The notes below the pieces were generated by a model. That model worked only from the letters and a program-made list of their open reading frames with translations. It made no database searches and was not told the origin of the DNA. This document shows, piece by piece, positions 1 to 64,000 of a stretch of 64,000 bases of DNA. Source of the stretch: Halococcus qingdaonensis (GTDB lineage Archaea; Halobacteriota; Halobacteria; Halobacteriales; Halococcaceae); the NCBI RefSeq assembly GCF_024508235.1, contig NZ_CP101943.1, forward strand, positions 1,709,112 through 1,773,111. The letters run 5' to 3'. A program made the position numbers and the translations under genes. Positions within the stretch are counted from its first letter, which is position 1, and each line of letters begins with the position of its first letter.

Positions 1-859
1 GATCGTTGAGTCGCAGCGAGTGCGCCAGCGAGACGTCCTTGTTCTTCGCGTGGATGAACTGGATCACGTCGGGATGCGAGACGCGCATGACGCCCATCTG
101 TGCGCCACGGCGCGCGCCGCCCTGCGCGATCGTCTCGCACATCTGGTCGTACGTGCGCATGAACGTGATCGGCCCCGAGGCGATCCCGCCCGTGGAACCC
201 ACGGCGTCGCCGTACGGCCGGAGCTTCCAGAACGCGTAGCCCATCCCGCCGCCGGACTGGAAGACCTGTGCGGCCTCCTTGGCGGTCTCGTGGATGTCGT
301 CGATGTCGTCGGCCGGGGAATCGACGAAACACGCCGAGAGCTGCTGGAGCTCGTCGCCGGCGTTCATCAGCGTCGGCGAGTTCGGGATGAACGACAGCTC
401 CTCCATCGACTCCTGGAACGACTGCGCGGTCGCCTCGACGTGGTCCCGGATCTCCGCCGGCAGCTCGGGCACCACGGTCTCGTAGGCGAACTTGTTGACG
501 TTGTACGCCGACAGCGCCGTTGCGGCCTCGTCGTCGGCCGTCGTCCCCTTGCCGAACACCTCGCTCGCGAGGTCGTCGCGGCGCGGGTGGTCGGGTTTCA
601 GCTGGTCGGGCGTGACAGTGATCTCGGTGTCGGTGCGCTCGGCCTCGAAGACCGCCTCGGCCAGCGCGACGTTCTTCGCGACGCGCTCGAAGAGATCCTC
701 CTGGGTCTCGACGAGCTCGCCGTCCGAATCCTTCCGGAGATAGCGCGCCGGCAGGATGTTCTCGTAGGCGTTCGCGGTCAGGCGCTCGTCGAGCGTGTCG
801 CCGTCGGTGCGCTTCACGGGCAAAACGACCTCGTCGGCCGACCGGTCCGCGCGGCTCAT
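1..859 (-). CDS. nrdJ: Adenosylcobalamin-dependent ribonucleotide reductase (class II), N-terminal part
   Basis: Reduces ribonucleotides to deoxyribonucleotides for DNA synthesis. The first 286 residues are present and the gene runs off the left window edge, so the catalytic C-terminal half is not visible. An ATP-cone-like start (VVLPVKRTDG) is followed by the core segment with IPNSPTLMNAG, QLSACFV, FQSGGGMGYAF and ARRGAQMGVM, all typical of class II NrdJ proteins; the Cys in LSACFV is the first conserved redox cysteine. Start ATG at 859 gives the MSRADRSADEVV N-terminus. The class II assignment rests on overall resemblance, because the cysteine-rich tail that would confirm it lies outside the window. 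Confidence 0.88.
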   Translation of the reverse strand, partial: MSRADRSADEVVLPVKRTDGDTLDERLTANAYENILPARYLRKDSDGELVETQEDLFERVAKNVALAEAVFEAERTDTEITVTPDQLKPDHPRRDDLASEVFGKGTTADDEAATALSAYNVNKFAYETVVPELPAEIRDHVEATAQSFQESMEELSFIPNSPTLMNAGDELQQLSACFVDSPADDIDDIHETAKEAAQVFQSGGGMGYAFWKLRPYGDAVGSTGGIASGPITFMRTYDQMCETIAQGGARRGAQMGVMRVSHPDVIQFIHAKNKDVSLAHSLRLND

Positions 860-1183
860 CGACCGTCCCCTCCGGCAGCGTGCGGGCGCTGACGGGCGAA
901 ACTCCCCTTTCGGTGTGGTGTAAAATCGGTCATTCGGTGACGAACTCCTTGTTCAATGGCCATCCAAATAAATTGTCCGCCTTCAGTTTATCTTTTGCAA
1001 ATTCAGTTGAACATACTGTTGGTACTACTCGGGTATCACCGGTTGTGGGTTGCAGCCATAGTTACTTTCCGGAGGGTCATAAACGTATCTAGAGCGGAGC
1101 GGAAGTGGTCGTATCACGAAAAACCAGCCGATGGTAGGTGGGTTCCAGACGAAGCGTGAAGGGGTGCGTTCGAGATCGGGGTG
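860..1183. other. Intergenic stretch, AT-richer than its surroundings
   Basis: 324 bp with no convincing gene. It is clearly richer in A+T than the flanking genes, especially 940-1085. A TATA-like TTTTACA on the minus strand (about 918-926) lies some 60 nt before the ribonucleotide reductase start and could be its promoter; a second AT-rich box (TTTATTTGG, minus, about 964-972) is further out. Short reading frames here lack haloarchaeal codon bias. I saw no riboswitch that I recognise, although the neighbouring enzyme uses B12. Confidence 0.5.
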
Positions 1184-2497
1184 TTACCGTCGCCGACCGC
1201 TCCAGACCAGCACGCCGCCGACGAGCGCGAATATCACGCCGAGGGCGAGCGCGCCGATGTGCCACGGCTGGAACCAGACCGGCAGCGACACCACGTAGGA
1301 GAGGCCGGCGTGGGCCTGTCCGAGCAGCGGGAGCGACTCCCCGCTCGTCGTCGGTGTGTCGCCGGTGCCGTTCATCCGCGGGAGCCGGTCGTCGTTGAGC
1401 AGTTCGTTGTAGGGGAGTCGTTCGGCCTCGTAGGGCCAGATGCCGGTGTCGGTGTGCCAGACGGTCTCGCCCTCGGGTGTGACCTCGACGACGCGGTTGT
1501 TGCGGCTATCGGTGATGAGCGTGTTGCCGTTGGGCAGGCGGTCGGCGTCGCGCGGCCAGTCGAAGCGGACGCCGTTGGCCGAATCGACACCCCACGCGAC
1601 CTCCCAGCTCCCGTTGCGCTCGTGGAGTTCGACCACGCGGTCGTTCTCGCTGTCGGCGACGAGAATCGCTCCCGACCCGAGATACTGGGGGTTGTGCTGG
1701 TGGTTCATGATCTCCGGATCGCCACAGCGCACGTCGCCACCGCTGTCGTTGCTGTAGTCGGCGAGCCCGTTGTTCGCCTTGCAGTTCTGGTCGTTGCCGC
1801 GCTCGGTGTCCTCGTTGATCACGTCGACGACGCCCTCACCGCGCTCGATGACGAGCAGCTGGTTCGCGTTCCGGACCGAGACCATGTATCTGTCCCCGCC
1901 GATCGGATCGACGTCGTTGATGTGGAGCCAGTCGGTCTGGGTGGCGTCCGGCGGCGCGTCGTAGAAGTTGCTGGCGTTCCACTGCCAGGTGGTCGTGCCG
2001 TTCGGCGCGATGGTGAACACGCGCTCGGCGTCCATGTCGGTCATGATCACTTCGCCCGAGGGGAGGATGTTCGCGTCGTGGACCTCGCTGTTCAGCTTCG
2101 TCGACACCGGGAACGACCACTCGTTGACGACGTGTGGCTCGGGCGTGGGTTCGATGAGTCGATAGCCCGTCCGCGAGCAGGGCGCTTCGTACTCGCCGCA
2201 GGATTGCTCACCTTCGACGATGAAGCCCGCGAGCACCGTGCCGTTGTCGAGTTTCGTCACGTCGAAGTAGTCGACGTTCTCGCCGCTCTCGGTCCAGACC
2301 TCGTCGCCGTTCGCGTCGTACTGTGTGACGGCCCCTTCGGACTGCATTCCGACGAGCGTCGCACCGCGCGTCGAATCGTTGTCGGCCGCGCTGGCAGTCG
2401 GTGTGGTCGCCGCGCTCACGGCGAGTGGCCCGACGACGACGATGACGGCCAGAACCACCAGGAGCGCACCGAGGCGCTGGCGAGAGGGCGAACGCAT
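1184..2497 (-). CDS. Membrane-anchored arylsulfotransferase-like (ASST) beta-propeller protein
   Basis: 437 residues. The N-terminus has a hydrophobic signal/anchor (about residues 9-31), and the C-terminus has one membrane segment (about 408-432) ending in SGRRR, so the bulk should face outside the cell. The body carries repeated blades with an asparagine/aspartate pattern: MNHQHNPQYL, LVADSENDRVVEL, RLPNGNTLITDSRNNRVVEV. This is characteristic of the arylsulfotransferase/NHL-like proteins common in haloarchaea. The catalytic role is unknown; real sulfotransfer is not shown. An ATG at 2497 is preferred over a far-upstream one because the preceding 48 residues are Arg-rich and non-signal-like. 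It lies 35 bp downstream of trpG on the same strand and may be read through from the trp operon, though no functional tie is obvious. Confidence 0.75.
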   Translation of the reverse strand: MRSPSRQRLGALLVVLAVIVVVGPLAVSAATTPTASAADNDSTRGATLVGMQSEGAVTQYDANGDEVWTESGENVDYFDVTKLDNGTVLAGFIVEGEQSCGEYEAPCSRTGYRLIEPTPEPHVVNEWSFPVSTKLNSEVHDANILPSGEVIMTDMDAERVFTIAPNGTTTWQWNASNFYDAPPDATQTDWLHINDVDPIGGDRYMVSVRNANQLLVIERGEGVVDVINEDTERGNDQNCKANNGLADYSNDSGGDVRCGDPEIMNHQHNPQYLGSGAILVADSENDRVVELHERNGSWEVAWGVDSANGVRFDWPRDADRLPNGNTLITDSRNNRVVEVTPEGETVWHTDTGIWPYEAERLPYNELLNDDRLPRMNGTGDTPTTSGESLPLLGQAHAGLSYVVSLPVWFQPWHIGALALGVIFALVGGVLVWSGRRR

Positions 2498-2532
2498 TGG
2501 TTGTGCCGACTGCGTGGCTGGTCGGGTTAACG

Positions 2533-3171
2533 CTACTGATTCGCGCTCGGAACGCGATCGCCGTCGAGCACGGAGACAAAGTTCTGAAGGACGTCGTGAC
2601 CGACGCTCGTGAGTACGCTCTCGGGGTGGAACTGTACGCACTCGATCGGATGCTCACCGTGGCGAATCCCCATCACGAGCCCGTCGGCGGTGCGCGCGCT
2701 CACGGCGAAACAGTCGGGCACGTCGGTGGCGACCAGCGAGTGATAGCGCCCTGCCTGGAACCCCTGATCGAGATCGGCGAACACGCCGCGACCGTCGTGA
2801 TCGATCGAGACGGCCTTTCCATGGACCGGTTCCGGCGCACGCCCCACCGACCCCCCGTACGCGTAGATCGCGGCTTCCAGCCCGAGACAGACGCCAAGTG
2901 TCGGTATCTCGGGGCTCACTTCCCGGAGCACGTCGAGCGTGACGCCCACGTCGCGATCATTCTCGGGATGGCCCGGCCCGGGACTGATGACGATCCCGTC
3001 CGGGTCGGCGGCGCGAACCTCTTCGAGCGAGGCCGTGTTGCGCACGACGTGGGTGTTCGCGTGCTCGCTCACGTACTCGACGAGGTTGTAGGTGAACGAA
3101 TCGAAGTTGTCGACGAACATGACGTCCGGGCGGTCGGCGGCATCGGTGGGGATCGTCGGTTCGGTGGTCAT
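2533..3171 (-). CDS. trpG: Anthranilate synthase component II (glutamine amidotransferase)
   Basis: 212 residues. It supplies ammonia from glutamine to TrpE for anthranilate synthesis. The class I amidotransferase features are clear: VDNFDSFTYNLVEYV at residues 20-34, ISPGPGHPE at 62-70, the nucleophile Cys95 in GVCLG and the catalytic His-Glu pair in VQFHPES near the C-terminus. After GVCLG the usual HQ is replaced by LE, which I regard as normal for haloarchaeal TrpG. The start codon overlaps the trpE stop by 4 bp (ATGA), so translation is probably coupled. It is the last gene of trpD-trpF-trpE-trpG. Confidence 0.93.
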   Translation of the reverse strand: MTTEPTIPTDAADRPDVMFVDNFDSFTYNLVEYVSEHANTHVVRNTASLEEVRAADPDGIVISPGPGHPENDRDVGVTLDVLREVSPEIPTLGVCLGLEAAIYAYGGSVGRAPEPVHGKAVSIDHDGRGVFADLDQGFQAGRYHSLVATDVPDCFAVSARTADGLVMGIRHGEHPIECVQFHPESVLTSVGHDVLQNFVSVLDGDRVPSANQ

Positions 3172-4769
3172 CGCGAGGGCTCCGGCGTCATCGACGGCCG
3201 TTCGATGCGTTCGAGCGCGGCGAGCACGCCCTCGATCTTCTGCTCGGTCTCGTCGTACTCGCTCGCCGGCTCCGAATCGGCGACGACGCCCGCGCCCGCA
3301 CGCACGGTGATCCGATCTTCACCCACCCCACCGACCGCCGACGGCTCCGTGGCGTGCTCGATCAGCGCCGTCCGGATCGTGATGGCGATGTCGGCGTCGC
3401 CGTCCCACGAGAAGTAGCCGACACCGCCGCCGTACAGCCCCCGCGGGGAGGCTTCGAGCTCGTCGATGAGCTCCATCGCACGGACCTTCGGCGCACCCGA
3501 GAGCGTGCCCATCGGGAAGGCCGCGCGCACCGCGTCGAACGCGTCGTTTGCCTCCGTCATCTTCCCTGTGACCGTCGATTCGATATGCTGGACGTGGGAG
3601 TATTTCAGCACGGTCATGAACTCCGCGACTCGCACGGAGCCGGGCTGACTCACCCGGCGCACGTCGTTGCGCGCCAGATCGACGAGCATCGTGTGCTCGG
3701 CGCGCTCCTTCTCGTCGGCGAGCAGTTCGCCCGCGAGCCGGCGGTCCTCGACCGGGCTCGATCCCCGGGGACAGGTGCCCGCCAGCGGGTTCGAGACGAC
3801 CTCGTCCCCGCGGATGGAGACCAGCGTTTCGGGGCTCGCACCCACCACCGAGCGATCGCCGTATTCGAGCAGATACATGTACGGCGAGGGGTTGATCTCG
3901 CGCAGGGCGGCGTACAGCCCGCGTGGGTCGATCTCGCCAACCAGTTCGCGGGCGCGCGAGAGCACCACTTGGTAGCTGTCGCCATCGAGGACGTGTTCCT
4001 TCGCCCGCCGAACGGACTCCTCGTACTCTTCGCGCGAGCCAGCAGTCTCCCCACGGCGCTCGAACCCGCCCACATCGACCGTCGCAGCGGTGAGTTCCTC
4101 GTGGACGCGTGCGACCTCGGCGGCCATCGCGTCGTGGATGGCGGCCGGATCGTCGTCGGGGCGGACGAGCGGTGTGAACACGAGCGAGACTTCCCCGGAT
4201 GCGTGATCGAACGCCACGGTTTTCGTGGTCAGGACGAACTGCGCGTCGGGCACCGACGAATCGGGCCGATCGATCCCGACCTCGTCGAGTTGTAGATCGT
4301 AAACCGAATCGTAGGCCAGATAGCCGACGAGTCCACCGTCGAGCTGCTGGCGATCGGTGTCGGGGAAGTTCACCCGGTCGGCGTCGGGCAGCGCGCCGCG
4401 AAGCCGGTCGAGGACGTCGCCTCCGTCGCTATCGAACGCGCCCCGATATCGCTCGGTGAAACACTCGATCTCAGTGCCGTCCGGGCCAACGGTGACGAGT
4501 GCCGCCGGATCGTAGCCGACGAACGAGTAGCGCGCGTGGCCGTCGGCTTCGGTGGGCGCGAACGCCCCGTCGGGGTCGCTGGAGGCGACCTTCTCGGCGC
4601 TTTCGAGCAGGAATGTGTGGTCAGTATCGTCGGCGAGCGTCGCGTACGCCGCGAGCGGTTCGCTGTCGACGTCGAGCCGGGCGACCGCGCGTACGACCGC
4701 CGGACGATCTCGATCGCTCGCCAGATCGACGAATCGCTCGCGACCCGGCGACAGAGCGGCGTCACTCAT
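3168..4769 (-). CDS. trpE: Anthranilate synthase component I
   Basis: 533 residues. It converts chorismate plus ammonia to anthranilate, the first committed step to tryptophan, as a complex with TrpG. The chorismate-binding signature is present in the C-terminal half: LSRARELVGEI, YMYLLEYGDRSVVGASPE, NPLAGTCPRG, HTMLVDLARNDV and FPMGTLSGAPKVRAMELI. GLYGGGVGYFSWDGDAD precedes the C-terminus. The N-terminal region contains the ESAEK feedback-type element (LLESAEKV). Four-bp overlaps with trpF upstream and trpG downstream show a tight operon. Confidence 0.94.
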   Translation of the reverse strand: MSDAALSPGRERFVDLASDRDRPAVVRAVARLDVDSEPLAAYATLADDTDHTFLLESAEKVASSDPDGAFAPTEADGHARYSFVGYDPAALVTVGPDGTEIECFTERYRGAFDSDGGDVLDRLRGALPDADRVNFPDTDRQQLDGGLVGYLAYDSVYDLQLDEVGIDRPDSSVPDAQFVLTTKTVAFDHASGEVSLVFTPLVRPDDDPAAIHDAMAAEVARVHEELTAATVDVGGFERRGETAGSREEYEESVRRAKEHVLDGDSYQVVLSRARELVGEIDPRGLYAALREINPSPYMYLLEYGDRSVVGASPETLVSIRGDEVVSNPLAGTCPRGSSPVEDRRLAGELLADEKERAEHTMLVDLARNDVRRVSQPGSVRVAEFMTVLKYSHVQHIESTVTGKMTEANDAFDAVRAAFPMGTLSGAPKVRAMELIDELEASPRGLYGGGVGYFSWDGDADIAITIRTALIEHATEPSAVGGVGEDRITVRAGAGVVADSEPASEYDETEQKIEGVLAALERIERPSMTPEPSR

Positions 4770-5410
4770 ACGCGCAGCGGCTCCCCGCGGACACGCGCGA
4801 CGAATCTCTGGAGCTTCGCGTGGTCTTTGGTGCCCATACCCTGCTGGTCCTCGATCCCGCTCGATACGTCCACGCCGAACGGTGCGACCGTCTCGACCGC
4901 GCTGGCGACGTTCTCGGGCGTGAGGCCGCCGGCGAGCAGGACGGGAGCGTCGAGATTCGCGACGATCTCCCGGGCACGTGCCCAGTCGTGCGTCTCACCG
5001 GTACCACCTGCACCCTGCTCGTCGGTCGAATCGAGCACGAGCGCGTCCGCGACGGTCGCGTACTCCTCGAGACCGTCGTCGGCCGCATCGACACCGGCGA
5101 TCATCGGGACCGCGATGCGTGCCGAGAGATCCTCGATCTCGGCCGGCGAGCAGCCGTGGACCTGGATCGCATCGGGCGCGACTCGCTCGACGAGCGCCGC
5201 GCCCTCGTCCGGCGTTTCGGGCATCGTGACGAGCACGCTCGTGACCGACTCGGGAACCCGATCGACGAGCGCGGCGGCGCGATCGGGCGCGAGTTCGCGC
5301 GGCGTCTCGATCGGGACTCGCGAGATGACCCCGACCATGTCCGCGCCGGCGTCGATGGCGACGTCGAGATCGCGCTCGCGTGTCAGCCCGCAAAGTTTCG
5401 TACGAGTCAT
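4766..5410 (-). CDS. trpF: Phosphoribosylanthranilate isomerase
   Basis: 214 residues, the usual length for TrpF. It isomerises N-(5-phosphoribosyl)anthranilate to the carboxyphenylamino-deoxyribulose phosphate. The catalytic Cys lies in TKLCGLTRERDL at the N-terminus, the opposite acid is in VLDSTDEQG, and the phosphate-binding strand LAGGLTPENV is near residue 165, followed by GVDVSSGIE. It overlaps trpD and trpE by 4 bp each, which places it second in the operon. TrpC is not in the window and must be encoded elsewhere. Confidence 0.93.
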   Translation of the reverse strand: MTRTKLCGLTRERDLDVAIDAGADMVGVISRVPIETPRELAPDRAAALVDRVPESVTSVLVTMPETPDEGAALVERVAPDAIQVHGCSPAEIEDLSARIAVPMIAGVDAADDGLEEYATVADALVLDSTDEQGAGGTGETHDWARAREIVANLDAPVLLAGGLTPENVASAVETVAPFGVDVSSGIEDQQGMGTKDHAKLQRFVARVRGEPLRV

Positions 5411-6426
5411 CGTCCCTCGCCCGCGACCGCCTCGGCCGTGCGCAGCGCGGCGAGTTTCTCGCGAGCGCGACCGGCGTCGATCGCCTTGCGGGCGCGTTCG
5501 ACACCGTCCTGAATACTGTCGGCGATGCCGGCAACGTATACCGCCGCGCCGGCGTTCGCGAGCACGATACCGCGCTTTGAGCCCTCGATCTCGCCGGTGA
5601 CGATCCCCCGGAGGTCGGCGGCGTTCTCGGGGGGCGTGCCGCCAGCGACCGCCGCGACGGGGGCCGTGTCGAGACCCAACTTCTCGGGCGTCAGCGTGTA
5701 CTCCTCGATCTCCGTGCCCCGGACCTCGGCAACGCGCGTCTCGCCGTGGATGCAGATCTCGTCCATGCCGGAGCCGTGGACGACGAGCGCGCGATCGACG
5801 CCGAGCTGGGCGAGTGCACGGGCGAGCACGGGGACGAGATCGGGATCGTAGACGCCGACGACCTGTGCGTCGGCTCCCGCCGGGTTCGTCAGCGGGCCGA
5901 GCACGTTGAAGATCGTCCGCGTGCCGAGCTCCTTGCGCGGGCCGATGACCGCCTTCATCGCGGGGTGGAACACCGGCGCGAGCATGAACCCGATCCCCTG
6001 GCGCTCGATGGCCGCCTCGACGTCCGTGGGTTCGGCGTCGATATCCACGCCGAGCTCGTGGAGCACGTCGGCGCTACCCGACGAGGAAGAGACCGAGTAG
6101 TTGCCATGTTTGGCGACGTTGACGCCCGCGCCGGCGGCGACGACCGCGCTCGCCGTCGAGACGTTGATCGTGTCGTGGTCGTCGCCGCCCGTCCCGCAGG
6201 TGTCGACGAGCGGCCGGCAGTCGGGTTCGATCGTGCGTGCGGCCGCGCTCATGCCCTGGGCGAAGCCAGCGATCTCGGTCTCGGTTTCGCCTTTGGTCCG
6301 TAGCGCCGCGAGCAGCGCTCCCATCTGTGCCTCGGTCGCCCCTTCGAAGATCTCCGTGGCCGCCGTGCGCGCGGCCGATCGCGAGAGATCCTCGCCGTCG
6401 GCCACCCGTGCGATGTACTCTTGCAT
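5407..6426 (-). CDS. trpD: Anthranilate phosphoribosyltransferase
   Basis: 339 residues. It transfers phosphoribosyl from PRPP to anthranilate. The PRPP-binding GTGGD loop is in VDTCGTGGDDHDTINVST, followed by KHGNYSVSSSSGSADVL, FMLAPVFHPAMKAV and RTIFNVLGPLTNPA, all standard TrpD motifs. It is the first gene of the trpDFEG operon. The start ATG at 6426 lies some 45 nt downstream of a TATA-like box, and the leader carries a nested inverted repeat described separately. Confidence 0.94.
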   Translation of the reverse strand: MQEYIARVADGEDLSRSAARTAATEIFEGATEAQMGALLAALRTKGETETEIAGFAQGMSAAARTIEPDCRPLVDTCGTGGDDHDTINVSTASAVVAAGAGVNVAKHGNYSVSSSSGSADVLHELGVDIDAEPTDVEAAIERQGIGFMLAPVFHPAMKAVIGPRKELGTRTIFNVLGPLTNPAGADAQVVGVYDPDLVPVLARALAQLGVDRALVVHGSGMDEICIHGETRVAEVRGTEIEEYTLTPEKLGLDTAPVAAVAGGTPPENAADLRGIVTGEIEGSKRGIVLANAGAAVYVAGIADSIQDGVERARKAIDAGRAREKLAALRTAEAVAGEGR

Positions 6427-6431
6427 GTGAG

Positions 6432-6481
6432 GATGTACTGATTCGCGTTGTAATGCACAAGTTCGTACATCGGCTTAAATC
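6432..6481 (-). promoter_or_regulatory. trp operon promoter with nested dyad
   Basis: On the minus strand GATTTAAGCC (6472-6481) is a good TATA box. Immediately downstream a perfect 7-bp inverted repeat, GATGTAC (6432-6438) against GTACATC (6465-6471), encloses a smaller one, TTGT (6448-6451) against ACAA (6457-6460). The whole dyad spans the expected transcription start and ends 6 nt before the trpD start. It could be a repressor operator or a leader hairpin; the sequence does not say which. Confidence 0.5.
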
Positions 6482-6558
6482 TACCGTCGGCGATTCCACA
6501 CCCTGCCTTCGTTCCGAAACCTTCAATTAGGCCCGCGGCGGAATAGTGGGTAGAGCAA

Positions 6559-6633
6559 GGGTTCGTGGTCTAGGCTGGTTATGACACCTCCTTGACATGG
6601 AGGAGGCCGGCGGTTCAAATCCGCCCGAACCCA
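6559..6633 (+). tRNA. tRNA-Val (anticodon GAC)
   Basis: 75 nt cloverleaf. The acceptor stem GGGTTCG pairs with CGAACCC, followed by discriminator A. The anticodon stem CCTCC/GGAGG encloses loop TTGACAT, so the anticodon is GAC (valine, GUC/GUU codons). The T arm GGCGG-TTCAAAT-CCGCC is perfect. CCA is not encoded. A TATA-like element (TTCAATTAGG) lies about 30 nt upstream. No intron is apparent. The 3' end is directly followed by a low-complexity stretch with no CDS I trust until the thiolase gene. Confidence 0.96.
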
Positions 6634-6864
6634 CTATTTTCCCGCGAACATCTCGATGAACGATTTCTGGATAGATAGCTTCCTGATGAGTTCGAATTCC
6701 TCGATGTGTTCCACGAACCCGACCATGAAGTTCGACGAGATATCGCTGTGCGAGCGTTGCGGCGGTGTAGTGCTTGACGCCCAATCCAGACAGGCGCGAC
6801 CACACCTCGAAATGTAACGTTCGACCGTCCAAAACGATAAGCCCGTTTGGAACGAGTGGAGACC

Positions 6865-8016
6865 ATGCAAGAAGCGTACATCGTCGACGCAGTGCGGACC
6901 CCGTTCGGCAAGCACGGTGGCTCGTTTCGAGACACCCATCCACAGGACCTCGCGGCGATACCGCTGGAACGGCTCGAAGAGCGCAACGGGTTCTCCGGAC
7001 CCGACGACATCGAGGACGTGATCTACGGCTGTGTGGACCCGGTGGACGAACAGGCCAACAACATCGCACGGATCGCCCCGATGGTGGCCGGTTGGGGCGA
7101 CGACGTGCCGGGTGTGCAGCTCGACCGGATGTGCGGGTCGGGCCAGCAGTCGATCAACTTCGCGGCGGGCCAGATCCGTGCGGGCTTCCACGACGTTCTC
7201 GTCGCAGGCGGTGTCGAGCACATGACCCGGGTTCCGATGGGTTCGGCCGGTAGCAGTCTCACCGACAGCTACTTCGAGCATTTCGACGAGCTCACCACCC
7301 AGGGCGAGGGTGCCGAACGGATCGCCGAGGAGTGGGGGTTCTCCCGAAACGATCTCGACGGGATCGCCGTCGATTCGCAGAACCGCTGGGCCGACGCCGC
7401 GGCTGCCGGCCACTACGACGACCAGGTAGTGCCCGTCGAGGTGGGACCCGACGGGGAAACGACCCACGTCGAGACGGACGAACACCCGCGTCCTGGGACG
7501 GACATCGAGACGCTCGGCGATCTCCCGCTGGCGTTTCGCGAGGAGGGTGAGGGAGTGATCCACGCCGGCAACTCCTCGGGGATCGTCGATGGTGCGGCGG
7601 CGACGTTGGTCGCAAGCGGCGAGGCGTGCGAGCGGTTCGGCTGGGAGCCGATGGCCAGAATCGTCGACAGCCACGTCGTCGGCGTCGATCCCGTGACGAT
7701 GCTCACGGGACCGATCCCGGCCACGAACGAACTGCTCGACGCGAACGACATGGCGGTGTCCGACATCGACCGCTTCGAGGTCAACGAGGCGTTCGCGTCG
7801 GTCGTCGCGGCGTGGCTCGACGAGACGGGTGCCGACTGGAACCGGACGAACGTCTGGGGCGGCGCGATCGCCCACGGCCATCCGCTCGGCGCGACCGGTG
7901 CGGCACTCCTCGGCAAACTGCCCTACCAGCTCGACGCGTGTGACGGCCGGTACGGACTGTGTACGATGTGTATCGGCTTCGGCCAGGGGATCGCCACGCT
8001 AATCGAACGGGTCTGA
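6865..8016 (+). CDS. Thiolase family acetyl-CoA acetyltransferase
   Basis: 383 residues. It catalyses thiolytic cleavage of 3-ketoacyl-CoA or the reverse condensation of two acetyl-CoA. The nucleophilic Cys90 sits in DRMCGSGQQSINFA; later motifs are NEAFASVVAAWL, the His loop GGAIAHGHPLGATG and the second active cysteine in CTMCIGFGQG close to the C-terminus. The start is placed at MQEAYIVDAVRTPFG, where thiolases begin; an in-frame ATG 18 bp upstream is less likely. It is convergent with an acyl-CoA dehydrogenase, suggesting a beta-oxidation or butyryl-CoA type context. Direction of reaction and chain length cannot be read from sequence. Confidence 0.92.
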   Translation: MQEAYIVDAVRTPFGKHGGSFRDTHPQDLAAIPLERLEERNGFSGPDDIEDVIYGCVDPVDEQANNIARIAPMVAGWGDDVPGVQLDRMCGSGQQSINFAAGQIRAGFHDVLVAGGVEHMTRVPMGSAGSSLTDSYFEHFDELTTQGEGAERIAEEWGFSRNDLDGIAVDSQNRWADAAAAGHYDDQVVPVEVGPDGETTHVETDEHPRPGTDIETLGDLPLAFREEGEGVIHAGNSSGIVDGAAATLVASGEACERFGWEPMARIVDSHVVGVDPVTMLTGPIPATNELLDANDMAVSDIDRFEVNEAFASVVAAWLDETGADWNRTNVWGGAIAHGHPLGATGAALLGKLPYQLDACDGRYGLCTMCIGFGQGIATLIERV

Positions 8017-8128
8017 GATGGTCCGTTCCGATCGAAAACGGAGACGCGGCGACGGACGATGACGCCCGTGAGATGGCGTCGGGCCGAGTGTTTACAGTCG
8101 GCCCGAAATCGCGAATCCGTTCGGTGAC

Positions 8129-9346
8129 TCAGAGGCCGTACTGGCTCGCGATGGTGTTGAGCTGGATCTCGTCGGTCCCCTCGACGATTCGGAAGATCCG
8201 TGCCTGATGGAGACGGTCCATGAACGGGTTCTCTTCCGCGAGGCCGCTGCTGCCGTGGACCTGCACCACGTCGTCGGCGATCTCCCAGAACGTGTTGGTT
8301 GCGAACCACTTCAGGATCGACGACTCGGCGATGGCGGGATCGCCCCCATCGAGCGTCCACGCACATCGCAACCCGGCAGCGTCGGCGGCGTAGACGTTGG
8401 CACGCCCGCGAGCGATCTTGTGTGAGATCGCCTGAAAATCGCCGATCGAACGGTCGAACGCCTCGCGGTCGGTGGCGAACTCGGTGGCACGATCGAGCAG
8501 CCACTCGGCGCTGCCGACCGCTTGGGCACCGATCTCTAGCCGGCCGAGGCCGAGAAAGCCCATCGCATCGTAAAACGCCGCATCGACATCGCCGAGCACG
8601 CGGTCGTCGGGGATTCGGACGTCGTCGAGTCGGACCTCGGCCTGTCGACCCACCGATCCGACGGCGTTGTTGAGTGGTCCGAGCTCGAACTCGTCGTCCT
8701 CGACGATGAAACAGGTGATCCCGCCGTGACGGCCCGCCTCCGCCTGTGGGGTGGTCCGTGCGAACACCTCGATGAAGTCGGCGTAGGGCGCGTTCGTGAT
8801 CCACTGTTTCGTGCCGTCGAGAACCCACTCGTCACCGTCCTTGTCGGCGTGGGTGTCCATGTTCGGCGAATCGGATCCCACACCCGGTTCGGTCTGAGCG
8901 AACGCCGTCGTCTTCTCGGCGCACATCGCCGGTTCGAGGTACTCTTCGATCTGGTCGCCCTCGGCCGCCGCGAGCAGCGGCTTCGGGCCCGCCGGCCCTG
9001 CGAGGACCTCGTTCGACAGGGGGACGGCGGATTCGGCGAGGCGTTTGTTCGCGCGATACCACGTCACCGCCGACACGTCCTCACCGCCGGCGTCGCTCGG
9101 CATGTTCATGGCGTAGTAGCCCGCCTCGGCGCTCCGTTTGCGGACGCGCCCGATCGCATCGAGTACCTCGTCGGTCAATCGCCCATCGGGCTCGTGGCCG
9201 AGTCGCGGGTTCGTGAGCGTCTCCCCGAGCTCCTCGGCGATCGGTTCGACCTCCTGCTCCACGAACTCGTCGAGACTCCGGAGAACGAGCTGGGTTTCCT
9301 CGTCGATATCGAACGCGACACCGGAATCGCTCGCTGATCGTCCCAT
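8129..9346 (-). CDS. Acyl-CoA dehydrogenase
   Basis: 405 residues. This flavoprotein introduces a trans-2 double bond in acyl-CoA. The N-terminal helical domain is followed by AFAQTEPGVGSDSPN and GTKQWITNAPYADF, which bind FAD and substrate. The C-terminal domain has DFQAISHKIARG and the active-site region RIVEGTDEIQLNTIAS, whose Glu aligns with the catalytic base of short-chain enzymes. The start MGRSASDSGV at 9346 is chosen over an upstream ATG because the preceding 100 residues look untranslated. The nearby thiolase suggests a shared fatty-acid or branched-chain role; substrate specificity is not assignable. Confidence 0.9.
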   Translation of the reverse strand: MGRSASDSGVAFDIDEETQLVLRSLDEFVEQEVEPIAEELGETLTNPRLGHEPDGRLTDEVLDAIGRVRKRSAEAGYYAMNMPSDAGGEDVSAVTWYRANKRLAESAVPLSNEVLAGPAGPKPLLAAAEGDQIEEYLEPAMCAEKTTAFAQTEPGVGSDSPNMDTHADKDGDEWVLDGTKQWITNAPYADFIEVFARTTPQAEAGRHGGITCFIVEDDEFELGPLNNAVGSVGRQAEVRLDDVRIPDDRVLGDVDAAFYDAMGFLGLGRLEIGAQAVGSAEWLLDRATEFATDREAFDRSIGDFQAISHKIARGRANVYAADAAGLRCAWTLDGGDPAIAESSILKWFATNTFWEIADDVVQVHGSSGLAEENPFMDRLHQARIFRIVEGTDEIQLNTIASQYGL

Positions 9347-9479
9347 GAGTATCCACGTGGTTCGTCGACATCCCACATAAGACCTTGCTACCGACGACTC
9401 ACTGCTCGGAGCGCGACCTGATCGGCCTCTGTCCGACGGTATTAGCAACGAACTCGTGCGATCCAGAACGGTGAGCGAA

Positions 9480-9689
9480 CTACGTCCGCGAAAGCTTTGC
9501 TGCACGCGGTCCGTTTCTCGTTTCGACCATCTCGAACGTGACCTCTTCCCCGAGTTCGGGCACGTGATCCCGCACAGCGTTCGGAAGGAACAGGACGTCC
9601 TTCGCCGTCGCCTCAGTTTCGATGAACCCCGATTGACTGGCGACATTCACGTGACTCACCGTTCCTTTTGTCAGCGATTCGTGATTCAT
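9480..9689 (-). CDS. CspA-like cold-shock/OB-fold protein
   Basis: 69 residues, one small OB fold. TVSHVNVASQSGFIETEATA resembles the RNP1-type strand (GFIET) of cold-shock proteins, and KDVLFLPNAV, GEEVTFEMVET and GPRAAKL match the remaining strands of haloarchaeal CspA proteins. The aromatic RNP residues are reduced compared with bacterial CspA, so nucleic-acid binding may be altered. Start ATG at 9689; an AT-rich box (CTATTTGAGG, minus, 9718-9727) sits about 30 nt upstream, consistent with a leaderless message. Confidence 0.75.
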   Translation of the reverse strand: MNHESLTKGTVSHVNVASQSGFIETEATAKDVLFLPNAVRDHVPELGEEVTFEMVETRNGPRAAKLSRT

Positions 9690-9895
9690 TGGTTGTACAT
9701 AGCCATGGTACCGATCCTCAAATAGATGTTGGTGTAATGAAGAATGATGGAGAACGTAGATTCTGAGTGACAGAACGAGAACAACGACGAGTTCGACCCG
9801 GCAAAGGTCGGAGCAGTGGACCTGATACAGCTCGTTCTGAACGCGGAGTGTCGATCAGGGTCAGATATTCGGCATGCCCGACCGTACGAGCAGCT

Positions 9896-10168
9896 ATGGA
9901 ACACACCGGGTCGGTGAAAGTGCCGGACGGGAAACTCGTCACCGTGACCGCGACCTACGAGGACACCATCGAATCGGTCACGATCACCGGCGATTTCTTC
10001 CTCGAACCGCCGGAGGCACTGGAGAAGCTCGAACGGGTGATCGAGGGACGACCGACGGACGTCCCGAAACAGGAGCTGGTCGACGCGATCGAGACGGTCG
10101 ACGCAGAGCTGATCGGCTTTTCGGCCGACCATCTCGCCGAGGCGGTCCGGGAGGCGATCGACCGATGA
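9896..10168 (+). CDS. lplB: Lipoate-protein ligase accessory subunit (LplB/LplA C-terminal domain)
   Basis: 90 residues. It matches the small C-terminal domain of lipoate ligase that archaea often encode as a separate subunit: VKVPDGKLVTVTATYEDTIE, GDFFLEPPEALE and a helical end LAEAVREAIDR. It is needed with the large subunit to activate lipoate as lipoyl-AMP. The stop overlaps the next gene by 4 bp (ATGA), so the two subunits are probably translated in coupled fashion. The order, small before large subunit, is reversed relative to the fused enzyme. The protein receiving lipoate could be the GcvH encoded at 53.8 kb. Confidence 0.8.
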   Translation: MEHTGSVKVPDGKLVTVTATYEDTIESVTITGDFFLEPPEALEKLERVIEGRPTDVPKQELVDAIETVDAELIGFSADHLAEAVREAIDR

Positions 10169-10938
10169 CCGGTCCCGGAGTCACACCCGACGAAAACTGG
10201 CGGATCATCGACGACGGCGTCCACGACGAACCGACCCATCACGCGCTCGATGACGTGTTGATCGAGCGTCTCGACGACGGCGAGATGGCACCGACGATCC
10301 GCTTCTGGTATCGGACGGGACCGGCGGTGCCGATCGGTCGGTTTCAGGCCTATGCCGACGAGGTAGCCGACGAGTACGTCCGCGACCACGATATCGACGT
10401 CGTGCGACGGATCACCGGCGGCGGTGCGATGTACGCCGAACCCGGCGCGGTGATCACCTACTCGATCTATCTCCCGCGCGCGGCAGTCTCGGACGATATC
10501 GAACGGAGCTACGAACGACTCAACCGATGGGCGATCGACGCACTCCGTGATCTCGGACTGGCAGCCGTTCACGAACCGCTCAACGATATCGCCCACGAAG
10601 ACGGCAAGATCGGCGGTGCGGCCCAGCTCCGGCGCTCGAACGCGGTGCTTCACCACGTCACGATGAGCTACGCACTCGATATCGAGGCGATGCTCCGAAC
10701 GCTTCGTATCGGTGAAGAGAAACTCTCGGACAAAGCGGTCACGTCCGCCGAGAAGCGCGTCACCCGTATCGCGGACTACGTTGCCGAGGATCGTGAAGCC
10801 GTCATCGACCACCTCAAAGACGAGTTCCGCACCACCTACGGTGGCGAAGAGGGATCGTTGACCGACGACGAACTGACGACGGCGAAGCGACGTGCCGAGA
10901 CGACGTTCCGGACGGACGAGTGGAACAAGCGTCTGTAG
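10165..10938 (+). CDS. lplA: Lipoate-protein ligase A, catalytic subunit
   Basis: 257 residues. It belongs to the LplA/LipB/BirA transferase fold: FWYRTGPAVPIGRFQ, VVRRITGGGAMYAEPGAVITYSI (the RR-TGGGA lipoate/ATP motif) and the catalytic-lysine region EDGKIGGAAQLRRSNAVLHH. It activates lipoate and transfers it to lipoyl domains together with the preceding small subunit. The start ATG overlaps the lplB stop. The C-terminal helices (residues 195-257) are an extension common in haloarchaeal members. The lone gene pair is far from the glycine cleavage genes. Confidence 0.87.
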   Translation: MTGPGVTPDENWRIIDDGVHDEPTHHALDDVLIERLDDGEMAPTIRFWYRTGPAVPIGRFQAYADEVADEYVRDHDIDVVRRITGGGAMYAEPGAVITYSIYLPRAAVSDDIERSYERLNRWAIDALRDLGLAAVHEPLNDIAHEDGKIGGAAQLRRSNAVLHHVTMSYALDIEAMLRTLRIGEEKLSDKAVTSAEKRVTRIADYVAEDREAVIDHLKDEFRTTYGGEEGSLTDDELTTAKRRAETTFRTDEWNKRL

Positions 10939-11010
10939 GTTTCGTGGCACAGAATCGGTGCAGCACCGCCGTAACTTCCTGAATCGGAGAGTAAAACCCG
11001 AAGCGGTCGC

Positions 11011-11475
11011 TCATGCATCGAGAGCGGTGACATTAGAAGCGCGCTCGCTCGTGGCAGCCTGCTCGTCCAGTACGGCATCTCGCGGCCGGACGCGGGCACG
11101 CTCTCGCTGATCCATTCACTCAGCCACGGCCTGACACGAGGCAACCCCATCCAGCAGGGGACGGCCCACGGCATCGTCGCGTCCCACGCCCTCGACTATC
11201 TCTTCGAGCACGTCGACGGCCGGCGGGGTTTACTGGCCGACGCGCTCGGCATGGTCGATGCCGACGACACGGCCGACGCGATCACGACCGCCGTCGCGGA
11301 CGTCCGGGACGCGCTCGGGTTGCCGACTCGACTCCGTGACGTCGATGGTCCCGAATAGGACGAGTTCCCGGCGGTCGCCGAGGCCGTTCTCGACGACGGC
11401 TTCATGGCGAACGTGCCCGCCGAACTGAACCCGACGAGCGAGGAGATCGAAGCGGTGCTGGCGGCGGCGTGGTAG
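11011..11475 (+). pseudogene. Decayed iron-containing alcohol dehydrogenase (C-terminal remnant)
   Basis: One frame encodes a typical C-terminal domain of iron-containing alcohol dehydrogenases. It begins GDIRSALARGSLLVQYG, continues IHSLSHGLTRGNPIQQG (metal-site histidines) and GIVASHALDYLFEHVDG, then has an in-frame TAG at 11356-11358 before DEFPAVAEAVLDDGFMANVP and a natural stop at 11473-11475. The N-terminal two thirds are missing and there is no start codon, so the gene is dead. Upstream sequence to 10939 shows nothing recognisable. A tract of 12 C follows shortly downstream. Confidence 0.8.
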
Positions 11476-11510
11476 AGAGCGTTCGTATGTCGTGACCTGT
11501 TCGCCGTGGT

Positions 11511-11522
11511 CCCCCCCCCCCC
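11511..11522. repeat. Run of 12 C
   Basis: A homopolymer of twelve C on the plus strand lies between the dead alcohol dehydrogenase and the stop of the lycopene-cyclase-domain gene. It is the longest single-base run in the window and sits only 5 bp from the end of the coding region. The reported length may be unreliable because such runs are error-prone in sequencing. Confidence 0.9.
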
Positions 11523-11526
11523 TCAC

Positions 11527-11883
11527 TCAATCGGCGCGATCGGTTCGCCGTTCGTCCGACATCGTCGCCTCCCCGGTCGTCGCCACCTCGTTGACGAGTT
11601 CGTGGATACCGACGACGAGCGCCGGCACGACGATCATGAAGATGTGTTCCTCGATCGGGATGCCCAACAGCTCGACGCCGGTGCGGAGCTGGATCTCGAA
11701 GACACCCACACGGAGGGTGTACCAGTCCCAGACGTATGCGATCGGGTAGAGCGCCACCACCGTTCGGGCAGCCCGTCTGAGCGACCCGGTGTAGGCCAGC
11801 AGCAGGAGCGCGGCCGTCCCGAAGACCACTTCGGTCACGAGATAGGTGTACGGGCCGAACACGCCGATGTCCGGTAGCATCAT
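11527..11883 (-). CDS. Lycopene cyclase domain protein (CrtYc/d-like), integral membrane
   Basis: 118 residues with three membrane segments. The signature VWDWYTLRVGVFEI followed by GIPIEEHIFMIVVPALV is the conserved core of heterodimer-type lycopene beta-cyclases and related elongase/cyclase domains. FGPYTYLVTEVVFG is the first segment. Classical haloarchaeal CrtY proteins contain two such repeats; this protein has one, so it may be a half-cyclase or a relative with a different carotenoid role. The start at 11883 (first of two adjacent ATGs) follows AGGGG; an upstream ATG at 11910 is possible. No other carotenoid gene is adjacent. Confidence 0.75.
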   Translation of the reverse strand: MMLPDIGVFGPYTYLVTEVVFGTAALLLLAYTGSLRRAARTVVALYPIAYVWDWYTLRVGVFEIQLRTGVELLGIPIEEHIFMIVVPALVVGIHELVNEVATTGEATMSDERRTDRAD

Positions 11884-12016
11884 CCCCTGCACTACGTGCG
11901 CGGGGATCAAGAACTGTCGGACTGTTGGGGCGCTGTGGCGATGGGCGACGACACGAAATCGTGTGAATGAGCAAAGTGTTGATTAGCCCCGCCGTTGAAC
12001 TGGTGAGGGTGAGAGC

Positions 12017-13159
12017 ATGAACATCGCCGACATCGCAACCACCGACCACGCCGAAGTGAGCGCCGACCAGCGCCTCGGGAAGGTTCGAGCGCTTTTCGAG
12101 GAGGAGAACCCGCGTGGGCTCATCGTCACCAACGATGGCGAGTACGCCGGCGTGATCACCCAGCGCTCGCTAATGCAATCTCATGTCGAGGACTCGACGA
12201 AGGCGAACGCGCTGATGAGCTCGGCCCCGCAGGTCAAACGGACGAGCGACGTGCGAGACGTCGCGCGGATGCTCGTCGAGGGCAACACGAAAGTCGCGCC
12301 GGTCGTCGAGGGCGACAGCCTCTGGGGAATCGTCACCGCCGACGCCATCCTGGAGGCCGTCCTCGACAACCTCGACGCGCTCGTCGTCTCGCAGATCCAC
12401 ACCGACGACGTCATCACCATCGCCGAGGACGCCAGCGTCGGCCAGGCGATCAACCGCCTGCGCGAACACGGCGTCTCCCGACTCCCCGTCGAGAACGAGG
12501 CGGGCTACCTCACGGGCGTGGCGACGACCCACGATCTCGTCGATTTCGTCGTGCGCAACATGGACCAGCCGACCGAGGGCGAGCGATCGGGTGACTCCGA
12601 TCGCATGCTCGATATCCCCGTCTACGACCTGATGAGCGCGCCCGTCGAGACGATCTCGGGCGACGAATCCGTTCGCGAAGCGGTGTCGCGAATGCTCGAC
12701 AACGACTACAACGGGCTGGTCGTCACGCCACCCGAGGACGACCGCACCATCGACGGCGTGCTCACCAAGACCGACGTGCTCCGGGCGCTGACGTTCACCG
12801 AAGAGGACCACATGGACGTCCAGATCACCAACATCGACCTGCTCGACACGATCACTCGTGGGGATCTCCGTGAATCCGTGACGCAGGTCGCCGACAAGTT
12901 CCAGGAGATGCAGGTCCACCACGCCCACGTGCGATTCCACAAACACAAGGAGAAACTCCGTGGCACGCCGTTGATCCAGTGTCAGATCCGCCTGCGCACG
13001 AGCCAGGGCCAGGTCGCCGGCACCGGCGAGGGCTACGGGGCCGAGAGCGCCTTCCGGGTCGCACTCGACAAACTCGAACGCAACGTCCTCGAACGAAAGG
13101 GGATCAGGGCCGACGAGCAGCGCCGCGGGCAGATCCTCAGAAAGCTCAACGAGATCTGA
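12017..13159 (+). CDS. Four-CBS protein with C-terminal hibernation-factor-like domain
   Basis: 380 residues. Four CBS motifs occupy about residues 5-60, 68-122, 128-182 and 203-260; each has the expected strand-helix pattern, e.g. GEYAGVITQRSL, DSLWGIVTADAIL, GYLTGVATTHDLV and DGVLTKTDVLRAL. The last ~110 residues (about 268-365) resemble the HPF/RaiA fold: HHAHVRFHKHKEKLRGTPLI, then QCQIRLRTSQGQVAGTGEGYG and a basic helix AFRVALDKLERNVLERK. CBS pairs usually bind adenine nucleotides, so the protein may sense energy state and act on ribosomes; that is inference. The start follows GTGAGGGTGAGAGC, a usable Shine-Dalgarno sequence. It stands alone, convergent with coxC. Confidence 0.8.
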   Translation: MNIADIATTDHAEVSADQRLGKVRALFEEENPRGLIVTNDGEYAGVITQRSLMQSHVEDSTKANALMSSAPQVKRTSDVRDVARMLVEGNTKVAPVVEGDSLWGIVTADAILEAVLDNLDALVVSQIHTDDVITIAEDASVGQAINRLREHGVSRLPVENEAGYLTGVATTHDLVDFVVRNMDQPTEGERSGDSDRMLDIPVYDLMSAPVETISGDESVREAVSRMLDNDYNGLVVTPPEDDRTIDGVLTKTDVLRALTFTEEDHMDVQITNIDLLDTITRGDLRESVTQVADKFQEMQVHHAHVRFHKHKEKLRGTPLIQCQIRLRTSQGQVAGTGEGYGAESAFRVALDKLERNVLERKGIRADEQRRGQILRKLNEI

Positions 13160-13195
13160 TCGGTGACTCGCGGACGGTGCGACTCTTTTTCATCG

Positions 13196-13200
13196 AACGA
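13196..13200 (+). terminator. Possible T-run terminator
   Basis: A run of five T about 37 bp after the CBS gene stop, in the convergent gap before coxC. Oligo-T tracts are the known intrinsic termination signal in archaea; the run is short, so confidence is low. Confidence 0.3.
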
Positions 13201-13261
13201 AACGAGCAGTGGTTCGGTCGTATCGCGTCGGATCGTACCGCGATTCGGCTGGCCGATCCGA

Positions 13262-14113
13262 TCAGGCCGCACCGCCGACGTACAGCACGACGACGAGGAA
13301 CAGCCACACGACGTCGACGAAGTGCCAGTACATCGAGACGGTGCTCACGGAGGTGTGACGCTCGGCGGTGTACTGGCCGGCGAGTCCGCGCACGAAGACG
13401 ATTCCGAGGAGGATCGCACCCATCGTGACGTGGAGCCCGTGCAGTCCGGTGAGGCTGAAGAAGGCGCTGGCGAAGATGCCGTCGGTGAGGGTAAACCCTT
13501 CCTCGATGATGAAGGTGTAGTACTCGAAGACCTGGCCGCCGATGAAGACGATCCCCAGGAGAAGGGTGACGCCGAGCAGCCCGAGGAACCCCTTGCGATT
13601 GTCCTTGCGCAGCGAGATCTCGGCGAAGTGGATGGTGAAACTGCTGGCGACCAGCAGCGCCGTGTTGATCAGTACCAGTGAACTGAGGAGATGGGGGAGT
13701 TCACCGGGTGGCCACGTGCCCACGCGGATGAAGAAGAAGTAGATGAAGCCGGCACCGAAGGTGGCGATCTCGGTACCCAGAAACAGCAGCATGCCGAAGC
13801 GCAGCGAGCCCGCGCCGTGGCTGTCGGTGCCGCGTGACCAGTAGTCGGCGACGAAGGCGTGATAGAGCCAGCCGAACAGCCCGAACAGAAAGAGGCCGGC
13901 GCTGGCGATGAAGACGATCGGGCCGGCCGATGGCGGGACGAGTTCGATATCGCCGTGTCCAAGGAAGAACAGCGCCGCGCCGAGATAGAGCCCGGCAGCG
14001 CCCGCAGCGCTGATGAACGGCCACCAGCTCGCCTCGCCGAACCCGCGCGGCCAGTCCTCGGTCGCCGGGAGGTGGTGTCCCTCCCCCTCGTTCGTGTCGT
14101 CGGCGGTTCCCAT
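13262..14113 (-). CDS. coxC: Cytochrome c oxidase subunit III
   Basis: 283 residues with seven predicted membrane segments. Conserved features of haem-copper oxidase subunit III include PFISAAGAAGLYLG, a Glu-containing segment FGMLLFLGTEIATFGAGF, INTALLVASSFTIHFAE, GLHGLHVTMGAILLG and the C-terminal YWHFVDVVWLFLVVVLY. Start MGTADDTNEG at 14113 has a TATA box (GATTAAAAACC, plus-strand reading, 14135-14145) at the distance expected for a leaderless transcript. It is divergent from the small-protein and coxA genes, sharing the promoter region with them. Subunit II is not in this window. Confidence 0.93.
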   Translation of the reverse strand: MGTADDTNEGEGHHLPATEDWPRGFGEASWWPFISAAGAAGLYLGAALFFLGHGDIELVPPSAGPIVFIASAGLFLFGLFGWLYHAFVADYWSRGTDSHGAGSLRFGMLLFLGTEIATFGAGFIYFFFIRVGTWPPGELPHLLSSLVLINTALLVASSFTIHFAEISLRKDNRKGFLGLLGVTLLLGIVFIGGQVFEYYTFIIEEGFTLTDGIFASAFFSLTGLHGLHVTMGAILLGIVFVRGLAGQYTAERHTSVSTVSMYWHFVDVVWLFLVVVLYVGGAA

Positions 14114-14134
14114 ACGCGCCGGTTGCACACCGAT

Positions 14135-14218
14135 GATTAAAAACCCTCTTACACCGCTCGGCAGCCAGCCGCCGGCTGCTCGCCACGGCTGGCGGTCGTT
14201 TCGATGGGTTTGTTACGG
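14135..14218. promoter_or_regulatory. Divergent promoter region coxC / small cox protein
   Basis: On the minus strand GGTTTTTAATC (14135-14145) is centred about 27 nt before the coxC start. On the plus strand GGTTTGTTACGG (14207-14218) is about 25 nt before the start at 14238. Both fit leaderless transcription in opposite directions from one 124-bp gap. Confidence 0.5.
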
Positions 14219-14237
14219 TCGCAGCCCACGGAGCGGT

Positions 14238-14642
14238 ATGGACGACCAGCCAGGGTTGAGCGACCAGTATCGGATGTCGAGTCCGTGGCCGCTCATCGTC
14301 GTGCTCGGCCTCCTGTTTTCGGAGCTCGGCCTGCTGTTCAACGTGTTTCCGGTCGCCGTCGGCGGACTGCTCCTGTTCGTCGGAGCCATCGCCGGCATCG
14401 TGCTCGAATCGGGCTACGCTGACCGACCGTGGAACCTGCTCGCGGGACTCGGCGTCGCGCTCTGTGTGCTCGGCGCGCTCGTCACCGTGACCCAACTCGA
14501 CAGCGTCACGCTCGATGCGATCGCCACCGTCGTCGGCCAACCCAACGGGATCGTCGGTCGTGGTGTCGAGCTGCTGATCGCAGGCGTCGTCTCGATCGCC
14601 ATCGGGGCGGGCGGACGGTTCGCCGAGAGCGAGTCCATCTGA
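14238..14642 (+). CDS. Small four-helix membrane protein of the cox locus
   Basis: 134 residues with four hydrophobic segments: WPLIVVLGLLFSELGLLFN, FPVAVGGLLLFVGAIAGIVL, WNLLAGLGVALCVLGALVTV and VELLIAGVVSIAIGAG. I recognise it as a haloarchaeal protein regularly placed beside cytochrome oxidase genes (I recall the DUF7541 family, from memory only). Its role is unknown; position suggests an assembly or accessory function for the oxidase. A plausible alternative is an unrelated passenger gene, but the conserved neighbourhood argues against it. Confidence 0.7.
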   Translation: MDDQPGLSDQYRMSSPWPLIVVLGLLFSELGLLFNVFPVAVGGLLLFVGAIAGIVLESGYADRPWNLLAGLGVALCVLGALVTVTQLDSVTLDAIATVVGQPNGIVGRGVELLIAGVVSIAIGAGGRFAESESI

Positions 14643-14680
14643 CGATACAGAGCCGAACGAGACACCGAGGAACCGACAAC

Positions 14681-14690
14681 CTATTTATCC
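14681..14690 (+). promoter_or_regulatory. TATA box of the second small cox gene
   Basis: CTATTTATCC is 22-31 nt before the ATG at 14712, the spacing of a leaderless haloarchaeal promoter. Confidence 0.55.
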
Positions 14691-14711
14691 GGCCGGGTGA
14701 AGGGGTCAATC

Positions 14712-15119
14712 ATGTCAGAGCGCACGTTCGACCGCGAGACGCTCCTCGACCTCACGGTCAATATCGTTCCGCTCGGGATCCTCACGTTCTTCATCCTCGT
14801 CTTCCTGTTCGCCAGCCCGTGGGAGCTCGACCCGTTCGTGACCGCCATCAGCATCGGGCTGTTGGTCGTCCCGTTCGCCGTCCTCGTGCTGGTCACGTTC
14901 GTCTCCGGACGGGCGGTCGCACAGGACGAACAGAGCGCTGCCGCCGCCGGCGAACTCTCGGCGAGCGACGCAACCCTCGATAGCGGCGTCGAGGAGGAGC
15001 TGGTGAGCGACGATCATCCCGAAAGCGATGACGACCAATCCGAAAGCGATGCCGAGAACGACGAGAGCAGCGACGCGGAACGCGACGACGCTGGCGGCGA
15101 CGAGGACGACGAGAACTGA
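14712..15119 (+). CDS. Small cox-locus protein, two membrane segments and acidic tail
   Basis: 135 residues. The N-terminal 70 residues hold two membrane segments (IVPLGILTFFILVFLFASPW and ISIGLLVVPFAVLVLVTFV). The rest is a disordered tail of mostly Asp, Glu and Ser after GRAVAQDEQSAAAAGE. The opening SERTFDRETLLDLTVNIVPLG is familiar from a haloarchaeal family found next to coxA (DUF6684 by memory). Function unknown; the acidic tail could dock a soluble partner. Own promoter, so not strictly dependent on the upstream gene. Confidence 0.72.
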   Translation: MSERTFDRETLLDLTVNIVPLGILTFFILVFLFASPWELDPFVTAISIGLLVVPFAVLVLVTFVSGRAVAQDEQSAAAAGELSASDATLDSGVEEELVSDDHPESDDDQSESDAENDESSDAERDDAGGDEDDEN

Positions 15120-15186
15120 TGCCATCGTCGGTGCCCGACGCCGCTTCCGTCCAGCGATCGGCGTGTGGGCAGCCGGAATCTAAGGA

Positions 15187-15195
15187 TTCTTTACC
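15187..15195 (+). promoter_or_regulatory. TATA-like box before coxA
   Basis: TTCTTTACC ends 22 nt before the coxA ATG at 15217, consistent with a leaderless start. Confidence 0.45.
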
Positions 15196-15216
15196 CCGTA
15201 GGTCACAGGGTCGGAC

Positions 15217-17031
15217 ATGGTAGAAGCGCAGTTGGTGTTGACAGCGTTGATGGGGCTGTTCCTGGCGGGCGTGGCCGTCTGGCTCAGCCGCATCGAGGAC
15301 TGGCGTTCGTACACGCCGCTTGCCGGCGGTGGTGGTGCCGTCGGCGAGGAGAGCGGCTACGCGCACAACGAAAAGCCGAGTGGTCTCATCCGATGGCTGA
15401 CGACCGTCGATCACAAGGACATCGGGATTCTCTACGGGACCTACTCCATCATCGCGTTCGCCGTCGGTGGTATCATGGTCATTCTGATGCGGACCGAGCT
15501 GCTCACGCCCGACGAGGCCATCATCGGTTCGCAGTTCTACAACTCACTGCTGACCAGCCACGGCATCACGATGCTGTTCCTGTTCGGCACGCCGATGATC
15601 GCGGCCTTCGGGAACTACTTCATTCCGCTGCTCGTCAACGCCGAGGACATGGCGTTCCCACGTATCAACGCCATCGCGTTCTGGATGCTGCCGCCGGGGG
15701 CGCTGCTGGTCTGGGCCGGCTTCCTCGTCGTGCCGTTTACCGATATTCAGCCCGCACAGACCGCCTGGACCATGTACACGCCGCTGTCGGCCGGTGTCGG
15801 CACCGGGACGCAGGCCGGCGTCTCCGGGCTCGGTATCGACTTCATGCTGTTGGGACTGCATTTCACCGGGCTTTCGGCGACGATGGGCGCGATCAACTTC
15901 ATCGCGACCATCTTCACCGATCGTGGTAGCGACGTCAACTGGGCGAATCTCGACATCTTCAGCTGGACGATGCTCACCCAGTCGGGGCTGATCCTCTTCG
16001 CGTTCCCGCTGCTTGGCAGCGCGCTCATCATGCTGCTGCTCGACCGTAACTTCGGGACGACGTTCTTCCTCGCGGAGGGTGGTGGGCCGATCCTCTGGCA
16101 ACATCTGTTCTGGTTCTTCGGCCATCCGGAGGTCTATATCCTCGCGCTCCCGCCGATGGGGCTGGTCAGTTTCATCCTCCCGAAGTTCTCCGGACGCAAG
16201 CTGTTCGGCTTCAAGTTCGTCGTCTACTCGACGCTGGCCATCGGCGTGCTCTCCTTCGGCGTCTGGGCACACCACATGTTCGCGACCGGTATCGACCCGC
16301 GCATCCGCGCGAGCTTCGAGGCCGTCTCGCTCGCGATCGCCATCCCGAGCGCCGTCAAGGTGTTCAACTGGACGACGACGCTCTGGGGCGGCAATCTCAG
16401 ACTCACCGCACCGATGCTGTTCTGTGTCGGTGCGGTCTCGAACTTCATCTTCGGCGGCGTCACCGGCGTGTTCACCGCAGCGATCCCGATCGACCTCGTG
16501 CTGCACGACACCTACTACATCGTCGGCCACTTCCACTACATCCTCATGGGACTGCTCGCCTTCACGGTGTTCGCCGGGATCTACTACTGGTTCCCCATCA
16601 TCACCGGCAAGATGTACCAGAAACGCCTCGCGAAGTGGCACTTCTGGCTGACGATGATCGGGACGAACATCACCTTCTTCGCCATGCTCCTGCTGGGCTA
16701 TCTCGGCATGCCCCGCCGATACGCGACCTACACCTTCGGCGTCGGTCCCCAGCAGATAATCGAGGTTCTCCACCAGGTGACGACGCTCGGGGCGTTCATC
16801 CTACTGGTCGGCCAGATCATCTGGGTCTGGAACATGATCCAGTCGTGGTACGAAGCGCCGACGCTTCAGGACAACGACCCGTGGGATCTCAAGGAGACCG
16901 GCCAGTTCACCAACGAGTGGGGCTGGAACGAACGTCGCCTCGAAACGGCCATCGCCGACGGCGGCGAGGAAGAGGAGACAGCGATGACCGATGGCGGCGA
17001 CCCCGTCGACGAGTCGGCCGACACCGAGTAG
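15217..17031 (+). CDS. coxA: Cytochrome c oxidase subunit I (A1-type haem-copper oxidase)
   Basis: 604 residues, the catalytic subunit that reduces O2 to water and pumps protons across the membrane. All metal ligands are visible: the haem a His in SHGITMLFLFGTP, the CuB His-Tyr pair in FFGHPEVYILALPP, the two CuB histidines in WAHHMFATG and the haem a3/haem a histidines in HDTYYIVGHFHYI. The Glu in GHPEVYI marks an A1-type D-channel. About 12 core membrane helices plus an extra N-terminal segment (residues 1-25) are predicted. The C-terminal tail from about residue 560 is acidic and soluble. Subunit II is not adjacent, which is unusual compared with bacterial operons. Confidence 0.96.
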   Translation: MVEAQLVLTALMGLFLAGVAVWLSRIEDWRSYTPLAGGGGAVGEESGYAHNEKPSGLIRWLTTVDHKDIGILYGTYSIIAFAVGGIMVILMRTELLTPDEAIIGSQFYNSLLTSHGITMLFLFGTPMIAAFGNYFIPLLVNAEDMAFPRINAIAFWMLPPGALLVWAGFLVVPFTDIQPAQTAWTMYTPLSAGVGTGTQAGVSGLGIDFMLLGLHFTGLSATMGAINFIATIFTDRGSDVNWANLDIFSWTMLTQSGLILFAFPLLGSALIMLLLDRNFGTTFFLAEGGGPILWQHLFWFFGHPEVYILALPPMGLVSFILPKFSGRKLFGFKFVVYSTLAIGVLSFGVWAHHMFATGIDPRIRASFEAVSLAIAIPSAVKVFNWTTTLWGGNLRLTAPMLFCVGAVSNFIFGGVTGVFTAAIPIDLVLHDTYYIVGHFHYILMGLLAFTVFAGIYYWFPIITGKMYQKRLAKWHFWLTMIGTNITFFAMLLLGYLGMPRRYATYTFGVGPQQIIEVLHQVTTLGAFILLVGQIIWVWNMIQSWYEAPTLQDNDPWDLKETGQFTNEWGWNERRLETAIADGGEEEETAMTDGGDPVDESADTE

Positions 17032-17173
17032 GCGTTCGACACGCCGATCGAACGTTCGACCGTCGTCGTGATTTTCGATGTTACAGAACGATTGAATAAG
17101 GTCGACTATCGATCGAGAGAGCCGCCATCGCCGCGTCCGTCCGCTGGCACCACTGGCGACGTCTCGAATACCC

Positions 17174-17183
17174 TTTTTTTTTT
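17174..17183 (+). terminator. Oligo-T terminator after coxA
   Basis: Ten consecutive T beginning 143 bp after the coxA stop. Long T runs terminate archaeal RNA polymerase. It lies just before the convergent 29-residue gene. Confidence 0.5.
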
Positions 17184-17229
17184 GGATGGACAGGTCGTGG
17201 AAAAGAGATCGACGGCGGCTTGGAGTGGT

Positions 17230-17319
17230 TCAGCTGGTGGCGACGAGAACGACGGCCATGACCGCCATCAACAGTGCGATGCCCGAGAGGACCGCCAGCA
17301 GGATCTCCTTTTCGCTCAT
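17230..17319 (-). CDS. 29-residue single-pass membrane peptide of the cox locus
   Basis: Reads MSEKEILLAVLSG then a hydrophobic stretch (IALLMAVMAVVLVATS) to the stop, one membrane helix with a charged N-terminus. Small one-helix subunits are common in haem-copper oxidases, and its place among cox genes suggests such a role. It is very short, so the call rests on the clean helix, start at 17319 and location. An in-frame ATG four codons upstream (17331) is possible. It has its own orientation, convergent with coxA and divergent from the next gene. Confidence 0.5.
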   Translation of the reverse strand: MSEKEILLAVLSGIALLMAVMAVVLVATS

Positions 17320-17378
17320 AGAGCGCATAGCGGACACGCGGACAAAAGGCTAATCTTCCGGCGAGCGGTAGCAGTCGT

Positions 17379-17663
17379 GTGTCCGAGACCCCAACGCACG
17401 GACGGCGGGCGGATTACAGCGGCCGCAGCGTCGTGTTCGCCATCTACTGCGTCGCTATCGGCGTCGCCGGAGTGATGGGCTTTCTCCTCGGGATGATCGG
17501 GCCGGACGCGCTCCGCTCGGTGAAACTGTTTTTCCTCATCGAGATGCCACCGACGCCGCTCGGGCTGGCGATCTACGGGATGGTGACGCTCGCGACCATC
17601 CTCGGCGTGCTCTTGCTCGCGGTTCGGTTCGTCTCCCGACGCTACGGCGACCGAGACCGGTAA
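17379..17663 (+). CDS. Two-helix membrane protein of the cox locus
   Basis: 94 residues starting at GTG. Two membrane segments (VVFAIYCVAIGVAGVMGFLLG and LGLAIYGMVTLATILGVLLLA) are separated by a loop with PDALRSVKLFFLIEMPPTP. I recognise it as a haloarchaeal family tied to the cox region (DUF7520 by memory). Function unknown. It ends 24 bp before the UspA-family start. Confidence 0.68.
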   Translation: MSETPTHGRRADYSGRSVVFAIYCVAIGVAGVMGFLLGMIGPDALRSVKLFFLIEMPPTPLGLAIYGMVTLATILGVLLLAVRFVSRRYGDRDR

Positions 17664-17687
17664 GGCGGCGCGACTCGTTCACTGACC

Positions 17688-18059
17688 ATGTACACCGTCG
17701 TCGTGGGTGCTGGTACTGACCACGAACGCACGCTGCGGAAAGCTCGCGCGATCGTCGATCTGCCCGCGGCCACGGACTCCCTCGCTGTCGTGCTGGTACG
17801 GGCGGGCGATGGCTCCGCCGACCCGTCGGAGATCACTGCGTTTTTCGACGAACACGATATCGACACCACCGTCGAGACCGTGAGCAGCGATCCACCGACC
17901 GCGCTCGTCGAAGTGGCGGCCGAGCGCGAGGCCGATCTCATCTGTGTCGGTGGTCGGACGCGCTCGCCGGCCGGGAAGGCACAGCTGCGCAGCGGTGCAC
18001 AGTCGGTGCTGATCAACGCCGACCGGCCCGTGTTGGTCGCGGGCGAGCCGGATCACTGA
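17688..18059 (+). CDS. Universal stress protein family (UspA)
   Basis: 123 residues with the Usp alpha/beta fold: TVVVGAGTDHERTLRKA, a central EVAAEREADLICVGGRTRSPAGKAQL and the C-terminal strand SVLINADRPVLVAG. The segment GGRTRSPAGKAQLRSGAQSV stands where ATP-binding Usps have G-2x-G-9x-G(S/T), but the glycine spacing is imperfect, so ATP binding is uncertain. It follows the cox small proteins by 24 bp and could be co-transcribed. Confidence 0.8.
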   Translation: MYTVVVGAGTDHERTLRKARAIVDLPAATDSLAVVLVRAGDGSADPSEITAFFDEHDIDTTVETVSSDPPTALVEVAAEREADLICVGGRTRSPAGKAQLRSGAQSVLINADRPVLVAGEPDH

Positions 18060-18227
18060 TTCAATCACGCGTCGCGGACGCCGAACGCGAGCGACAGTAC
18101 GGCCGCCTCGCCTTCGCCCGGAAGGAGGTCAGCGTCGACGAGACTCTGGAAGTCGATCATGAGGCCGAATCCCGCGAGATCGAGCGGTGCCGGATTCCCG
18201 CACTCTATCGGGTGGCGTGGGGTCGTT

Positions 18228-20207
18228 TTAGTCCGCCTGGAGCTGATCGCGGATCGTCTCGGGCACGCTCGGATCGGCGAGCGTGCTCGTGTTGCCGAGC
18301 TCCTCGTCGTTGGAGATGTCCTCGAGGAGTCGACGCATGATCTTCCCCGAGCGGGTCTTCGGCAGTTCGTCGACAAAGAGCACGTTCGACGGCCGGGCGA
18401 ACTTGCCGATACCCTCCTCGACGGATTCGACGATGCGCCCGCGCAGCTCTTCGGTTTCCTCGACGCCCTCCCTGACGGTGACGTAGACATCGGGCACCTC
18501 GCCCTTCTCGGCGTCGTCACGCGCGGCGACGGCCGCCTCGGCGACGTCCTCGACCTCCGCGATCGCGCTTTCGAGCTCCATCGTTCCCAGCCGGTGGCCA
18601 GCGACGTTCATCACGTCGTCGAGCCGGCCGAGGATCCGGTAGTAGCCATCCGTTCCCTGGACGGCCGCGTCGCCCGCCTCGTAGATCCAGTCCGCGGGGT
18701 CGTCGGAGTCAGTATCGGAGAATCGCTCCCAGTATTCCTCGATGAACCGTTCGTCGTCGCCGTGTACGGTTTGAAGCATGCCCGGCCACGGCCGCGTAAT
18801 GGCGAGGTTGCCCGCCTCGCCGGATTCGGGCGCGATCTCCTCGCCCGCGTCGTCGAGGATGGCCGGTTCGATTCCGGGAGCCGGATGGCCGGCGCTGCCG
18901 GGTTTCATGTCCTGGATCGCCGGCAGGTTCGTGATCATGTGCCCGCCGTTTTCGGTCTGCCACCAGGTGTCGACGATGACGGCGCTCTCGTCGCCGATGT
19001 GCTTGTAGTACCAGAGCCACGCCTCGGGCTGGATCGGCTCGCCGACGGTCGTCATGTGCCGGAAGTCGAAGTCGTAGCCCTCCACTTCCTCCTCACCCCA
19101 CTTCATGAACTGGCGGACAGCCGTCGGCGAGGTGTGGAAGATATCCACGTCGTACTTCTCGGCGATCTCCCACGTCCGCCCCTTGTGCGGATAGTCGGGC
19201 GTCCCCTCGTACATCACCGAGGTGGTACCGAGCGAGAGCGGCCCGTAGACGATGTAGCTGTGACCGGTGATCCAGCCGATATCCGCCGAACACCAGTAGG
19301 TGTCGCTCGGCTTGATGTCCTCGTCGTACTTTGCGGTGCCCGTCGCGTAGGCGAGATAGCCACCCGTCCGATGCTGGCAGCCCTTCGGCTGGCCCGTCGT
19401 TCCCGAGGTGTACATGAGAAAGAGCGGGTCCTCGGCGTCGCGGCTGACCGGTTCGACGCGCTCACCACGGTGGTCGTCGAGAAGCTCCGAAACGAGCGTG
19501 TAGCCGTCGCTGACGTCGACCTGTGGCTCGTCGTGGCGCGTCCACGCGAGCACGTCGGGATCGCCGTCGACCTCGGCCATCGCCTCGTCGGCCTTCTCGA
19601 TGTGGTCGAGGAAGTCGCCACGGCGGTAGTAGCCGTCGATGGTGACGACGTGATCGGAGTCGGCGTCGTCGACCCGTTCAGCGAGCGCGCTCGCCGAGAA
19701 GCCGGCGAAGACGACGCTGTGGGGCGCACCGATACGCGCGCACGCGAGCATCGTGATCGGCAGCGCCGGCACCATCGGGAGATGGATCGTGACGATGTCG
19801 TCCTCCTCGACGCCGGCCGAGCGCAGCGCGGCGGCCATCTCGTTGACCTCGCGATAGAGGTCCTGATAGCTGACGTTGCGCTGTTCGCCGTCCTCGCCCT
19901 CCCAGAGCAGTGCGGTCTGGTTCTTGCGCTCGTCGAGATGGCGGTCGATGCAGTTGTGGCTGGCGTTCAGTTTCCCGCCGACGAACCACTCGTAAAAGGG
20001 CGGGTTCGAGTCGTCGAGCACCTCGTCCCAGTGTTCGTCCCAGTCGAGCATTGCGGCGTACTCCTCGAACCCCTCGGGGAACTCGTCGAACCGGTCGTAG
20101 ACCGCAGGATCAGCCATGTTGGCCTGTCCGACGAACTCGGTCGGCGGCTCGAAGTATTCCTGTTCGGCCAGCCGTGATTCGATCGTCAACTCGTCATCGG
20201 TTGTCAT
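18228..20207 (-). CDS. acs: Acetyl-CoA synthetase (AMP-forming)
   Basis: 659 residues, the normal Acs length. It makes acetyl-CoA from acetate, ATP and CoA through acetyl-AMP. The P-loop-like motif YTSGTTGQPKG, WWQTENGGHMI, GRLDDVMNVAGHRLGT and the C-terminal lysine motif PKTRSGKIMRRLL are all present; that lysine is the residue often acetylated to control Acs. The start MTTDDELTIESR at 20207 is preceded by AT-rich sequence with a TATA-like TTATGTATC on the minus strand about 40 nt upstream. It precedes methylmalonyl-CoA mutase on the complementary side of a 104-bp gap, same strand. Confidence 0.95.
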   Translation of the reverse strand: MTTDDELTIESRLAEQEYFEPPTEFVGQANMADPAVYDRFDEFPEGFEEYAAMLDWDEHWDEVLDDSNPPFYEWFVGGKLNASHNCIDRHLDERKNQTALLWEGEDGEQRNVSYQDLYREVNEMAAALRSAGVEEDDIVTIHLPMVPALPITMLACARIGAPHSVVFAGFSASALAERVDDADSDHVVTIDGYYRRGDFLDHIEKADEAMAEVDGDPDVLAWTRHDEPQVDVSDGYTLVSELLDDHRGERVEPVSRDAEDPLFLMYTSGTTGQPKGCQHRTGGYLAYATGTAKYDEDIKPSDTYWCSADIGWITGHSYIVYGPLSLGTTSVMYEGTPDYPHKGRTWEIAEKYDVDIFHTSPTAVRQFMKWGEEEVEGYDFDFRHMTTVGEPIQPEAWLWYYKHIGDESAVIVDTWWQTENGGHMITNLPAIQDMKPGSAGHPAPGIEPAILDDAGEEIAPESGEAGNLAITRPWPGMLQTVHGDDERFIEEYWERFSDTDSDDPADWIYEAGDAAVQGTDGYYRILGRLDDVMNVAGHRLGTMELESAIAEVEDVAEAAVAARDDAEKGEVPDVYVTVREGVEETEELRGRIVESVEEGIGKFARPSNVLFVDELPKTRSGKIMRRLLEDISNDEELGNTSTLADPSVPETIRDQLQAD

Positions 20208-20311
20208 AAATTGTCGTACCCAAATATGGCCGACGGCGCGACGATACATAATTGTTATCCCGAGAGCGACGGAGCCGAACCGGCTGCTGGCGGGGCGATC
20301 GGGCGACGGAA

Positions 20312-22012
<1,701 letters not shown>

Positions 22013-22067
22013 GCTCGCAGTTTTTGCGTGGGTCGTCAATGAAGGTTCCGGGCAGGAAGACGTGGCC

Positions 22068-22871
22068 TCATTCGGGGTTCTGGAGACGCTCGACGCTCTC
22101 GATGAGCGGATGGTGGGCGTAGTCGACGACCGCGATGTCGTCGATCGTCGAGAGCCCCTCGTTGCGTGCGGTCTGAACCATCCCGAGCTCGACGCGTTCG
22201 TCGACCACGATCACGTAGGCGTCCATCTCCTCGATCCCCGACTGCGCGGCGGCCTTCACCCGATGATGGCCGTCGGCGAGCAGCAGTTTCGCACCCCCGT
22301 TGTCGATGACGACGAGCGGTTCGGTCAGCCCGTGGTCGAGTTCGTAGCTCCGGCCTTCGAGTTCATCTCCATAGACCTTCGACTGGGTGGGTGTCAGGTC
22401 GGCGAGCGCGACGCGCCGGCGCTCCTCGACCGTCTCGACGCCGTGGATGTTCTCGAGCGTGCGCGAGAGCTTGCCCACCTTCTCGGGCGTGGCGCGCTCG
22501 ATCTGGCTGCGGACGACGTCAGTGTTGGCGATGATCCCCGTGAGGTTGCCGGCGTCGTCGACGACCGGCAGTTTCTGGATGCCCGATCGCAGGATGACCC
22601 GTGCGGCGTCCGAGAGCGCCATGTCGGGGTGTGCGACGACGAGATCGTCGCTCATGACGGTGAAGACGAGCGCGCTGTCGTCGGCGAGCAGGAGATCGCG
22701 GGCGCTGACGAAGCCGATACAGTTGCGACCCTCACAGACCGGCAGGCCGCTGTGCTCTTCGCTTTCGGCGATGCGGCGGGCGACCGCTGCGACCGTGTCG
22801 TCCGGCGAGACGGTCGCGACCTCGCGGGTCATGTAGTCGGCGACCCGTGGCTTGTCGCTGCCTTCGTTCAT
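22068..22871 (-). CDS. CBS-CBS-ParB-like domain protein
   Basis: 267 residues. CBS domains at about 11-62 (VADYMTREVATVSPDDTV ... GFVSARDLLLA) and 71-123 (VMSDDLVVAHPDMALSD ... GIIANTDVVR) are followed by a ParB/sulfiredoxin-fold domain (about 150-245) with the nucleotide-binding signature LLLADGHHRVKAAAQSG. Archaeal relatives with this ParB-like module include free-serine kinases, but the CBS fusion points to ligand-controlled activity. A DNA-partition role is not implied. The start MNEGSDKPRV at 22871 is chosen by domain position. It lies 38 bp downstream of the RCK-DHH gene and 55 bp upstream of the mutase, all on one strand. Confidence 0.82.
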   Translation of the reverse strand: MNEGSDKPRVADYMTREVATVSPDDTVAAVARRIAESEEHSGLPVCEGRNCIGFVSARDLLLADDSALVFTVMSDDLVVAHPDMALSDAARVILRSGIQKLPVVDDAGNLTGIIANTDVVRSQIERATPEKVGKLSRTLENIHGVETVEERRRVALADLTPTQSKVYGDELEGRSYELDHGLTEPLVVIDNGGAKLLLADGHHRVKAAAQSGIEEMDAYVIVVDERVELGMVQTARNEGLSTIDDIAVVDYAHHPLIESVERLQNPE

Positions 22872-22909
22872 TGCGAAGCCGTCGCCGCGAGCGGACAAAA
22901 ACGTCTCGT

Positions 22910-24382
22910 TCAGTCGCGTGACGACTCCTCATCGTCAGCGTCGCCATCCTCGTCGTCGGCGAACGGGCCGACCGAGCGCGCGTTGGGACGCGATTCGATG
23001 GCGGTGAAGAAGCGCTCGACGATGAGGTCGTGGACGATCGACGAGAGCTCCGCCTCCTCGTTCTCGCCGAGCAGCCCGAGCGGGATCTGTGCGCCGGCCA
23101 TGTCGGCGTGGCCGCCGCCGCTGCCGATCTGATCGAAGGCGTCCCGCAAGGTCTCGCCGATGTCGAGGGTCGCCCCGCGGGTCCGCCCCGAACAGTAGAC
23201 CGTCCCGTCGATGATGCCGTACACCAGCGTGGTCCGCACACCTTCGATGTCGAGCAGCTGATCGGCCGATTGGGCGAGCGCATCGCGTTCGTGGAGCTCC
23301 TCGATGTGGCTCACGAGCACCGAGCCGCGGACCTCGCGGTTGGTGATCGCCCGTGCCATCGTTTCGAGCGTCTCGGCACTCATGCTCGGCGTCGCGATCC
23401 GTTCGAGCACCGATTCGTCGGTAAAGGGGAGCAGGTAGGCCGCGGCATCGAAGTCCACCGTCGAAGCCTCGCGTCGGAAGTCGTCCGTGTCGACGCGGAT
23501 CCCGTAGAGCAGCGCGGTCGCGACGGTCTCGTCGATCTCGATGCCGAGCTGGCGGAGATACTCGACGAGCAGCGTGCTCGTCGCGCCCACGTCGCTCCGG
23601 AGATCGACGAACCGTGCCTCAACCGGCGCGCGCGGTGGATGGTGGTCGATCAGTACGTCCACGGGAGTGTTCTCAGGCAGTTGGTCGTTGACGCCCGGTC
23701 GGGAGTGATCGACGAGCGCGATCCCGCCGTAGTCGTCGATGTCACCCGGTTCGAGCTCGTGGAGCTCGACGTCCAGAACGTTGATCAGCGCGCGGTTCTC
23801 CTGATGGGTGATCTCGCCGAAATAGCAGATCTCCGCCTCACGGCCGACCGTCCGTGCGACCTTACAGAGCGCGAGCGCGCTCGCGATCGCGTCGGGATCA
23901 GGGTTGTCGTGGGTGACGACCGCGAGCGACCCGTCGATCGAGCGGAGCACGCGCCGGAGCCGTCGGGGACGCATACTCGCCTCGCCGATGCGCTCGACGA
24001 GATCGCTGGCGACGGTCGCTTCCCTATCGACGAGCCGGTCGACGATCGATTCGATCTGTAACCGTGTTTCGACAGCGGGTTCCTCGCCCACGTACGCGAG
24101 GACGAAGGCGTCGGGGTAGTGTTCGCGGGCGAGTTCGGCGGCCACTCGGTTAGTGGCCGGGTCGTCGGCGGCCACGACGACGATGTCGACCGGTCGCTCC
24201 ACCTCTTCGAGGGTTTCGGGATCGGTCGGGTCGGCCAGACGGGCCGTGACGCGGTCGCTGCGAAGGGTCTCGATGCGATGTTCGTCCGCACAACAGACCA
24301 GCACCGTCCCCGGCCGGTCGGCGAGCTCGCTCACGAGCGTCCGACCGACGGAGCCGCAGCCGAGCACGAGCCGCGAGACCAT
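22910..24382 (-). CDS. RCK/TrkA-N plus DHH-DHHA1 phosphoesterase
   Basis: 490 residues. An N-terminal Rossmann domain (1-115) starts LVLGCGSVGRTLVSEL and resembles the NAD-binding RCK/TrkA-N domain. The DHH domain follows: motif THDNPDPDAIASAL (about 158-170), LVDHSRPG (about 223-230) and the DHH itself in VLIDHHPP (D246-H248). The DHHA1 domain near the end has the substrate loop IGSGGGHADMAGAQ (about 419-432). Enzymes of this type hydrolyse cyclic di-AMP, pAp or oligoribonucleotides; haloarchaea make c-di-AMP, so c-di-AMP turnover linked to potassium or nucleotide sensing is a reasonable guess. The C-terminus is an acidic tail. A TATA box (GATTAAAACC, 24405-24414) fits a leaderless start. 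Confidence 0.85.
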   Translation of the reverse strand: MVSRLVLGCGSVGRTLVSELADRPGTVLVCCADEHRIETLRSDRVTARLADPTDPETLEEVERPVDIVVVAADDPATNRVAAELAREHYPDAFVLAYVGEEPAVETRLQIESIVDRLVDREATVASDLVERIGEASMRPRRLRRVLRSIDGSLAVVTHDNPDPDAIASALALCKVARTVGREAEICYFGEITHQENRALINVLDVELHELEPGDIDDYGGIALVDHSRPGVNDQLPENTPVDVLIDHHPPRAPVEARFVDLRSDVGATSTLLVEYLRQLGIEIDETVATALLYGIRVDTDDFRREASTVDFDAAAYLLPFTDESVLERIATPSMSAETLETMARAITNREVRGSVLVSHIEELHERDALAQSADQLLDIEGVRTTLVYGIIDGTVYCSGRTRGATLDIGETLRDAFDQIGSGGGHADMAGAQIPLGLLGENEEAELSSIVHDLIVERFFTAIESRPNARSVGPFADDEDGDADDEESSRD

Positions 24383-24404
24383 GCCCACCGCTGGGTGCCA
24401 CGAC

Positions 24405-24501
24405 GATTAAAACCCCCGCAAGCGGGATGATACACTGTCGGACGGAGTGTCGACATACGACACCCATTCACCGTCGCATCGTGTTTCAAAGCCTTTGTAA
24501 C
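24405..24501. promoter_or_regulatory. Divergent promoter with palindromic operator candidate
   Basis: Minus-strand TATA GGTTTTAATC (24405-24414) serves the RCK-DHH gene and plus-strand CCTTTGTAAC (24492-24501) serves the NDH-2-like gene; both are spaced for leaderless transcripts. Between them is a perfect inverted repeat GTGTCG-acata-CGACAC (24447-24463). Its position suggests a site for a regulator acting on one or both genes. Confidence 0.5.
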
Positions 24502-24517
24502 GATCGACCGCGGAATT

Positions 24518-25678
24518 ATGGCCATGACGGCAACCGTCGTCGTCCTCGGCGCTGGGTATGCCGGGGCCGGCGCGATACTGAGCCTCGAAGACGCCCTCGA
24601 CGAGGAGACCGATCTCGTGTGGGTCTCCGACAACGATTACCATCTCGTTCTTCACGAGAGCCATCGCTGTATCCGTGATCCGAGCGTCCAACAGAACGTG
24701 ACGATCCCCGTCGATTCGATCAAATCGCCCAGCACGCGCTTCATTCAGGGCGAGGTCACTGGTCTCGACTGCGACGACCAGGAGGTCTCCCTCGACGACG
24801 GGTCGACGGTTTCCTACGACTACGCGCTCGTCACGCTCGGTTCACAGACCGCCTACTACGGCATCGACGGGCTCGAAGAGCACTCGCTGACGCTCAAGAG
24901 CCTCGACGACGCCTTCGAGATCCACGATCAGGTCAAGGAGGCCGCCCGCGAGGCGACAGAGGACGATCCCGCACAGGTCGCCATCGGCGGGGCCGGGCTC
25001 TCCGGCATCCAGACCGCCGGCGAGGTCGCCGAGTTCCGCGACATGCATCACGCACCGATCGAGATCACGCTCGTCGAGGCGCTCGACGAGATCTTCCCGG
25101 GCAACGATCCCGAGCTCCAAGGGGCGCTCAGAAAGCGCCTGCTCGATCTCGACATCGAGATCGCGACCGGCGACCCGATCACCCAGGCCGAAGCGGGCGA
25201 GATCCACTTCGAATCCGGCGAGTCGCTCGCCCACGACGTGTTCGTCTGGACCGGTGGCATCACCGGACGGGACGCGATGGACGATGCGGAGCTCGACAAC
25301 GAACACAACCGCGTCAACGCCGACGCGACGTTCGAAACGAGCGACGATCACGTGTTCGCGCTCGGCGACTCGGCGATCGTCGACCAGCCCGACGGGCCGT
25401 GTCCGCCGACCGCACAGGCCGCCTGGCAGGCCGCCGAGGTCGCCGGCGAGAACGTCGCGCGCGCGCTCCACGGCCAGCCTCTGGCCGAGTGGACCCACGA
25501 GGACAAGGGCACCGTCATCTCGGTCGGCGACAAGGCCGTCGCCCACGACGTCGTCGGCGTTCCGATGAACACCTTCGGCGGGCCGGCGGCGGAGATCCTG
25601 AAGAAAGGGATCGCCACGCGCTGGATCCGTGACGTCGGCGGCACGCTGCGTGCGGCGCGCGCGTGGCCGAACATGTAG
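24518..25678 (+). CDS. NDH-2-like FAD/NAD(P)-dependent pyridine nucleotide oxidoreductase
   Basis: 386 residues. Two dinucleotide-binding folds are visible: FAD site VVVLGAGYAGAGAILSLED at the N-terminus and NAD(P) site VAIGGAGLSGIQTAGEVAE near residue 150. The FAD-contacting VFALGDSAIV and PPTAQAAWQAAEVAGENVA occur later. This layout is that of type II NADH dehydrogenases and sulfide:quinone oxidoreductase relatives; the cysteines needed for sulfide oxidation are not evident, so NADH or another donor is likelier. The C-terminus lacks a long membrane helix but carries an amphipathic, Arg-rich stretch (IRDVGGTLRAARAWPNM) that could touch the membrane. Start at 24518 (or 24524). Confidence 0.85.
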   Translation: MAMTATVVVLGAGYAGAGAILSLEDALDEETDLVWVSDNDYHLVLHESHRCIRDPSVQQNVTIPVDSIKSPSTRFIQGEVTGLDCDDQEVSLDDGSTVSYDYALVTLGSQTAYYGIDGLEEHSLTLKSLDDAFEIHDQVKEAAREATEDDPAQVAIGGAGLSGIQTAGEVAEFRDMHHAPIEITLVEALDEIFPGNDPELQGALRKRLLDLDIEIATGDPITQAEAGEIHFESGESLAHDVFVWTGGITGRDAMDDAELDNEHNRVNADATFETSDDHVFALGDSAIVDQPDGPCPPTAQAAWQAAEVAGENVARALHGQPLAEWTHEDKGTVISVGDKAVAHDVVGVPMNTFGGPAAEILKKGIATRWIRDVGGTLRAARAWPNM

Positions 25679-25729
25679 CTATCGGCGATCAACCGACTGT
25701 TTTTCACTGCGCGCCACCCAGCCTGTGGC

Positions 25730-26422
25730 ATGCGCGTCGCGCTGGTTTCCGTCGGTGACGAACTGTTAGCCGGCGATACGGTCAACACCAATGCCTCGTG
25801 GCTCGGCACGCGCCTCACCGAGCGAGGGGCCGACGTCGAGCGCGCGGTCGTCGTCCCCGACGATATCGACGAGATCGCCGCCACCATCGCCAGCCTCCAC
25901 GATCGCTACGACGCCGTCCTCGTCACCGGTGGGCTCGGGCCGACCCACGACGACATGACGATGGACGCCGTCGCGCGGGCGTTCGATCGTGATCTCGAAG
26001 AGAACAACGAGGCCGTCGAGTGGCTCGAAGCACACGGTGGCTACGAGCGCGACGATCTCGCGACCGGCACGACCGATCTCCCGAGCGGTGCGCGCGTGCT
26101 CCACAACGAGGAGGGCGTCGCGCCGGGCTGTGTCGTCGAAGGGGTGTACGTCTTCCCGGGCGTGCCCGACGAGATGAAGGCGATGTTCGCGTCGGTCGCC
26201 GAGGAGTTCACGGGCACCGTCGAGGCCGTCGAGTTCGTCTACGCCGACGAGCCCGAGAGCGCGCTGCTCGACAGGATCGAAGAAGTACGCGAGCGCTTCG
26301 ACGTGAGCGTGGGAAGCTATCCCGGCGAACACGTCCGTCTCAAGGTCCAGAGCGCGAGTCAGGACGAGGTCACGGCGGCGGCCGACTGGCTCGCCGAGCA
26401 CGTCACGCTCGTCGAGGACTAA
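25730..26422 (+). CDS. CinA/MoaB-like molybdopterin-binding domain protein
   Basis: 230 residues. The MPT-binding fold is clear: VALVSVGDELLAGDTVNTNASWLGTRL at the start and VLVTGGLGPTHDDMTMDAVARAF in the middle. EGVAPGCVVEGVYVFPGVPDEMKAMF matches CinA N-terminal domains. The nicotinamide-nucleotide amidase domain of full CinA is absent, as in most archaeal forms. It may act as an ADP-ribose or nucleotide pyrophosphatase; molybdenum cofactor work is also possible. Its stop codon overlaps the stop of the small convergent membrane-protein gene. Confidence 0.87.
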   Translation: MRVALVSVGDELLAGDTVNTNASWLGTRLTERGADVERAVVVPDDIDEIAATIASLHDRYDAVLVTGGLGPTHDDMTMDAVARAFDRDLEENNEAVEWLEAHGGYERDDLATGTTDLPSGARVLHNEEGVAPGCVVEGVYVFPGVPDEMKAMFASVAEEFTGTVEAVEFVYADEPESALLDRIEEVRERFDVSVGSYPGEHVRLKVQSASQDEVTAAADWLAEHVTLVED

Positions 26423-26538
26423 CGGTAGAGATACGCCCACCACGCGGCGACGATGACCAGTCCCGCGATCGTAACGAGCGCGCCGGCCCCGTTGATGATA
26501 CCCGTCTGCACGCCTTCCTGGAGGAGCACCGCGTTCAT
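26419..26538 (-). CDS. 39-residue single-pass membrane protein
   Basis: Reads MNAVLLQEGVQTGIINGAG followed by a strong membrane helix (ALVTIAGLVIVAAWWAYLYR). Its TAG stop overlaps the convergent CinA-like TAA by 2 bp. Start ATG at 26538. The compact helix with a positive end suggests a real membrane peptide, but I know no function. Codon use agrees with haloarchaeal coding DNA. Confidence 0.5.
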   Translation of the reverse strand: MNAVLLQEGVQTGIINGAGALVTIAGLVIVAAWWAYLYR

Positions 26539-26613
26539 GGTCGTGTTTTCCGGCCCGTCCCTATAGGTCGTTCGAGTCGGACGGCTTTTGCCGGCGACCC
26601 CGGTAGAACCGGT

Positions 26614-27690
26614 ATGCGACGTGTCGGCTTCGTGGTGAACCCGATCGCCGGGATGGGCGGTCGAGTCGGACTGAAAGGGACCGACGGCAAGGTCGAGGAG
26701 GCACGCGAGCGCGGGGCGGAACAGCGGGCTCCGGAACGCGCCCGCGAGGCGCTCGACGGACTGCTGGCCGCCGATCCGGACGTCGAACTTCTCGTCGCCG
26801 GCGGCGAGATGGGCGAGACGATCGCCGTCGACGCCGGGTTCGAGCCCGACGTTTGCACCCAATCCTCGGGAGAGACGAGCGCTGCCGACACGCGCGACGC
26901 CGTCGCGGCGTTCGCCGATGCGGGCGTCGATCTCGTTCTCTTCGTCGGCGGCGACGGCACCGCGGTCGACGTCGCCGAGACGCTCGACGAGCACGACGAC
27001 GAAATCCCGATGCTCGGCGTGCCCGCCGGCGTCAAGATCTATTCGTCGGTGTTCGCGGTCTCGCCGCGCGCGGCCGGACGGATCGCGGCGACCTTCGAGC
27101 GCACCGAGACCCGCGAGGTCAACGACATCGACGAGGAGGCCTATCGTGCGGGCGAGGTGATGAGCGAACTGAAGGGGCTCGCCGAGGTTCCCGTCGCCGA
27201 GGAACTCCAGTCGAGCAAACAGCTCTCGGGAGGGAGCGTCGAGACGCTCGCGGCGGGGATCGCCGCCGACGTCGAGGCGGGCACGACCTACGTGCTCGGA
27301 CCGGGGAGCACGCTCGGCGCGATCAAACGCGAACTCGGCTTCGACGGCAGCCCGCTCGGCGTCGACGTCTGGCGAGCGAACGAGGAGGGTGGCGAACTGC
27401 TCGTTCGCGATGGGAGCGCCGACGAGATCGAGGGGAGTCTCGGCGAGCGAAACGTCGTGATGGTCTCGCCGATCGGCGGTCAGGGGTTCGTCTTCGGGCG
27501 GGGCAACCAGCAGCTCTCGCCGGCCGTGCTCCGGGCGTCCGAGATCGAGATCGTCGCCTCGCGAGCCAAACTCGACGATATCGGCGTGTTGCGTGTCGAC
27601 ACCGGGGATGGGGAGCTTGACGAGGAACTGCGTGGCTGGCGGAAGGTCAGGATCGGGCGCGTCGAGCAGCGATTGCTGGAGATCGTGTAA
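26614..27690 (+). CDS. ATP-NAD kinase family protein (COG3199 type)
   Basis: 358 residues. The NAD-kinase motif GGDGT is in DLVLFVGGDGTAVDVAE (residues 112-116), preceded by VGFVVNPIAGMGGRVGLKG at the N-terminus and followed by LGVPAGVKIYSSVFAVSP and LGPGSTLGAIKREL. This long subgroup is related to AcoX and is distinct from the short PpnK NAD kinase, so the true substrate is uncertain. A TATA-like CTTTTGCC lies 24-31 nt before the ATG at 26614, which is the start used here in preference to far-upstream ATGs. Confidence 0.83.
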   Translation: MRRVGFVVNPIAGMGGRVGLKGTDGKVEEARERGAEQRAPERAREALDGLLAADPDVELLVAGGEMGETIAVDAGFEPDVCTQSSGETSAADTRDAVAAFADAGVDLVLFVGGDGTAVDVAETLDEHDDEIPMLGVPAGVKIYSSVFAVSPRAAGRIAATFERTETREVNDIDEEAYRAGEVMSELKGLAEVPVAEELQSSKQLSGGSVETLAAGIAADVEAGTTYVLGPGSTLGAIKRELGFDGSPLGVDVWRANEEGGELLVRDGSADEIEGSLGERNVVMVSPIGGQGFVFGRGNQQLSPAVLRASEIEIVASRAKLDDIGVLRVDTGDGELDEELRGWRKVRIGRVEQRLLEIV

Positions 27691-27769
27691 GGGTGTATCG
27701 CTAGTAGGCTCGGCGGGCTGTTTAGTGGGGTATGGTGAAGATTAAGGTGATTGAGGACACCATGACCGC

Positions 27770-28804
27770 ATGGTCGAAACGCGAAAAGTCCAGCGGCTCG
27801 GTCCGTCGACGCTGGCGATGACGCTGCCCGCCGAATGGGCGCGCTCACACGACGTCGAGAAGGGAGACGAGGTGTCGCTGCGCGCTGGAGGGAAGGGGAC
27901 GCTCACCGTGATGCCCGAATCCTCACAGACCGAGGAGTCGCGGGCGACGATCCACGCCGAGAACATGGACGCGGACGTGCTCGAACGCGCCATCGTTTCC
28001 CAGTACGTCCTCGGTCGTCGGGTCATCCACGTCGAGGTCGAGGAAGGGACCCTCGACTCGGCGCACATCAACGCCGTCTACAACGCCGAAACCCAGCTGA
28101 TGGGCCTCGGCGTCATCGAGGAGACGCCGGAGCGCATCGCCATCCGCTGTTCGGTCGATCCGGAGGATTTCACGCTCGACAACCTGCTCGAACGGCTCGA
28201 ATCGACGGGAAGTACGATGCGCGACGAGGCGATGAAGGCGCTCGCGCTCGGCAACCCCGACTTCGCCGAGCGCGCGCTGAATCGCGAGCGACAGGCGAAC
28301 AAGATCTTCGTCCTCCTCTTGCGGCTGATCTTCACCGCCTACCAGAACCCGACGCTCGCGCGGGCGGTGGGGCTGGACGACGGGTTCCCGCTCATCGGCT
28401 ACCGCTCGATCGCCAAGAACCTGGAGCTGACCGCCGACAACGCCGAGGACATCGCCACGATCGCGATGGAGTCGCCGGGCCACACGCTCGACATCGACGA
28501 CGCGACGACGCGGCGCATCAGGGAGTTCACCGACGACGTCGACGAGATCTCCGAACTGGCGGTGCGGGCCGCCGTCGAACGCGACTTCGAACGCACCGTC
28601 GAGGTGCGCGAACGGTTCGCCGAGCTCAACGACCGCGAGAGCGAGATCCTCGACGACCTGCCACAGATGAGCAACGAGGCATTACTGCGCGTGCGCGAGG
28701 TACTCGTCAGCCTCGCCAAGACCGCCGAGTACGCCGTCCGCAACGCCGAGATCGTCACCAACCTCGCGCTCGACGAGGAGTCGATCCACACGACCATCGA
28801 ATAG
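27770..28804 (+). CDS. Phosphate uptake regulator, AbrB-like plus PhoU domains
   Basis: 344 residues. The first 45 residues are a SpoVT/AbrB-like DNA-binding domain (RKVQRLGPSTLAMTLPAEWARSHDVEKGDEV). Two PhoU-like helical repeats follow, with EAMKALALGNPDFAERALNRERQANKIF and RAAVERDFERTVEVRERFAELN. In haloarchaea such fusions control phosphate transport genes. No pst genes are adjacent, so it may act in trans. The upstream 70 bp is relatively AT-rich (AAGATTAAGG). Confidence 0.86.
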   Translation: MVETRKVQRLGPSTLAMTLPAEWARSHDVEKGDEVSLRAGGKGTLTVMPESSQTEESRATIHAENMDADVLERAIVSQYVLGRRVIHVEVEEGTLDSAHINAVYNAETQLMGLGVIEETPERIAIRCSVDPEDFTLDNLLERLESTGSTMRDEAMKALALGNPDFAERALNRERQANKIFVLLLRLIFTAYQNPTLARAVGLDDGFPLIGYRSIAKNLELTADNAEDIATIAMESPGHTLDIDDATTRRIREFTDDVDEISELAVRAAVERDFERTVEVRERFAELNDRESEILDDLPQMSNEALLRVREVLVSLAKTAEYAVRNAEIVTNLALDEESIHTTIE

Positions 28805-28844
28805 TCCCGTCACCGGTTTAGGCTCCGGCGTCATATCACGGTCG

Positions 28845-29777
28845 ATGGACGACAGCGTTCTCGACACCATCGGATCGCCGCTGGTGGAAGTCGCCGCACC
28901 GGCCGGCGCGACCGTCGCCGCGAAGATCGAATCGAAGAACCCGGGCGGGTCGGCGAAGGATCGTCCCGCAAAGGCAATGATCGCGGCCGCCGAGGAGGAG
29001 GGTTTGCTAGAACCGGGCGACCGCATGGTCGAGCCGACGAGCGGCAACACGGGCATCGGGCTCGCGGTCGTCGCGGCGGCGAAAGGATACGATCTCACGG
29101 TCGTGATGCCGGCCTCGAAATCCGAGGAGCGGCGCAACCTCATGCGCGCCTACGGCGCGGACGTCGACCTCGTCGACGGGGAGATGGAGGAAGCGAGGGA
29201 GCGTGCCGACGAACTCGAGGCCGAAGGGATGGTCCAGCTCCGCCAGTTCGAGAACCCCGCCAACGCGCGCGCACACTACGAGACGACAGCCGAGGAGATC
29301 CTCGATCAGATCGAGGGGCGCACCGTGGACGCGCTCGTCGCCGGGGTCGGCACCGGCGGGACGATCACCGGCATCGGCAGCCGACTGCACGAGGAGTTCC
29401 CCGAGATGGAGGTCGTCGCGGTCGAACCCGACACCAACGCCGTGCTCTCGACCGGTGAAGCCGGCGTCGACGATTTCGAAGGAATGGGGCCGGGGTTCGT
29501 GAGCGACGTTCTCGACACCGATCTCCTGAGTTCGGTCGAGACGGTCGCCCTCGACGACGCCGAGGACGAATGCCGACGGCTCGCTCGCGAGGAGGGGATT
29601 CTGGTGGGCCAGTCGAGCGGCGCGTCGAACCTCGCCGCCCACCGGGTCGCCGAGCGCCTCGCCGATGAAGACGACAGCAGCGCGACCGACGACACAGACG
29701 CCACCGATGACCCGCTCGTCGTCACCGTCTTCTGGGACAGCGGCGAGCGATACATGTCGACCGGCATGTTCGATTGA
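28845..29777 (+). CDS. cysK: Cysteine synthase / PLP-dependent beta-replacing enzyme
   Basis: 310 residues. It forms cysteine from O-acetylserine (or O-phosphoserine) and sulfide with pyridoxal phosphate on Lys38 in KNPGGSAKDRPAKAM. Other PLP contacts are EPTSGNTGIGLAVVAAAKG and VAGVGTGGTITGIG, and the final Ser-containing loop is LVGQSSGASNLAA. A Ser/Thr/Asp-rich insert (DDSSATDDTDATDD) before the last strand is an acidic surface loop typical of salt adaptation. A TATA-like GGTTTAGG precedes the start by about 28 nt. The PAPS-reductase-like protein at 31.8 kb could belong to the same sulfur pathway. Confidence 0.9.
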   Translation: MDDSVLDTIGSPLVEVAAPAGATVAAKIESKNPGGSAKDRPAKAMIAAAEEEGLLEPGDRMVEPTSGNTGIGLAVVAAAKGYDLTVVMPASKSEERRNLMRAYGADVDLVDGEMEEARERADELEAEGMVQLRQFENPANARAHYETTAEEILDQIEGRTVDALVAGVGTGGTITGIGSRLHEEFPEMEVVAVEPDTNAVLSTGEAGVDDFEGMGPGFVSDVLDTDLLSSVETVALDDAEDECRRLAREEGILVGQSSGASNLAAHRVAERLADEDDSSATDDTDATDDPLVVTVFWDSGERYMSTGMFD

Positions 29778-29865
29778 GCCACGGCGACAGACGCACCGCG
29801 ACCGCTGGACGATCGTCATCGAAGCGGTCCCAAAACTTACGTCGCGTTCGCTCGTAGAATACGTC

Positions 29866-30510
29866 ATGCGATACCGTCGTCCGCGCGCACTGGGTATCGC
29901 GGCCATCGCGCTCGCTGGGATCGCCAGCGCCGTCGTCTACCCGGATCTGCCGACCCGGCTGGCGACCAACTGGGGTCTCGACGGCGGTGTCAATGGGACG
30001 ATGACCCGTCCTCTGGGCGCGTTCTTCCTACCGGGGCTCGCCGCTGGCGTCTATCTCTTCGTGCTTGTCTCGCCACGGTTCGACCCGCGAAAGCGGAACA
30101 TCGAGGCGTTCCGCGGCATCTACGAGTGGTTTGCCGCCGGGATGACGTGGTTTCTGGGCTACGTTCACGCGCTCGTACTCCTCTGGAACCTCGGCGTTCG
30201 ACCGCCGATCGGGGCCGCGCTCGCGCCGGCGATCGGGGCCGTCTTCTACGGGGCCGGGCTACTCGTCGAGCGTGCCGAACCGAACTGGATCGCCGGGATC
30301 CGGACGCCGTGGACGCTGGACGACGACGTGGTGTGGGAGCGAACGAACCGCCGGGCGGCGCTCGCGCTGAAACTCGCCGGGATCGCCGCGTTCGGCGGCC
30401 TCCTCGTCCCCGACGCCGCCATCGCGTTCGTTATCGTCCCCGCGCTGCTCGCCGTCGCGTACGTCACCGTCTACTCCTACGTCGCGTATCGACGCCGCGG
30501 AACGACGTGA
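29866..30510 (+). CDS. SdpI/DUF1648-type membrane protein
   Basis: 214 residues with six predicted membrane segments. The DUF1648 hallmark LPTRLATNWGLDGGVNGTM occurs after the first helix (GIAAIALAGIASAVVY), and the SdpI-like part includes NWIAGIRTPWTLDDDVVWERTNR. Bacillus SdpI is an immunity protein against a toxin peptide; many archaeal relatives have unknown roles. No toxin gene is seen nearby. ATG at 29866 is preferred because it begins just before the first helix. Confidence 0.77.
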   Translation: MRYRRPRALGIAAIALAGIASAVVYPDLPTRLATNWGLDGGVNGTMTRPLGAFFLPGLAAGVYLFVLVSPRFDPRKRNIEAFRGIYEWFAAGMTWFLGYVHALVLLWNLGVRPPIGAALAPAIGAVFYGAGLLVERAEPNWIAGIRTPWTLDDDVVWERTNRRAALALKLAGIAAFGGLLVPDAAIAFVIVPALLAVAYVTVYSYVAYRRRGTT

Positions 30511-30590
30511 TCGTTCGCGCTCCGGCGTGGGATCGTCCGTTTCGCCGCTTTCCAAACGGCTTTTCGGTCGTCAGCCCTTCGATTCGGTGT

Positions 30591-31421
30591 ATGTCTCAAG
30601 AGCAGTTCAGTCCCGACAGCGTCGAGTGTGCGAAGGAGATGCCGATGCTCGGGTTCGGAACCTGGGAGAACGAGGACCCCGAGCAGTGTACCGAGAGCGT
30701 CCGCACGGCGCTCGACACGGGCTACCGACACGTCGACACCGCACAGGCGTACGGCAACGAGAAGAGCGTCGGCGAGGGGATCGAACGGGCCGACGTCCCC
30801 CGTGAGGACGTCTTTCTCGCCACCAAGGTCTGGATCTCGAATCTGGGCTACGACGACGTGATCCACAGCACGACCCAGAGCCTCGACGATCTCGGCGTGA
30901 ATTCGGTCGACCTGCTCTACACCCACTGGCCGTCCGGCGAGTACGATCCTGAGGATACGCTGTCGGCGTTCGCCGAACTGAAGGACCGCGGTGCGATCGA
31001 TCGCATCGGGGTCTCCAACTTCGAACCCGAACATCTCGACACCGCCCGTGAGGTGCTCGACGAGCCGATCTTCGCCGAACAGGCCGAGTGCCATCCCCTC
31101 CTGCCGCAGACGGAGCTCCGAGACTACTGTGACGAGCACGACATCGAGTTCGTCGCCTACTCGCCGCTCGCGCGCGGGAAGGTCTTCGAGATCGACGAAC
31201 TCGGTGAGATCGCCGACAAACACGACGCCAGCGAGGCACAGATCAGCCTCGCGTGGCTCCGCGAGAAGGACGTGACCGTGATCCCGAAGGCGACGAGCGC
31301 CGACCACATCGAGGACAACTGGGCGTCGCTCGGCGTCGACCTCGACGACGAAGACATCGCGAAAATCGATGCCATCGACGAACGCGAGCGGCAGGTCGAT
31401 CCCGACTTCGCTCCGTGGTGA
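30591..31421 (+). CDS. Aldo/keto reductase
   Basis: 276 residues. The catalytic tetrad is visible: Asp49 and Tyr54 in HVDTAQAYGNEKSVG, Lys79 in FLATKVW and His112 in LLYTHWPSG. NADP(H)-binding motifs IPKATSADHIEDN and VSNFEPEHL follow. It reduces carbonyl compounds; the substrate is unknown. Similarity is to the 2,5-diketo-gluconate reductase-like group. CTTTTCGG sits about 27 nt before the ATG at 30591, indicating a leaderless message. Confidence 0.9.
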   Translation: MSQEQFSPDSVECAKEMPMLGFGTWENEDPEQCTESVRTALDTGYRHVDTAQAYGNEKSVGEGIERADVPREDVFLATKVWISNLGYDDVIHSTTQSLDDLGVNSVDLLYTHWPSGEYDPEDTLSAFAELKDRGAIDRIGVSNFEPEHLDTAREVLDEPIFAEQAECHPLLPQTELRDYCDEHDIEFVAYSPLARGKVFEIDELGEIADKHDASEAQISLAWLREKDVTVIPKATSADHIEDNWASLGVDLDDEDIAKIDAIDERERQVDPDFAPW

Positions 31422-31489
31422 GGGACGAACGTCACGATCTCTGAGGCCGGTTTACCAACACTTATTCTCACAGCACTCCGAGGATCGAT

Positions 31490-31675
31490 ATGGAGTTCGA
31501 CCTCGGAAAGACGGTCGGGGCGTTCGTGGTGCTGTTCGCCATCATCGCCATCGGCACGTTCATGAGTCCGATGGCGACGAGCACCGTGATGATGGTGCTC
31601 GGCGGCCTGCTCGTCTTCGGCGTACTGACGCTGTTCATCGGCATCCAGCACGGCGAGTACCGCGCGCTGCGCTGA
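31490..31675 (+). CDS. 61-residue membrane protein with two helices
   Basis: Two hydrophobic segments, VGAFVVLFAIIAIGTFM and TSTVMMVLGGLLVFGVLTLFIG, and a short tail HGEYRALR. It resembles a tiny haloarchaeal membrane family (DUF7333 by memory). A TATA-like CTTATTC precedes the start by about 28 nt. No functional prediction. Confidence 0.6.
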   Translation: MEFDLGKTVGAFVVLFAIIAIGTFMSPMATSTVMMVLGGLLVFGVLTLFIGIQHGEYRALR

Positions 31676-31735
31676 TACCGTCGATCGACGCGAGTCGTAT
31701 GTGATAGCACACCACCCCGGCGCGAAGCCACAAAC

Positions 31736-31770
31736 CCTTTTACGGTCCTAATTATATCTCATTACGAGAT
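31736..31770 (+). promoter_or_regulatory. Promoter and inverted repeat at PAPS-reductase-like start
   Basis: CCCTTTTACGG (31736-31746) is at the TATA distance for a leaderless transcript beginning at the ATG 31769. A perfect inverted repeat ATCTC-attac-GAGAT (31756-31770) overlaps the start codon, where a bound protein would block initiation. Confidence 0.4.
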
Positions 31771-32740
31771 GCCACAGGACTTTCCCGACTACCTCGACGT
31801 CGACTACACCGACGGCGAGGGCGAAGACCCCGAGGACTACCCGAGCATCGAGGACAAGATCGAGAAGGCGATCCAGGTTACGAAGACGGGGCTCGAACAG
31901 TACGACAACCCCGCGGTGATGTGGACCGGCGGCAAGGACTCGACGCTCACGCTCTACTTCATCAAGGAGGTCGCCGAGCGCTTCGATCTCGACGTCCCGC
32001 CCGCGATCTTCATCGACCACTACCAGCACTTCGACGAGATCCACGACTTCGTCGACAAATGGGCCGACGAGTGGGATCTCGACGTCCGCTACGCGCGCAA
32101 CGAGGACGTCGGCAACTACGTCGACGAGCACGGGCTCGAACCCGGTGACGACATCGAGATCGCGGAGCTCTCCGAGCACAACCGCCATCACGTCCGCGAG
32201 ATCCTCGAATACGAGGAGGACACGTTCGACTTCCTGCTCGACACCTACGTCGGCAACCACCTGCTCAAGACGGTCGCGCTCAACGACGCCCTCGAAGAGT
32301 ACGACGTCGACGGCGTCATCTCGGGCGTGCGCTGGGACGAACAGGAGGCCCGTGCCGACGAGACCTTCTTCAGCCCGCGTCACGACCCCGAGATCTACCC
32401 GCCCCACGACCGCATCCAGCCGATCCTCCAGTTCGAGGAGCGCGACGTCTGGGACGCCTTCTGGAACTTCGCGGTGCCCGAAACGGTCGCCGAGTACCCC
32501 GACGAGGGCTACGTCCCCCAGAGCGCCGACGACCTGCCGAACGGCCTCACCAACGGGGACATCCCGATCAGCCCGAAATACTTCGCCGGCTTCCGCTCAC
32601 TCGGCAGCGAAGTCAGTACCGAAAAGGCAGACGAGGAGCCCGCCTGGCTCCAGGACCTCGAAGGCACGACCGAGCGCGCGGGCCGCGCCCAGGACAAAGA
32701 AGACCTGATGGAGCGCCTGCGCGATCTCGGCTACATGTAG
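31769..32740 (+). CDS. Phosphoadenosine phosphosulfate (PAPS) reductase-like PP-loop protein
   Basis: 323 residues. The PP-loop AVMWTGGKDSTLTLYFIKE (about residues 48-67) is the nucleotide-binding motif of the PAPS reductase/ATP-PPase family. GVRWDEQEARADETFF is the second conserved segment, and an acidic region with FSPRHDPEIYPPHDRIQPI follows. The C-terminal Cys of true PAPS reductases (ECG-type) is missing, so classical sulfate reduction is doubtful. It is widespread in haloarchaea and may use a different adenylated substrate. The downstream T run and hairpins probably end the transcript. Confidence 0.8.
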   Translation: MPQDFPDYLDVDYTDGEGEDPEDYPSIEDKIEKAIQVTKTGLEQYDNPAVMWTGGKDSTLTLYFIKEVAERFDLDVPPAIFIDHYQHFDEIHDFVDKWADEWDLDVRYARNEDVGNYVDEHGLEPGDDIEIAELSEHNRHHVREILEYEEDTFDFLLDTYVGNHLLKTVALNDALEEYDVDGVISGVRWDEQEARADETFFSPRHDPEIYPPHDRIQPILQFEERDVWDAFWNFAVPETVAEYPDEGYVPQSADDLPNGLTNGDIPISPKYFAGFRSLGSEVSTEKADEEPAWLQDLEGTTERAGRAQDKEDLMERLRDLGYM

Positions 32741-33051
32741 GACCTTTTTTGACCTCGGGTCCGCGAAGCGGACCACTCGGCCAAAAATCTCCACCAAAAA
32801 AGACCGCTCGCGCCTTCGGCGCTCGCGGTGAACCGCGCTCACTTCGTTCGCGCGGACACCATCGTTCTCCGCTTCCCGCACCCGCACAGCACCGCAGAAG
32901 CCCTCACTCGCTTCGCTCGTTCGCCCTTCATCCACCAGGAGAGTTTCCTCTCCTGAGCCTGCGGTCGCTCCGCGACCGCAGACACCAGGACCGCGCCGCC
33001 ACCGCAACCGCCCCGCCACCCAGCGGCTGCTCCGCCGCTTCGCCAGCCGCC
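32741..33051. repeat. Hairpin-rich intergenic island, related to the 38.2-kb repeat
   Basis: 311 bp between the convergent PAPS-reductase-like and panB genes with no believable gene. It starts with six T (32745-32750), then holds perfect hairpins: GGTCCGC/GCGGACC around GAA (32758-32774), GCGCC/GGCGC around TTC (about 32810-32822), CAGGAGAG/CTCTCCTG around TTTC (32936-32955), and CTGCGGTCG/CGACCGCAG around five bases (32959-32981). The block GTGAACCGCGCTC-N8-CGCGCGGAC (32828-32857) recurs with identical spacing at 38334-38363. Confidence 0.75.
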
Positions 33052-33861
33052 TCAGTAGAGATCGTCGAGATCCGATTCGACGTGGCTGTGCTCGTCGGCC
33101 GGAAATTCGTCGTCCTCAACGGCATCGACGTAGTCCGCGATCGCGGTCTCCATCTCGCCGCGGAGATCGCCAAACGATGCGGCAAACGGCGGGATGCGCT
33201 CGCCGAGGCCGAGCACGTCGTTGGCGACGAGCACCTGGCCGTCACAGTTTTTCCCTGCGCCGATCCCGATAGAGGGGATCGAGAGCTCATCGGTGATCTG
33301 GGCGGCGAGGTTCGCCGGTACGTGTTCGAGCACGAGCGCGAACGCGCCCGCGTCCTCGTGGGCGACGGCGAGGTCGACGATCTCGCTGGCGGCCTCCCGG
33401 CTGGTCCCCTGTCGCGCGTAGCCCAGTTGATTGACCTTCTGTGGCGTGAGCCCGAGATGGGCCATCACCGGGATCCCGAGTTCGGCGAGGCGTTCGGTGA
33501 GCTCGATCGTGTGCGATCCACTTTCGAGCTTTACGGCGTGTGCGCCCGCCTCCTTGAGCATGCGGCCGGCGTTGTGGAGGCTCTCCGTCTCGTCGACGCC
33601 GAAACTGAGGAATGGCATGTCGGCGATCACGAGCGTCTCGTCGGTCGCGCGCGCGACCGCACCGGTCCGGCTGGCGACCTCGTCGACCGTCACCGGAAGC
33701 GTCGAATCGTAACCCAGTGCCGCGTTGCCCATGCTGTCGCCGACGAGGATCGCGTCGATCCCCGCCCGCTCGCAGGCTGCCGCCGTCGGCGCGTCGTAGG
33801 CGGTCAACATCGTCAGCGGCGTCTCGCCGTCGGCACGGAACTCACCGACCGTCGTTGGCAT
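33052..33861 (-). CDS. panB: 3-methyl-2-oxobutanoate hydroxymethyltransferase
   Basis: 269 residues. It adds a hydroxymethyl group from methylene-tetrahydrofolate or an archaeal pterin to ketoisovalerate on the way to pantoate and CoA. PanB motifs are MLTAYDAPTAAACERAGIDAILVGDSMGN, YDSTLPVTVDEVASR, AVKLESG, PVMAHLGLTPQ and the Mg-binding IGIGAGKNCDGQVLV. The first residues after ATG 33861 are PTTVGEFRADGETPLTM. A GTG nine bases upstream is possible. It is convergent with the preceding gene and divergent from the proteasome operon. Confidence 0.93.
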   Translation of the reverse strand: MPTTVGEFRADGETPLTMLTAYDAPTAAACERAGIDAILVGDSMGNAALGYDSTLPVTVDEVASRTGAVARATDETLVIADMPFLSFGVDETESLHNAGRMLKEAGAHAVKLESGSHTIELTERLAELGIPVMAHLGLTPQKVNQLGYARQGTSREAASEIVDLAVAHEDAGAFALVLEHVPANLAAQITDELSIPSIGIGAGKNCDGQVLVANDVLGLGERIPPFAASFGDLRGEMETAIADYVDAVEDDEFPADEHSHVESDLDDLY

Positions 33862-33960
33862 GGGCGACACTCACACGCGACGGGAGTAAACGGCTCCGAC
33901 TCCGTACGACGACCACACAGCGCGAGATCGCGTCGCCAGCCACACGGAAGAACCAAACCC

Positions 33961-33970
33961 CATATATAGG
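33961..33970 (+). promoter_or_regulatory. TATA box of the proteasome operon
   Basis: CATATATAGG is a strong TATA element 46-55 nt before the psmA ATG; transcription would begin near 33993 with a short leader. Confidence 0.6.
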
Positions 33971-34015
33971 AGAAGTCCTAACTTCGGGTGAATTCGAACG
34001 GAGACGTCTCACGCT

Positions 34016-34753
34016 ATGCAAGGACAAAACCAACAGCAAGCCTACGATCGCGGTACCACTATCTTCTCGCCCGACGGCCGACTCTATCAGGTGGAGTACG
34101 CCCGCGAGGCGGTCGAGCGCGGAAGCACGAGTCTCGGCGTCCGGACCGAGGAGGGCGTCGTTCTCGTCGCCGAACAACAGGTCCGGTCGCCGCTGATGGA
34201 GGGATCGAGCATCGAGAAACTCCACAAGGTCGACGACCACATCGCCGTCGGCTCGGCCGGCCACGTCGCCGACGCCCGCCAGCTGGTCGACTTCGCCCGC
34301 GAGCAGGCACAGGTCGAGCGACTGCGCTACAGCGAACCGATCGGCATCGAAACGCTCGCCGGGGCCCTCACCGACCACATCCAGGAGTACACCCAGACCG
34401 GCGGTGCGCGACCGTTCGGCGTCGCGCTACTCGTCGCCGGTATCGAGGACGGCGAGCCGCGACTGTTCGAGACCGACCCCTCGGGCACCGCGACCGGCTG
34501 GTCGGCGAGCGCCGTCGGTGCCGACCGCGACGCGATCCTCGACAATCTCGAAGCGAACTACCGGCCGGACGCGGATCTCGACGGTGGCATCCACACCGCG
34601 CTCCAAGCGCTCGCATCCGTGCGGGACGCGTTCGAGCCGAGCGAGGTGGCGATATCGACGATCGACACCGAGACCGAACAGTACCGGACGCTCGATGCGG
34701 ACGAGATCGAAACACACCTCGACGAGATCGATTTCGAGGACAACGATGAATAA
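34016..34753 (+). CDS. psmA: Proteasome alpha subunit
   Basis: 245 residues. It forms the outer gating ring of the 20S proteasome. The alpha-type N-terminus AYDRGTTIFSPDGRLYQVEYAREAVERG is the signature of the gate, with the RLYQVEYA box intact. There is no N-terminal Thr nucleophile, as expected. The gene overlaps psmB by 8 bp (ATGAATAA), a layout that would tie subunit synthesis together. Many haloarchaea keep psmA and psmB apart and have paralogues, so this may be one of several alpha genes. Confidence 0.95.
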   Translation: MQGQNQQQAYDRGTTIFSPDGRLYQVEYAREAVERGSTSLGVRTEEGVVLVAEQQVRSPLMEGSSIEKLHKVDDHIAVGSAGHVADARQLVDFAREQAQVERLRYSEPIGIETLAGALTDHIQEYTQTGGARPFGVALLVAGIEDGEPRLFETDPSGTATGWSASAVGADRDAILDNLEANYRPDADLDGGIHTALQALASVRDAFEPSEVAISTIDTETEQYRTLDADEIETHLDEIDFEDNDE

Positions 34754-35444
34754 GGACCGTCACCATACGATCGGGCTCGACAGCGAAGCGCACGCCACCA
34801 CACCCGAGTTCGGTGGCACGTCGCAGGGAGGCGACGGAAAGACGGAACTGAAGACGGGAACGACGACCGTCGGTCTCACGACCGCTGAGGGCGTCGTGCT
34901 CGCCGCCGACATGCGCGCGAGCGCGGGGAACATGGTGGCGAGCAAGAATGCTCGAAAGATACTCCAGATCCACTCGTCGGCCGCACTCACCATCTCCGGG
35001 AGCGTGAGCGCGGCCCAATCGCTGGTGGAATCGCTGCGCGCGGAGGTCCGCCTCTACGAGACCCGCCGCGACACGACGATGAGCCTGAACGCGCTCGCGA
35101 ACGTCACCGCGAACCGCCTGCGAAGCGGGAACTTCCGGATCGTCCAGCCGGTGCTCGGCGGCGTCGACGACGAGGGTGCTCACATCTACAGTATCGGCCC
35201 CGGCGGAAGCGTCATGGAGGAGGCGTACGCCACGAGTGGGTCGGGCTCGCCGTTCGCACTCGGCGTCCTGGAAGGGGAGTACGACGAGGAGGCGAGCATC
35301 GACGAGACCCGGACCACCGCGGCCCGAGCGGTCCAAAGCGCGACCGAGCGCGACACCGCCAGCGGCAACGGCCTCTCGCTCGCGACGATCACCGGGGACG
35401 GCGTCGATATCGACACCTACGAGCGTGTCGCACAGGCCCTCTAA
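34746..35444 (+). CDS. psmB: Proteasome beta subunit, catalytic
   Basis: 232 residues. The propeptide (1-38) ends with KTG before mature TTTVGLTTAEGVVLAAD. Thr39 becomes the N-terminal nucleophile (Thr1), and Asp17 and Lys33 in mature numbering (in LAADMR and NARKIL) complete the catalytic site. GSVSAAQSLVE and SIGPGGSVMEE are further beta-type motifs. The long acidic propeptide suggests regulated autoprocessing. It starts inside the psmA stop region, in the +1-shifted frame. Confidence 0.95.
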   Translation: MNKDRHHTIGLDSEAHATTPEFGGTSQGGDGKTELKTGTTTVGLTTAEGVVLAADMRASAGNMVASKNARKILQIHSSAALTISGSVSAAQSLVESLRAEVRLYETRRDTTMSLNALANVTANRLRSGNFRIVQPVLGGVDDEGAHIYSIGPGGSVMEEAYATSGSGSPFALGVLEGEYDEEASIDETRTTAARAVQSATERDTASGNGLSLATITGDGVDIDTYERVAQAL

Positions 35445-35671
35445 CCGCCACCTCTCTCGATAGCTGCGTTGGAAGAACAGCGGATCAACAGTACCGGAAC
35501 GACGACTGTACCGGGGAAATCGACGAGATCGTGGCCTCCTCGACGATCGTTCATCGGTCGATCCGGACCTCAACCGCCACACGACAGTGTTCCAACGGAA
35601 ACGCTCGGCGAACTCGTCAAGGGCAGCGCGCCGGCGAGAAAGGCTTATCGCCGTACGCGAGAACTCTCACC

Positions 35672-35908
35672 GTGCCCGAACCCGTCGAGACGAGCGATCC
35701 CGAGGGTGTCGACTACGGCTGGGTGATGCAGGTCACGTTCGTCCTCACGATCGTCGTCGGCGCGCCGATCGTCGCACTGCTCTCGGCGGGCACCCCGCTC
35801 GACTCCTGGAACGCGCGCGTCTCCTTCGCCGTCCGGGTCGGCGCGGTCGTCTGGATCGTCGTCGCGCTCGGCGTCTACGGCTACGCGCGCCGGACGAACG
35901 ATCAGTAG
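35672..35908 (+). CDS. Small two-helix membrane protein (haloarchaeal family)
   Basis: 78 residues from a GTG start. PEPVETSDPEGVDYGWVMQ leads into two membrane helices (VTFVLTIVVGAPIVALLSAG and VRVGAVVWIVVALGVYGYA). I recognise it as a conserved haloarchaeal protein (DUF5822 by memory). GGCTTATCG (35642-35650) is a TATA element at leaderless distance, which decides for GTG 35672 rather than upstream ATGs. The 227 bp before it (35445-35671) show no gene. Confidence 0.65.
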   Translation: MPEPVETSDPEGVDYGWVMQVTFVLTIVVGAPIVALLSAGTPLDSWNARVSFAVRVGAVVWIVVALGVYGYARRTNDQ

Positions 35909-36453
35909 CTCGTCGGCCCGTCGCCGACGTACGCAAACTGCGTACCGGCCCGCTCTGCGGCCTCCTCGTCACCCGCCGAATCACCCACGAACAGCGTCCG
36001 CTCGGGGCTCGCACCGAGTTCCTCGGCGGCGGCCAGCAGCGGTTCGGGCGCGGGCTTGCGCTCGGGAACCGAATCGCGACCGATAACGCTCCCCATCCGC
36101 TCGGCGAGCTCGTGTTTTTCGAGCGCGATGTGACAGGATTCTTCGCAGTTGAGTGAACAGATCCCGATCGGGAGTTCAGTCTCGATCTCGTCGGCGAACG
36201 GGAGTCGGCGCGCGTCGCGTGCGCCATCGCGTTCGGCCGCGGCGATGAGCGACTCGACATCGCTCTCGACGCCCGCGTCCTCGGCGGCATCGAGCATCGC
36301 CCAGGCGTCGAGCCCCGCCGGATCGAGGTCCGCATCGCGGAGCACCGTGGCGATCTCGCTCTCGACGGCCCGCCAGTCGACGGTGAGGCGCACGAGCGTG
36401 CCGTCGAGGTCGTAGACGACGGCGTCGACGTCGTCGGGGACGGTAACGGTCAT
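35902..36453 (-). CDS. HAD-family phosphatase
   Basis: 183 residues. HAD motif I is DAVVYDLDGTLVRL near residue 10-23, motif III contains the Lys of PERKPAPEPL, and motif IV is RTLFVGDSAGDEEAAERAG. A small helical cap lies between. It dephosphorylates an unknown phosphoester; the phosphoglycolate phosphatase/pyrophosphatase subgroup is nearest. Its 3' end overlaps the end of the convergent small membrane protein by 7 bp. Confidence 0.85.
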   Translation of the reverse strand: MTVTVPDDVDAVVYDLDGTLVRLTVDWRAVESEIATVLRDADLDPAGLDAWAMLDAAEDAGVESDVESLIAAAERDGARDARRLPFADEIETELPIGICSLNCEESCHIALEKHELAERMGSVIGRDSVPERKPAPEPLLAAAEELGASPERTLFVGDSAGDEEAAERAGTQFAYVGDGPTSY

Positions 36454-36490
36454 ACCGGGGCAAGAACAGGACGGGGGAAGTCGGCTTCGA

Positions 36491-37618
36491 TCAGTCGAGC
36501 AGCTCGCGGGCGATGACGTTCTTCTGGATGTTGCTCGTCCCCTCGTAGATGGTGGTGATCTTCGCGTCGCGATAGAGGCGCTCGACGCCGCCCTCGGTGG
36601 TGTAGCCGTAGCCACCGTGGATCTGGACCGCCTCGCTGGCCACGTCGACGGCGTTCTCGCTGGCGACGTATTTCGCCATGCTCGCGGCCTCGCGGTGTTC
36701 TTCGCCACGGTCGGCACGCCGGGCCGCATCCCGCGTCAGCAGCCGCCCGGCCTGCACCTTCGTCCGCATCTCGGCGAGTTTGTGACGGATCGTCTGGATC
36801 TCGCCGATGGCGTCGCCGAACTGCTCGCGCTCCTGGGCGTAGGCGAGCGACTCGTCGAGGGCATGCTGGGCGAGCCCCACCGCCTGCGAGGCGATGGCGA
36901 TGCGTCCCCCGGTGAGGATCGACAGCGCCGCCGACAGCCCTCGGCCCTCCTCAGTCAATCGGTTTGCGGCCGGAATCCGCGCGTCGTCGAACGTCAGACT
37001 CGTCGTGTCGCTCGCGCGCAGGCCGAGTTTGTCCTCTGTGGGACCGACCTCTAGACCCTCGGTGTCCTTCGGCACGAGGAACTGCGTGATGCTCCGGTCG
37101 TCCTCGCGGTCGGTCTTCGCGAAGAGGATAATGACCCCGGAGCGCTCGCCGTTGGTGATCCACTGCTTGTCACCGTTGATGACGTATTCGTCCCCCTCGC
37201 GCCGTGCCTCGGTGCTCATCGCGGCGGGGTTCGAGCCGGCATGGGGCTCCGAGAGCGCGAACGCACCCACGGGGCGACCATCGACCATCTCGGGCAGCCA
37301 ACGCTCGCGGTGGCGCTCGTCGCCGAACTCGGCGATGCAGGAGGTGGCGAGACAGTGGACCGACAGTGCCGTCGCCACCGCCAACATTCCGCCGGCGAGC
37401 TCCTCGTTCACCAAACTATAGGTGAGCGAATCGGCGTCAAACCCGCCGTACTCTTCGGGCGTCGTCAACCCCGTCATGTCGAGGTCGGCGAGACCGTCCC
37501 AGACGTCCTCCGGGAAGCGTTCCTCGCGATCGGCCCGCTCGGCCTCGGGCCTGATCTCCTCGCGGGCGAACTCGCGGACGGTGTCGCGGATGGCGCGCTG
37601 TTCGGCAGTGAGGTCCAT
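36491..37618 (-). CDS. Acyl-CoA dehydrogenase
   Basis: 375 residues, the classic length. FAD/substrate motifs are GAFALSEPHAGSNPAAM and GDKQWITNGERS, and IQTIRHKLAEM precedes the C-terminal QIHGGYGYTTEGGVERLYRD and YEGTSNIQKNVIAREL. The Glu of the last motif is the catalytic base of short/medium-chain enzymes. It differs from the enzyme at 8.1 kb, so the organism has at least two. The HAD gene is 37 bp downstream on the same strand. Confidence 0.94.
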   Translation of the reverse strand: MDLTAEQRAIRDTVREFAREEIRPEAERADREERFPEDVWDGLADLDMTGLTTPEEYGGFDADSLTYSLVNEELAGGMLAVATALSVHCLATSCIAEFGDERHRERWLPEMVDGRPVGAFALSEPHAGSNPAAMSTEARREGDEYVINGDKQWITNGERSGVIILFAKTDREDDRSITQFLVPKDTEGLEVGPTEDKLGLRASDTTSLTFDDARIPAANRLTEEGRGLSAALSILTGGRIAIASQAVGLAQHALDESLAYAQEREQFGDAIGEIQTIRHKLAEMRTKVQAGRLLTRDAARRADRGEEHREAASMAKYVASENAVDVASEAVQIHGGYGYTTEGGVERLYRDAKITTIYEGTSNIQKNVIARELLD

Positions 37619-37673
37619 ACCACTCCACTAGCTCCGGGCGCGCAAAAATCACCCGTTCCGGAGACTACTTCGC

Positions 37674-38186
37674 TCAGTCGTCGACGAGCGTCACATCCAG
37701 CCGGTCTTCGAGCGCTTCGACGAGCGAGCCCCCGACGCCGGCACGGGCGGCACGCCCCTCCTCGATCGCGGTGAGGCTTTTGGGATCGGCGTCGAGTTCG
37801 TCGGCCAGCGCCGCGATATCGAGGTTTGCCTCCTCACGTGCGCTCCGTGCTCGATCGCCGTACTCGGAGACGAGATACGGCAGCTGGTCGCGGTCGTAGT
37901 TCGTTCCCTCGCGCTCCCAATGGCTCGAATCACCCGTGCTGGCGTCCCCGAATTTCGTGACGTTGCTGGCCGCTCGCTGGCGATCACCACGACCGCTGGA
38001 GCCGCCGTCACGACTCCCGGTATCGCGATTCGACCGTCGATCCTGCTCGCCATGGGGGACGCAGTCGGGACAGAGATCGAGCTCGGCCCCGGAGACCATC
38101 GCCGTCGTCAGGTCGTCGCTCGCCGTCCCGCAGAGCTCGCAGCTCCCGCCACCCCCGGACGAGTCGCCGGTGGAGTATTTGGGCAT
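37674..38186 (-). CDS. MBF1-like zinc-ribbon plus HTH regulator
   Basis: 170 residues. A zinc ribbon (CELCG ... LCPDC, residues 16-42) is followed by a Gly/Ser/Arg-rich linker and an XRE-type helix-turn-helix (GDRARSAREEANLDIAALADELDADPKSLTAIEEGR). This layout matches archaeal multiprotein bridging factor-like proteins that link activators to TBP or ribosomes. On the minus strand a TATA box (CATTATACC, about 38209-38217) precedes the ATG at leaderless spacing. The intergenic repeat lies directly upstream. Confidence 0.78.
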   Translation of the reverse strand: MPKYSTGDSSGGGGSCELCGTASDDLTTAMVSGAELDLCPDCVPHGEQDRRSNRDTGSRDGGSSGRGDRQRAASNVTKFGDASTGDSSHWEREGTNYDRDQLPYLVSEYGDRARSAREEANLDIAALADELDADPKSLTAIEEGRAARAGVGGSLVEALEDRLDVTLVDD

Positions 38187-38604
38187 ACCCGATCTTTCGC
38201 GCGTGGACGGTATAATGCTACGCCTCCACTTTTTTAGACGGGGTCCTCGACTCGCTCACTCCGTTCGCTCGCCTCGAACCCCGACCAAAAACCTGGACTA
38301 AAAACTCCTGCTCACTCGCTCCGCTCGTTCGCAGTGAACCGCGCTCGTTCCACTCGCGCGGACGCTGACGCTTACCACAACCACCGCACAGCACCACAAC
38401 AGCCCACACTCCTCCCCAACCGATTCGCTCACTCGCGTTGCTCGTTCGCTCATCCCTCGCACGCCGATCCGCGCTCGGTGCTCACTACACTCACGGGTCG
38501 TTCCTCCCCGTTCGCATCGAGGCACTCACTACGTTCGTGTCTCGCGCTGTTCGCACACGAGCGCGAGCGCGCGCCAACCGCTACCGACTCGTCCGACTAC
38601 CGAA
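38187..38604. repeat. Intergenic repeat related to the 32.7-kb island
   Basis: 418 bp without a credible gene. After the promoter of the MBF1-like gene comes a T run (38230-38235), then blocks shared with the island at 32.7 kb: CCAAAAA(C/T)CT, GTGAACCGCGCTC-N8-CGCGCGGAC (38334-38363) and CCGCACAGCACC (38384-38395), in the same order with near-equal spacing. The inner arms CCGCGC/GCGCGG form a stem. A further 7-bp stem CTCGCGC/GCGCGAG lies at 38541-38567. The stretch is full of CTCGCT/CGTTCG permutations. Confidence 0.7.
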
Positions 38605-38787
38605 TCACTGCTCGTCTCGCCATTCCTCGATGCATTCCTCGTCACAGAAATGCAGGTCCTCGTTGGCTTCCGGCTCATCGCTGAGGGTCTCCCATTCGAG
38701 CGGATCGAGGCGCGCGCCGCAGTTCTCACAGGTCGCGCTCTCGGTCTCGCGACCGGGGTTCGGCGTCGTGTCACTTGGCTCGTCCAT
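38605..38787 (-). CDS. 60-residue zinc-finger protein
   Basis: Two Cys pairs: CENCG (residues 20-24) and HFCDEEC (46-52), forming a treble-clef-like site. The surrounding sequence RLDPLEWETLSDEPEANEDL is acidic. Small haloarchaeal family (DUF7576 by memory) of unknown role. The tiny size and intact cysteines make it a real gene in my view. Confidence 0.68.
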   Translation of the reverse strand: MDEPSDTTPNPGRETESATCENCGARLDPLEWETLSDEPEANEDLHFCDEECIEEWRDEQ

Positions 38788-38899
38788 CGGTCATGGGTGG
38801 GCCTCGACGTACTCCAGTCCATCGGCCATCGCGCTCGCTGATAAACGGCCACGTATCCGGGGACGAAAGGATTTGGCAGCGGCGGGCGATCATACTGCC

Positions 38900-39676
38900 A
38901 TGGATCTGGGACTCGGCGACAAGACGGCACTCGTCACCGGCGGCGGCGGACGCATCGGCAGTGAGGACTGCGAGACGCTCGCCGCGGAGGGCGCGGAGAT
39001 CGTCGTCCTGGACGTGGACCAGGACGGCGCGGAGACCGTCGCCGACGGGATCGAGGACGATGGCGGCACGGCCCACGCCGTCGAGTGCGATCTGACCGAC
39101 CGCGAGGACGTCGCCACGACGATCGAAGCCATCCGCGAGGAGACGGGCGGGATCGACGTACTCGTGAACAACGCCGGGATGGTCGACGCGCGCGCACGGG
39201 TCGAGAACTTCGAGGACGACATCTGGGAGCGCGATCTGGCGGTGAATCTCACCGGATCCTATAATGTCACCCGCGAGGTGTTCCCCGCGATGTGCGAACG
39301 CGGCTGGGGACGGATCGTCACCATGTCCTCGATGGCCGGCTGGCAGGGCGGCTTCGGCCAGATTTCCTACTCGGCGACCAAGGCCGCGCTCATCGGCTTC
39401 GGCAAGACGCTCGCACTGGAGGGCGCACAGTCCGGCGTCACCTCGAACGTCGTCGCACCGAGCATCGTCGTCGGCGCGCTCGCCGATCTCCCGCCCGAAC
39501 AGTTAGAAGAAGTCGACGAACACTTCGCGCGCATCGCCAAGGCCACGCCGATGCGACAGCTCGGCCGCGAGGAGGACGTCGCCAACCTCGTCACCTATCT
39601 CGCGAGCGAACAGTCGAGCTACATCACCGGCCAGGTCGTCGGCGTCACCGGCGGCATCGATCTCTTCTCGTTCTAA
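38900..39676 (+). CDS. Short-chain dehydrogenase/reductase
   Basis: 258 residues. Cofactor motif ALVTGGGGRIGSEDCETLAAEG and VLVNNAGMVDAR are present. The catalytic Ser-Tyr-Lys lies in IVTMSSMAGWQG and YSATKAALIGF. The C-terminal VTGGIDLFSF suits classical SDRs. The Asp in VVLDVDQDG suggests preference for NAD(H). Substrate unknown; 3-oxoacyl reductase-like. ATG at 38900. Confidence 0.92.
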   Translation: MDLGLGDKTALVTGGGGRIGSEDCETLAAEGAEIVVLDVDQDGAETVADGIEDDGGTAHAVECDLTDREDVATTIEAIREETGGIDVLVNNAGMVDARARVENFEDDIWERDLAVNLTGSYNVTREVFPAMCERGWGRIVTMSSMAGWQGGFGQISYSATKAALIGFGKTLALEGAQSGVTSNVVAPSIVVGALADLPPEQLEEVDEHFARIAKATPMRQLGREEDVANLVTYLASEQSSYITGQVVGVTGGIDLFSF

Positions 39677-39686
39677 AAATCGGGGG

Positions 39687-40223
39687 TCAGTTCGCGTACT
39701 TCTCGTCGGCGAACTCGTGATCCGGCTCGCCAGCGAGTTCGGTCAGCCTGACGGCGGCGTCGGAGTACTGGAGGATCTTCTGCATGTCACCGTCGAGCTC
39801 GAAGTCGCCGCCCATCAGCCCGTCGATGACGCCCATCTCTTGTTCCAGCAGCGCCTTCCAGTTCTCGGTGGTCGCCGAGAGCAGAAAGCCCTCGTCGACT
39901 TCCTCTGGGCTCTCGATGAGATACGCACCGGTACACTTCCCGTCTTCGAGCCCGCAGAACGCGTGGCCGACGTAGCCCCGATCGCTCGTCTCCTCGAGAT
40001 ACGTATCGAGCTCCTCCTGGAGGTAGTCGGGCATCGCCTCGACGTCGAGCTCGTCGACGGGCATCTCGGTCATCTCGAAGACGAAGTGGCCGTTGAAATC
40101 GACGCCCCAGCCCTCGCTCACGTCGGCGTACTCCTCGTCGCCGTTGATCTCTTCTTCATACGCGGCGAACCACGCCTGACTCGGGAAGAGCAGCGGGTCC
40201 GGCTCGTAATCGACGTCAGTCAT
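39687..40223 (-). CDS. SCP2 sterol-binding-like protein
   Basis: 178 residues. It resembles the haloarchaeal SCP2-type lipid-binding proteins: SEGWGVDFNGHFVFEMTEMPVDELDV, a Cys/Gly loop GHAFCGLEDGKCTGAYLI and a C-terminal LEQEMGVIDGLMGGDFELDGDMQKILQY, the SCP2 hallmark region. It may bind acyl-CoA or lipids. It is convergent with the SDR (10 bp gap) and divergent from the Bat-type regulator. ATG at 40223. Confidence 0.7.
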   Translation of the reverse strand: MTDVDYEPDPLLFPSQAWFAAYEEEINGDEEYADVSEGWGVDFNGHFVFEMTEMPVDELDVEAMPDYLQEELDTYLEETSDRGYVGHAFCGLEDGKCTGAYLIESPEEVDEGFLLSATTENWKALLEQEMGVIDGLMGGDFELDGDMQKILQYSDAAVRLTELAGEPDHEFADEKYAN

Positions 40224-40258
40224 TGTGTGACACCGACTAACGGTTCGCAGCCACACCA

Positions 40259-40270
40259 ATGAACGTTCAT
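40259..40270. promoter_or_regulatory. 12-bp perfect palindrome in divergent gap
   Basis: ATGAACGTTCAT is a perfect palindrome midway between the divergent SCP2-like gene and the Bat-type regulator. A TATA box AAAAGTATATG (40313-40323) for the regulator lies 43 bp further on. Confidence 0.4.
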
Positions 40271-40346
40271 CGGCGTATCCGCGGTCATTTATACGCTGCG
40301 TCGCGGTGCGGGAAAAGTATATGCGCCCGCTCCGCCCATCCCGGCT

Positions 40347-40997
40347 ATGCGGTACGTCACCTTCGTTCTCATCCCGCCCGACGGCGGCCTCCACCCCTCC
40401 GACCGGCGACTGGCCGAGGATTCGGACGTGACGCGCACGGCGCTACACGACATCAACCGCCTCGACGACGGCACCGCCGTCACGCTCTACCGACTCGACG
40501 GTACTGTCGAACGCGTCGAGGAAATCCTCGACGACTGCGCAGGCGTCCTCGCGCACAACGTCTCGGCGACCGGCGACAGCGTCCACGCCTACGTCCACTT
40601 CGAGACCAACGATGTCGTCGCGGGGCTGCTCGCGGTGCCTCACGCCCACGGGATCATCCTGGACACACCGATCGAGTTCACCCCTCGTGGCGGGCTCCGG
40701 ATGACCGTCGTCGGCGAGGAGGCGACGATCCGCGAGACGATCGGCACCGTCCCCGACGGGATCGGTCTCAAGCTCGAAGAGACCGGCGAGTACGAACCGA
40801 GCGCCCAGCGGCTGTTCGCCAGACTCACCACTCGCCAGCAGGAAACGCTCAAGGCGGCCATCGAGGCGGGCTACTACGAGGTTCCCCGCCGGGCGACACA
40901 CGCCGACATCGCCGAGCGCCTCGATCGGACCGGCGGCACCGTCGGCGAACATCTCCGCAAGATCGAGGCGGCGGTGCTCACCGCGATCGTCCCCTGA
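40347..40997 (+). CDS. Bat-type HTH-10 transcriptional regulator
   Basis: 216 residues. The C-terminal 60 residues form the HTH-10 domain typical of bacterio-opsin activator relatives: LTTRQQETLKAAIEAGYYEVPRRATHADIAERLDRTGGTVGEHLRKIEAA. The N-terminal part carries the beta-rich sensor common in this family without a recognisable PAS or GAF signature. Target genes are unknown; the divergent SCP2-like gene is a candidate. Leaderless start indicated by the TATA box. Confidence 0.86.
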   Translation: MRYVTFVLIPPDGGLHPSDRRLAEDSDVTRTALHDINRLDDGTAVTLYRLDGTVERVEEILDDCAGVLAHNVSATGDSVHAYVHFETNDVVAGLLAVPHAHGIILDTPIEFTPRGGLRMTVVGEEATIRETIGTVPDGIGLKLEETGEYEPSAQRLFARLTTRQQETLKAAIEAGYYEVPRRATHADIAERLDRTGGTVGEHLRKIEAAVLTAIVP

Positions 40998-41065
40998 TCA
41001 CCGATCGACCGTCTGCGTCGACGGGCCTGTGAGCGATCGTCGACTGTCGGGCAGCTGGCGGTGAA

Positions 41066-42094
41066 TCACGAGCCTCCGGCGGCGAGCCCGACACCGTCGG
41101 CGATCAGTTCGTACGATCGAACCCGGTCGTCGGGATCCGGAATCATGTTCTGAACGACGACCTCGTCGACGCCGACCTGCTCGGTCATCTGTTCAAGGAG
41201 ATCTCGTACTGTCGCGGGGCTGCCGGAGATCTGCTGTGGCCAGTCGCCCGGTTCGATCGACTGTGGTGTCGGATCGGGAACGCCACCGAGTTCGTCGATC
41301 GCGTCGTCGACGGCCGGAGGTGTGCCGACCTCGCCACGCTCGAGTCGCTGGTAGTACGCTTCGACCGAGGCGCGGAGACGCGCGGCTTCCTCGTCGGTCT
41401 CGCCACAGGAGACGTTCACCCCGATCATCCCCGCCGGTTCGTCCGGGGCGGCCGCGAACGGGGCGGGCTCGAAGTGCTCCCGGTAGGCCTCGAACGCTTG
41501 TGGGGCGACGCCGGGCCGGATGAACGCCGCAAAGCAGTACGGGAGTCCCAACCGGCCGGCGATCGCGGCGCTGTTCGGGCTGGAGCCGAGCACCCACGTC
41601 TGGGGAACGGCCTCGCCCGAACGAGCGAGCTGCAGTTGGCTGTAGGGATGGTCGTCCGGAAAGCCATTGTAGAGATGTTTGACGGCCTCCTCGATCTTGT
41701 CGGCGTGGTCGTCCTGCTGCTGGTTTTGATTGTACTGGAGCGCGTGATCGGCGGCCGGTTGTCCCGACGCTCGCCCGAGCCCCATATCGATCCGCCCGGG
41801 CGCGAGTGCGTCGAGCGCGCTGAACGTCTCGGCCACCTTGTACGGGCTGTAGTGGTTGAGCAGCACCGTCCCCGAGCCGAGGCGAATGTCGGACGTCTTG
41901 GCCGCGAGATGGGCGATCAGCACCTCCGGGGTCGTGCTCGCCGTCGAGTCACCGCCGCCGTGGTGCTCGGCCACCCAGAAGCGTGAGTAGCCGAGCTCTT
42001 CGGCCCGCTGAGCCAGTTCGATGGTGTTGTCGTACGCATCCGTCGCCGTACCACCCTCGGGGACCGTCCCGAGGCTAACGATCGACAGCTCCAT
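41066..42094 (-). CDS. Luciferase-like monooxygenase (LLM) family oxidoreductase
   Basis: 342 residues. It opens with LSIVSLGTVPEGGTATDAY and ELGYSRFWVAEHHGG, typical of the MsnO8 group of flavin-dependent LLM proteins; IRLGSGTVLLNHYSPYKVAE, GRIDMGLGRASG and VLGSSPNSAAIAGRLGLPY follow. Substrate unknown; cofactor could be FMN or F420. It has no obvious operon partner. Confidence 0.9.
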   Translation of the reverse strand: MELSIVSLGTVPEGGTATDAYDNTIELAQRAEELGYSRFWVAEHHGGGDSTASTTPEVLIAHLAAKTSDIRLGSGTVLLNHYSPYKVAETFSALDALAPGRIDMGLGRASGQPAADHALQYNQNQQQDDHADKIEEAVKHLYNGFPDDHPYSQLQLARSGEAVPQTWVLGSSPNSAAIAGRLGLPYCFAAFIRPGVAPQAFEAYREHFEPAPFAAAPDEPAGMIGVNVSCGETDEEAARLRASVEAYYQRLERGEVGTPPAVDDAIDELGGVPDPTPQSIEPGDWPQQISGSPATVRDLLEQMTEQVGVDEVVVQNMIPDPDDRVRSYELIADGVGLAAGGS

Positions 42095-42495
42095 GCAATG
42101 GTTACCTCCTCACGACTGAATAGCCGTTCGGCTCTCGATCCAGGACAACGACCGAGACCACGAAATCGCGGCCATCAGCGCTTGCAGCGCCGATCATGTA
42201 CCGACGAAGACGTGAGATACCCATCGAGTCGAGAGCAGGATGTGGAAAGAAGGGATGGCGGGATGTGGCCACCGAGACGTAGTATGTGGTAATACAGCAA
42301 TCCAACATAAGCATTATTAATACTGAAAGCGGAGACGGAGACGTGTTCGGTCGTATGACTGGTGAGTGAACGCGAACGGATGACACGGGTCACGGCGACC
42401 GTGGTCGGTGTCGTCGTTCGCAGTCGGCTTCGACCGACACCGCCGTCGGGAGAACCGCCCACCAGTATACGCCCCTCAGCACATCGCATCAGTCA
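42095..42495. other. Long regulatory-looking gap before gdh
   Basis: 401 bp between divergent genes with no gene I trust. It contains an AT-rich core (42282-42330) with the palindromic motif at 42306-42326. A transcript starting about 25 nt after that motif would have a leader near 145 nt before the gdh start. No convincing box is nearer to gdh. Confidence 0.5.
42306..42326 (+). promoter_or_regulatory. Promoter palindrome shared with the 60.8-kb gene
   Basis: Plus-strand CATAAGCATTATTAATACTG (plus one base). The reverse complement matches 60804-60824 at 20 of 21 positions. It includes a TATA-like TTATTAATAC, so it is likely a core promoter with an overlapping operator, 170 bp before gdh. Confidence 0.55.
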
Positions 42496-43794
42496 ATGTC
42501 TTCAGACACAACACCCCAGGCCGATCGCACCGAATCGAGAGACCAGTCCGACGACGCCGAATCGGCCCTGCAGACGGTCGTCGATCAGCTTTCGGAGGTG
42601 GCAGAGCAGATCGATCTCGATCCGAACGTCGTCGAGCGACTGTCACACCCGAACAGCGTCTACGAGGTCACGGTTCCGATCGAGCGAGACGACGGCTCGA
42701 TCGAGGTGTTCACCGGCTATCGGGCACAACACGACAGCGTTCGCGGTCCGTACAAGGGCGGGGTGCGCTACAACCCGTCGATCACGAGGGACGAATGCGT
42801 GGCCCTCTCGATGGCGATGACGTGGAAATGCGCAGTCATGGACATCCCGTTCGGCGGGGCGAAAGGTGGCGTGCAGGCGAACCCGAAGGATCTGAGCGAG
42901 CGCGAACACGAACGGCTCACCCGACGGTTTACCCACGAAATCGGCGACATTATCGGGCCGATGACGGACATCCCCGCACCGGACATGGGAACCGATGCCC
43001 AGACGATGGCGTGGATCATGGACGCGTACAGTACCAACGTCGGCGAAACCAAGCCGGGTGTCGTGACCGGCAAGCCGATGTCGATCGGTGGCAGCGAAGG
43101 GCGTGAGGGTGCACCGGGACGCAGCGTCGCGCTGATCGCTCGAAAGGCCGCCGAATACTACGACTGGTCGCTCGACGACACCACGATCGCCGTGCAGGGG
43201 TACGGCAGCGTCGGAGCCAAAGCGGCCCGGTTGCTCGACGACTGGGGTGCTGACATCGTCGCGGTCAGCGATGTGAAAGGCGTGCGGTACGAACCCGACG
43301 GGATCGACACCATGGCGGTCCCGTCGTTCGAGGAGGAGCCGGAGGCCGTCACCGACGATGCCGACGAGGTGCTGGCACCCGAGCAGCTGTTCGAACTCGA
43401 TGTCGACATGCTCGTTCCGGCAGCGATCGGGAACGTCATCACGAAGCAGAACGTCTACGACATCCAGGCGAACCTCATCGTCGAGGGGGCAAACGGGCCA
43501 ACGACCCACGCGGCCGACGCGATCCTCGAAGAGCGCGATATCCCCGTACTCCCGGATATTCTGGCGAACGCCGGCGGGGTGACGGTGAGCTACTTCGAGT
43601 GGCTACAGGACATCAACCGTCGGGCGTGGTCGAGCGAGCGCGTCAACAACGAACTCGATCAGGAGATGCTCGCGGCGTGGGACGACGTCCGAACGGAGTT
43701 CGAACAGCGACCCGTCTCGTGGCGTGACGCCGCCTACATCGTCGCGCTCTCGCGCATCGGTGCCGCGTACGATGCGCGCGGACTGTGGCCGTAA
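42496..43794 (+). CDS. gdhB: Glu/Leu/Phe/Val family glutamate dehydrogenase
   Basis: 432 residues. It interconverts glutamate and 2-oxoglutarate plus ammonia. The substrate motif [13 protein letters not shown], catalytic Lys in [18 protein letters not shown] and the nucleotide-binding [17 protein letters not shown] are present. [15 protein letters not shown] and the final ARGLWP fit the family. An N-terminal acidic extension of ~30 residues suits haloarchaeal enzymes. The coenzyme is not assignable by eye. The long upstream leader is unusual in this window. Confidence 0.93.
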
Positions 43795-43906
43795 CTCGAT
43801 CGATCGCTGTTGTGAGCCACGGAGAGTAGCTCTCGCGGGCCGTTCCGCGAACGATGGTCCGCCCTCGATTCGCCGGACGACAGTACCGCCAGCAGTATCC
43901 TGATTC

Positions 43907-46300
43907 TCAGTCACCGAAACCGAGATATCGACGGAGCCAGCCGGTGATCCCGAGGTTTCGCTTGGCCATGATGATCGTTCCGTCCGCGCGACGGGCGACC
44001 TCCTCGGGGATCGCACCGAAGACGAGCTGCTGGAGCAAGCTCTCCCGCGTCGCGCCGACGATCGTCAGGTCGTGCCCGCCCGAGCGGTCGACGATCTCCT
44101 CGACGACGTCGTCGCCATCGAGCAACTGCGAGGAGATCGAGTCGTGCTCGCCGACCGACTCCGCCGTCTGTGCAAGCAGCTCCTCGGCCTCAGCACGGGC
44201 GTCGCTGTCGGCATCGCTCCCGACGACGTAGGCGATTTCGACGTGCGCGTCGTTCGCCCGTGCGATCGAGCCGGCGATCTCGGCGGCGTACTCCGCGTGG
44301 GGGCCACCTGCCGTCGGCACGAGGATCGATTCGACGTCGCCGGGTTCGCCGATGCGTTCGACGAGGACGTCACAGCGTGCGTCCCTGACGACGTCGTCGA
44401 CGTTGCTGCCGAGCACGATATCCCGACGACGGCGACCCTGACCGTGCCAGCCCATCAGCACGGTATCGCTGTCGTACTGCTCGACGGTGTTGATGATCGC
44501 CGCGGCGGGATCGTGACCGAGCCGCACCGTCCCCTGCGTTGGGACGCCGGCCTCCTCCCCGATCGCCATCGCCCGCGAGAGTAGCTCGCGGCGTTCGCCG
44601 ACGTGTTGGCGACCCTCCGCCAAGGGCGTCTGAGGCGCGACGGTGACGACGCTGATGACGTGGATCTCCGCGTCCCGCTCGCGGGCGACGTCCACGGCGG
44701 CCCGCATGAGCTGGTCGGCGCTCTCGGGATCGGCGATCGGCACGAGCAGCTGTGAGTCGCGTGATTCGGTCGCTCGCTCGGCGACCACGGTAGGTGTTTC
44801 CTCCTCGCGCACTTCCGCTTCACGCTCGCTCGAATAGCCGAGATAGACGACGACGCCGAGCGCGAACCACAGCACGATCGTCACCAGCGCGACGAACCCC
44901 TTCGACTCCTCGCCGAAACCGATCGCGAGCCCCTGCGATTCGAGCAAGAACGGCGCGAGGATCAGCTGAAAGACGATCCCGAGGATCGGAATCACCGGCA
45001 TATACGGGATCTTGAACGGCCGTTCGAGGTCCGGCCGATTCCGCCGCATCGCGATCGCCGCGACGTTGACCATCGAGAACAGCAGGAGGAACATAACGGC
45101 CGAGGAGGAGGCGACGATCTCGATGGGCAGTGCGATCGCCATGATCCCGACGATCGTCGTCGAGGCGATGATCGACAGATAGGGCGAGCGCGTCTTCTCG
45201 CTGAGTTCGGAAAGCTGCGTCGGGAGGAGTCGATCCCGACTCATCGAGAAGGCGATCCGGCTTGAGGCGAACAGCGTCGCGTTGAGCGCGCTCACGGTCG
45301 CGGCCAGCCCCGCGATGATGAGGAGGAAAAAGCCGAAGGGGACGAACTGCGCCGCCGCCCGAATGATGCCCAGCTCGCCGAGATCCCCGAGGAGTTTCCA
45401 CGTCTCGATCGAGGTCGACGCACCCTCCATCCCGGCGAACTCGAGCAGCCGTGGGGTGACGTCGATCCCGCCGATGGCCGCAAAGGAGACGAACAGATAG
45501 ATCGGGACGGCGACGAGCAGCGAGTAGAAGATCGCTCGCGGGATGTTGTGCCCCGGATTCTTGATCTCCTCGCCGGACTGGACGATGATGTCGTAGCCCT
45601 CGAAGGCCACGTAGACGAACCCCATCGCACCGAGAATGCCGGTGACGCCGTTCGGCGCGAACTCCGAAACCGACGTGTAGTTCGATGCCCAGTCGGCGTG
45701 GCCGAGCGTCGCAATCACGCCGAAGATCACGAAGACGGCGAGGATCACGATCTTGATCGAGGTCACGATCACGCCGATCGAACCCGTCTCCTCGGCTCCA
45801 CGGTAGTTGATGTAGCCGAAGAGAACCACGACGAGCGCGGTGATGATCTTCTCCGGCGTCAGAAAGCCAAGCAGGGCGAATTCGAGGCCGATATCGGAGT
45901 ATTCGGTGACGAGCGTCACGAAGAAACTCCCAAACGTCGCCGCGTACAGCGCACACGTCACCGCCTGCGCGAACCAGTTCGCCCAGCCAGTGTAGAAGCC
46001 ATACGGGCTCGGCAACGCCTCCCGCACCCAACTGTACGCGCCACCGGCCTCGGGAAACGCCGCCCCGAGCTCGGCGTAGGACGCAGCGGTGAAGGCCGCG
46101 ATGATCCCGTTGAGCAGGAAGGCGATCAGAAGCGCGGGCCCGGCGAGTCCGGCCGCAAAGCCCGTCAGCGCGAACACGCCGGCACCGATCATCGCACCGA
46201 TGCCGATCATCGTGACTTCGAGCAGACCGAGATTTCGAGAGAGTTCCGTGCTGACGCCGCCGCTGGCGTCTCCCTCGGCTCCGGACGGTGAATTAGCCAT
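43907..46300 (-). CDS. APC-type amino acid permease fused to two Usp domains
   Basis: 797 residues. The N-terminal ~480 residues have about 12 membrane segments with the APC-family opening LLEVTMIGIGAMIGAGVFALTGFAAG, ELGAAFPEAGGAYSWVREALP and FEGYDIIVQSGEEIKNP. The cytoplasmic C-terminal half holds two UspA-like domains: SQLLVPIADPESADQLMRAA ... VLMGWHGQGRRRRDIVLGS and SILVPTAGGPHAEYA ... IVGATRESLLQQLVFGAIPEEV. The Usp part may sense nucleotide or stress to control transport. Substrate unknown. Confidence 0.9.
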   Translation of the reverse strand: MANSPSGAEGDASGGVSTELSRNLGLLEVTMIGIGAMIGAGVFALTGFAAGLAGPALLIAFLLNGIIAAFTAASYAELGAAFPEAGGAYSWVREALPSPYGFYTGWANWFAQAVTCALYAATFGSFFVTLVTEYSDIGLEFALLGFLTPEKIITALVVVLFGYINYRGAEETGSIGVIVTSIKIVILAVFVIFGVIATLGHADWASNYTSVSEFAPNGVTGILGAMGFVYVAFEGYDIIVQSGEEIKNPGHNIPRAIFYSLLVAVPIYLFVSFAAIGGIDVTPRLLEFAGMEGASTSIETWKLLGDLGELGIIRAAAQFVPFGFFLLIIAGLAATVSALNATLFASSRIAFSMSRDRLLPTQLSELSEKTRSPYLSIIASTTIVGIMAIALPIEIVASSSAVMFLLLFSMVNVAAIAMRRNRPDLERPFKIPYMPVIPILGIVFQLILAPFLLESQGLAIGFGEESKGFVALVTIVLWFALGVVVYLGYSSEREAEVREEETPTVVAERATESRDSQLLVPIADPESADQLMRAAVDVARERDAEIHVISVVTVAPQTPLAEGRQHVGERRELLSRAMAIGEEAGVPTQGTVRLGHDPAAAIINTVEQYDSDTVLMGWHGQGRRRRDIVLGSNVDDVVRDARCDVLVERIGEPGDVESILVPTAGGPHAEYAAEIAGSIARANDAHVEIAYVVGSDADSDARAEAEELLAQTAESVGEHDSISSQLLDGDDVVEEIVDRSGGHDLTIVGATRESLLQQLVFGAIPEEVARRADGTIIMAKRNLGITGWLRRYLGFGD

Positions 46301-46438
46301 TCGCCGTTCGTACAGAGTCCCACCTCCTAAGTCATGCGATCACGATTCCACTGGGGAGCGAACGAAATAACAGCCCGTTTCGTCGATCGGCCCGATCAAT
46401 CGAAACGTCGGTGGAGGTCGGTATCGCTGCGACAATCG

Positions 46439-47878
46439 CTACTCGCGGGCCGGCGTGTACGCCTCGTTGTAATCGACGCAGTCGTGGAGGTCGTTCTCGT
46501 CGAAGCGCTTGATGTGGCCGCCGACGACGTAGAGCGTGCCGTCGACGACGCCGGAGGTCGCCCCGCCGCGGAGATGGGTCGGCTTCGAGAGCTCCGTCGT
46601 GAAGCGATCGGCGGCGGGATCGTAGCGATGGGCGATCGGCTTGTAACGATCGATCGTCGATTCGCCCTCCCAGAACATGCCGTGGGTGAGGTAGGCCTGG
46701 CCGTCGATGACCGGGTTCGAGTGGGTCGCGTAGGTGCCCGCTCGCGGTAACGGCTGCGCACGCTCGAACTCGCCGGCCGCGACGTCGTATCTGAAGTTCG
46801 AGTCGGTCGGCCCGGTCGTCCCCGACAGCCCGCCGATGGCGTGGAGATACTGATCGCCATCGACCGAGAACAACGCGACCGTCGGCCAGCGCTTGGCGTT
46901 CGGCATTCGGGCGAGATCCGGGTTGGCCACCCGATCCGCCTCGGGATCGAACGTCCAGAGCCGTCGCTCGTCGTAGGTTCCCGGAACGCCCTCGCCGTCG
47001 AAGCCGTGGTCGGTCGCCGTGGGGGCGTCGTGATCGCCGGTGCCGCCGCCCACGCAGTAGATCAATCCGTCCTGTGGGTTGTAGAGCCCGCCCATCACCC
47101 AGTTCGGGTACGGACAGCTGGCCGCGAGCTCCGTCCAGCCGTCGCCGGGCCGATAGCGGAAGATCGCGTCCGACGACGGGCCGCCCTCGTAGGGCGCGTT
47201 GGTGGGCGCGCCGCCGAAACTGTACAGCGCGTCGTCGGTCGCGACGCCACAGAGCCCCCACAGTTCTCGCGGGAGATCGGGCAGGCGCTCCCAGTCGCCC
47301 CCCGATCCCGCGCTCGGGTCGTACGCGAAGGTCCGTGCGACCGCTTCGAGACGAACGCCGGTCTCGATGCCGCCGAAGAAATGGAGTTTGCCGTCGAGCA
47401 CGCCGCCGCCCGCGTCGCTTCCCACGACTGGCAGCGGAGCGCGCTCGGTCCAGCCGGCGTCGAGATCCGCTGCTTCCGCGGTGGTTTCTGCCGACTCCGA
47501 CGTTCGGTTCGTGCTTGCCGATTCGGTCCGCGTCGTGTTCGCCGTTCGATCGGCCGCCGCACCGGTTGCGGTGCGATTCGTCGCTCGCTCGTTCGTCGTC
47601 CGTTCGTCCGTCGTCCGCCCATCCGTCATCCGCTCAGACGCGTCGGTTTTCGGCGGTGTCGCCGCCGGTGCGGTCGTGATGATCGACTGCTCCTGCGTCG
47701 GGCGGCGCGTTCGCTCGCCGTCCGCAGTCGTCTCGGGGACTGTTTCGGAGTCGTTCTCGGTGTCGGAACCGTTCGATCCACCGTCGAACGCGCAGCCGGC
47801 GCTCGCCACGAGCGCGCCAGCGCCGAGTGCACGCAGCGCCGCCCGACGAGAGCGGCGCTGGTCGTCCCGGTCGACCAT
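46439..47878 (-). CDS. Tat-exported Kelch-repeat lipoprotein
   Basis: 479 residues. RRSRRAALRALGAGALVASAGC is a twin-arginine signal with a lipobox, so the protein is anchored at the outer face of the membrane. A Thr/Arg/Asn-rich linker of about 100 residues (to about 140) follows, then Kelch blades: GGGVLDGKLHFFGGIETG, LYSFGGAPTNAP, LIYCVGGGTGDHD, YLHAIGGLSGTTG and LYVVGGHIKRF. It is a galactose-oxidase-like propeller without evident copper ligands. It precedes the DUF2150 gene's end by only 2 bp on the same strand, suggesting an operon. Confidence 0.8.
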   Translation of the reverse strand: MVDRDDQRRSRRAALRALGAGALVASAGCAFDGGSNGSDTENDSETVPETTADGERTRRPTQEQSIITTAPAATPPKTDASERMTDGRTTDERTTNERATNRTATGAAADRTANTTRTESASTNRTSESAETTAEAADLDAGWTERAPLPVVGSDAGGGVLDGKLHFFGGIETGVRLEAVARTFAYDPSAGSGGDWERLPDLPRELWGLCGVATDDALYSFGGAPTNAPYEGGPSSDAIFRYRPGDGWTELAASCPYPNWVMGGLYNPQDGLIYCVGGGTGDHDAPTATDHGFDGEGVPGTYDERRLWTFDPEADRVANPDLARMPNAKRWPTVALFSVDGDQYLHAIGGLSGTTGPTDSNFRYDVAAGEFERAQPLPRAGTYATHSNPVIDGQAYLTHGMFWEGESTIDRYKPIAHRYDPAADRFTTELSKPTHLRGGATSGVVDGTLYVVGGHIKRFDENDLHDCVDYNEAYTPARE

Positions 47879-47880
47879 GC

Positions 47881-48471
47881 TCAGGCGACGTCCTCGTCCT
47901 CTTCGATGAGTTCGGGGTCGCTCAGCGCACTTTCGAGGCTGCCGAGGCCGTTGATCCACTCGGCGACGGGGCCGTAGCCGACGTCCTCGACGAGTGCCGG
48001 ATCGATCGTCGCGCCGTCGACGATGCGCGTGCCGGCGCGTGCACAGTGGTCGAGCGCGTCGTCGAACTCCTCGTCGGCCTCGGCATCGCTCGCGGCGTCG
48101 AGATGCGTTTCGATATCTCCGTCGTCGGGGCCTTCGACGACGTACAGTTCGGCGGTGTAGAAGACACAGACCAGCGACGTCTGCACGCCGTCGACCAGCA
48201 GCAGGGTCTCCTCGTCCTCGATATCGACGTCGGCGAGGACGATCTCGCGGGCGTCGGCGAGTTCCTTGAGCGCCATCTCCTCGTTGAGCTCCTCGTCGTC
48301 GAAGGCGGTGATGATCTTCGTGACGGCGATGGCGGCGTCCTCCTGGAGGTTCCAGAGCAGTCGGGCGGCGTCCTCGTCGTCGGGATCGAGATCGGTCTCG
48401 CGCAGGCGATCGAGCCAGTTCTGCCAGCGCTCCTCCGTGTAGAACTCGTCGGGGGGTGTACTGCTGCTCAT
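47881..48471 (-). CDS. DUF2150 family protein
   Basis: 196 residues, acidic and soluble. FYTEERWQNWLDRLRETDLDPDDEDAARLLWNLQEDAAIAV and DEELNEEMALKELADAREIVL are the typical opening of DUF2150, an archaeal family without a known function. It lies 38 bp after the TatD-like gene and 2 bp before the Kelch gene on the same strand. Confidence 0.82.
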   Translation of the reverse strand: MSSSTPPDEFYTEERWQNWLDRLRETDLDPDDEDAARLLWNLQEDAAIAVTKIITAFDDEELNEEMALKELADAREIVLADVDIEDEETLLLVDGVQTSLVCVFYTAELYVVEGPDDGDIETHLDAASDAEADEEFDDALDHCARAGTRIVDGATIDPALVEDVGYGPVAEWINGLGSLESALSDPELIEEDEDVA

Positions 48472-48509
48472 ACCCGCTTCGAGCGCTTTGCTGTTGATAG
48501 GCCTTTTCG

Positions 48510-49337
48510 TTAGCCGAGCGTCTCGATCCCGTACACTCGACGAGGCGTCTCGACATGGGCGGTTCGCACGGCGTCGTCGAACCCTTCGTCGAGCAGCCAC
48601 CGGATGCGCCGCGGCACCGTCTTCGGCCCCAGCACGGCTCCCGGGCGTTCGGGATCGTCGATGAAATCGGTCTCCATCAGGAAGGGCTCGCCCCGCTCTG
48701 CGGCCTCTTCGAGCCGATCCTTCTCGCTCATCACGCTCGGCATCGGTCCGGCGAGTCGCCCGCCGGCGTAGTGTTTGACGACGCGGTGAGCTGGCAGATC
48801 ACGTTCGACGGCCCAGTCGGCGATCTCGGTGAGATCCTCGCTCGCTTCAGTGTGAAGCTGGACGGCACAGTCGTTCTCGGCCCCGAGTGCGAGCGCGTGT
48901 TGCAGGACACGATTCGACGCGTCCCAAACGTCCGCCGAAACGTCGTAGTGCGGACGGCCGGATTTCAGCGCGAGCGCGTCCGAAGGGACGTATTCGGCGG
49001 CAATGTCGAGCCCAGCTTGCATCAGCTCGCTGGCTTCGTCGGGTGTATAGCCACGCTCGGTGAGGTGACTGACGAGTCCCGGATGCACACCCAAAACGGG
49101 CCACGCCCGGCCGTCGAGCAGTTCACTCGCCTCCCGAACGATATCGATGGTCGTCTCGAAGGCCGCTCGAAAGTCCGCAGGTTCCTCGACATCGACACCG
49201 AGCGTCCAGGAGGGCTTGTTGACGACGAGCAGATGCGTCCCGCCCGATCGGGCGAAGTCCTGCACCGCATCCATCCCCCGTCCGTTCGCGGGGTCGAGAT
49301 GGAGATGGTTGTCGAGGACCGGCGTGTCGAACTCCAT
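48510..49337 (-). CDS. TatD-related metal-dependent hydrolase
   Basis: 275 residues. A TIM-barrel amidohydrolase-like protein: metal-binding HxH in LDNHLHLDP, VLGVHPGLVS, CAVQLHTEAS, VKHYAGGRL and the final Asp region FLMETDFIDDPERPG. TatD enzymes act as nucleases or amidohydrolases. Archaeal orthologues are of unclear role. ATG at 49337 is used rather than one 27 bp upstream. Confidence 0.84.
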   Translation of the reverse strand: MEFDTPVLDNHLHLDPANGRGMDAVQDFARSGGTHLLVVNKPSWTLGVDVEEPADFRAAFETTIDIVREASELLDGRAWPVLGVHPGLVSHLTERGYTPDEASELMQAGLDIAAEYVPSDALALKSGRPHYDVSADVWDASNRVLQHALALGAENDCAVQLHTEASEDLTEIADWAVERDLPAHRVVKHYAGGRLAGPMPSVMSEKDRLEEAAERGEPFLMETDFIDDPERPGAVLGPKTVPRRIRWLLDEGFDDAVRTAHVETPRRVYGIETLG

Positions 49338-49373
49338 GCCCACCCTACGCGCGTGCCGGCCCAAAGCGGTTGC

Positions 49374-49820
49374 TCATTCGAGCGTTACGTCGTCGTGGGC
49401 AGCGTTGCGCAGCGCGTCCGAGCGGCCGTGCTCGCCGGGTGCGATGGCGAACGTCTCGACGCCCCGGCGGGCGGCGTGTTCGAGCACCGGTTTGAAGTCC
49501 GTATCGCGCGAGGCGATCGTCAGCAGCGAGAGGTCATCGATCGCGGCGGTCGCGTCGACGGCGAGTTTGACGTCGACGTCGCCGCTGGTGATGCAGACCT
49601 CGAATCCGCGCGCCTCGGCGGCCTGGATCAGCCCCGGCGTGGCGTGCTCGTCGAGATAGAGCCGGGCGACCGAGAGGCGACCGCGCTCGGCGGCGAGCGC
49701 GCGGACGTCGTCGAGATCGACGTCGAACTCGTTTCTGAGGACGTTCGGACCGTCGACGAACAGGCCGACCGCTGGCTCGTCGCTCGATCCCGACACCGCC
49801 TCACGAAGCCGCTCGCGCAT
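49374..49820 (-). CDS. NYN (PIN-like) domain ribonuclease candidate
   Basis: 148 residues. The NYN domain has conserved acidic residues: VGLFVDGPNVLRNEF, GDVDVKLAVDATAA and TIASRDTDFKPVLEHAARRG. Such domains are LabA/NYN ribonucleases acting in RNA turnover. The order and spacing of the Asp residues look catalytically complete. It is next to the TatD-like gene on the same strand (36 bp). Confidence 0.83.
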   Translation of the reverse strand: MRERLREAVSGSSDEPAVGLFVDGPNVLRNEFDVDLDDVRALAAERGRLSVARLYLDEHATPGLIQAAEARGFEVCITSGDVDVKLAVDATAAIDDLSLLTIASRDTDFKPVLEHAARRGVETFAIAPGEHGRSDALRNAAHDDVTLE

Positions 49821-49930
49821 GCACCGACTTCCGTGAGGACGGACAAAGCCGTGGCGGTGTACGTTCGGACCGAGGGACGCAAACTATCGGCGAGGTCGCG
49901 CCCAAATATTGTTCATTATTTATTTAGTAA

Positions 49931-49940
49931 GATTTAAGAC
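49931..49940 (+). promoter_or_regulatory. TATA box before the subtilase gene
   Basis: GATTTAAGAC 28-37 nt before ATG 49968, within an AT-rich region (49905-49945) that contrasts with its surroundings. Confidence 0.5.
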
Positions 49941-49967
49941 GATAGAAGATGGTCGTGTGGCTGCGTT

Positions 49968-51533
49968 ATGGTTGAGAAACCCTCGCTCGATCGACGAACG
50001 GTACTGAAAGCACTCGGTGCCGGAACGCTGTTTTCCGGAGTAGGCGTCGCGTCGGCGTCTCCCGGCCGGCAGCCCGGTCCGAAGAAAGACGAAATCCTCG
50101 TCGGCGTTTCGGCATCGACGAGCGATATGGATACAACTGTGAAACGGGCCGTGCCAGGCAATGCGAACATCATCCACAGAAACGAGACGCTGAGCTACGT
50201 CGCGGTACAGTTCCCGAGCCAGGCCCCAAACCACGCACGGGAGAACTTCATCGACGCGATAACGAAGAAAGACGGGGTGAAATACGCCGAGCCGAACGCG
50301 ACCCACCAGTCGTTCGCTACGCCGAGCGACCCACGATTTGCCGACCAGTACGCACCACAGCAGGTCAACGCACCGGCGGCGTGGGACACGACGCTCGGCG
50401 ATTCCGGAGTAAAAGTCGCCGTCATCGACACCGGTGTGCAGTACGACCATCCAGACCTGTCGGGGAACTTCGATTCCACGATGGGCAAGGATTTCGCCGA
50501 CAACGACGGAGATCCGTATCCGGACGTACCGGCGGACGAGTACCACGGCACGCACGTCGCCGGCATCGTCGCCTCAGCCACCGACAACGGGACCGGCGTC
50601 GCGGGCATGGGCAACTCCACTCTCATCTCCGGACGGGCGCTTGACGAGAGCGGTTCGGGTTCGACAGCCGACATCGCCGATGCCATCGAATGGGCTGCAG
50701 ATCAGGGTGCTGATGTCATCAACATGTCGCTCGGCGGGGGTGGCTACACGAACACAATGAAAAACGCCGTCTCGTACGCCCAGTCCAATGGCTCGCTGGT
50801 CGTCGCGGCGGCAGGGAACAACGGAACGAGTAGCGTGTCGTATCCGGCGGCGTACAACGAATGTCTCGCGGTTTCGGCGCTCGATTCCAACGAGAACCTC
50901 GCGTCGTACTCGCAGTACGGCAGCGAGATCGAACTCGCCGCGCCCGGCTCGGACGTGCTCTCGACGACGACCGAAACCCGTGGCAGCTACGAGAAACTCT
51001 CGGGGACGTCGATGGCGACACCTGCCGTCGCCGGGGTCGCAGGGCTGACGCTCGCCCGATGGAACCTCACCAACAGCGAGCTCCGGAGCCACCTGAAGAA
51101 CACAGCGGTCAACGTGGGGCTGTCGGCTGACGAACAGGGGTCCGGGCGGGTCGATGCCGCCAATGCGGTCTCGACCGATCCTAGTAGCGGCGGTGGTGGC
51201 GGTGGTGGCGGTAACTCGACAACGACTTCGATCGATGGTTCGCTGGCGAGTTGGTACGACTCGAAATGCTGGTCGTACGGCTTCGAGTACAGTGCCCCTT
51301 CACAGGTTGTCGTCGAGATCGACGGGCCAACGAATGCGGACTTCGATCTCTACGCGAACGACGGAACCGGTTCGTGTCCGACGACGAACAGTTCAGACTA
51401 CCGTTCGTGGACGCCGGACAGTCAGGAGACGATCACCATCGACAGTCCGGATACATCGAGCGCGTTGTACGTGCTCGTGGATTCGTATTCGGGCAACGGG
51501 AGCTACACGCTGACGATCACTGAAACCGCCTGA
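49968..51533 (+). CDS. Secreted subtilisin-like serine protease (halolysin type)
   Basis: 521 residues. The Tat signal is LDRRTVLKALGAGTLFSG (RR at 9-10). A propeptide to about residue 120 is followed by the S8 catalytic domain: Asp154 in VIDTGVQYDHPDLSG, His193 in YHGTHVAGIVAS, oxyanion Asn284 in AAGNNGTS and Ser348 in SGTSMATPAVAG. After a Gly-rich linker (about 405-415) comes a C-terminal PPC-like domain with two Cys (SKCWSY ... GSCPTT). It is an extracellular protease active in high salt. Confidence 0.94.
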   Translation: MVEKPSLDRRTVLKALGAGTLFSGVGVASASPGRQPGPKKDEILVGVSASTSDMDTTVKRAVPGNANIIHRNETLSYVAVQFPSQAPNHARENFIDAITKKDGVKYAEPNATHQSFATPSDPRFADQYAPQQVNAPAAWDTTLGDSGVKVAVIDTGVQYDHPDLSGNFDSTMGKDFADNDGDPYPDVPADEYHGTHVAGIVASATDNGTGVAGMGNSTLISGRALDESGSGSTADIADAIEWAADQGADVINMSLGGGGYTNTMKNAVSYAQSNGSLVVAAAGNNGTSSVSYPAAYNECLAVSALDSNENLASYSQYGSEIELAAPGSDVLSTTTETRGSYEKLSGTSMATPAVAGVAGLTLARWNLTNSELRSHLKNTAVNVGLSADEQGSGRVDAANAVSTDPSSGGGGGGGGNSTTTSIDGSLASWYDSKCWSYGFEYSAPSQVVVEIDGPTNADFDLYANDGTGSCPTTNSSDYRSWTPDSQETITIDSPDTSSALYVLVDSYSGNGSYTLTITETA

Positions 51534-51612
51534 TCGACCGACGTCGACTCCCATTCGGGCGGCCATCGTTAGCAAGGTTGGCACTGAAGTTCACGGGCGA
51601 CGATCATTCGAT

Positions 51613-51843
51613 ATGAGCGAGGACAATCCCCACGAACGCGACGTCACGCTCGCAAAGGAGAAGGAAGACGACGAGGACGAGGCGAGCGAGGAAGCTAAGC
51701 AGAAACGCGAGGAGGAAGCGGAGCAGGCCCGTGAGGAGGCTGCCGAAGGCGAGGTCGACGTCGAGTCGGAACAACGCGAGGCGGCCGCCCGTGAGGCCGA
51801 AAACCCGGACAACCACCGCGACGAACCGCCGCACAGCAGCTAA
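51613..51843 (+). CDS. Highly charged 76-residue helical protein
   Basis: Rich in Glu, Lys, Arg and Ala: ERDVTLAKEKEDDEDEASEEAKQKREEEAEQAREEAAE. Probably one long charged helix or disordered chain. I do not recognise a family. ATG at 51613 has no strong ribosome-binding site. Convergent with the inositol monophosphatase-like gene (25 bp gap). Confidence 0.5.
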   Translation: MSEDNPHERDVTLAKEKEDDEDEASEEAKQKREEEAEQAREEAAEGEVDVESEQREAAAREAENPDNHRDEPPHSS

Positions 51844-51868
51844 CGGTCCGGACCGGCGGCAACGGTTG

Positions 51869-52648
51869 CTACGATTTTTCGGCGACGTCACGCAGCGTGT
51901 CGAGGAGTTCCTCGTGTGCTTCGCCGTTCGAGGCGATCAGTTCGTCGCTGTCGTGGTGCCAGGGTTCGCCAGCGAGATCGGTCACCGTCCCGCCGGCACA
52001 CCGGATCATGTGCGCGCCCGCGACCGTATCCCACGGGCTCAAGCGCGCGGTGGCGACGGCGGCGTCGAGCGAGCCGCCGGCGACCGCCGCGAGCGTCGCC
52101 TGTGAGCAACCGAACCGGCGGATATCGCCGAAGCGCTCGGCGAGCGCGCCCACCGTGGCCCCGAACTCGCCGCCGAGGAGGATCGGCGTGACCGCGAACG
52201 TCTCCGGATCCTCGCGCGCGCTCACGCCGATCGGCTCGCCGTTGAGCGTCGCCACCTCCTCGTCGGCGAGATAGCTATCGCCGAGAACGGGTAATACCGT
52301 GGCCGCGGCGACCGACTCGCCGTTCTCGACGGCGGCGACGACCGTCCCCCAGATGCCGAGCCCGCGCACGAAGTTGTTCGTCCCGTCGATCGGGTCGATG
52401 ATCCAGGCCGCGCCCGTCTCTGGCACGGTCTTTCTGGTGTCCGCCTCCTCGCCGACGATGGCGTCGTCGGGGAACGCCTCGTGGATGCACTCGATCGTGC
52501 GGCGTTGGGCGGCGCGATCGGTCTCGGTGACGAGATCGGTCTTGGTCGATTTGGTCTCGACGGCGAGTTCGCCGCGGAACGAGTCGAGCGCAACGCTCGC
52601 ACCGACGTCGGCCGCTCGTGCTGCGCGCTCGGCCCGGGTCTCTGTCAT
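51869..52648 (-). CDS. Inositol monophosphatase / FBPase-like phosphatase
   Basis: 259 residues. Metal-binding motifs are IVGEEADT and WIIDPIDGTNNFVRG, plus the C-terminal SPWDTVAGAHMIRCAGG. Archaeal IMPase family members may hydrolyse inositol phosphate or fructose 1,6-bisphosphate. Start at 52648. Confidence 0.93.
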   Translation of the reverse strand: MTETRAERAARAADVGASVALDSFRGELAVETKSTKTDLVTETDRAAQRRTIECIHEAFPDDAIVGEEADTRKTVPETGAAWIIDPIDGTNNFVRGLGIWGTVVAAVENGESVAAATVLPVLGDSYLADEEVATLNGEPIGVSAREDPETFAVTPILLGGEFGATVGALAERFGDIRRFGCSQATLAAVAGGSLDAAVATARLSPWDTVAGAHMIRCAGGTVTDLAGEPWHHDSDELIASNGEAHEELLDTLRDVAEKS

Positions 52649-52726
52649 GACGAACGCGACGACGCCGGGGTGTAAAAATCGGTCGCCGGAAGCAAGCCAT
52701 TAGACCCCGCGGCGTGAGGTGGCGGT

Positions 52727-53821
52727 ATGGCGCTTCGTACACCACCACTGGGTGCGGCCCACGAGAGCCGCGACGCGAAAGTCACCGAGTTCGGCGGCTG
52801 GGAGATGCCCGTCGAGTTCGACTCGATCCGCACCGAACACGAGAGCGTCCGCGAGGGGGTCGGCAAGTTCGACGTCTCGCATATGGGTGAGATCGTCGTT
52901 TCGGGCCCCGACGCCGACGAACTGATGAACCGACTCACCAGCAACGACGTCCGCACGGTCGACGCCGGCACGGCACAGTACGCGGCGATCACCGATTCCG
53001 AGGGAGTGATCCTCGACGACACGATGCTGTACCGATTGCCCGAAAGTCGCGACGAGGAGTTCCTGTTCGTGCCGAACGCGGGCAACGACGTCGCGATGGA
53101 GGAGCGCTGGGAGTCCCACCGCGACGAGTGGAATCTCGACGCCACGGTCGAGAACCGCACCGAGGAGTACGCGATGATCGCGGTTCAGGGACCCGACTCC
53201 GCCGATCTCGTTGCCGAGGCGACCGGCGACGACGCGCTCGCGGAACTCCCGAACTTTGCGGCGATCGATACGACGATCGCCGGGAGCGAGGGATTGCTCG
53301 CGCGCACGGGCTACACCGGCGAGGACGGCTTCGAGGTGATCTTCCCGTCGGCGGACGCCGAGGCGGTCTGGGAGGCGTTCGACTGCCAGCCCTGTGGGCT
53401 CGGCGCGCGCGACACGCTGCGCATGGAGGCCGGCCTCCTGCTCGCCGGCCAGGACTTCGATAGCGAGGAGAACCCCCGGAACCCCTACGAGGCGGGCATC
53501 GGGTTCGCGGTCGACACCGACACCGAGTTCGTCGGTCGGGACGCGCTCGCCGCGGTCGAGGAATCGGGGCCCGACGAACGACTCGTCGGCTTCGAACTCG
53601 ACGAGCGCGCGGTGCCCCGCCACGGCTACGATATTCAAAGCAGCGACGGGGAGGCGATCGGCACGGTGACGAGCGGGACGATGGCCCCTACCCTCGGGGT
53701 GCCGATCGGACTCGGCTACGTCCCCGCCGACCACACCGAGCCGGGAACTGACATCGGCATCGTCGTCCGCGGCGAGGCGAAAGATGCACATATCACGGCG
53801 CTCCCGTTCTACGAACGATGA
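52727..53821 (+). CDS. gcvT: Glycine cleavage T protein (aminomethyltransferase)
   Basis: 364 residues. It moves the methylene from the aminomethyl-lipoyl arm of GcvH to tetrahydrofolate (or pterin) and releases ammonia. Motifs: [38 protein letters not shown] and [20 protein letters not shown]. The Asp in [12 protein letters not shown] is the catalytic site candidate. ATTAGACC lies about 28 nt before the ATG. gcvH begins inside its stop codon (ATGA). Confidence 0.95.
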
Positions 53822-54201
53822 GCTTCGACGTTCCCGACGACCGCGGCTACATGGAGAGCCACGAATGGGCCAGCGAGGACGGCGGCACCGCACGGGTGGG
53901 GATCTCCGACTTCGCCCAGGACGAGCTCGGCGACATCGTCTTCGTCGAGTTCCCCGACGAAGGTGCAGAGATCGCCCACGACGAACAGCTCGGCGTCGTC
54001 GAATCGATCAAGGCCGTCTCCGATCTCTACTCGCCGGTGACGGGTACCGTGACGGCGACGAACGACGAACTGCTCGACGCGCCCGAACTGCTCAACGACG
54101 ACCCCTACGGTGAGGGCTGGCTCGTCGAGGTCGATCTCGCCGACGAGAGCGGTCTCGACGAACTGCTGAGCGCGGACGAGTACCGCGACCAGATCGAGTA
54201 A
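53818..54201 (+). CDS. gcvH: Glycine cleavage H protein (lipoyl carrier)
   Basis: 127 residues. The lipoyl lysine is Lys65 in [18 protein letters not shown]. The opening [34 protein letters not shown] is conserved in GcvH. It shuttles the aminomethyl group between P and T proteins and is charged with lipoate, probably by the split ligase at 9.9-10.9 kb. ATGA overlap with gcvT. Confidence 0.96.
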
Positions 54202-54285
54202 CGCGTCACCGAGACCGACGGTCTGATATGGACCGCGACCCGACGCCCGGTATCGAATGTCCCCACATGACACGGGAGGGCGGCG

Positions 54286-55614
54286 ATGAGCGATACCGGC
54301 CGCGGAAGCCCGTTCGCGCCCCATACCGACGCCGAGACGGCAGCGATGTTGGACGCGATCGGCGTCGAGAGCGAGGAGGAGCTGTTCGACATTCCGGAGG
54401 AAGTTCGCTTCGACGGTGAGTTCGGCATCGCGCCGCGCAGCGAGCGCGAGATCCGCCGCGAGGTACAGCTCCACCTCGATCGCGACGACGACCTCACGGC
54501 GTTTCTCGGGCGCGGTCACTACGACCACTACGTCCCGTCGATGGTCGACCACCTCGCGGATCGGTCGGAGTTCCTCTCCTCGTACACGCAGTACCAGCCC
54601 GAGGTCGCACAGGGGTTCCTCCAGGCGCTGTTCGAGTACCAGTCGATGCTGGTCGAACTCACGGGGTTGGAGATCGCGAACTGCTCGATGTACGACGCCG
54701 CGAGCGCGCTCGGCGAGGCCGCGACCCTCGCGCTCCGGGCGCGCTCGGTCGACGGGACGCGCGTGCTGATCCCCGAACTGCTCGCCGATGGGCGGCGCGC
54801 GGTGCTCGAGAACTACCTCGCCGGCACCGAGGCGACGATCGAACGCTATCCGATGGAGGACGGCAACGCCGACCGCGAGGCGCTGGCCGACGCGCTCGAC
54901 GACGACTGTGCGATGGTGTACGCCGAGAACCCCACCGTGAGAGGCACCATCGAGGAAGGGCTGAGCGAGATCGGCGAGCTCGCAGACGAGCACGGCGCGC
55001 TGTTCTGTCTCGGGACGGACGGGATCGCGCTGTCGCTACTCGAAGAGCCCGCGAGCGTCGGGGCCGACGTGGTGGTCGGCGACGCGGCGCTCGGACTCGG
55101 TGCGAGCGGCGGGCTCGGGCTCGGCCTGTTCGCGACACACGAGGATTTCCTCCGGCAGGTGCCGGGGCGACTTGTCGGCGTGGGCGAGGACAGCGACGGG
55201 AACCGGGCGTACACGCTCACTCTCCAGACCAGGGAACAGCACATCCGCCGCGAGCGCGCGACGTCCAACATCTGTACGAACCAGGCGTGGGTCGCGCTCA
55301 GAGCCGCGATGCACGCCGCGTGGCTCGGTGCCGACGGGCTCGTCGGGCTCGCCGAGGACTGCGTGACGAACGCGCGCGATCTCGCCGACCGGCTCGACGA
55401 CGTCGACGGCGTCGAAGCGCCGGCCCACGATCGCCACCACTTCCGTGAGTTCGCCGTTCGGACCGACCGGCCGGCAGAAGACGCGCGCGAGGCGCTCGAA
55501 AACGAGGGGTTCGCCGTGCACGCGATCGACGACGACCTCCTGCAGTTCTGTGTCACGGAGACGAACGCCGGGGAGATCGAGGATCTCGTCGCGGCCGTCG
55601 AGGTGGTCGCATGA
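54286..55614 (+). CDS. gcvPA: Glycine dehydrogenase (decarboxylating) subunit 1
   Basis: 442 residues, the N-terminal half of the P protein in its two-subunit archaeal form. Motifs include [34 protein letters not shown] (read YTQYQPE...), and [28 protein letters not shown]. The PLP lysine lies in the partner subunit, as expected. A GGAGGGCGG-like Shine-Dalgarno precedes ATG 54286; the gap to gcvH is 84 bp. Confidence 0.94.
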
Positions 55615-55672
55615 AACACGGTCGGACGCTCCGCGTCCTCCCTGCCTCATGCTCACCACGGAGGAGGTTCGC

Positions 55673-57100
55673 ATGAGATACGATCAGGCCACGTGGACGC
55701 GCGAGGACGGCGACGAGACCCCGGACACCTACGAACCGCTGCTCGCCGAGAAGCGCTCGACGGCGGTCGCGGTCGACGACTCGCCGTTGCCCGACGATCT
55801 CACTCGGGAGACGGTCGAGCTGCCGGACCCCGCGGAGCCGGAGCTCGCCCGCCACTACACGCGCCTCTCGCAGATGAACTACGGCGTCGAGAGCGGGCCG
55901 TTCCCGCTCGGCAGCTGTACGATGAAGTACAACCCGAAGTTCACCGAGGACGTGGCGGCGCTGCCGGGGGCCGGAACCCACCCCGCGCGCTCGGCGGCGA
56001 GCACGCAAGGGACGCTCGAACTCCGTCATCACCTCCAGACGTATCTCGCGCGCATCGGCGGGATGGACAGTGTCACCCTCCAGCCGCCCGCCGGGGCCGC
56101 CGGCGAGTTCACGGGGATCCTGGTCGCGAAGACCTACCACGAAGAACACGGCAACGATCGAAACGAGATCATCGTTCCCGAGAGCGCTCACGGGACGAAC
56201 TTCGCCAGCGCGGCGCTCGCGGGCTACGACGTCGTCTCGCTGCCGAGCGCCGAGGACGGCCGCGTCGACGTCGACGCGCTCGAAGCGGCAGTGAGTGACG
56301 ACACGGCGGCGCTGATGCTCACCAACCCCAACACGCTCGGCCTGTTCGAGCGCGACATCGAGGAGATCGCCGAGATCGTCCACGGGGCGGGCGGGCTGCT
56401 CTACTACGACGGCGCGAACCTCAACGCGCTCTTGGGTCGTGCACGACCCGGCGACATGGGCTTCGACGTGATGCACTACAACGTCCACAAGACGTTCGCG
56501 ACGCCTCACGGTGGCGGCGGCCCCGGCGCTGGACCGGTCGGCGTCGTCGAGGAGCTCGCACCCTATCTCCCGTCACCGCAGATCGAGGAGCGCGACGGCG
56601 AGTACGAACAGGTCGAGCCGGAGCACTCGATCGGCAAGGTCCACGGGTTCGCGGGCAACTGGCTCGTGCTGCTCAAGACCTACGCCTACATCGCCAGACT
56701 CGGCGACAGCGGGCTCGAAGATACGAGCGCGAAAGCGGTGCTGAACGCGAACTACCTCGCCAGTCAGATCGAGTACGAGATCCCGTTCTCGCCGTTCCAC
56801 CACGAGTTCGTCGCGAGCGCCGACCGCGACGCGGCTGACGTCGCCAAACGAATGCTCGATTACGGCGTCCATCCGCCGACGACGAAGTGGCCCGAGATCG
56901 TCGACGAGGCGCTGATGACCGAACCGACCGAGGCCGAGACCAAAGCGGCGCTCGATCAGCTCGCGCGCGCGTTCAACAACGCGGCCGACGATGGCGACGA
57001 AGCACTCGAAACCGCGCCCGAACGGACCGCAGCGGGGCGCATCGATCAGGCCGATGCCGCACGGAACCCGCGGCTGTCCTGGCAGACGCTCGACGACTGA
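55673..57100 (+). CDS. gcvPB: Glycine dehydrogenase (decarboxylating) subunit 2
   Basis: 475 residues, C-terminal half of P protein. Decarboxylates glycine and passes the aminomethyl group to GcvH. The PLP lysine is Lys273 in NVHKTFATPHGGGGPGAGP. GPFPLGSCTMKYNPK and LYYDGANLNALLG are further conserved blocks. The start follows a strong Shine-Dalgarno GGAGGAGG at 7-nt spacing, so ATG 55673 is favoured over an upstream one. It is the last of the four gcv genes. Confidence 0.95.
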   Translation: MRYDQATWTREDGDETPDTYEPLLAEKRSTAVAVDDSPLPDDLTRETVELPDPAEPELARHYTRLSQMNYGVESGPFPLGSCTMKYNPKFTEDVAALPGAGTHPARSAASTQGTLELRHHLQTYLARIGGMDSVTLQPPAGAAGEFTGILVAKTYHEEHGNDRNEIIVPESAHGTNFASAALAGYDVVSLPSAEDGRVDVDALEAAVSDDTAALMLTNPNTLGLFERDIEEIAEIVHGAGGLLYYDGANLNALLGRARPGDMGFDVMHYNVHKTFATPHGGGGPGAGPVGVVEELAPYLPSPQIEERDGEYEQVEPEHSIGKVHGFAGNWLVLLKTYAYIARLGDSGLEDTSAKAVLNANYLASQIEYEIPFSPFHHEFVASADRDAADVAKRMLDYGVHPPTTKWPEIVDEALMTEPTEAETKAALDQLARAFNNAADDGDEALETAPERTAAGRIDQADAARNPRLSWQTLDD

Positions 57101-57138
57101 TTCACAACACGACCACCGTTATCGCACCGCGTTGCTAA

Positions 57139-57148
57139 GGTTTAGTAG
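57139..57148 (+). promoter_or_regulatory. TATA-like box before nikR
   Basis: GGTTTAGTAG, 23-32 nt before ATG 57171, leaderless spacing. Confidence 0.45.
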
Positions 57149-57170
57149 TGCAGCCGACGTGGGTTGACAT

Positions 57171-57602
57171 ATGACCGTCGTCAGCGTTTCGATGCCCGAG
57201 GAGTTACTGAACCGGATCGACGAGTTCGCCGACGATCACGGCTACACCGGGCGCAGCGAGGTGGTTCGTGACGCCGCACGCGACCTCCTCGGCGAGTTCG
57301 AGGACGCCCGGCTGGAGGATCGCGAACTCATGGGCGTCGTCACGGTGTTGTTCAACTACGAGACCACGAGCGTCGAGGAGCGGTTGATGGGGTTGCGCCA
57401 CGAACACGAGGGGCTCGTCGCCGCGAACTTCCACAGCCACGTCGGCAACCGCTACTGCATGGAACTGTTCATCCTCGACGGCTCGCTGGAGTCGATTTCG
57501 GCGTTCGTCGGGCAGATCCGGGCGACGAAGAACACCCTCACCGTCGACTATTCGGTGATGCCGGTCGACGACTTCGCCGGTCCGCTCGCCGATAGCGGAT
57601 AA
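57171..57602 (+). CDS. nikR: NikR-type nickel-responsive regulator
   Basis: 143 residues. Ribbon-helix-helix domain at 1-45 ([37 protein letters not shown]). The nickel-binding ACT-like domain carries His77, His88, His90 and Cys96 (HEHE ... [13 protein letters not shown]), which align with the four Ni ligands of E. coli NikR. It represses nickel uptake genes when Ni is high. No nickel transporter is adjacent. Confidence 0.92.
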
Positions 57603-57687
57603 GAACGATCGGGCGTTCGTCCGGCGGAACGATATCTTCGGTGATAGCTAGATAGATTTATGTGCTCGTATCACAAAGGGATACTGT

Positions 57688-57879
57688 ATGGCAGCGTGTC
57701 CACTCTGTGGCGCGGGCGTCTCCGAGGAACGACCCCGCCACTGCGTCACCCTCGAAATCGAGGACACGACGCGGTCGACGAAGCAGTTCATGGGCGACGA
57801 AGCCGATATCAAACGCTACTGCGTCGATCGGCAGGTCTGTCCCGACTGCTGGGACGATCTGCGCACGAAACTCTCGTAG
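57688..57879 (+). CDS. 63-residue zinc-binding protein
   Basis: CPLCG at residues 4-8 and CPDC at 51-54 with HC/YC in between (PRHCVTLEIED, KRYCVDRQ). A small zinc ribbon with an inserted loop, known to me as a haloarchaeal family without function (DUF7837 by memory). GATTTATG is about 33 nt upstream. Confidence 0.65.
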   Translation: MAACPLCGAGVSEERPRHCVTLEIEDTTRSTKQFMGDEADIKRYCVDRQVCPDCWDDLRTKLS

Positions 57880-58153
57880 CCGTTCTTTTCGACATCGATC
57901 CGCGCCCTCGACAGCTGCGTGCGAGCACCGAGACGCGTTTCTCGATGGTCCGGCACCGAATGCGCTAGCAACTGGCAACAACGATAATACGACTTCCCCT
58001 AAAAGCCGGTACCATGACTGCTAAGCATCATGAACCACCGAATCGAAAAATGTGATTGGATTTAAGGGTTGTCCGATGAGATAAGATTTTTATAATTTCT
58101 GTAGGATATATTTGAAAATATTCATATTCTCGGCATGCGTGGGTGTAACTGTC
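57880..58153. other. AT-rich flank of the CHAT locus
   Basis: 274 bp without gene. From about 58040 to 58130 the sequence is strikingly AT-rich (e.g. TAAGATTTTTATAATTTC) compared with the GC-rich chromosome, suggestive of acquired DNA. A palindrome ATATTT-ga-AAATAT (58108-58121) lies ~33 bp before the small peptide gene and overlaps its likely TATA region. Confidence 0.55.
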
Positions 58154-58285
58154 ATGTCCGATGACCCACTGCGGACGTACCTGTACCGCCACCCGAAAAC
58201 GCTCGCCGCGCTGTTCAGCCTGACCGTGCTGCTGTCACAGATGGGGGCTGTGGCCGCCAATCATACTGGAATAGTTGGTCCCTAA
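58154..58285 (+). CDS. 43-residue single-helix membrane peptide
   Basis: Reads MSDDPLRTYLYRHPKTLAAL, then a hydrophobic helix (LFSLTVLLSQMGAVAA) and a short exported-looking tail NHTGIVGP. The shape is that of a haloarchaeal peptide family (DUF7503 by memory). Its stop codon is 1 bp from the stop of the convergent CHAT gene. The function is unknown; a membrane partner, inhibitor or effector of the CHAT protein is one hypothesis. Confidence 0.65.
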   Translation: MSDDPLRTYLYRHPKTLAALFSLTVLLSQMGAVAANHTGIVGP

Positions 58286-58286
58286 G

Positions 58287-60359
58287 TTACACGGATTCGA
58301 CGTCAATGCTCCGGCTCCAGTTCAGTTTCTCTCGTACTATCACAGGAATGTCTTCGAGCGACAGAAATTCGACGAGTTCTTCTTCGGAAACGTCGAAAGA
58401 CCCCACGTCACCGGACGAAATATAATGATCCGTGTTGTCACCGATTTCCGGTCGGACAGCGGTTCCAATACCGTCCCAGGATGTGAGAAACGTCTTGTAT
58501 GTTGCCTCGAATGAGTCATCATCTCGCTCGATTTCACACAGATTGGGCTGTAGATGAGCAGCCTGCGCGATCGCTATCTCGCCATCCCCTACAACGAGAT
58601 ATTCGCCACCCATGATGCTCTCGCTACGTGCGATTTCGAGCGCAGAACCAAGTGGAAACCCGGTGTTGAGCAGGCGCGCGAGCGCCGTACCCATCTTAAC
58701 ACCCTCGCTGTTCAAAATGTCCGAGAGGGTGACGATCCCGCCGATGGCCCCGCCCTCGATCAGCGCCATCCCCTGACGATATGACTGGCAAGCATTGAGC
58801 AGGAAGGCGTCCACACCGACCGAGTCGAGCTGCCGGGCGTCGAGACGGCCGTCCGCACACGCGAACCCCTCGTCGTCGACGTGGCCGATGTAGTGCAGGA
58901 AATCCGTCCGGGCGGCGAGCACGTCCGCCAGCTCGTCGGTGGTGAGATCGTGGGCGACGGTCACGTCGAAGGGCAGGTCCGCGCGCTCGCCGTAGCTCGC
59001 CTCGACGGCGCGTTCGTCAGCCATCGCCGCATCGTTGCAGACGACCGTGATCTCGATGTCACCCTCGGCGGGTGTGCGCTCCAACCGATTGTGATAGGCC
59101 GCCAGCGACGCCTTGCTCGCCCCCAGTGGCGTCCCCTCACCGATCCACGTCTGCTCCAGCGAATCGGCCGGCTCGGGTCGCACGAACGGCTCCTCGATAT
59201 CGATGTCGGCCGGCTCGTCGAGGAACTGACCGCCCTCGTCGGTCGCTCTCTCGACAGCGGACGCCATCTCCCCCGGGCCGGTCGCCGGAGTCAGCGACCG
59301 AACGACGGCGAGGTCGGCGACGACGAACGACAGGTGCTCGATGCTGTCGGCCGTCGCCGCGACGTTCGCGGTGAGCTTCCAGGTCGGCACGTGCTCGGCG
59401 ATCGTCCGGTAGGGGATCGAGAGATACGTTTCGAGCTGGGCCGCCAGCGGTTGCTCGTAGAGCGTCGGGAAATCGAGTCCTAGCTTGCCCTCCAGCACCC
59501 GTCGTTCGTGAAGATCGACCGGATACAGCCCCTCGGTCCGAGTGAGACAGTCCATGAAGAACGCTTGTTTGAGCGTCCGTGCGACCGTTCGCTCGAACCC
59601 CTGCGGGCCGGCGAGCGACTGCTCGAACCCGCGATCAGTCCGTAACAGCGGTTCGATACCTGGCTCGATCGTCGCACCCAGATAGTACGAAAGCGGCGCG
59701 GCCACGTATATCGATTCGTACTCCGGCGGCACCTCGATGGTCACACCCGTCTCGGGCGGTTCCAGCCCCGCCAGCTCCAAGGAGTCTGCCAACTCGATTG
59801 TTGGCGGATGACCACGAAGGGTCGGATACGACCGCTCGGGCGTCGTCGTCTTCAGTGCCGACCCGAGCGTCGAGATCGCCTCCATCATCGCCTCGGGCTC
59901 AGCGGGCGTCCGCACCGTCGCCGCCGGCTGCTCGTGGTGTGAACGTGCGCCGACCAGCACCTCGCGCTCGCCGCCGAACTCGATCGCCATTCCCTCGGTA
60001 TCGGCGGTAATATCGAGCGCGGCTTCCACGCGGAAATAGAGCTTCACCGGTGCGCTCACTTCGATAATGTACGCTTCGCTCGGGAGTTGCTCCTCCGCGT
60101 GATGCTCGGCGCGGGCGACGACCGTGCCCCGCTCGTCACGGACGTGGATCGAGACGACGCTCGGCAGTCCGATCCCGTCGGTCCGGATCGACACCGCGCT
60201 CTCGACCGGAAACAGAAATCGCGATGGCTCGACTGCCGTCGGCCGTGTGGGGCCCGTCGAGAGCACGTATCGATGGCGTTCTATCGGGTCGACGACCGCC
60301 AATCCGTCCTCCGTCCGCTCGAACGTGGGCCGCGTCGCCGCGCCCGATCGATCCGTCAT
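58287..60359 (-). CDS. CHAT-domain (caspase-like) protein
   Basis: 690 residues. The C-terminal half is a CHAT peptidase: His493 in FLHYIGHVDDEGFAC and Cys524 in VDAFLLNACQSYRQG form the dyad; ALIEGGAIGGIVTL follows. The N-terminal ~350 residues lack known motifs and are acidic with beta-rich segments (GLPSVVSIHVRDERGTVV). No membrane helix. CHAT proteins act in programmed cell death and type III CRISPR-linked immunity in bacteria; no CRISPR is here. Haloarchaeal relatives are of unknown function. Start ATG 60359. Confidence 0.85.
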   Translation of the reverse strand: MTDRSGAATRPTFERTEDGLAVVDPIERHRYVLSTGPTRPTAVEPSRFLFPVESAVSIRTDGIGLPSVVSIHVRDERGTVVARAEHHAEEQLPSEAYIIEVSAPVKLYFRVEAALDITADTEGMAIEFGGEREVLVGARSHHEQPAATVRTPAEPEAMMEAISTLGSALKTTTPERSYPTLRGHPPTIELADSLELAGLEPPETGVTIEVPPEYESIYVAAPLSYYLGATIEPGIEPLLRTDRGFEQSLAGPQGFERTVARTLKQAFFMDCLTRTEGLYPVDLHERRVLEGKLGLDFPTLYEQPLAAQLETYLSIPYRTIAEHVPTWKLTANVAATADSIEHLSFVVADLAVVRSLTPATGPGEMASAVERATDEGGQFLDEPADIDIEEPFVRPEPADSLEQTWIGEGTPLGASKASLAAYHNRLERTPAEGDIEITVVCNDAAMADERAVEASYGERADLPFDVTVAHDLTTDELADVLAARTDFLHYIGHVDDEGFACADGRLDARQLDSVGVDAFLLNACQSYRQGMALIEGGAIGGIVTLSDILNSEGVKMGTALARLLNTGFPLGSALEIARSESIMGGEYLVVGDGEIAIAQAAHLQPNLCEIERDDDSFEATYKTFLTSWDGIGTAVRPEIGDNTDHYISSGDVGSFDVSEEELVEFLSLEDIPVIVREKLNWSRSIDVESV

Positions 60360-60425
60360 CTTATCGGTTCATCCCGTGGCTATGGGCAGTCGTCGCGACA
60401 GCAAAAGCGTGTGGGCGTCGATCGG

Positions 60426-60596
60426 CTACGCCGACGCGCTGGAGTCGACGTCCTCGCCGATGGTGACGAACCCGTAGTCACAGTCGGGACAGCGCCATTT
60501 CGTCTTCTCGCCGAGATGCATCATCGTGCTCGCCGCGCGGTAGAACACCCGTTCGTCGTCACACACCGGACAGTACTGTTCGCGTTCGAGGCTCAT
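60426..60596 (-). CDS. 56-residue zinc-ribbon protein
   Basis: MSLEREQYCPVCDDERVF ... WRCPDCDYGF: two CPxC knuckles form a zinc beta-ribbon. Small haloarchaeal family (DUF7838 by memory). ATG 60596; stop 60426-60428. Not long enough to be obvious without close reading. It ends 66 bp from the CHAT gene start, on the same strand. Confidence 0.65.
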   Translation of the reverse strand: MSLEREQYCPVCDDERVFYRAASTMMHLGEKTKWRCPDCDYGFVTIGEDVDSSASA

Positions 60597-60646
60597 ACCG
60601 TCGCATCACGGTCGGCGGCCCTCAATCTACTGGTTTCGTGATCGCC

Positions 60647-60787
60647 CTATTCGAGCGACATCGCTCGGTTCTGGAAACTGCCGCCACAGGAACACGCGCC
60701 CGGATGTGTCGTTCGCTCGACGATCTTCCCACACTGGAGGCACTCGTATGTCGACTCGCGTGTGGACTCCTCGACGACATCGTACAT
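60647..60787 (-). CDS. 46-residue rubrerythrin-like zinc protein
   Basis: YECLQCGKIVERTTHPGACSCGG has two CxxC-type pairs (CLQCG, CSCGG) as in rubredoxin/rubrerythrin-like knuckles; DUF7129 type by memory. ATG at 60787 is 17 nt downstream of the palindromic promoter at 60804-60824, as expected for a leaderless transcript. Confidence 0.65.
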   Translation of the reverse strand: MYDVVEESTRESTYECLQCGKIVERTTHPGACSCGGSFQNRAMSLE

Positions 60788-60803
60788 ATACAGCCGTAGA
60801 CAG

Positions 60804-60824
60804 TCAGTATTAATAATACTTATG
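60804..60824 (-). promoter_or_regulatory. Promoter palindrome shared with the gdh upstream region
   Basis: CAGTATTAATAATACTTATG (plus one base on the plus strand). It contains the perfect inverted repeat AGTATT-aat-AATACT (60806-60820) and a TATA core reading TTATTAATAC on the minus strand, 17 nt before the 46-residue gene. Nearly identical to 42306-42326. Confidence 0.6.
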
Positions 60825-60922
60825 CAACTATGGTATATAACCACTAGGCCCCATGCGGACGCGATAAGGGTTCGTATGTATGCCACAGACTGGACGCCCA
60901 CCGGTGAGCGGCCGATGGAGGA

Positions 60923-61735
60923 TTACTCGTTCTCACCGACGGTCATGCCCGGGTGGAGCCGGGCGAGATCAGGGTGTTCGCCCAGTGGGATCGCGGCATC
61001 GCGGTAGTCGTCGTAGACCGCCTCGGCCCACTCGCGGGCAGCGGGCGCGTCGGTATCGGCGTACGTTCGCAACAGCCCGGTGTCGTCGTCGTAGCTACCC
61101 ACACCGACGCGCTCGGCACAGAGCGTCAGTCCGAACGGCAGATCGTCGTGGACAAGGATCGAGAAGTTGCCGCTGGCGAACGTCCGCTCGGCGCGCTCGG
61201 GGTTCGTTTCGAGCAGCTCCGCGACGACGCTCGTCGGGAAGACGACTTCGGTCGTCATCCCGCCGACGATGCGCTCGTGGAGAGCGTCGATATGCAGCGG
61301 GTTGATGATCGCCGGATCGAGCCCGCGGAGTTCGTCGGTCGCGTCGACGAGCGTCATGAACCGCTCGACCGGCCGGTACGGGTTGCCGGGCGCGGCGGTC
61401 GTCACGGTCGCGTCGGCGAACGCCGCCGCGTCGAAGGCGACGTCGTGGGCGTCGGCGGCGGCCAGCACTGGCGCGAGCTCCCACGCCGTCTCGACGGTTG
61501 CCGTGAACGACGCGACCTCGCGGGCGCACGCCCGTCCCAGCGGCGTGAGCACGAACGCACCCGCCTCGCGCTCGATGAGACCGTGCTCGCGGAGCGAGCG
61601 CGTGAGACGGTGGACCGTCGATTTCGAGACCTCGAGCTCCGCTTCGAGGTCGCGCCGATCCATCGATTCGGCGTCCTGCAACGCCGCGAGCACCGGCGCA
61701 CGCCTGATCAGTTCGACGAGGCGCTCGGTGTCCAT
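60923..61735 (-). CDS. FilR1-like winged-helix transcriptional regulator
   Basis: 270 residues. N-terminal wHTH: LIRRAPVLAALQDAESMDRRDLEAELEVSKSTVHRLTRSLREHGLIEREAGAFVLTPLGRACA. The C-terminal part resembles the DUF1724/FilR1 sensor, e.g. PERAERTFASGNFSILVHDDLPFGLTL. It is likely a repressor with a small-molecule or signal-binding domain. An inverted repeat sits between its TATA box and start codon. Confidence 0.82.
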   Translation of the reverse strand: MDTERLVELIRRAPVLAALQDAESMDRRDLEAELEVSKSTVHRLTRSLREHGLIEREAGAFVLTPLGRACAREVASFTATVETAWELAPVLAAADAHDVAFDAAAFADATVTTAAPGNPYRPVERFMTLVDATDELRGLDPAIINPLHIDALHERIVGGMTTEVVFPTSVVAELLETNPERAERTFASGNFSILVHDDLPFGLTLCAERVGVGSYDDDTGLLRTYADTDAPAAREWAEAVYDDYRDAAIPLGEHPDLARLHPGMTVGENE

Positions 61736-61742
61736 CGTTCAT

Positions 61743-61771
61743 ATGTCATTGTTCGACATGGGTAATAAACG
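61743..61771 (-). promoter_or_regulatory. Promoter and operator candidate of the FilR1-like gene
   Basis: TATA box CGTTTATTACC on the minus strand (61761-61771) and, just downstream of it, inverted repeat ATGTC-N7-GACAT (61743-61759) ending 7 nt before the start codon. The location suits autorepression. Confidence 0.5.
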
Positions 61772-61831
61772 TATCTCCGGAAGTGGGCCGATCGAACCGC
61801 TCTCCCCAGACTGCCGACGCGAAAGGAAGAT

Positions 61832-61847
61832 TTGGCGTGCGCCAAAC
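61832..61847. promoter_or_regulatory. Perfect palindrome TTTGGCGTGCGCCAAA
   Basis: 7+2+7 perfect dyad 98 bp upstream of the small YeiH partner gene and overlapping a possible TATA (AGATTTGGCG). Probably the operator for the exporter operon. Confidence 0.55.
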
Positions 61848-61944
61848 GAAGGGCTATGATTGCCATCGCCGGACGGACAAGCAAGATGCGACGTATCGAT
61901 CGAACGCGTCGAAACGGGATCGACCGCGACGAACGGGGAAGCCG

Positions 61945-62106
61945 ATGAGCAACGAACAGCAGAGCGGCGGCACGGTGGGTGGCGAATCGAGCGCGGCGAG
62001 GACGCTGGCCAGCTACTGGACGGAGCTCCCGCACGACTGGCAGGCGGTGGTGCTCGGCGCGCTCGTCCTGGTGATCGTCGCCAGCGGTGTGCAGATCCCG
62101 TGGTGA
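61945..62106 (+). CDS. 53-residue membrane partner of the YeiH-type exporter
   Basis: SNEQQSGGTVGGESSAARTL, then TELPHDWQAVVLGALVLVIVASGVQIPW with one membrane helix. Stop overlaps the GTG start of the exporter (GTGA), implying coupled translation. A tiny haloarchaeal companion protein of YeiH-family transporters. Confidence 0.68.
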   Translation: MSNEQQSGGTVGGESSAARTLASYWTELPHDWQAVVLGALVLVIVASGVQIPW

Positions 62107-63104
62107 ACGTCCGCGAGTCGGTGCTGCCGGGCATCGGCGTGCTCGTCGTCATCGGGCTGGCCGCGCGGGCGCTCGCAACGGTCGTTCCGACGAGCCACCT
62201 GATCCTCGCCATCGTCATCGGGCTGATCGTCGGCAACCTCTACGGCGTCCCCGACTGGGCGAGCGCCGGCATCGGGACGAACAAACTCTGGCTCGAAGGC
62301 GGGATCGTCCTGATGGGCGCGAGCGTCGCTCTCGATCGCGTGGTCGACGCCGGCCCGACGATCCTAATTCTCGTGATCGCCACGGTGATGACGACGATCC
62401 TCACCGTCGAGGCGCTCGCACGCGGCGCGTTCGGCATCCGCGGGAAGATCGGCTCGCTGCTCGCCGCTGGGTCGAGCATCTGTGGCGTCTCGGCGGTCGT
62501 CGCGACGGCCGGCAGCATCGAGGCCGACGAGGACCAGATCGCCTACGCGGCCGCCACAGTGTTGTTGTTCGATGCCGTGACGCTGCTCGCCTATCCGGCG
62601 CTCGGCCATCTCTTCGGGCTCACGGACAAGGTCTTCGGCATCTGGGCAGGGCTGACGATGTTCAGCACCGGCCCCGTGACCGCCGCCGGCTTCGCCTTCT
62701 CGCAGGCGGCCGGCCAGTGGGCACTGCTGGTCAAGCTCACGCGCAACGCGCTCATCGGCCTCGCGGCCATCGCCTACGCGCTCTACTACATCCGCCGCTC
62801 CGGCGGGGAGCGCAACGACGCCGTTCCCGGTGGCATCGGCTACCTCTGGCACTCGTTTCCCAAGTTCGTGCTCGGTTTTCTGGGGCTGATGCTGGTCGCG
62901 AACACCGGCGTGCTCGGCGGGGCCCAGCTCGCCTCGCTCGAACACGCCGCCGACTGGCTGTTCCTGTTCGCCTTCGCCGGCCTCGGGCTCGACATCCGCC
63001 TCGACGAACTCCGCTCGACGGGGATCAAGCCCGTTCTCGTCGTGCTCGTGAGCCTCATCTGCGTGAGCACGGTCTGTCTGTTCGTCCTCACGACGCTGTT
63101 CTGA
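62103..63104 (+). CDS. YeiH family putative sulfate/sulfite exporter
   Basis: 333 residues, about ten membrane segments. Conserved family features: HLILAIVIGLIVGNLYGVP, LWLEGGIVLMGASVAL, SICGVSAVVATAGSIEADEDQIAYA and TGLSTG-like GLTMFSTGPVTAAGF. GTG start overlapping the small upstream gene. Homologues are proposed sulfate exporters (UPF0324), evidence in archaea thin. Regulated perhaps by the divergent FilR1-like protein. Confidence 0.87.
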   Translation: MNVRESVLPGIGVLVVIGLAARALATVVPTSHLILAIVIGLIVGNLYGVPDWASAGIGTNKLWLEGGIVLMGASVALDRVVDAGPTILILVIATVMTTILTVEALARGAFGIRGKIGSLLAAGSSICGVSAVVATAGSIEADEDQIAYAAATVLLFDAVTLLAYPALGHLFGLTDKVFGIWAGLTMFSTGPVTAAGFAFSQAAGQWALLVKLTRNALIGLAAIAYALYYIRRSGGERNDAVPGGIGYLWHSFPKFVLGFLGLMLVANTGVLGGAQLASLEHAADWLFLFAFAGLGLDIRLDELRSTGIKPVLVVLVSLICVSTVCLFVLTTLF

Positions 63105-63154
63105 CGGCTCCGGAAACGGCATGTTCTTTTCGCGCGCGCCGAACGGACGGATGG

Positions 63155-63892
63155 ATGCGGGAGTTCACGTTCACCATCGAGTACGAGCGCGGGACCGACC
63201 CCATCATGGACGCCTTCATCGACGATCCCGACGCGGTGGCGCGCTCGCTCGACGGCTTCGTGACCGAGGAGCGGTTCTGGCGCATCGAGCGTATCGCCGG
63301 CTCGCCGGCGACGCTCGACCGCATCGAGGAGATCCGCTTCGACGACGACACCTGCGGCGAGTCGCTCACCGAACGCGACTGCGAGGCGACGCGCTATCAC
63401 GACGTGCTCGAACGCGGCGAGAACCGGCTCGTCGTCTACACCTATCTCGACGGGATCAGCGCCTGCGAGTCCGTCCACACTCTCTCGGGAAAACACCTCC
63501 CGCCCGGGCTCGTCTTCGAAACCCTCCGAAGCGAGAACCGCCACTCCTGGCGCGTGCTGATGCGCTCGGACGCGAAGGTGGGCGTGCTCTACGACGAACT
63601 CGCCGCCCGGCTGCGCGACGGGCTCTCCTTCCGGATGGGCCATCTCCGCGACGCCGACGGCTGGCAGCGCGACTCGCTGGCGTCGGTCTCGGTAGCGGCC
63701 GAACAGCGCGCGGCGCTTCAGGCGGCCGTCGAGGACGGCTACTACGAAACCCCACGAGAGACGACGCTCGACGAGCTCGCCGACGAGCTCGATGTCCCTC
63801 GCTCGACGCTTTCCTATCGTCTCCGACAGGCCGAGAGCCAGCTCGCCCGGCGCTACGTCGCCGACGACGAGCGCGATCGGTGGCTTCGATAG
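63155..63892 (+). CDS. Bat-type HTH-10 transcriptional regulator
   Basis: 245 residues. HTH-10 at the C-terminus: AALQAAVEDGYYETPRETTLDELADELDVPRSTLSYRLRQAESQL. N-terminal sensor-like region MREFTFTIEYERGTDPIMDAF. Target unknown; it lies 50 bp after the exporter on the same strand. Confidence 0.85.
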   Translation: MREFTFTIEYERGTDPIMDAFIDDPDAVARSLDGFVTEERFWRIERIAGSPATLDRIEEIRFDDDTCGESLTERDCEATRYHDVLERGENRLVVYTYLDGISACESVHTLSGKHLPPGLVFETLRSENRHSWRVLMRSDAKVGVLYDELAARLRDGLSFRMGHLRDADGWQRDSLASVSVAAEQRAALQAAVEDGYYETPRETTLDELADELDVPRSTLSYRLRQAESQLARRYVADDERDRWLR

Positions 63893-63981
63893 CTCGTGTT
63901 TGTCAGAGCGCCGCAGCGGCACGTCATCGATGGCCGACAGCACGGGTTTAATACCCACTGCGACCTAGCGGACGGTAAGCG

Positions 63982-64000
63982 ATGACCGACCACGCGACGG
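63982..64000 (+). CDS. Start of an unidentified gene (cut by window end)
   Basis: ATG at 63982 reads MTDHAT and runs off the window. GTTTAATACC about 27 nt upstream is a good TATA box, which supports a real gene start; the product cannot be named. Confidence 0.4.

What the first reader, a model, noticed from the sequence alone, without database searches (positions are those of the whole stretch)
61832..61847. Perfect 16-bp palindrome TTTGGCGTGCGCCAAA before the exporter operon
A 7+2+7 dyad overlapping a TATA-like element is a strong operator candidate. The divergent FilR1-like gene or the downstream Bat-type gene may encode the protein that binds it.
Basis: partly seen in the sequence, partly recalled or inferred. 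Interest (0 to 1): 0.5.

Follow-up and report, generated by a model that had tools for sequence, protein, structure and literature searches.

The report
Operator of a haloarchaeal sulfur regulon
The small DNA palindrome belongs to a conserved family of sites that goes together with one regulator gene in salt-loving archaea and stands before genes for handling reactive sulfur compounds, which makes a so far undescribed sulfur response testable.

Summary
The dyad is real but lies at 61831-61846 (one base left of the stated place) and is 7+2+7 with a non-complementary TG centre. Alone it is near chance. Footprinting makes it convincing: a dyad TTGKCG-NN-CGMCAA stands before yeiH in 9 of 9 Halococcus genomes that have the gene (single in 4, two copies 16 bp apart in 5) and in 0 of 21 fetched yeiH loci of other genera without the regulator. 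It follows the Bat-type (HVO_2928_N + HTH_10) gene: 38 of 54 exact copies in 29 genomes lie within 6 kb of it, 0.17 expected, also where yeiH is absent. Other genes behind such sites code for SQR-like, MBL-rhodanese, SBP56, oxidase and rhodanese proteins. Best reading: the HTH_10 protein binds the dyad, activates these genes from about -47 and represses its own gene from about -20. FilR1 is not the general partner (4 of 40 loci). Binding, sign of regulation and ligand are inferred. Nine literature searches listed no description of this regulon.

The parts
61831..61846 (.). Dyad TTTGGCG-TG-CGCCAAA, operator before the yeiH operon (14-bp core 61832-61845)
   Evidence: conserved in 9 of 9 Halococcus yeiH loci
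61855..61862 (+). Weak TATA-like element TATGATTG, 9 nt after the dyad core
   Evidence: TAT or CAT begins 8 or 9 nt after the dyad in 19 of 22 target promoters that I measured; function inferred
61886..61948 (+). 20-codon ORF whose ATG lies 40 nt after the dyad, the usual start-codon distance of this promoter class; overlaps the start of the next ORF
   Evidence: coding status not shown
61945..62106 (+). 53-aa microprotein with a C-terminal hydrophobic stretch, first long ORF of the operon
   Evidence: No Pfam or NCBIfam match; tblastn matches next to yeiH in other loci
62103..63104 (+). YeiH-family transporter
   Evidence: PF03601 E 1.6e-62; TIGR00698 113.8 bits, below its cut-off 232.6
63128..63143 (.). 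Second, degenerate copy TTTCGCGCGCGCCGAA; its core ends 12 nt before the regulator's start codon
   Evidence: the five other-clade Halococcus loci have an exact or one-mismatch copy at this place
63155..63892 (+). HVO_2928_N + HTH_10 (Bat-type) regulator, proposed binder of the dyad
   Evidence: PF24281 E 2.5e-65, PF04967 E 1.2e-16
63982..64000 (+). Start of a two-domain rhodanese gene that runs on past the window end (L047 8094-8963)
   Evidence: PF00581, two stretches

Best explanation
The dyad is the operator of the downstream HVO_2928_N/HTH_10 (Bat-type) regulator. A dimer of that protein binds TTGKCG-NN-CGMCAA; two dimers where two copies stand 16-17 bp apart. At the yeiH operon and other target genes the site lies just upstream of a weak BRE/TATA, centred near -47 from the start codon, so the bound protein most likely helps recruit TFB/TBP and activates. 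At the regulator's own gene inside the yeiH operons a copy (degenerate in the window) is centred near -20, between the TATA region and the start, where it most likely limits its own synthesis. The target genes (YeiH, rhodanese, SQR-like, MBL-rhodanese, SBP56, oxidase) point to reactive sulfur (sulfide, persulfide, thiosulfate or sulfite) as the signal, with YeiH exporting sulfite. Shown by comparison: the site, its conservation, its link to the regulator and to those genes. Inferred: binding, sign of regulation, ligand, sulfite export in this organism.
For: Dyad before 9 of 9 Halococcus yeiH genes, 0 of 21 fetched yeiH loci of other genera without the regulator. 38 of 54 exact sites in 29 regulator-bearing genomes lie within 6 kb of the regulator, 0.17 expected; 27 of 29 genomes. 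The site persists with the regulator where yeiH is absent: 7 of 7 SBP56-type loci, 98-114 nt upstream, and two more loci without yeiH, L170 and L172. Symmetric change of arm positions 4 and 11: complementary in 41 of 59 sites, 30.4 expected if independent (sites picked by me and partly related). Fixed geometry: 37-45 nt to the start codon at 22 target promoters, 12-13 nt at 8 regulator promoters. A sulfur gene set behind the sites; rhodanese in 18 of 21 loci with yeiH and HTH_10.
Against: No binding or expression data. Two of 29 regulator-bearing genomes lack an exact nearby site (G282 has a one-mismatch site, G306 none), and G259 and G357, left out of that count, have none either. The decayed yeiH locus L132 keeps two dyads with no HTH_10 orthologue in the fetched 9 kb. 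16 of 54 exact sites lie far from the regulator. The window's own second site has two mismatches to the consensus. Cys76 and Cys104 are not specific to the sulfur clade. One paralogue group with the same dyad stands before a heavy-metal ATPase, so not every target is a sulfur gene. Autorepression and activation are read from position alone.
Confidence: 0.78

Rival explanations
1. Same site and same regulator, but the HTH_10 protein represses the operon and a sulfur compound releases it, as with BigR.
For: Conserved thiols and BigR-like enzymes in the regulon; BigR is a repressor inactivated by sulfide and polysulfide (PMC5823870, abstract). The copy at the regulator's own gene is in a repressor-like place.
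Against: At 22 measured target promoters the site is upstream of the TATA-like element rather than over it; DmsR, with a Bat-like HTH, is a positive regulator (PMC1447603, passages).
Confidence: 0.25
2. The divergent FilR1-like protein (60923-61735) binds the dyad and controls both directions.
For: The dyad lies between the two genes, about 100 nt from the FilR1 start; the arrangement is kept in 4 Halococcus loci.
Against: FilR1 matches in only 4 of 40 loci while the dyad persists in most of the rest; the dyad recurs before HTH_10 genes in other genera.
Confidence: 0.03
3. A chance palindrome, or an RNA hairpin or terminator, without a regulator.
For: Such dyads are common in this window (15 seen, 6-14 in shuffles); a terminator-like pattern is called on the minus strand.
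Against: Sequence as well as symmetry is conserved; tandem copies; fixed distance before unrelated genes; linkage to one regulator. The site precedes the predicted transcript start.
Confidence: 0.02

Closest known systems
YeiE-yeiH sulfite response (Salmonella, PMC12880088, abstract; Hyphomicrobium, PMC12423496, passages)
   Same: A yeiH-family gene next to its regulator gene; the regulator is autoregulated; YeiH gives sulfite resistance in Salmonella and is called a sulfite exporter in Hyphomicrobium.
   Different: YeiE is a LysR-type protein of bacteria; here the regulator is an HVO_2928_N/HTH_10 protein at an archaeal promoter, with rhodanese and other sulfur genes.
BigR and the related persulfide repressors CstR and SqrR
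   Same: A regulon with sulfurtransferase/dioxygenase enzymes against sulfide (BigR: PMC5823870, abstract; CstR and SqrR seen in a search listing only).
   Different: Unrelated regulator family; BigR is a repressor, here activation is proposed; thiol sensing is not shown here.
Bat and its UAS at bop; DmsR of Halobacterium
   Same: HTH_10-type (Bat-like) regulators acting from a site 5' of the promoter; DmsR is a positive regulator (PMC1447603, passages).
   Different: Different N-terminal domain (HVO_2928_N), different DNA site (the bop UAS sequence is recalled, not compared here), different targets.
SurR of Thermococcales
   Same: An archaeal regulator that responds to sulfur through cysteines (PMC7278568, passages).
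   Different: CXXC switch, elemental sulfur, hydrogen versus sulfide metabolism; no sequence relation was tested here.

Membership tests
HTH_10 (Bat-type) regulators | C-terminal HTH_10 domain | tested here: met
   PF04967 E 1.2e-16, residues 183-231
HTH_10 (Bat-type) regulators | PAS/GAF sensor domains as in Bat itself (recalled) | tested here: not met
   Pfam scan to E 0.01 gives HVO_2928_N, residues 3-170, and no PAS or GAF: an HTH_10 protein, not a Bat orthologue
YeiH transporter family | PF03601 domain | tested here: met
   E 1.6e-62
YeiH transporter family | NCBIfam TIGR00698 curated cut-off | tested here: not met
   113.8 bits against 232.6
YeiE-yeiH system | LysR-type regulator beside yeiH | tested here: not met
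   Neighbours are FilR1-like and HTH_10 proteins; works like it, is not a member
BigR/CstR/SqrR regulators | ArsR or CsoR family protein (recalled) | tested here: not met
   HVO_2928_N + HTH_10; no match to such families for the regulator in Pfam at E 0.01 or NCBIfam
Operator of the HTH_10 regulator | Phylogenetic conservation linked to the regulator | tested here: met
Operator of the HTH_10 regulator | Specific binding of the purified protein | not testable with these tools
   Needs an experiment
FilR1 operator | Co-occurrence of the dyad with the FilR1-like gene | tested here: not met
   FilR1 in 4 of 40 loci, dyad in most of the others
Reactive-sulfur regulon | Response of target genes to a sulfur compound | not testable with these tools
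   Inferred from gene content only

The most novel reading that the evidence does not exclude
The dyad defines an undescribed haloarchaeal reactive-sulfur regulon with a two-position operator code: one HTH_10 protein, sensing persulfide or sulfite through Cys67, Cys76 and Cys104, activates export and oxidation genes from about -47 and represses itself from about -20, and the operator-regulator module moves between haloarchaeal families by gene transfer. It would be a functional counterpart of YeiE and of BigR/CstR built on a different, haloarchaeal regulator family.
Probability: 0.4. Interest if true: 0.65.

Novelty: new variant of a known kind. Interest (0 to 1): 0.55.

Why it matters
HTH_10 regulators are numerous in haloarchaea and, as far as I recall, few have a known DNA site or regulon. 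This gives a concrete site, a cognate regulator and a target list that can be tested in culturable Halococcus strains. It suggests a sulfur response for haloarchaea, and ties YeiH, recently shown to protect Salmonella from sulfite, to persulfide-type enzymes in archaea.

Tried and rejected
Chance palindrome: rejected by footprinting, although the single dyad is near chance level. FilR1 as general binder: rejected (4 of 40 loci). RNA hairpin or terminator: rejected on position and sequence conservation. The sigma-70 scan gives one overlapping match but does not apply to archaeal promoters.

More regulon members in the window's own genome: none found; the only other near site looked at, TTTGGCGTGCGCTAAC (L005), was not followed. 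Of the 16 exact sites more than 6 kb from an HTH_10 orthologue, 13 were fetched and 3 read in earlier loci (G007:C5 and G007:C25, coding by eye; G098:C5:71848, before the MBL-rhodanese gene). In one search, 11 of the 13 lie inside predicted reading frames (in L200 a start codon 13 nt after the site is also possible), and 2 (L192, L193) precede a heavy-metal ATPase gene beside an HTH_10 paralogue.

Cysteines as a marker of the sulfur clade: weakened. Cys67, Cys76 and Cys104 are in 21 of 21 members, but Cys76 and Cys104 also in 22 of 25 other paralogues and Cys67 in 12 of 25; the SBP56 clade has Cys76 in 6 of 7 and the others in 0 of 7 (the truncated L041 row was dropped, the broken G001 copy was not included). 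Structure prediction: three sequences, mean pLDDT 42.2, not used. PDB sequence search: four matches to the HTH region only, E about 0.055.

Hand choices: the 59 sites and the 30 promoters were picked by me, start codons included. Not measured: yeiH promoters of L127, L132, L167, L168, L169, L171, L173, the near-copies L038-L040, and the regulator promoters of L128, L170 and L172.

Full report
OBSERVATION. TTTGGCGTGCGCCAAA lies at 61831-61846, one base left of the stated coordinates. It is a 7-2-7 inverted repeat whose TG centre is not self-complementary. The TATA-like candidate TATGATTG (61855-61862) is downstream, not overlapping. Taken alone the dyad means little: 15 dyads with 7-bp arms and 2-bp spacer occur in the window, 6-14 in five shuffled windows; a shuffled intergenic stretch has one in 2.1% of 2000 trials, and any 7-bp dyad with spacer 0-10 in 17.9%.

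SURROUNDINGS. Upstream and divergent is a FilR1_middle + HVO_A0261_N protein (60923-61735, minus). Downstream are a 53-aa microprotein (61945-62106), a PF03601 YeiH-family transporter (62103-63104), an HVO_2928_N + HTH_10 regulator (63155-63892) and, starting at 63982 and leaving the window, a two-domain rhodanese. The closest named loci are from Halococcus thailandensis and H. morrhuae, so the window's genus is taken to be Halococcus.

FOOTPRINT IN THE GENUS. Of 10 genomes of the genus searched, 9 have yeiH; the tenth is 72% complete. All 9 have the dyad upstream, each copy within one mismatch of TTGKCGNNCGMCAA. Four (G000, G001, G004, G009) have a single copy; G004 has GTTGGCG..CGCCAAC where the window has TTTGGCG..CGCCAAA, so both arms changed together. 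Five (G002, G003, G005, G007, G008) have two copies 16 bp apart; in G003 they form one 34-bp palindrome, GTTCGTCGTGCGACAAC-GTTGTCGCACGACGAAC. Between yeiH and the HTH_10 gene there is a further copy: exact or with one mismatch in those five, degenerate in the window's group (TTTCGCGCGCGCCGAA at 63128-63143 in the window, two mismatches in its core).

THE SITE FOLLOWS THE REGULATOR. At up to one mismatch in 500 nt the dyad is absent before 21 of 21 fetched yeiH loci of other genera (L017-L037); tblastn finds no orthologue of the regulator in their fetched flanks, only one partial HTH-domain match in L029. A further locus, L132 (G046), with a partial yeiH match, keeps two dyads; its fetched 9 kb shows no HTH_10 orthologue, only a partial HTH-domain match. 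Among 392 haloarchaeal genomes the regulator is found at E <= 1e-70 in 30, plus G002, whose copy is cut by a contig end. In the same 392 the tandem dyad (up to 3 mismatches) is found in 14, the backwards-read control in 7. The 11 hits with at most 2 mismatches are all at yeiH/HTH_10 loci; of three with 3 mismatches one is beside a 41% HTH_10 paralogue (G116) and two are elsewhere (G181, G198). In 29 regulator-bearing genomes there are 54 exact single sites, 38 within 6 kb of the regulator start (0.17 expected) and 34 within 1.5 kb; 27 of 29 genomes have one. The 29 leave out G259 and G357 (47-49% identity), which show no site, so the fuller count is 27 of 31; G282 has a one-mismatch site, G306 none. 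Genome-wide the exact pattern is not commoner than its backwards-read control in most of the 29 genomes; the signal is in where the sites lie. Seven regulators without yeiH have an exact site 98-114 nt upstream; in the four loci read out the site also stands 44 nt before a divergent gene, which Pfam names SBP56 in the one tested (L184). More distant paralogues (42-54% identity) show the looser dyad TTGKC-N4-GMCAA within 400 nt upstream in 7 of 22 loci, against 13 in the 80.5 kb of all those loci.

TARGET GENES. Of 21 loci with both yeiH and HTH_10, 18 have rhodanese; L041 is cut by its contig end, L167 and L171 have none. On contig C5 of G098 exact dyads precede HTH_10, a SQR-like flavoprotein, a second yeiH and a metallo-beta-lactamase-rhodanese gene; one-mismatch sites precede a COX1 gene and a rhodanese gene. 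G214 has exact dyads before COX1 and HTH_10; G203 has them before HTH_10 and before an ORF whose first residues resemble the MBL-rhodanese protein, not scanned. Names rest on Pfam; the NCBIfam models for SQR, Blh and methanethiol oxidase match below their cut-offs.

GEOMETRY. At 22 target promoters that I picked, the gap from dyad core to start codon is 37-45 nt, most often 40; at 8 regulator promoters it is 12-13 nt. TAT or CAT begins 8 or 9 nt after the dyad in 19 of the 22, 7 nt in one, and is missing in two. If transcripts start at or near the start codon, as is common in haloarchaea (recalled), the first class is centred near -47, upstream of BRE/TATA, and the second near -20. The HTH_10 promoters of L128, L170 and L172 have other distances. 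In the window the 40-nt gap leads to ATG 61886, which opens a 20-codon ORF overlapping the microprotein start.

MECHANISM. The HTH_10 protein most likely binds the dyad, activates the operon and limits its own expression. Activation rests on promoter layout and on DmsR, a positive regulator with a Bat-like HTH (PMC1447603, passages). The sulfur signal rests on the target genes and on YeiH: in Salmonella the autoregulated LysR protein YeiE controls yeiH, and YeiH is the main driver of sulfite resistance (PMC12880088, abstract); in Hyphomicrobium YeiH is called a sulfite exporter (PMC12423496, passages). BigR controls a regulon with similar enzymes (PMC5823870, abstract and section list). Cys67, Cys76 and Cys104 are in 21 of 21 regulators of this clade, but Cys76 and Cys104 also in 22 of 25 other paralogues, so they are only candidates for sensing.

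SPREAD. The regulators of this clade have a single origin on the tree, while their genomes come from five families that are mixed on it; two loci from different families are 99.97% identical over 6340 bp. Operator and regulator seem to move together, though cross-contamination of assemblies is not excluded for that pair.

PRIOR WORK. Nine full-text searches listed no paper that describes this regulon by title or abstract; HVO_2928, which names the N-terminal domain, appears in one paper, in a list of antisense transcripts (passage). Most subscription papers are outside that library.

VERDICT. The result is an operator and regulon prediction, new as far as searched, of a known general kind.

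Noticed in passing
61945-62106; matches beside yeiH in most loci: A 53-aa microprotein (W..L..DWQAV-type motif, hydrophobic C-terminal stretch, no Pfam or NCBIfam match) directly precedes yeiH; tblastn also finds it in 4 of 21 yeiH loci without the regulator, and similar short ORFs are visible by eye in more. Possibly a small subunit of the transporter.
   Followed up: partly
61886-61948: A 20-codon ORF at the expected start-codon distance from the dyad overlaps the microprotein start by ATGA; it could be a leader ORF or only mark the transcript start.
   Followed up: no
L188 5355, L192 1507, L193 1477: The same dyad stands 37 nt before a heavy-metal P-type ATPase gene beside a distant HTH_10 paralogue (41% identity for L188), so the DNA site is shared by a wider HTH_10 subfamily.
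   Followed up: partly
L176 and L177: Yeih-HTH_10-rhodanese loci of genomes from two different families are 99.97% identical over 6340 bp: recent transfer or assembly cross-contamination.
   Followed up: partly
L009 and L038 (G001), HTH_10 gene: The HTH_10 copy is interrupted by a stretch with N that reads LSLIHIS in translation, which looks like sequencing-adapter residue (recalled), an assembly artefact rather than a real break.
   Followed up: no
L132 about 3944-4860: A partial yeiH match and a microprotein-like frame with an early stop, with both dyads intact and no HTH_10 orthologue in the fetched stretch: a decaying locus.
   Followed up: partly
L128 about 6724-7371 (plus): A TFB-like protein is encoded divergently from the second HTH_10 gene of G098, with the dyad between them (read by eye).
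   Followed up: no
58287-60359 (minus): A 690-aa protein without a Pfam match at E 0.01; HVDDEG and NACQS stretches resemble a CHAT-type protease (recalled motif).
   Followed up: no
60647-60787 (minus): Small rubrerythrin-like zinc-ribbon protein (NF033497, DUF7129).
   Followed up: no
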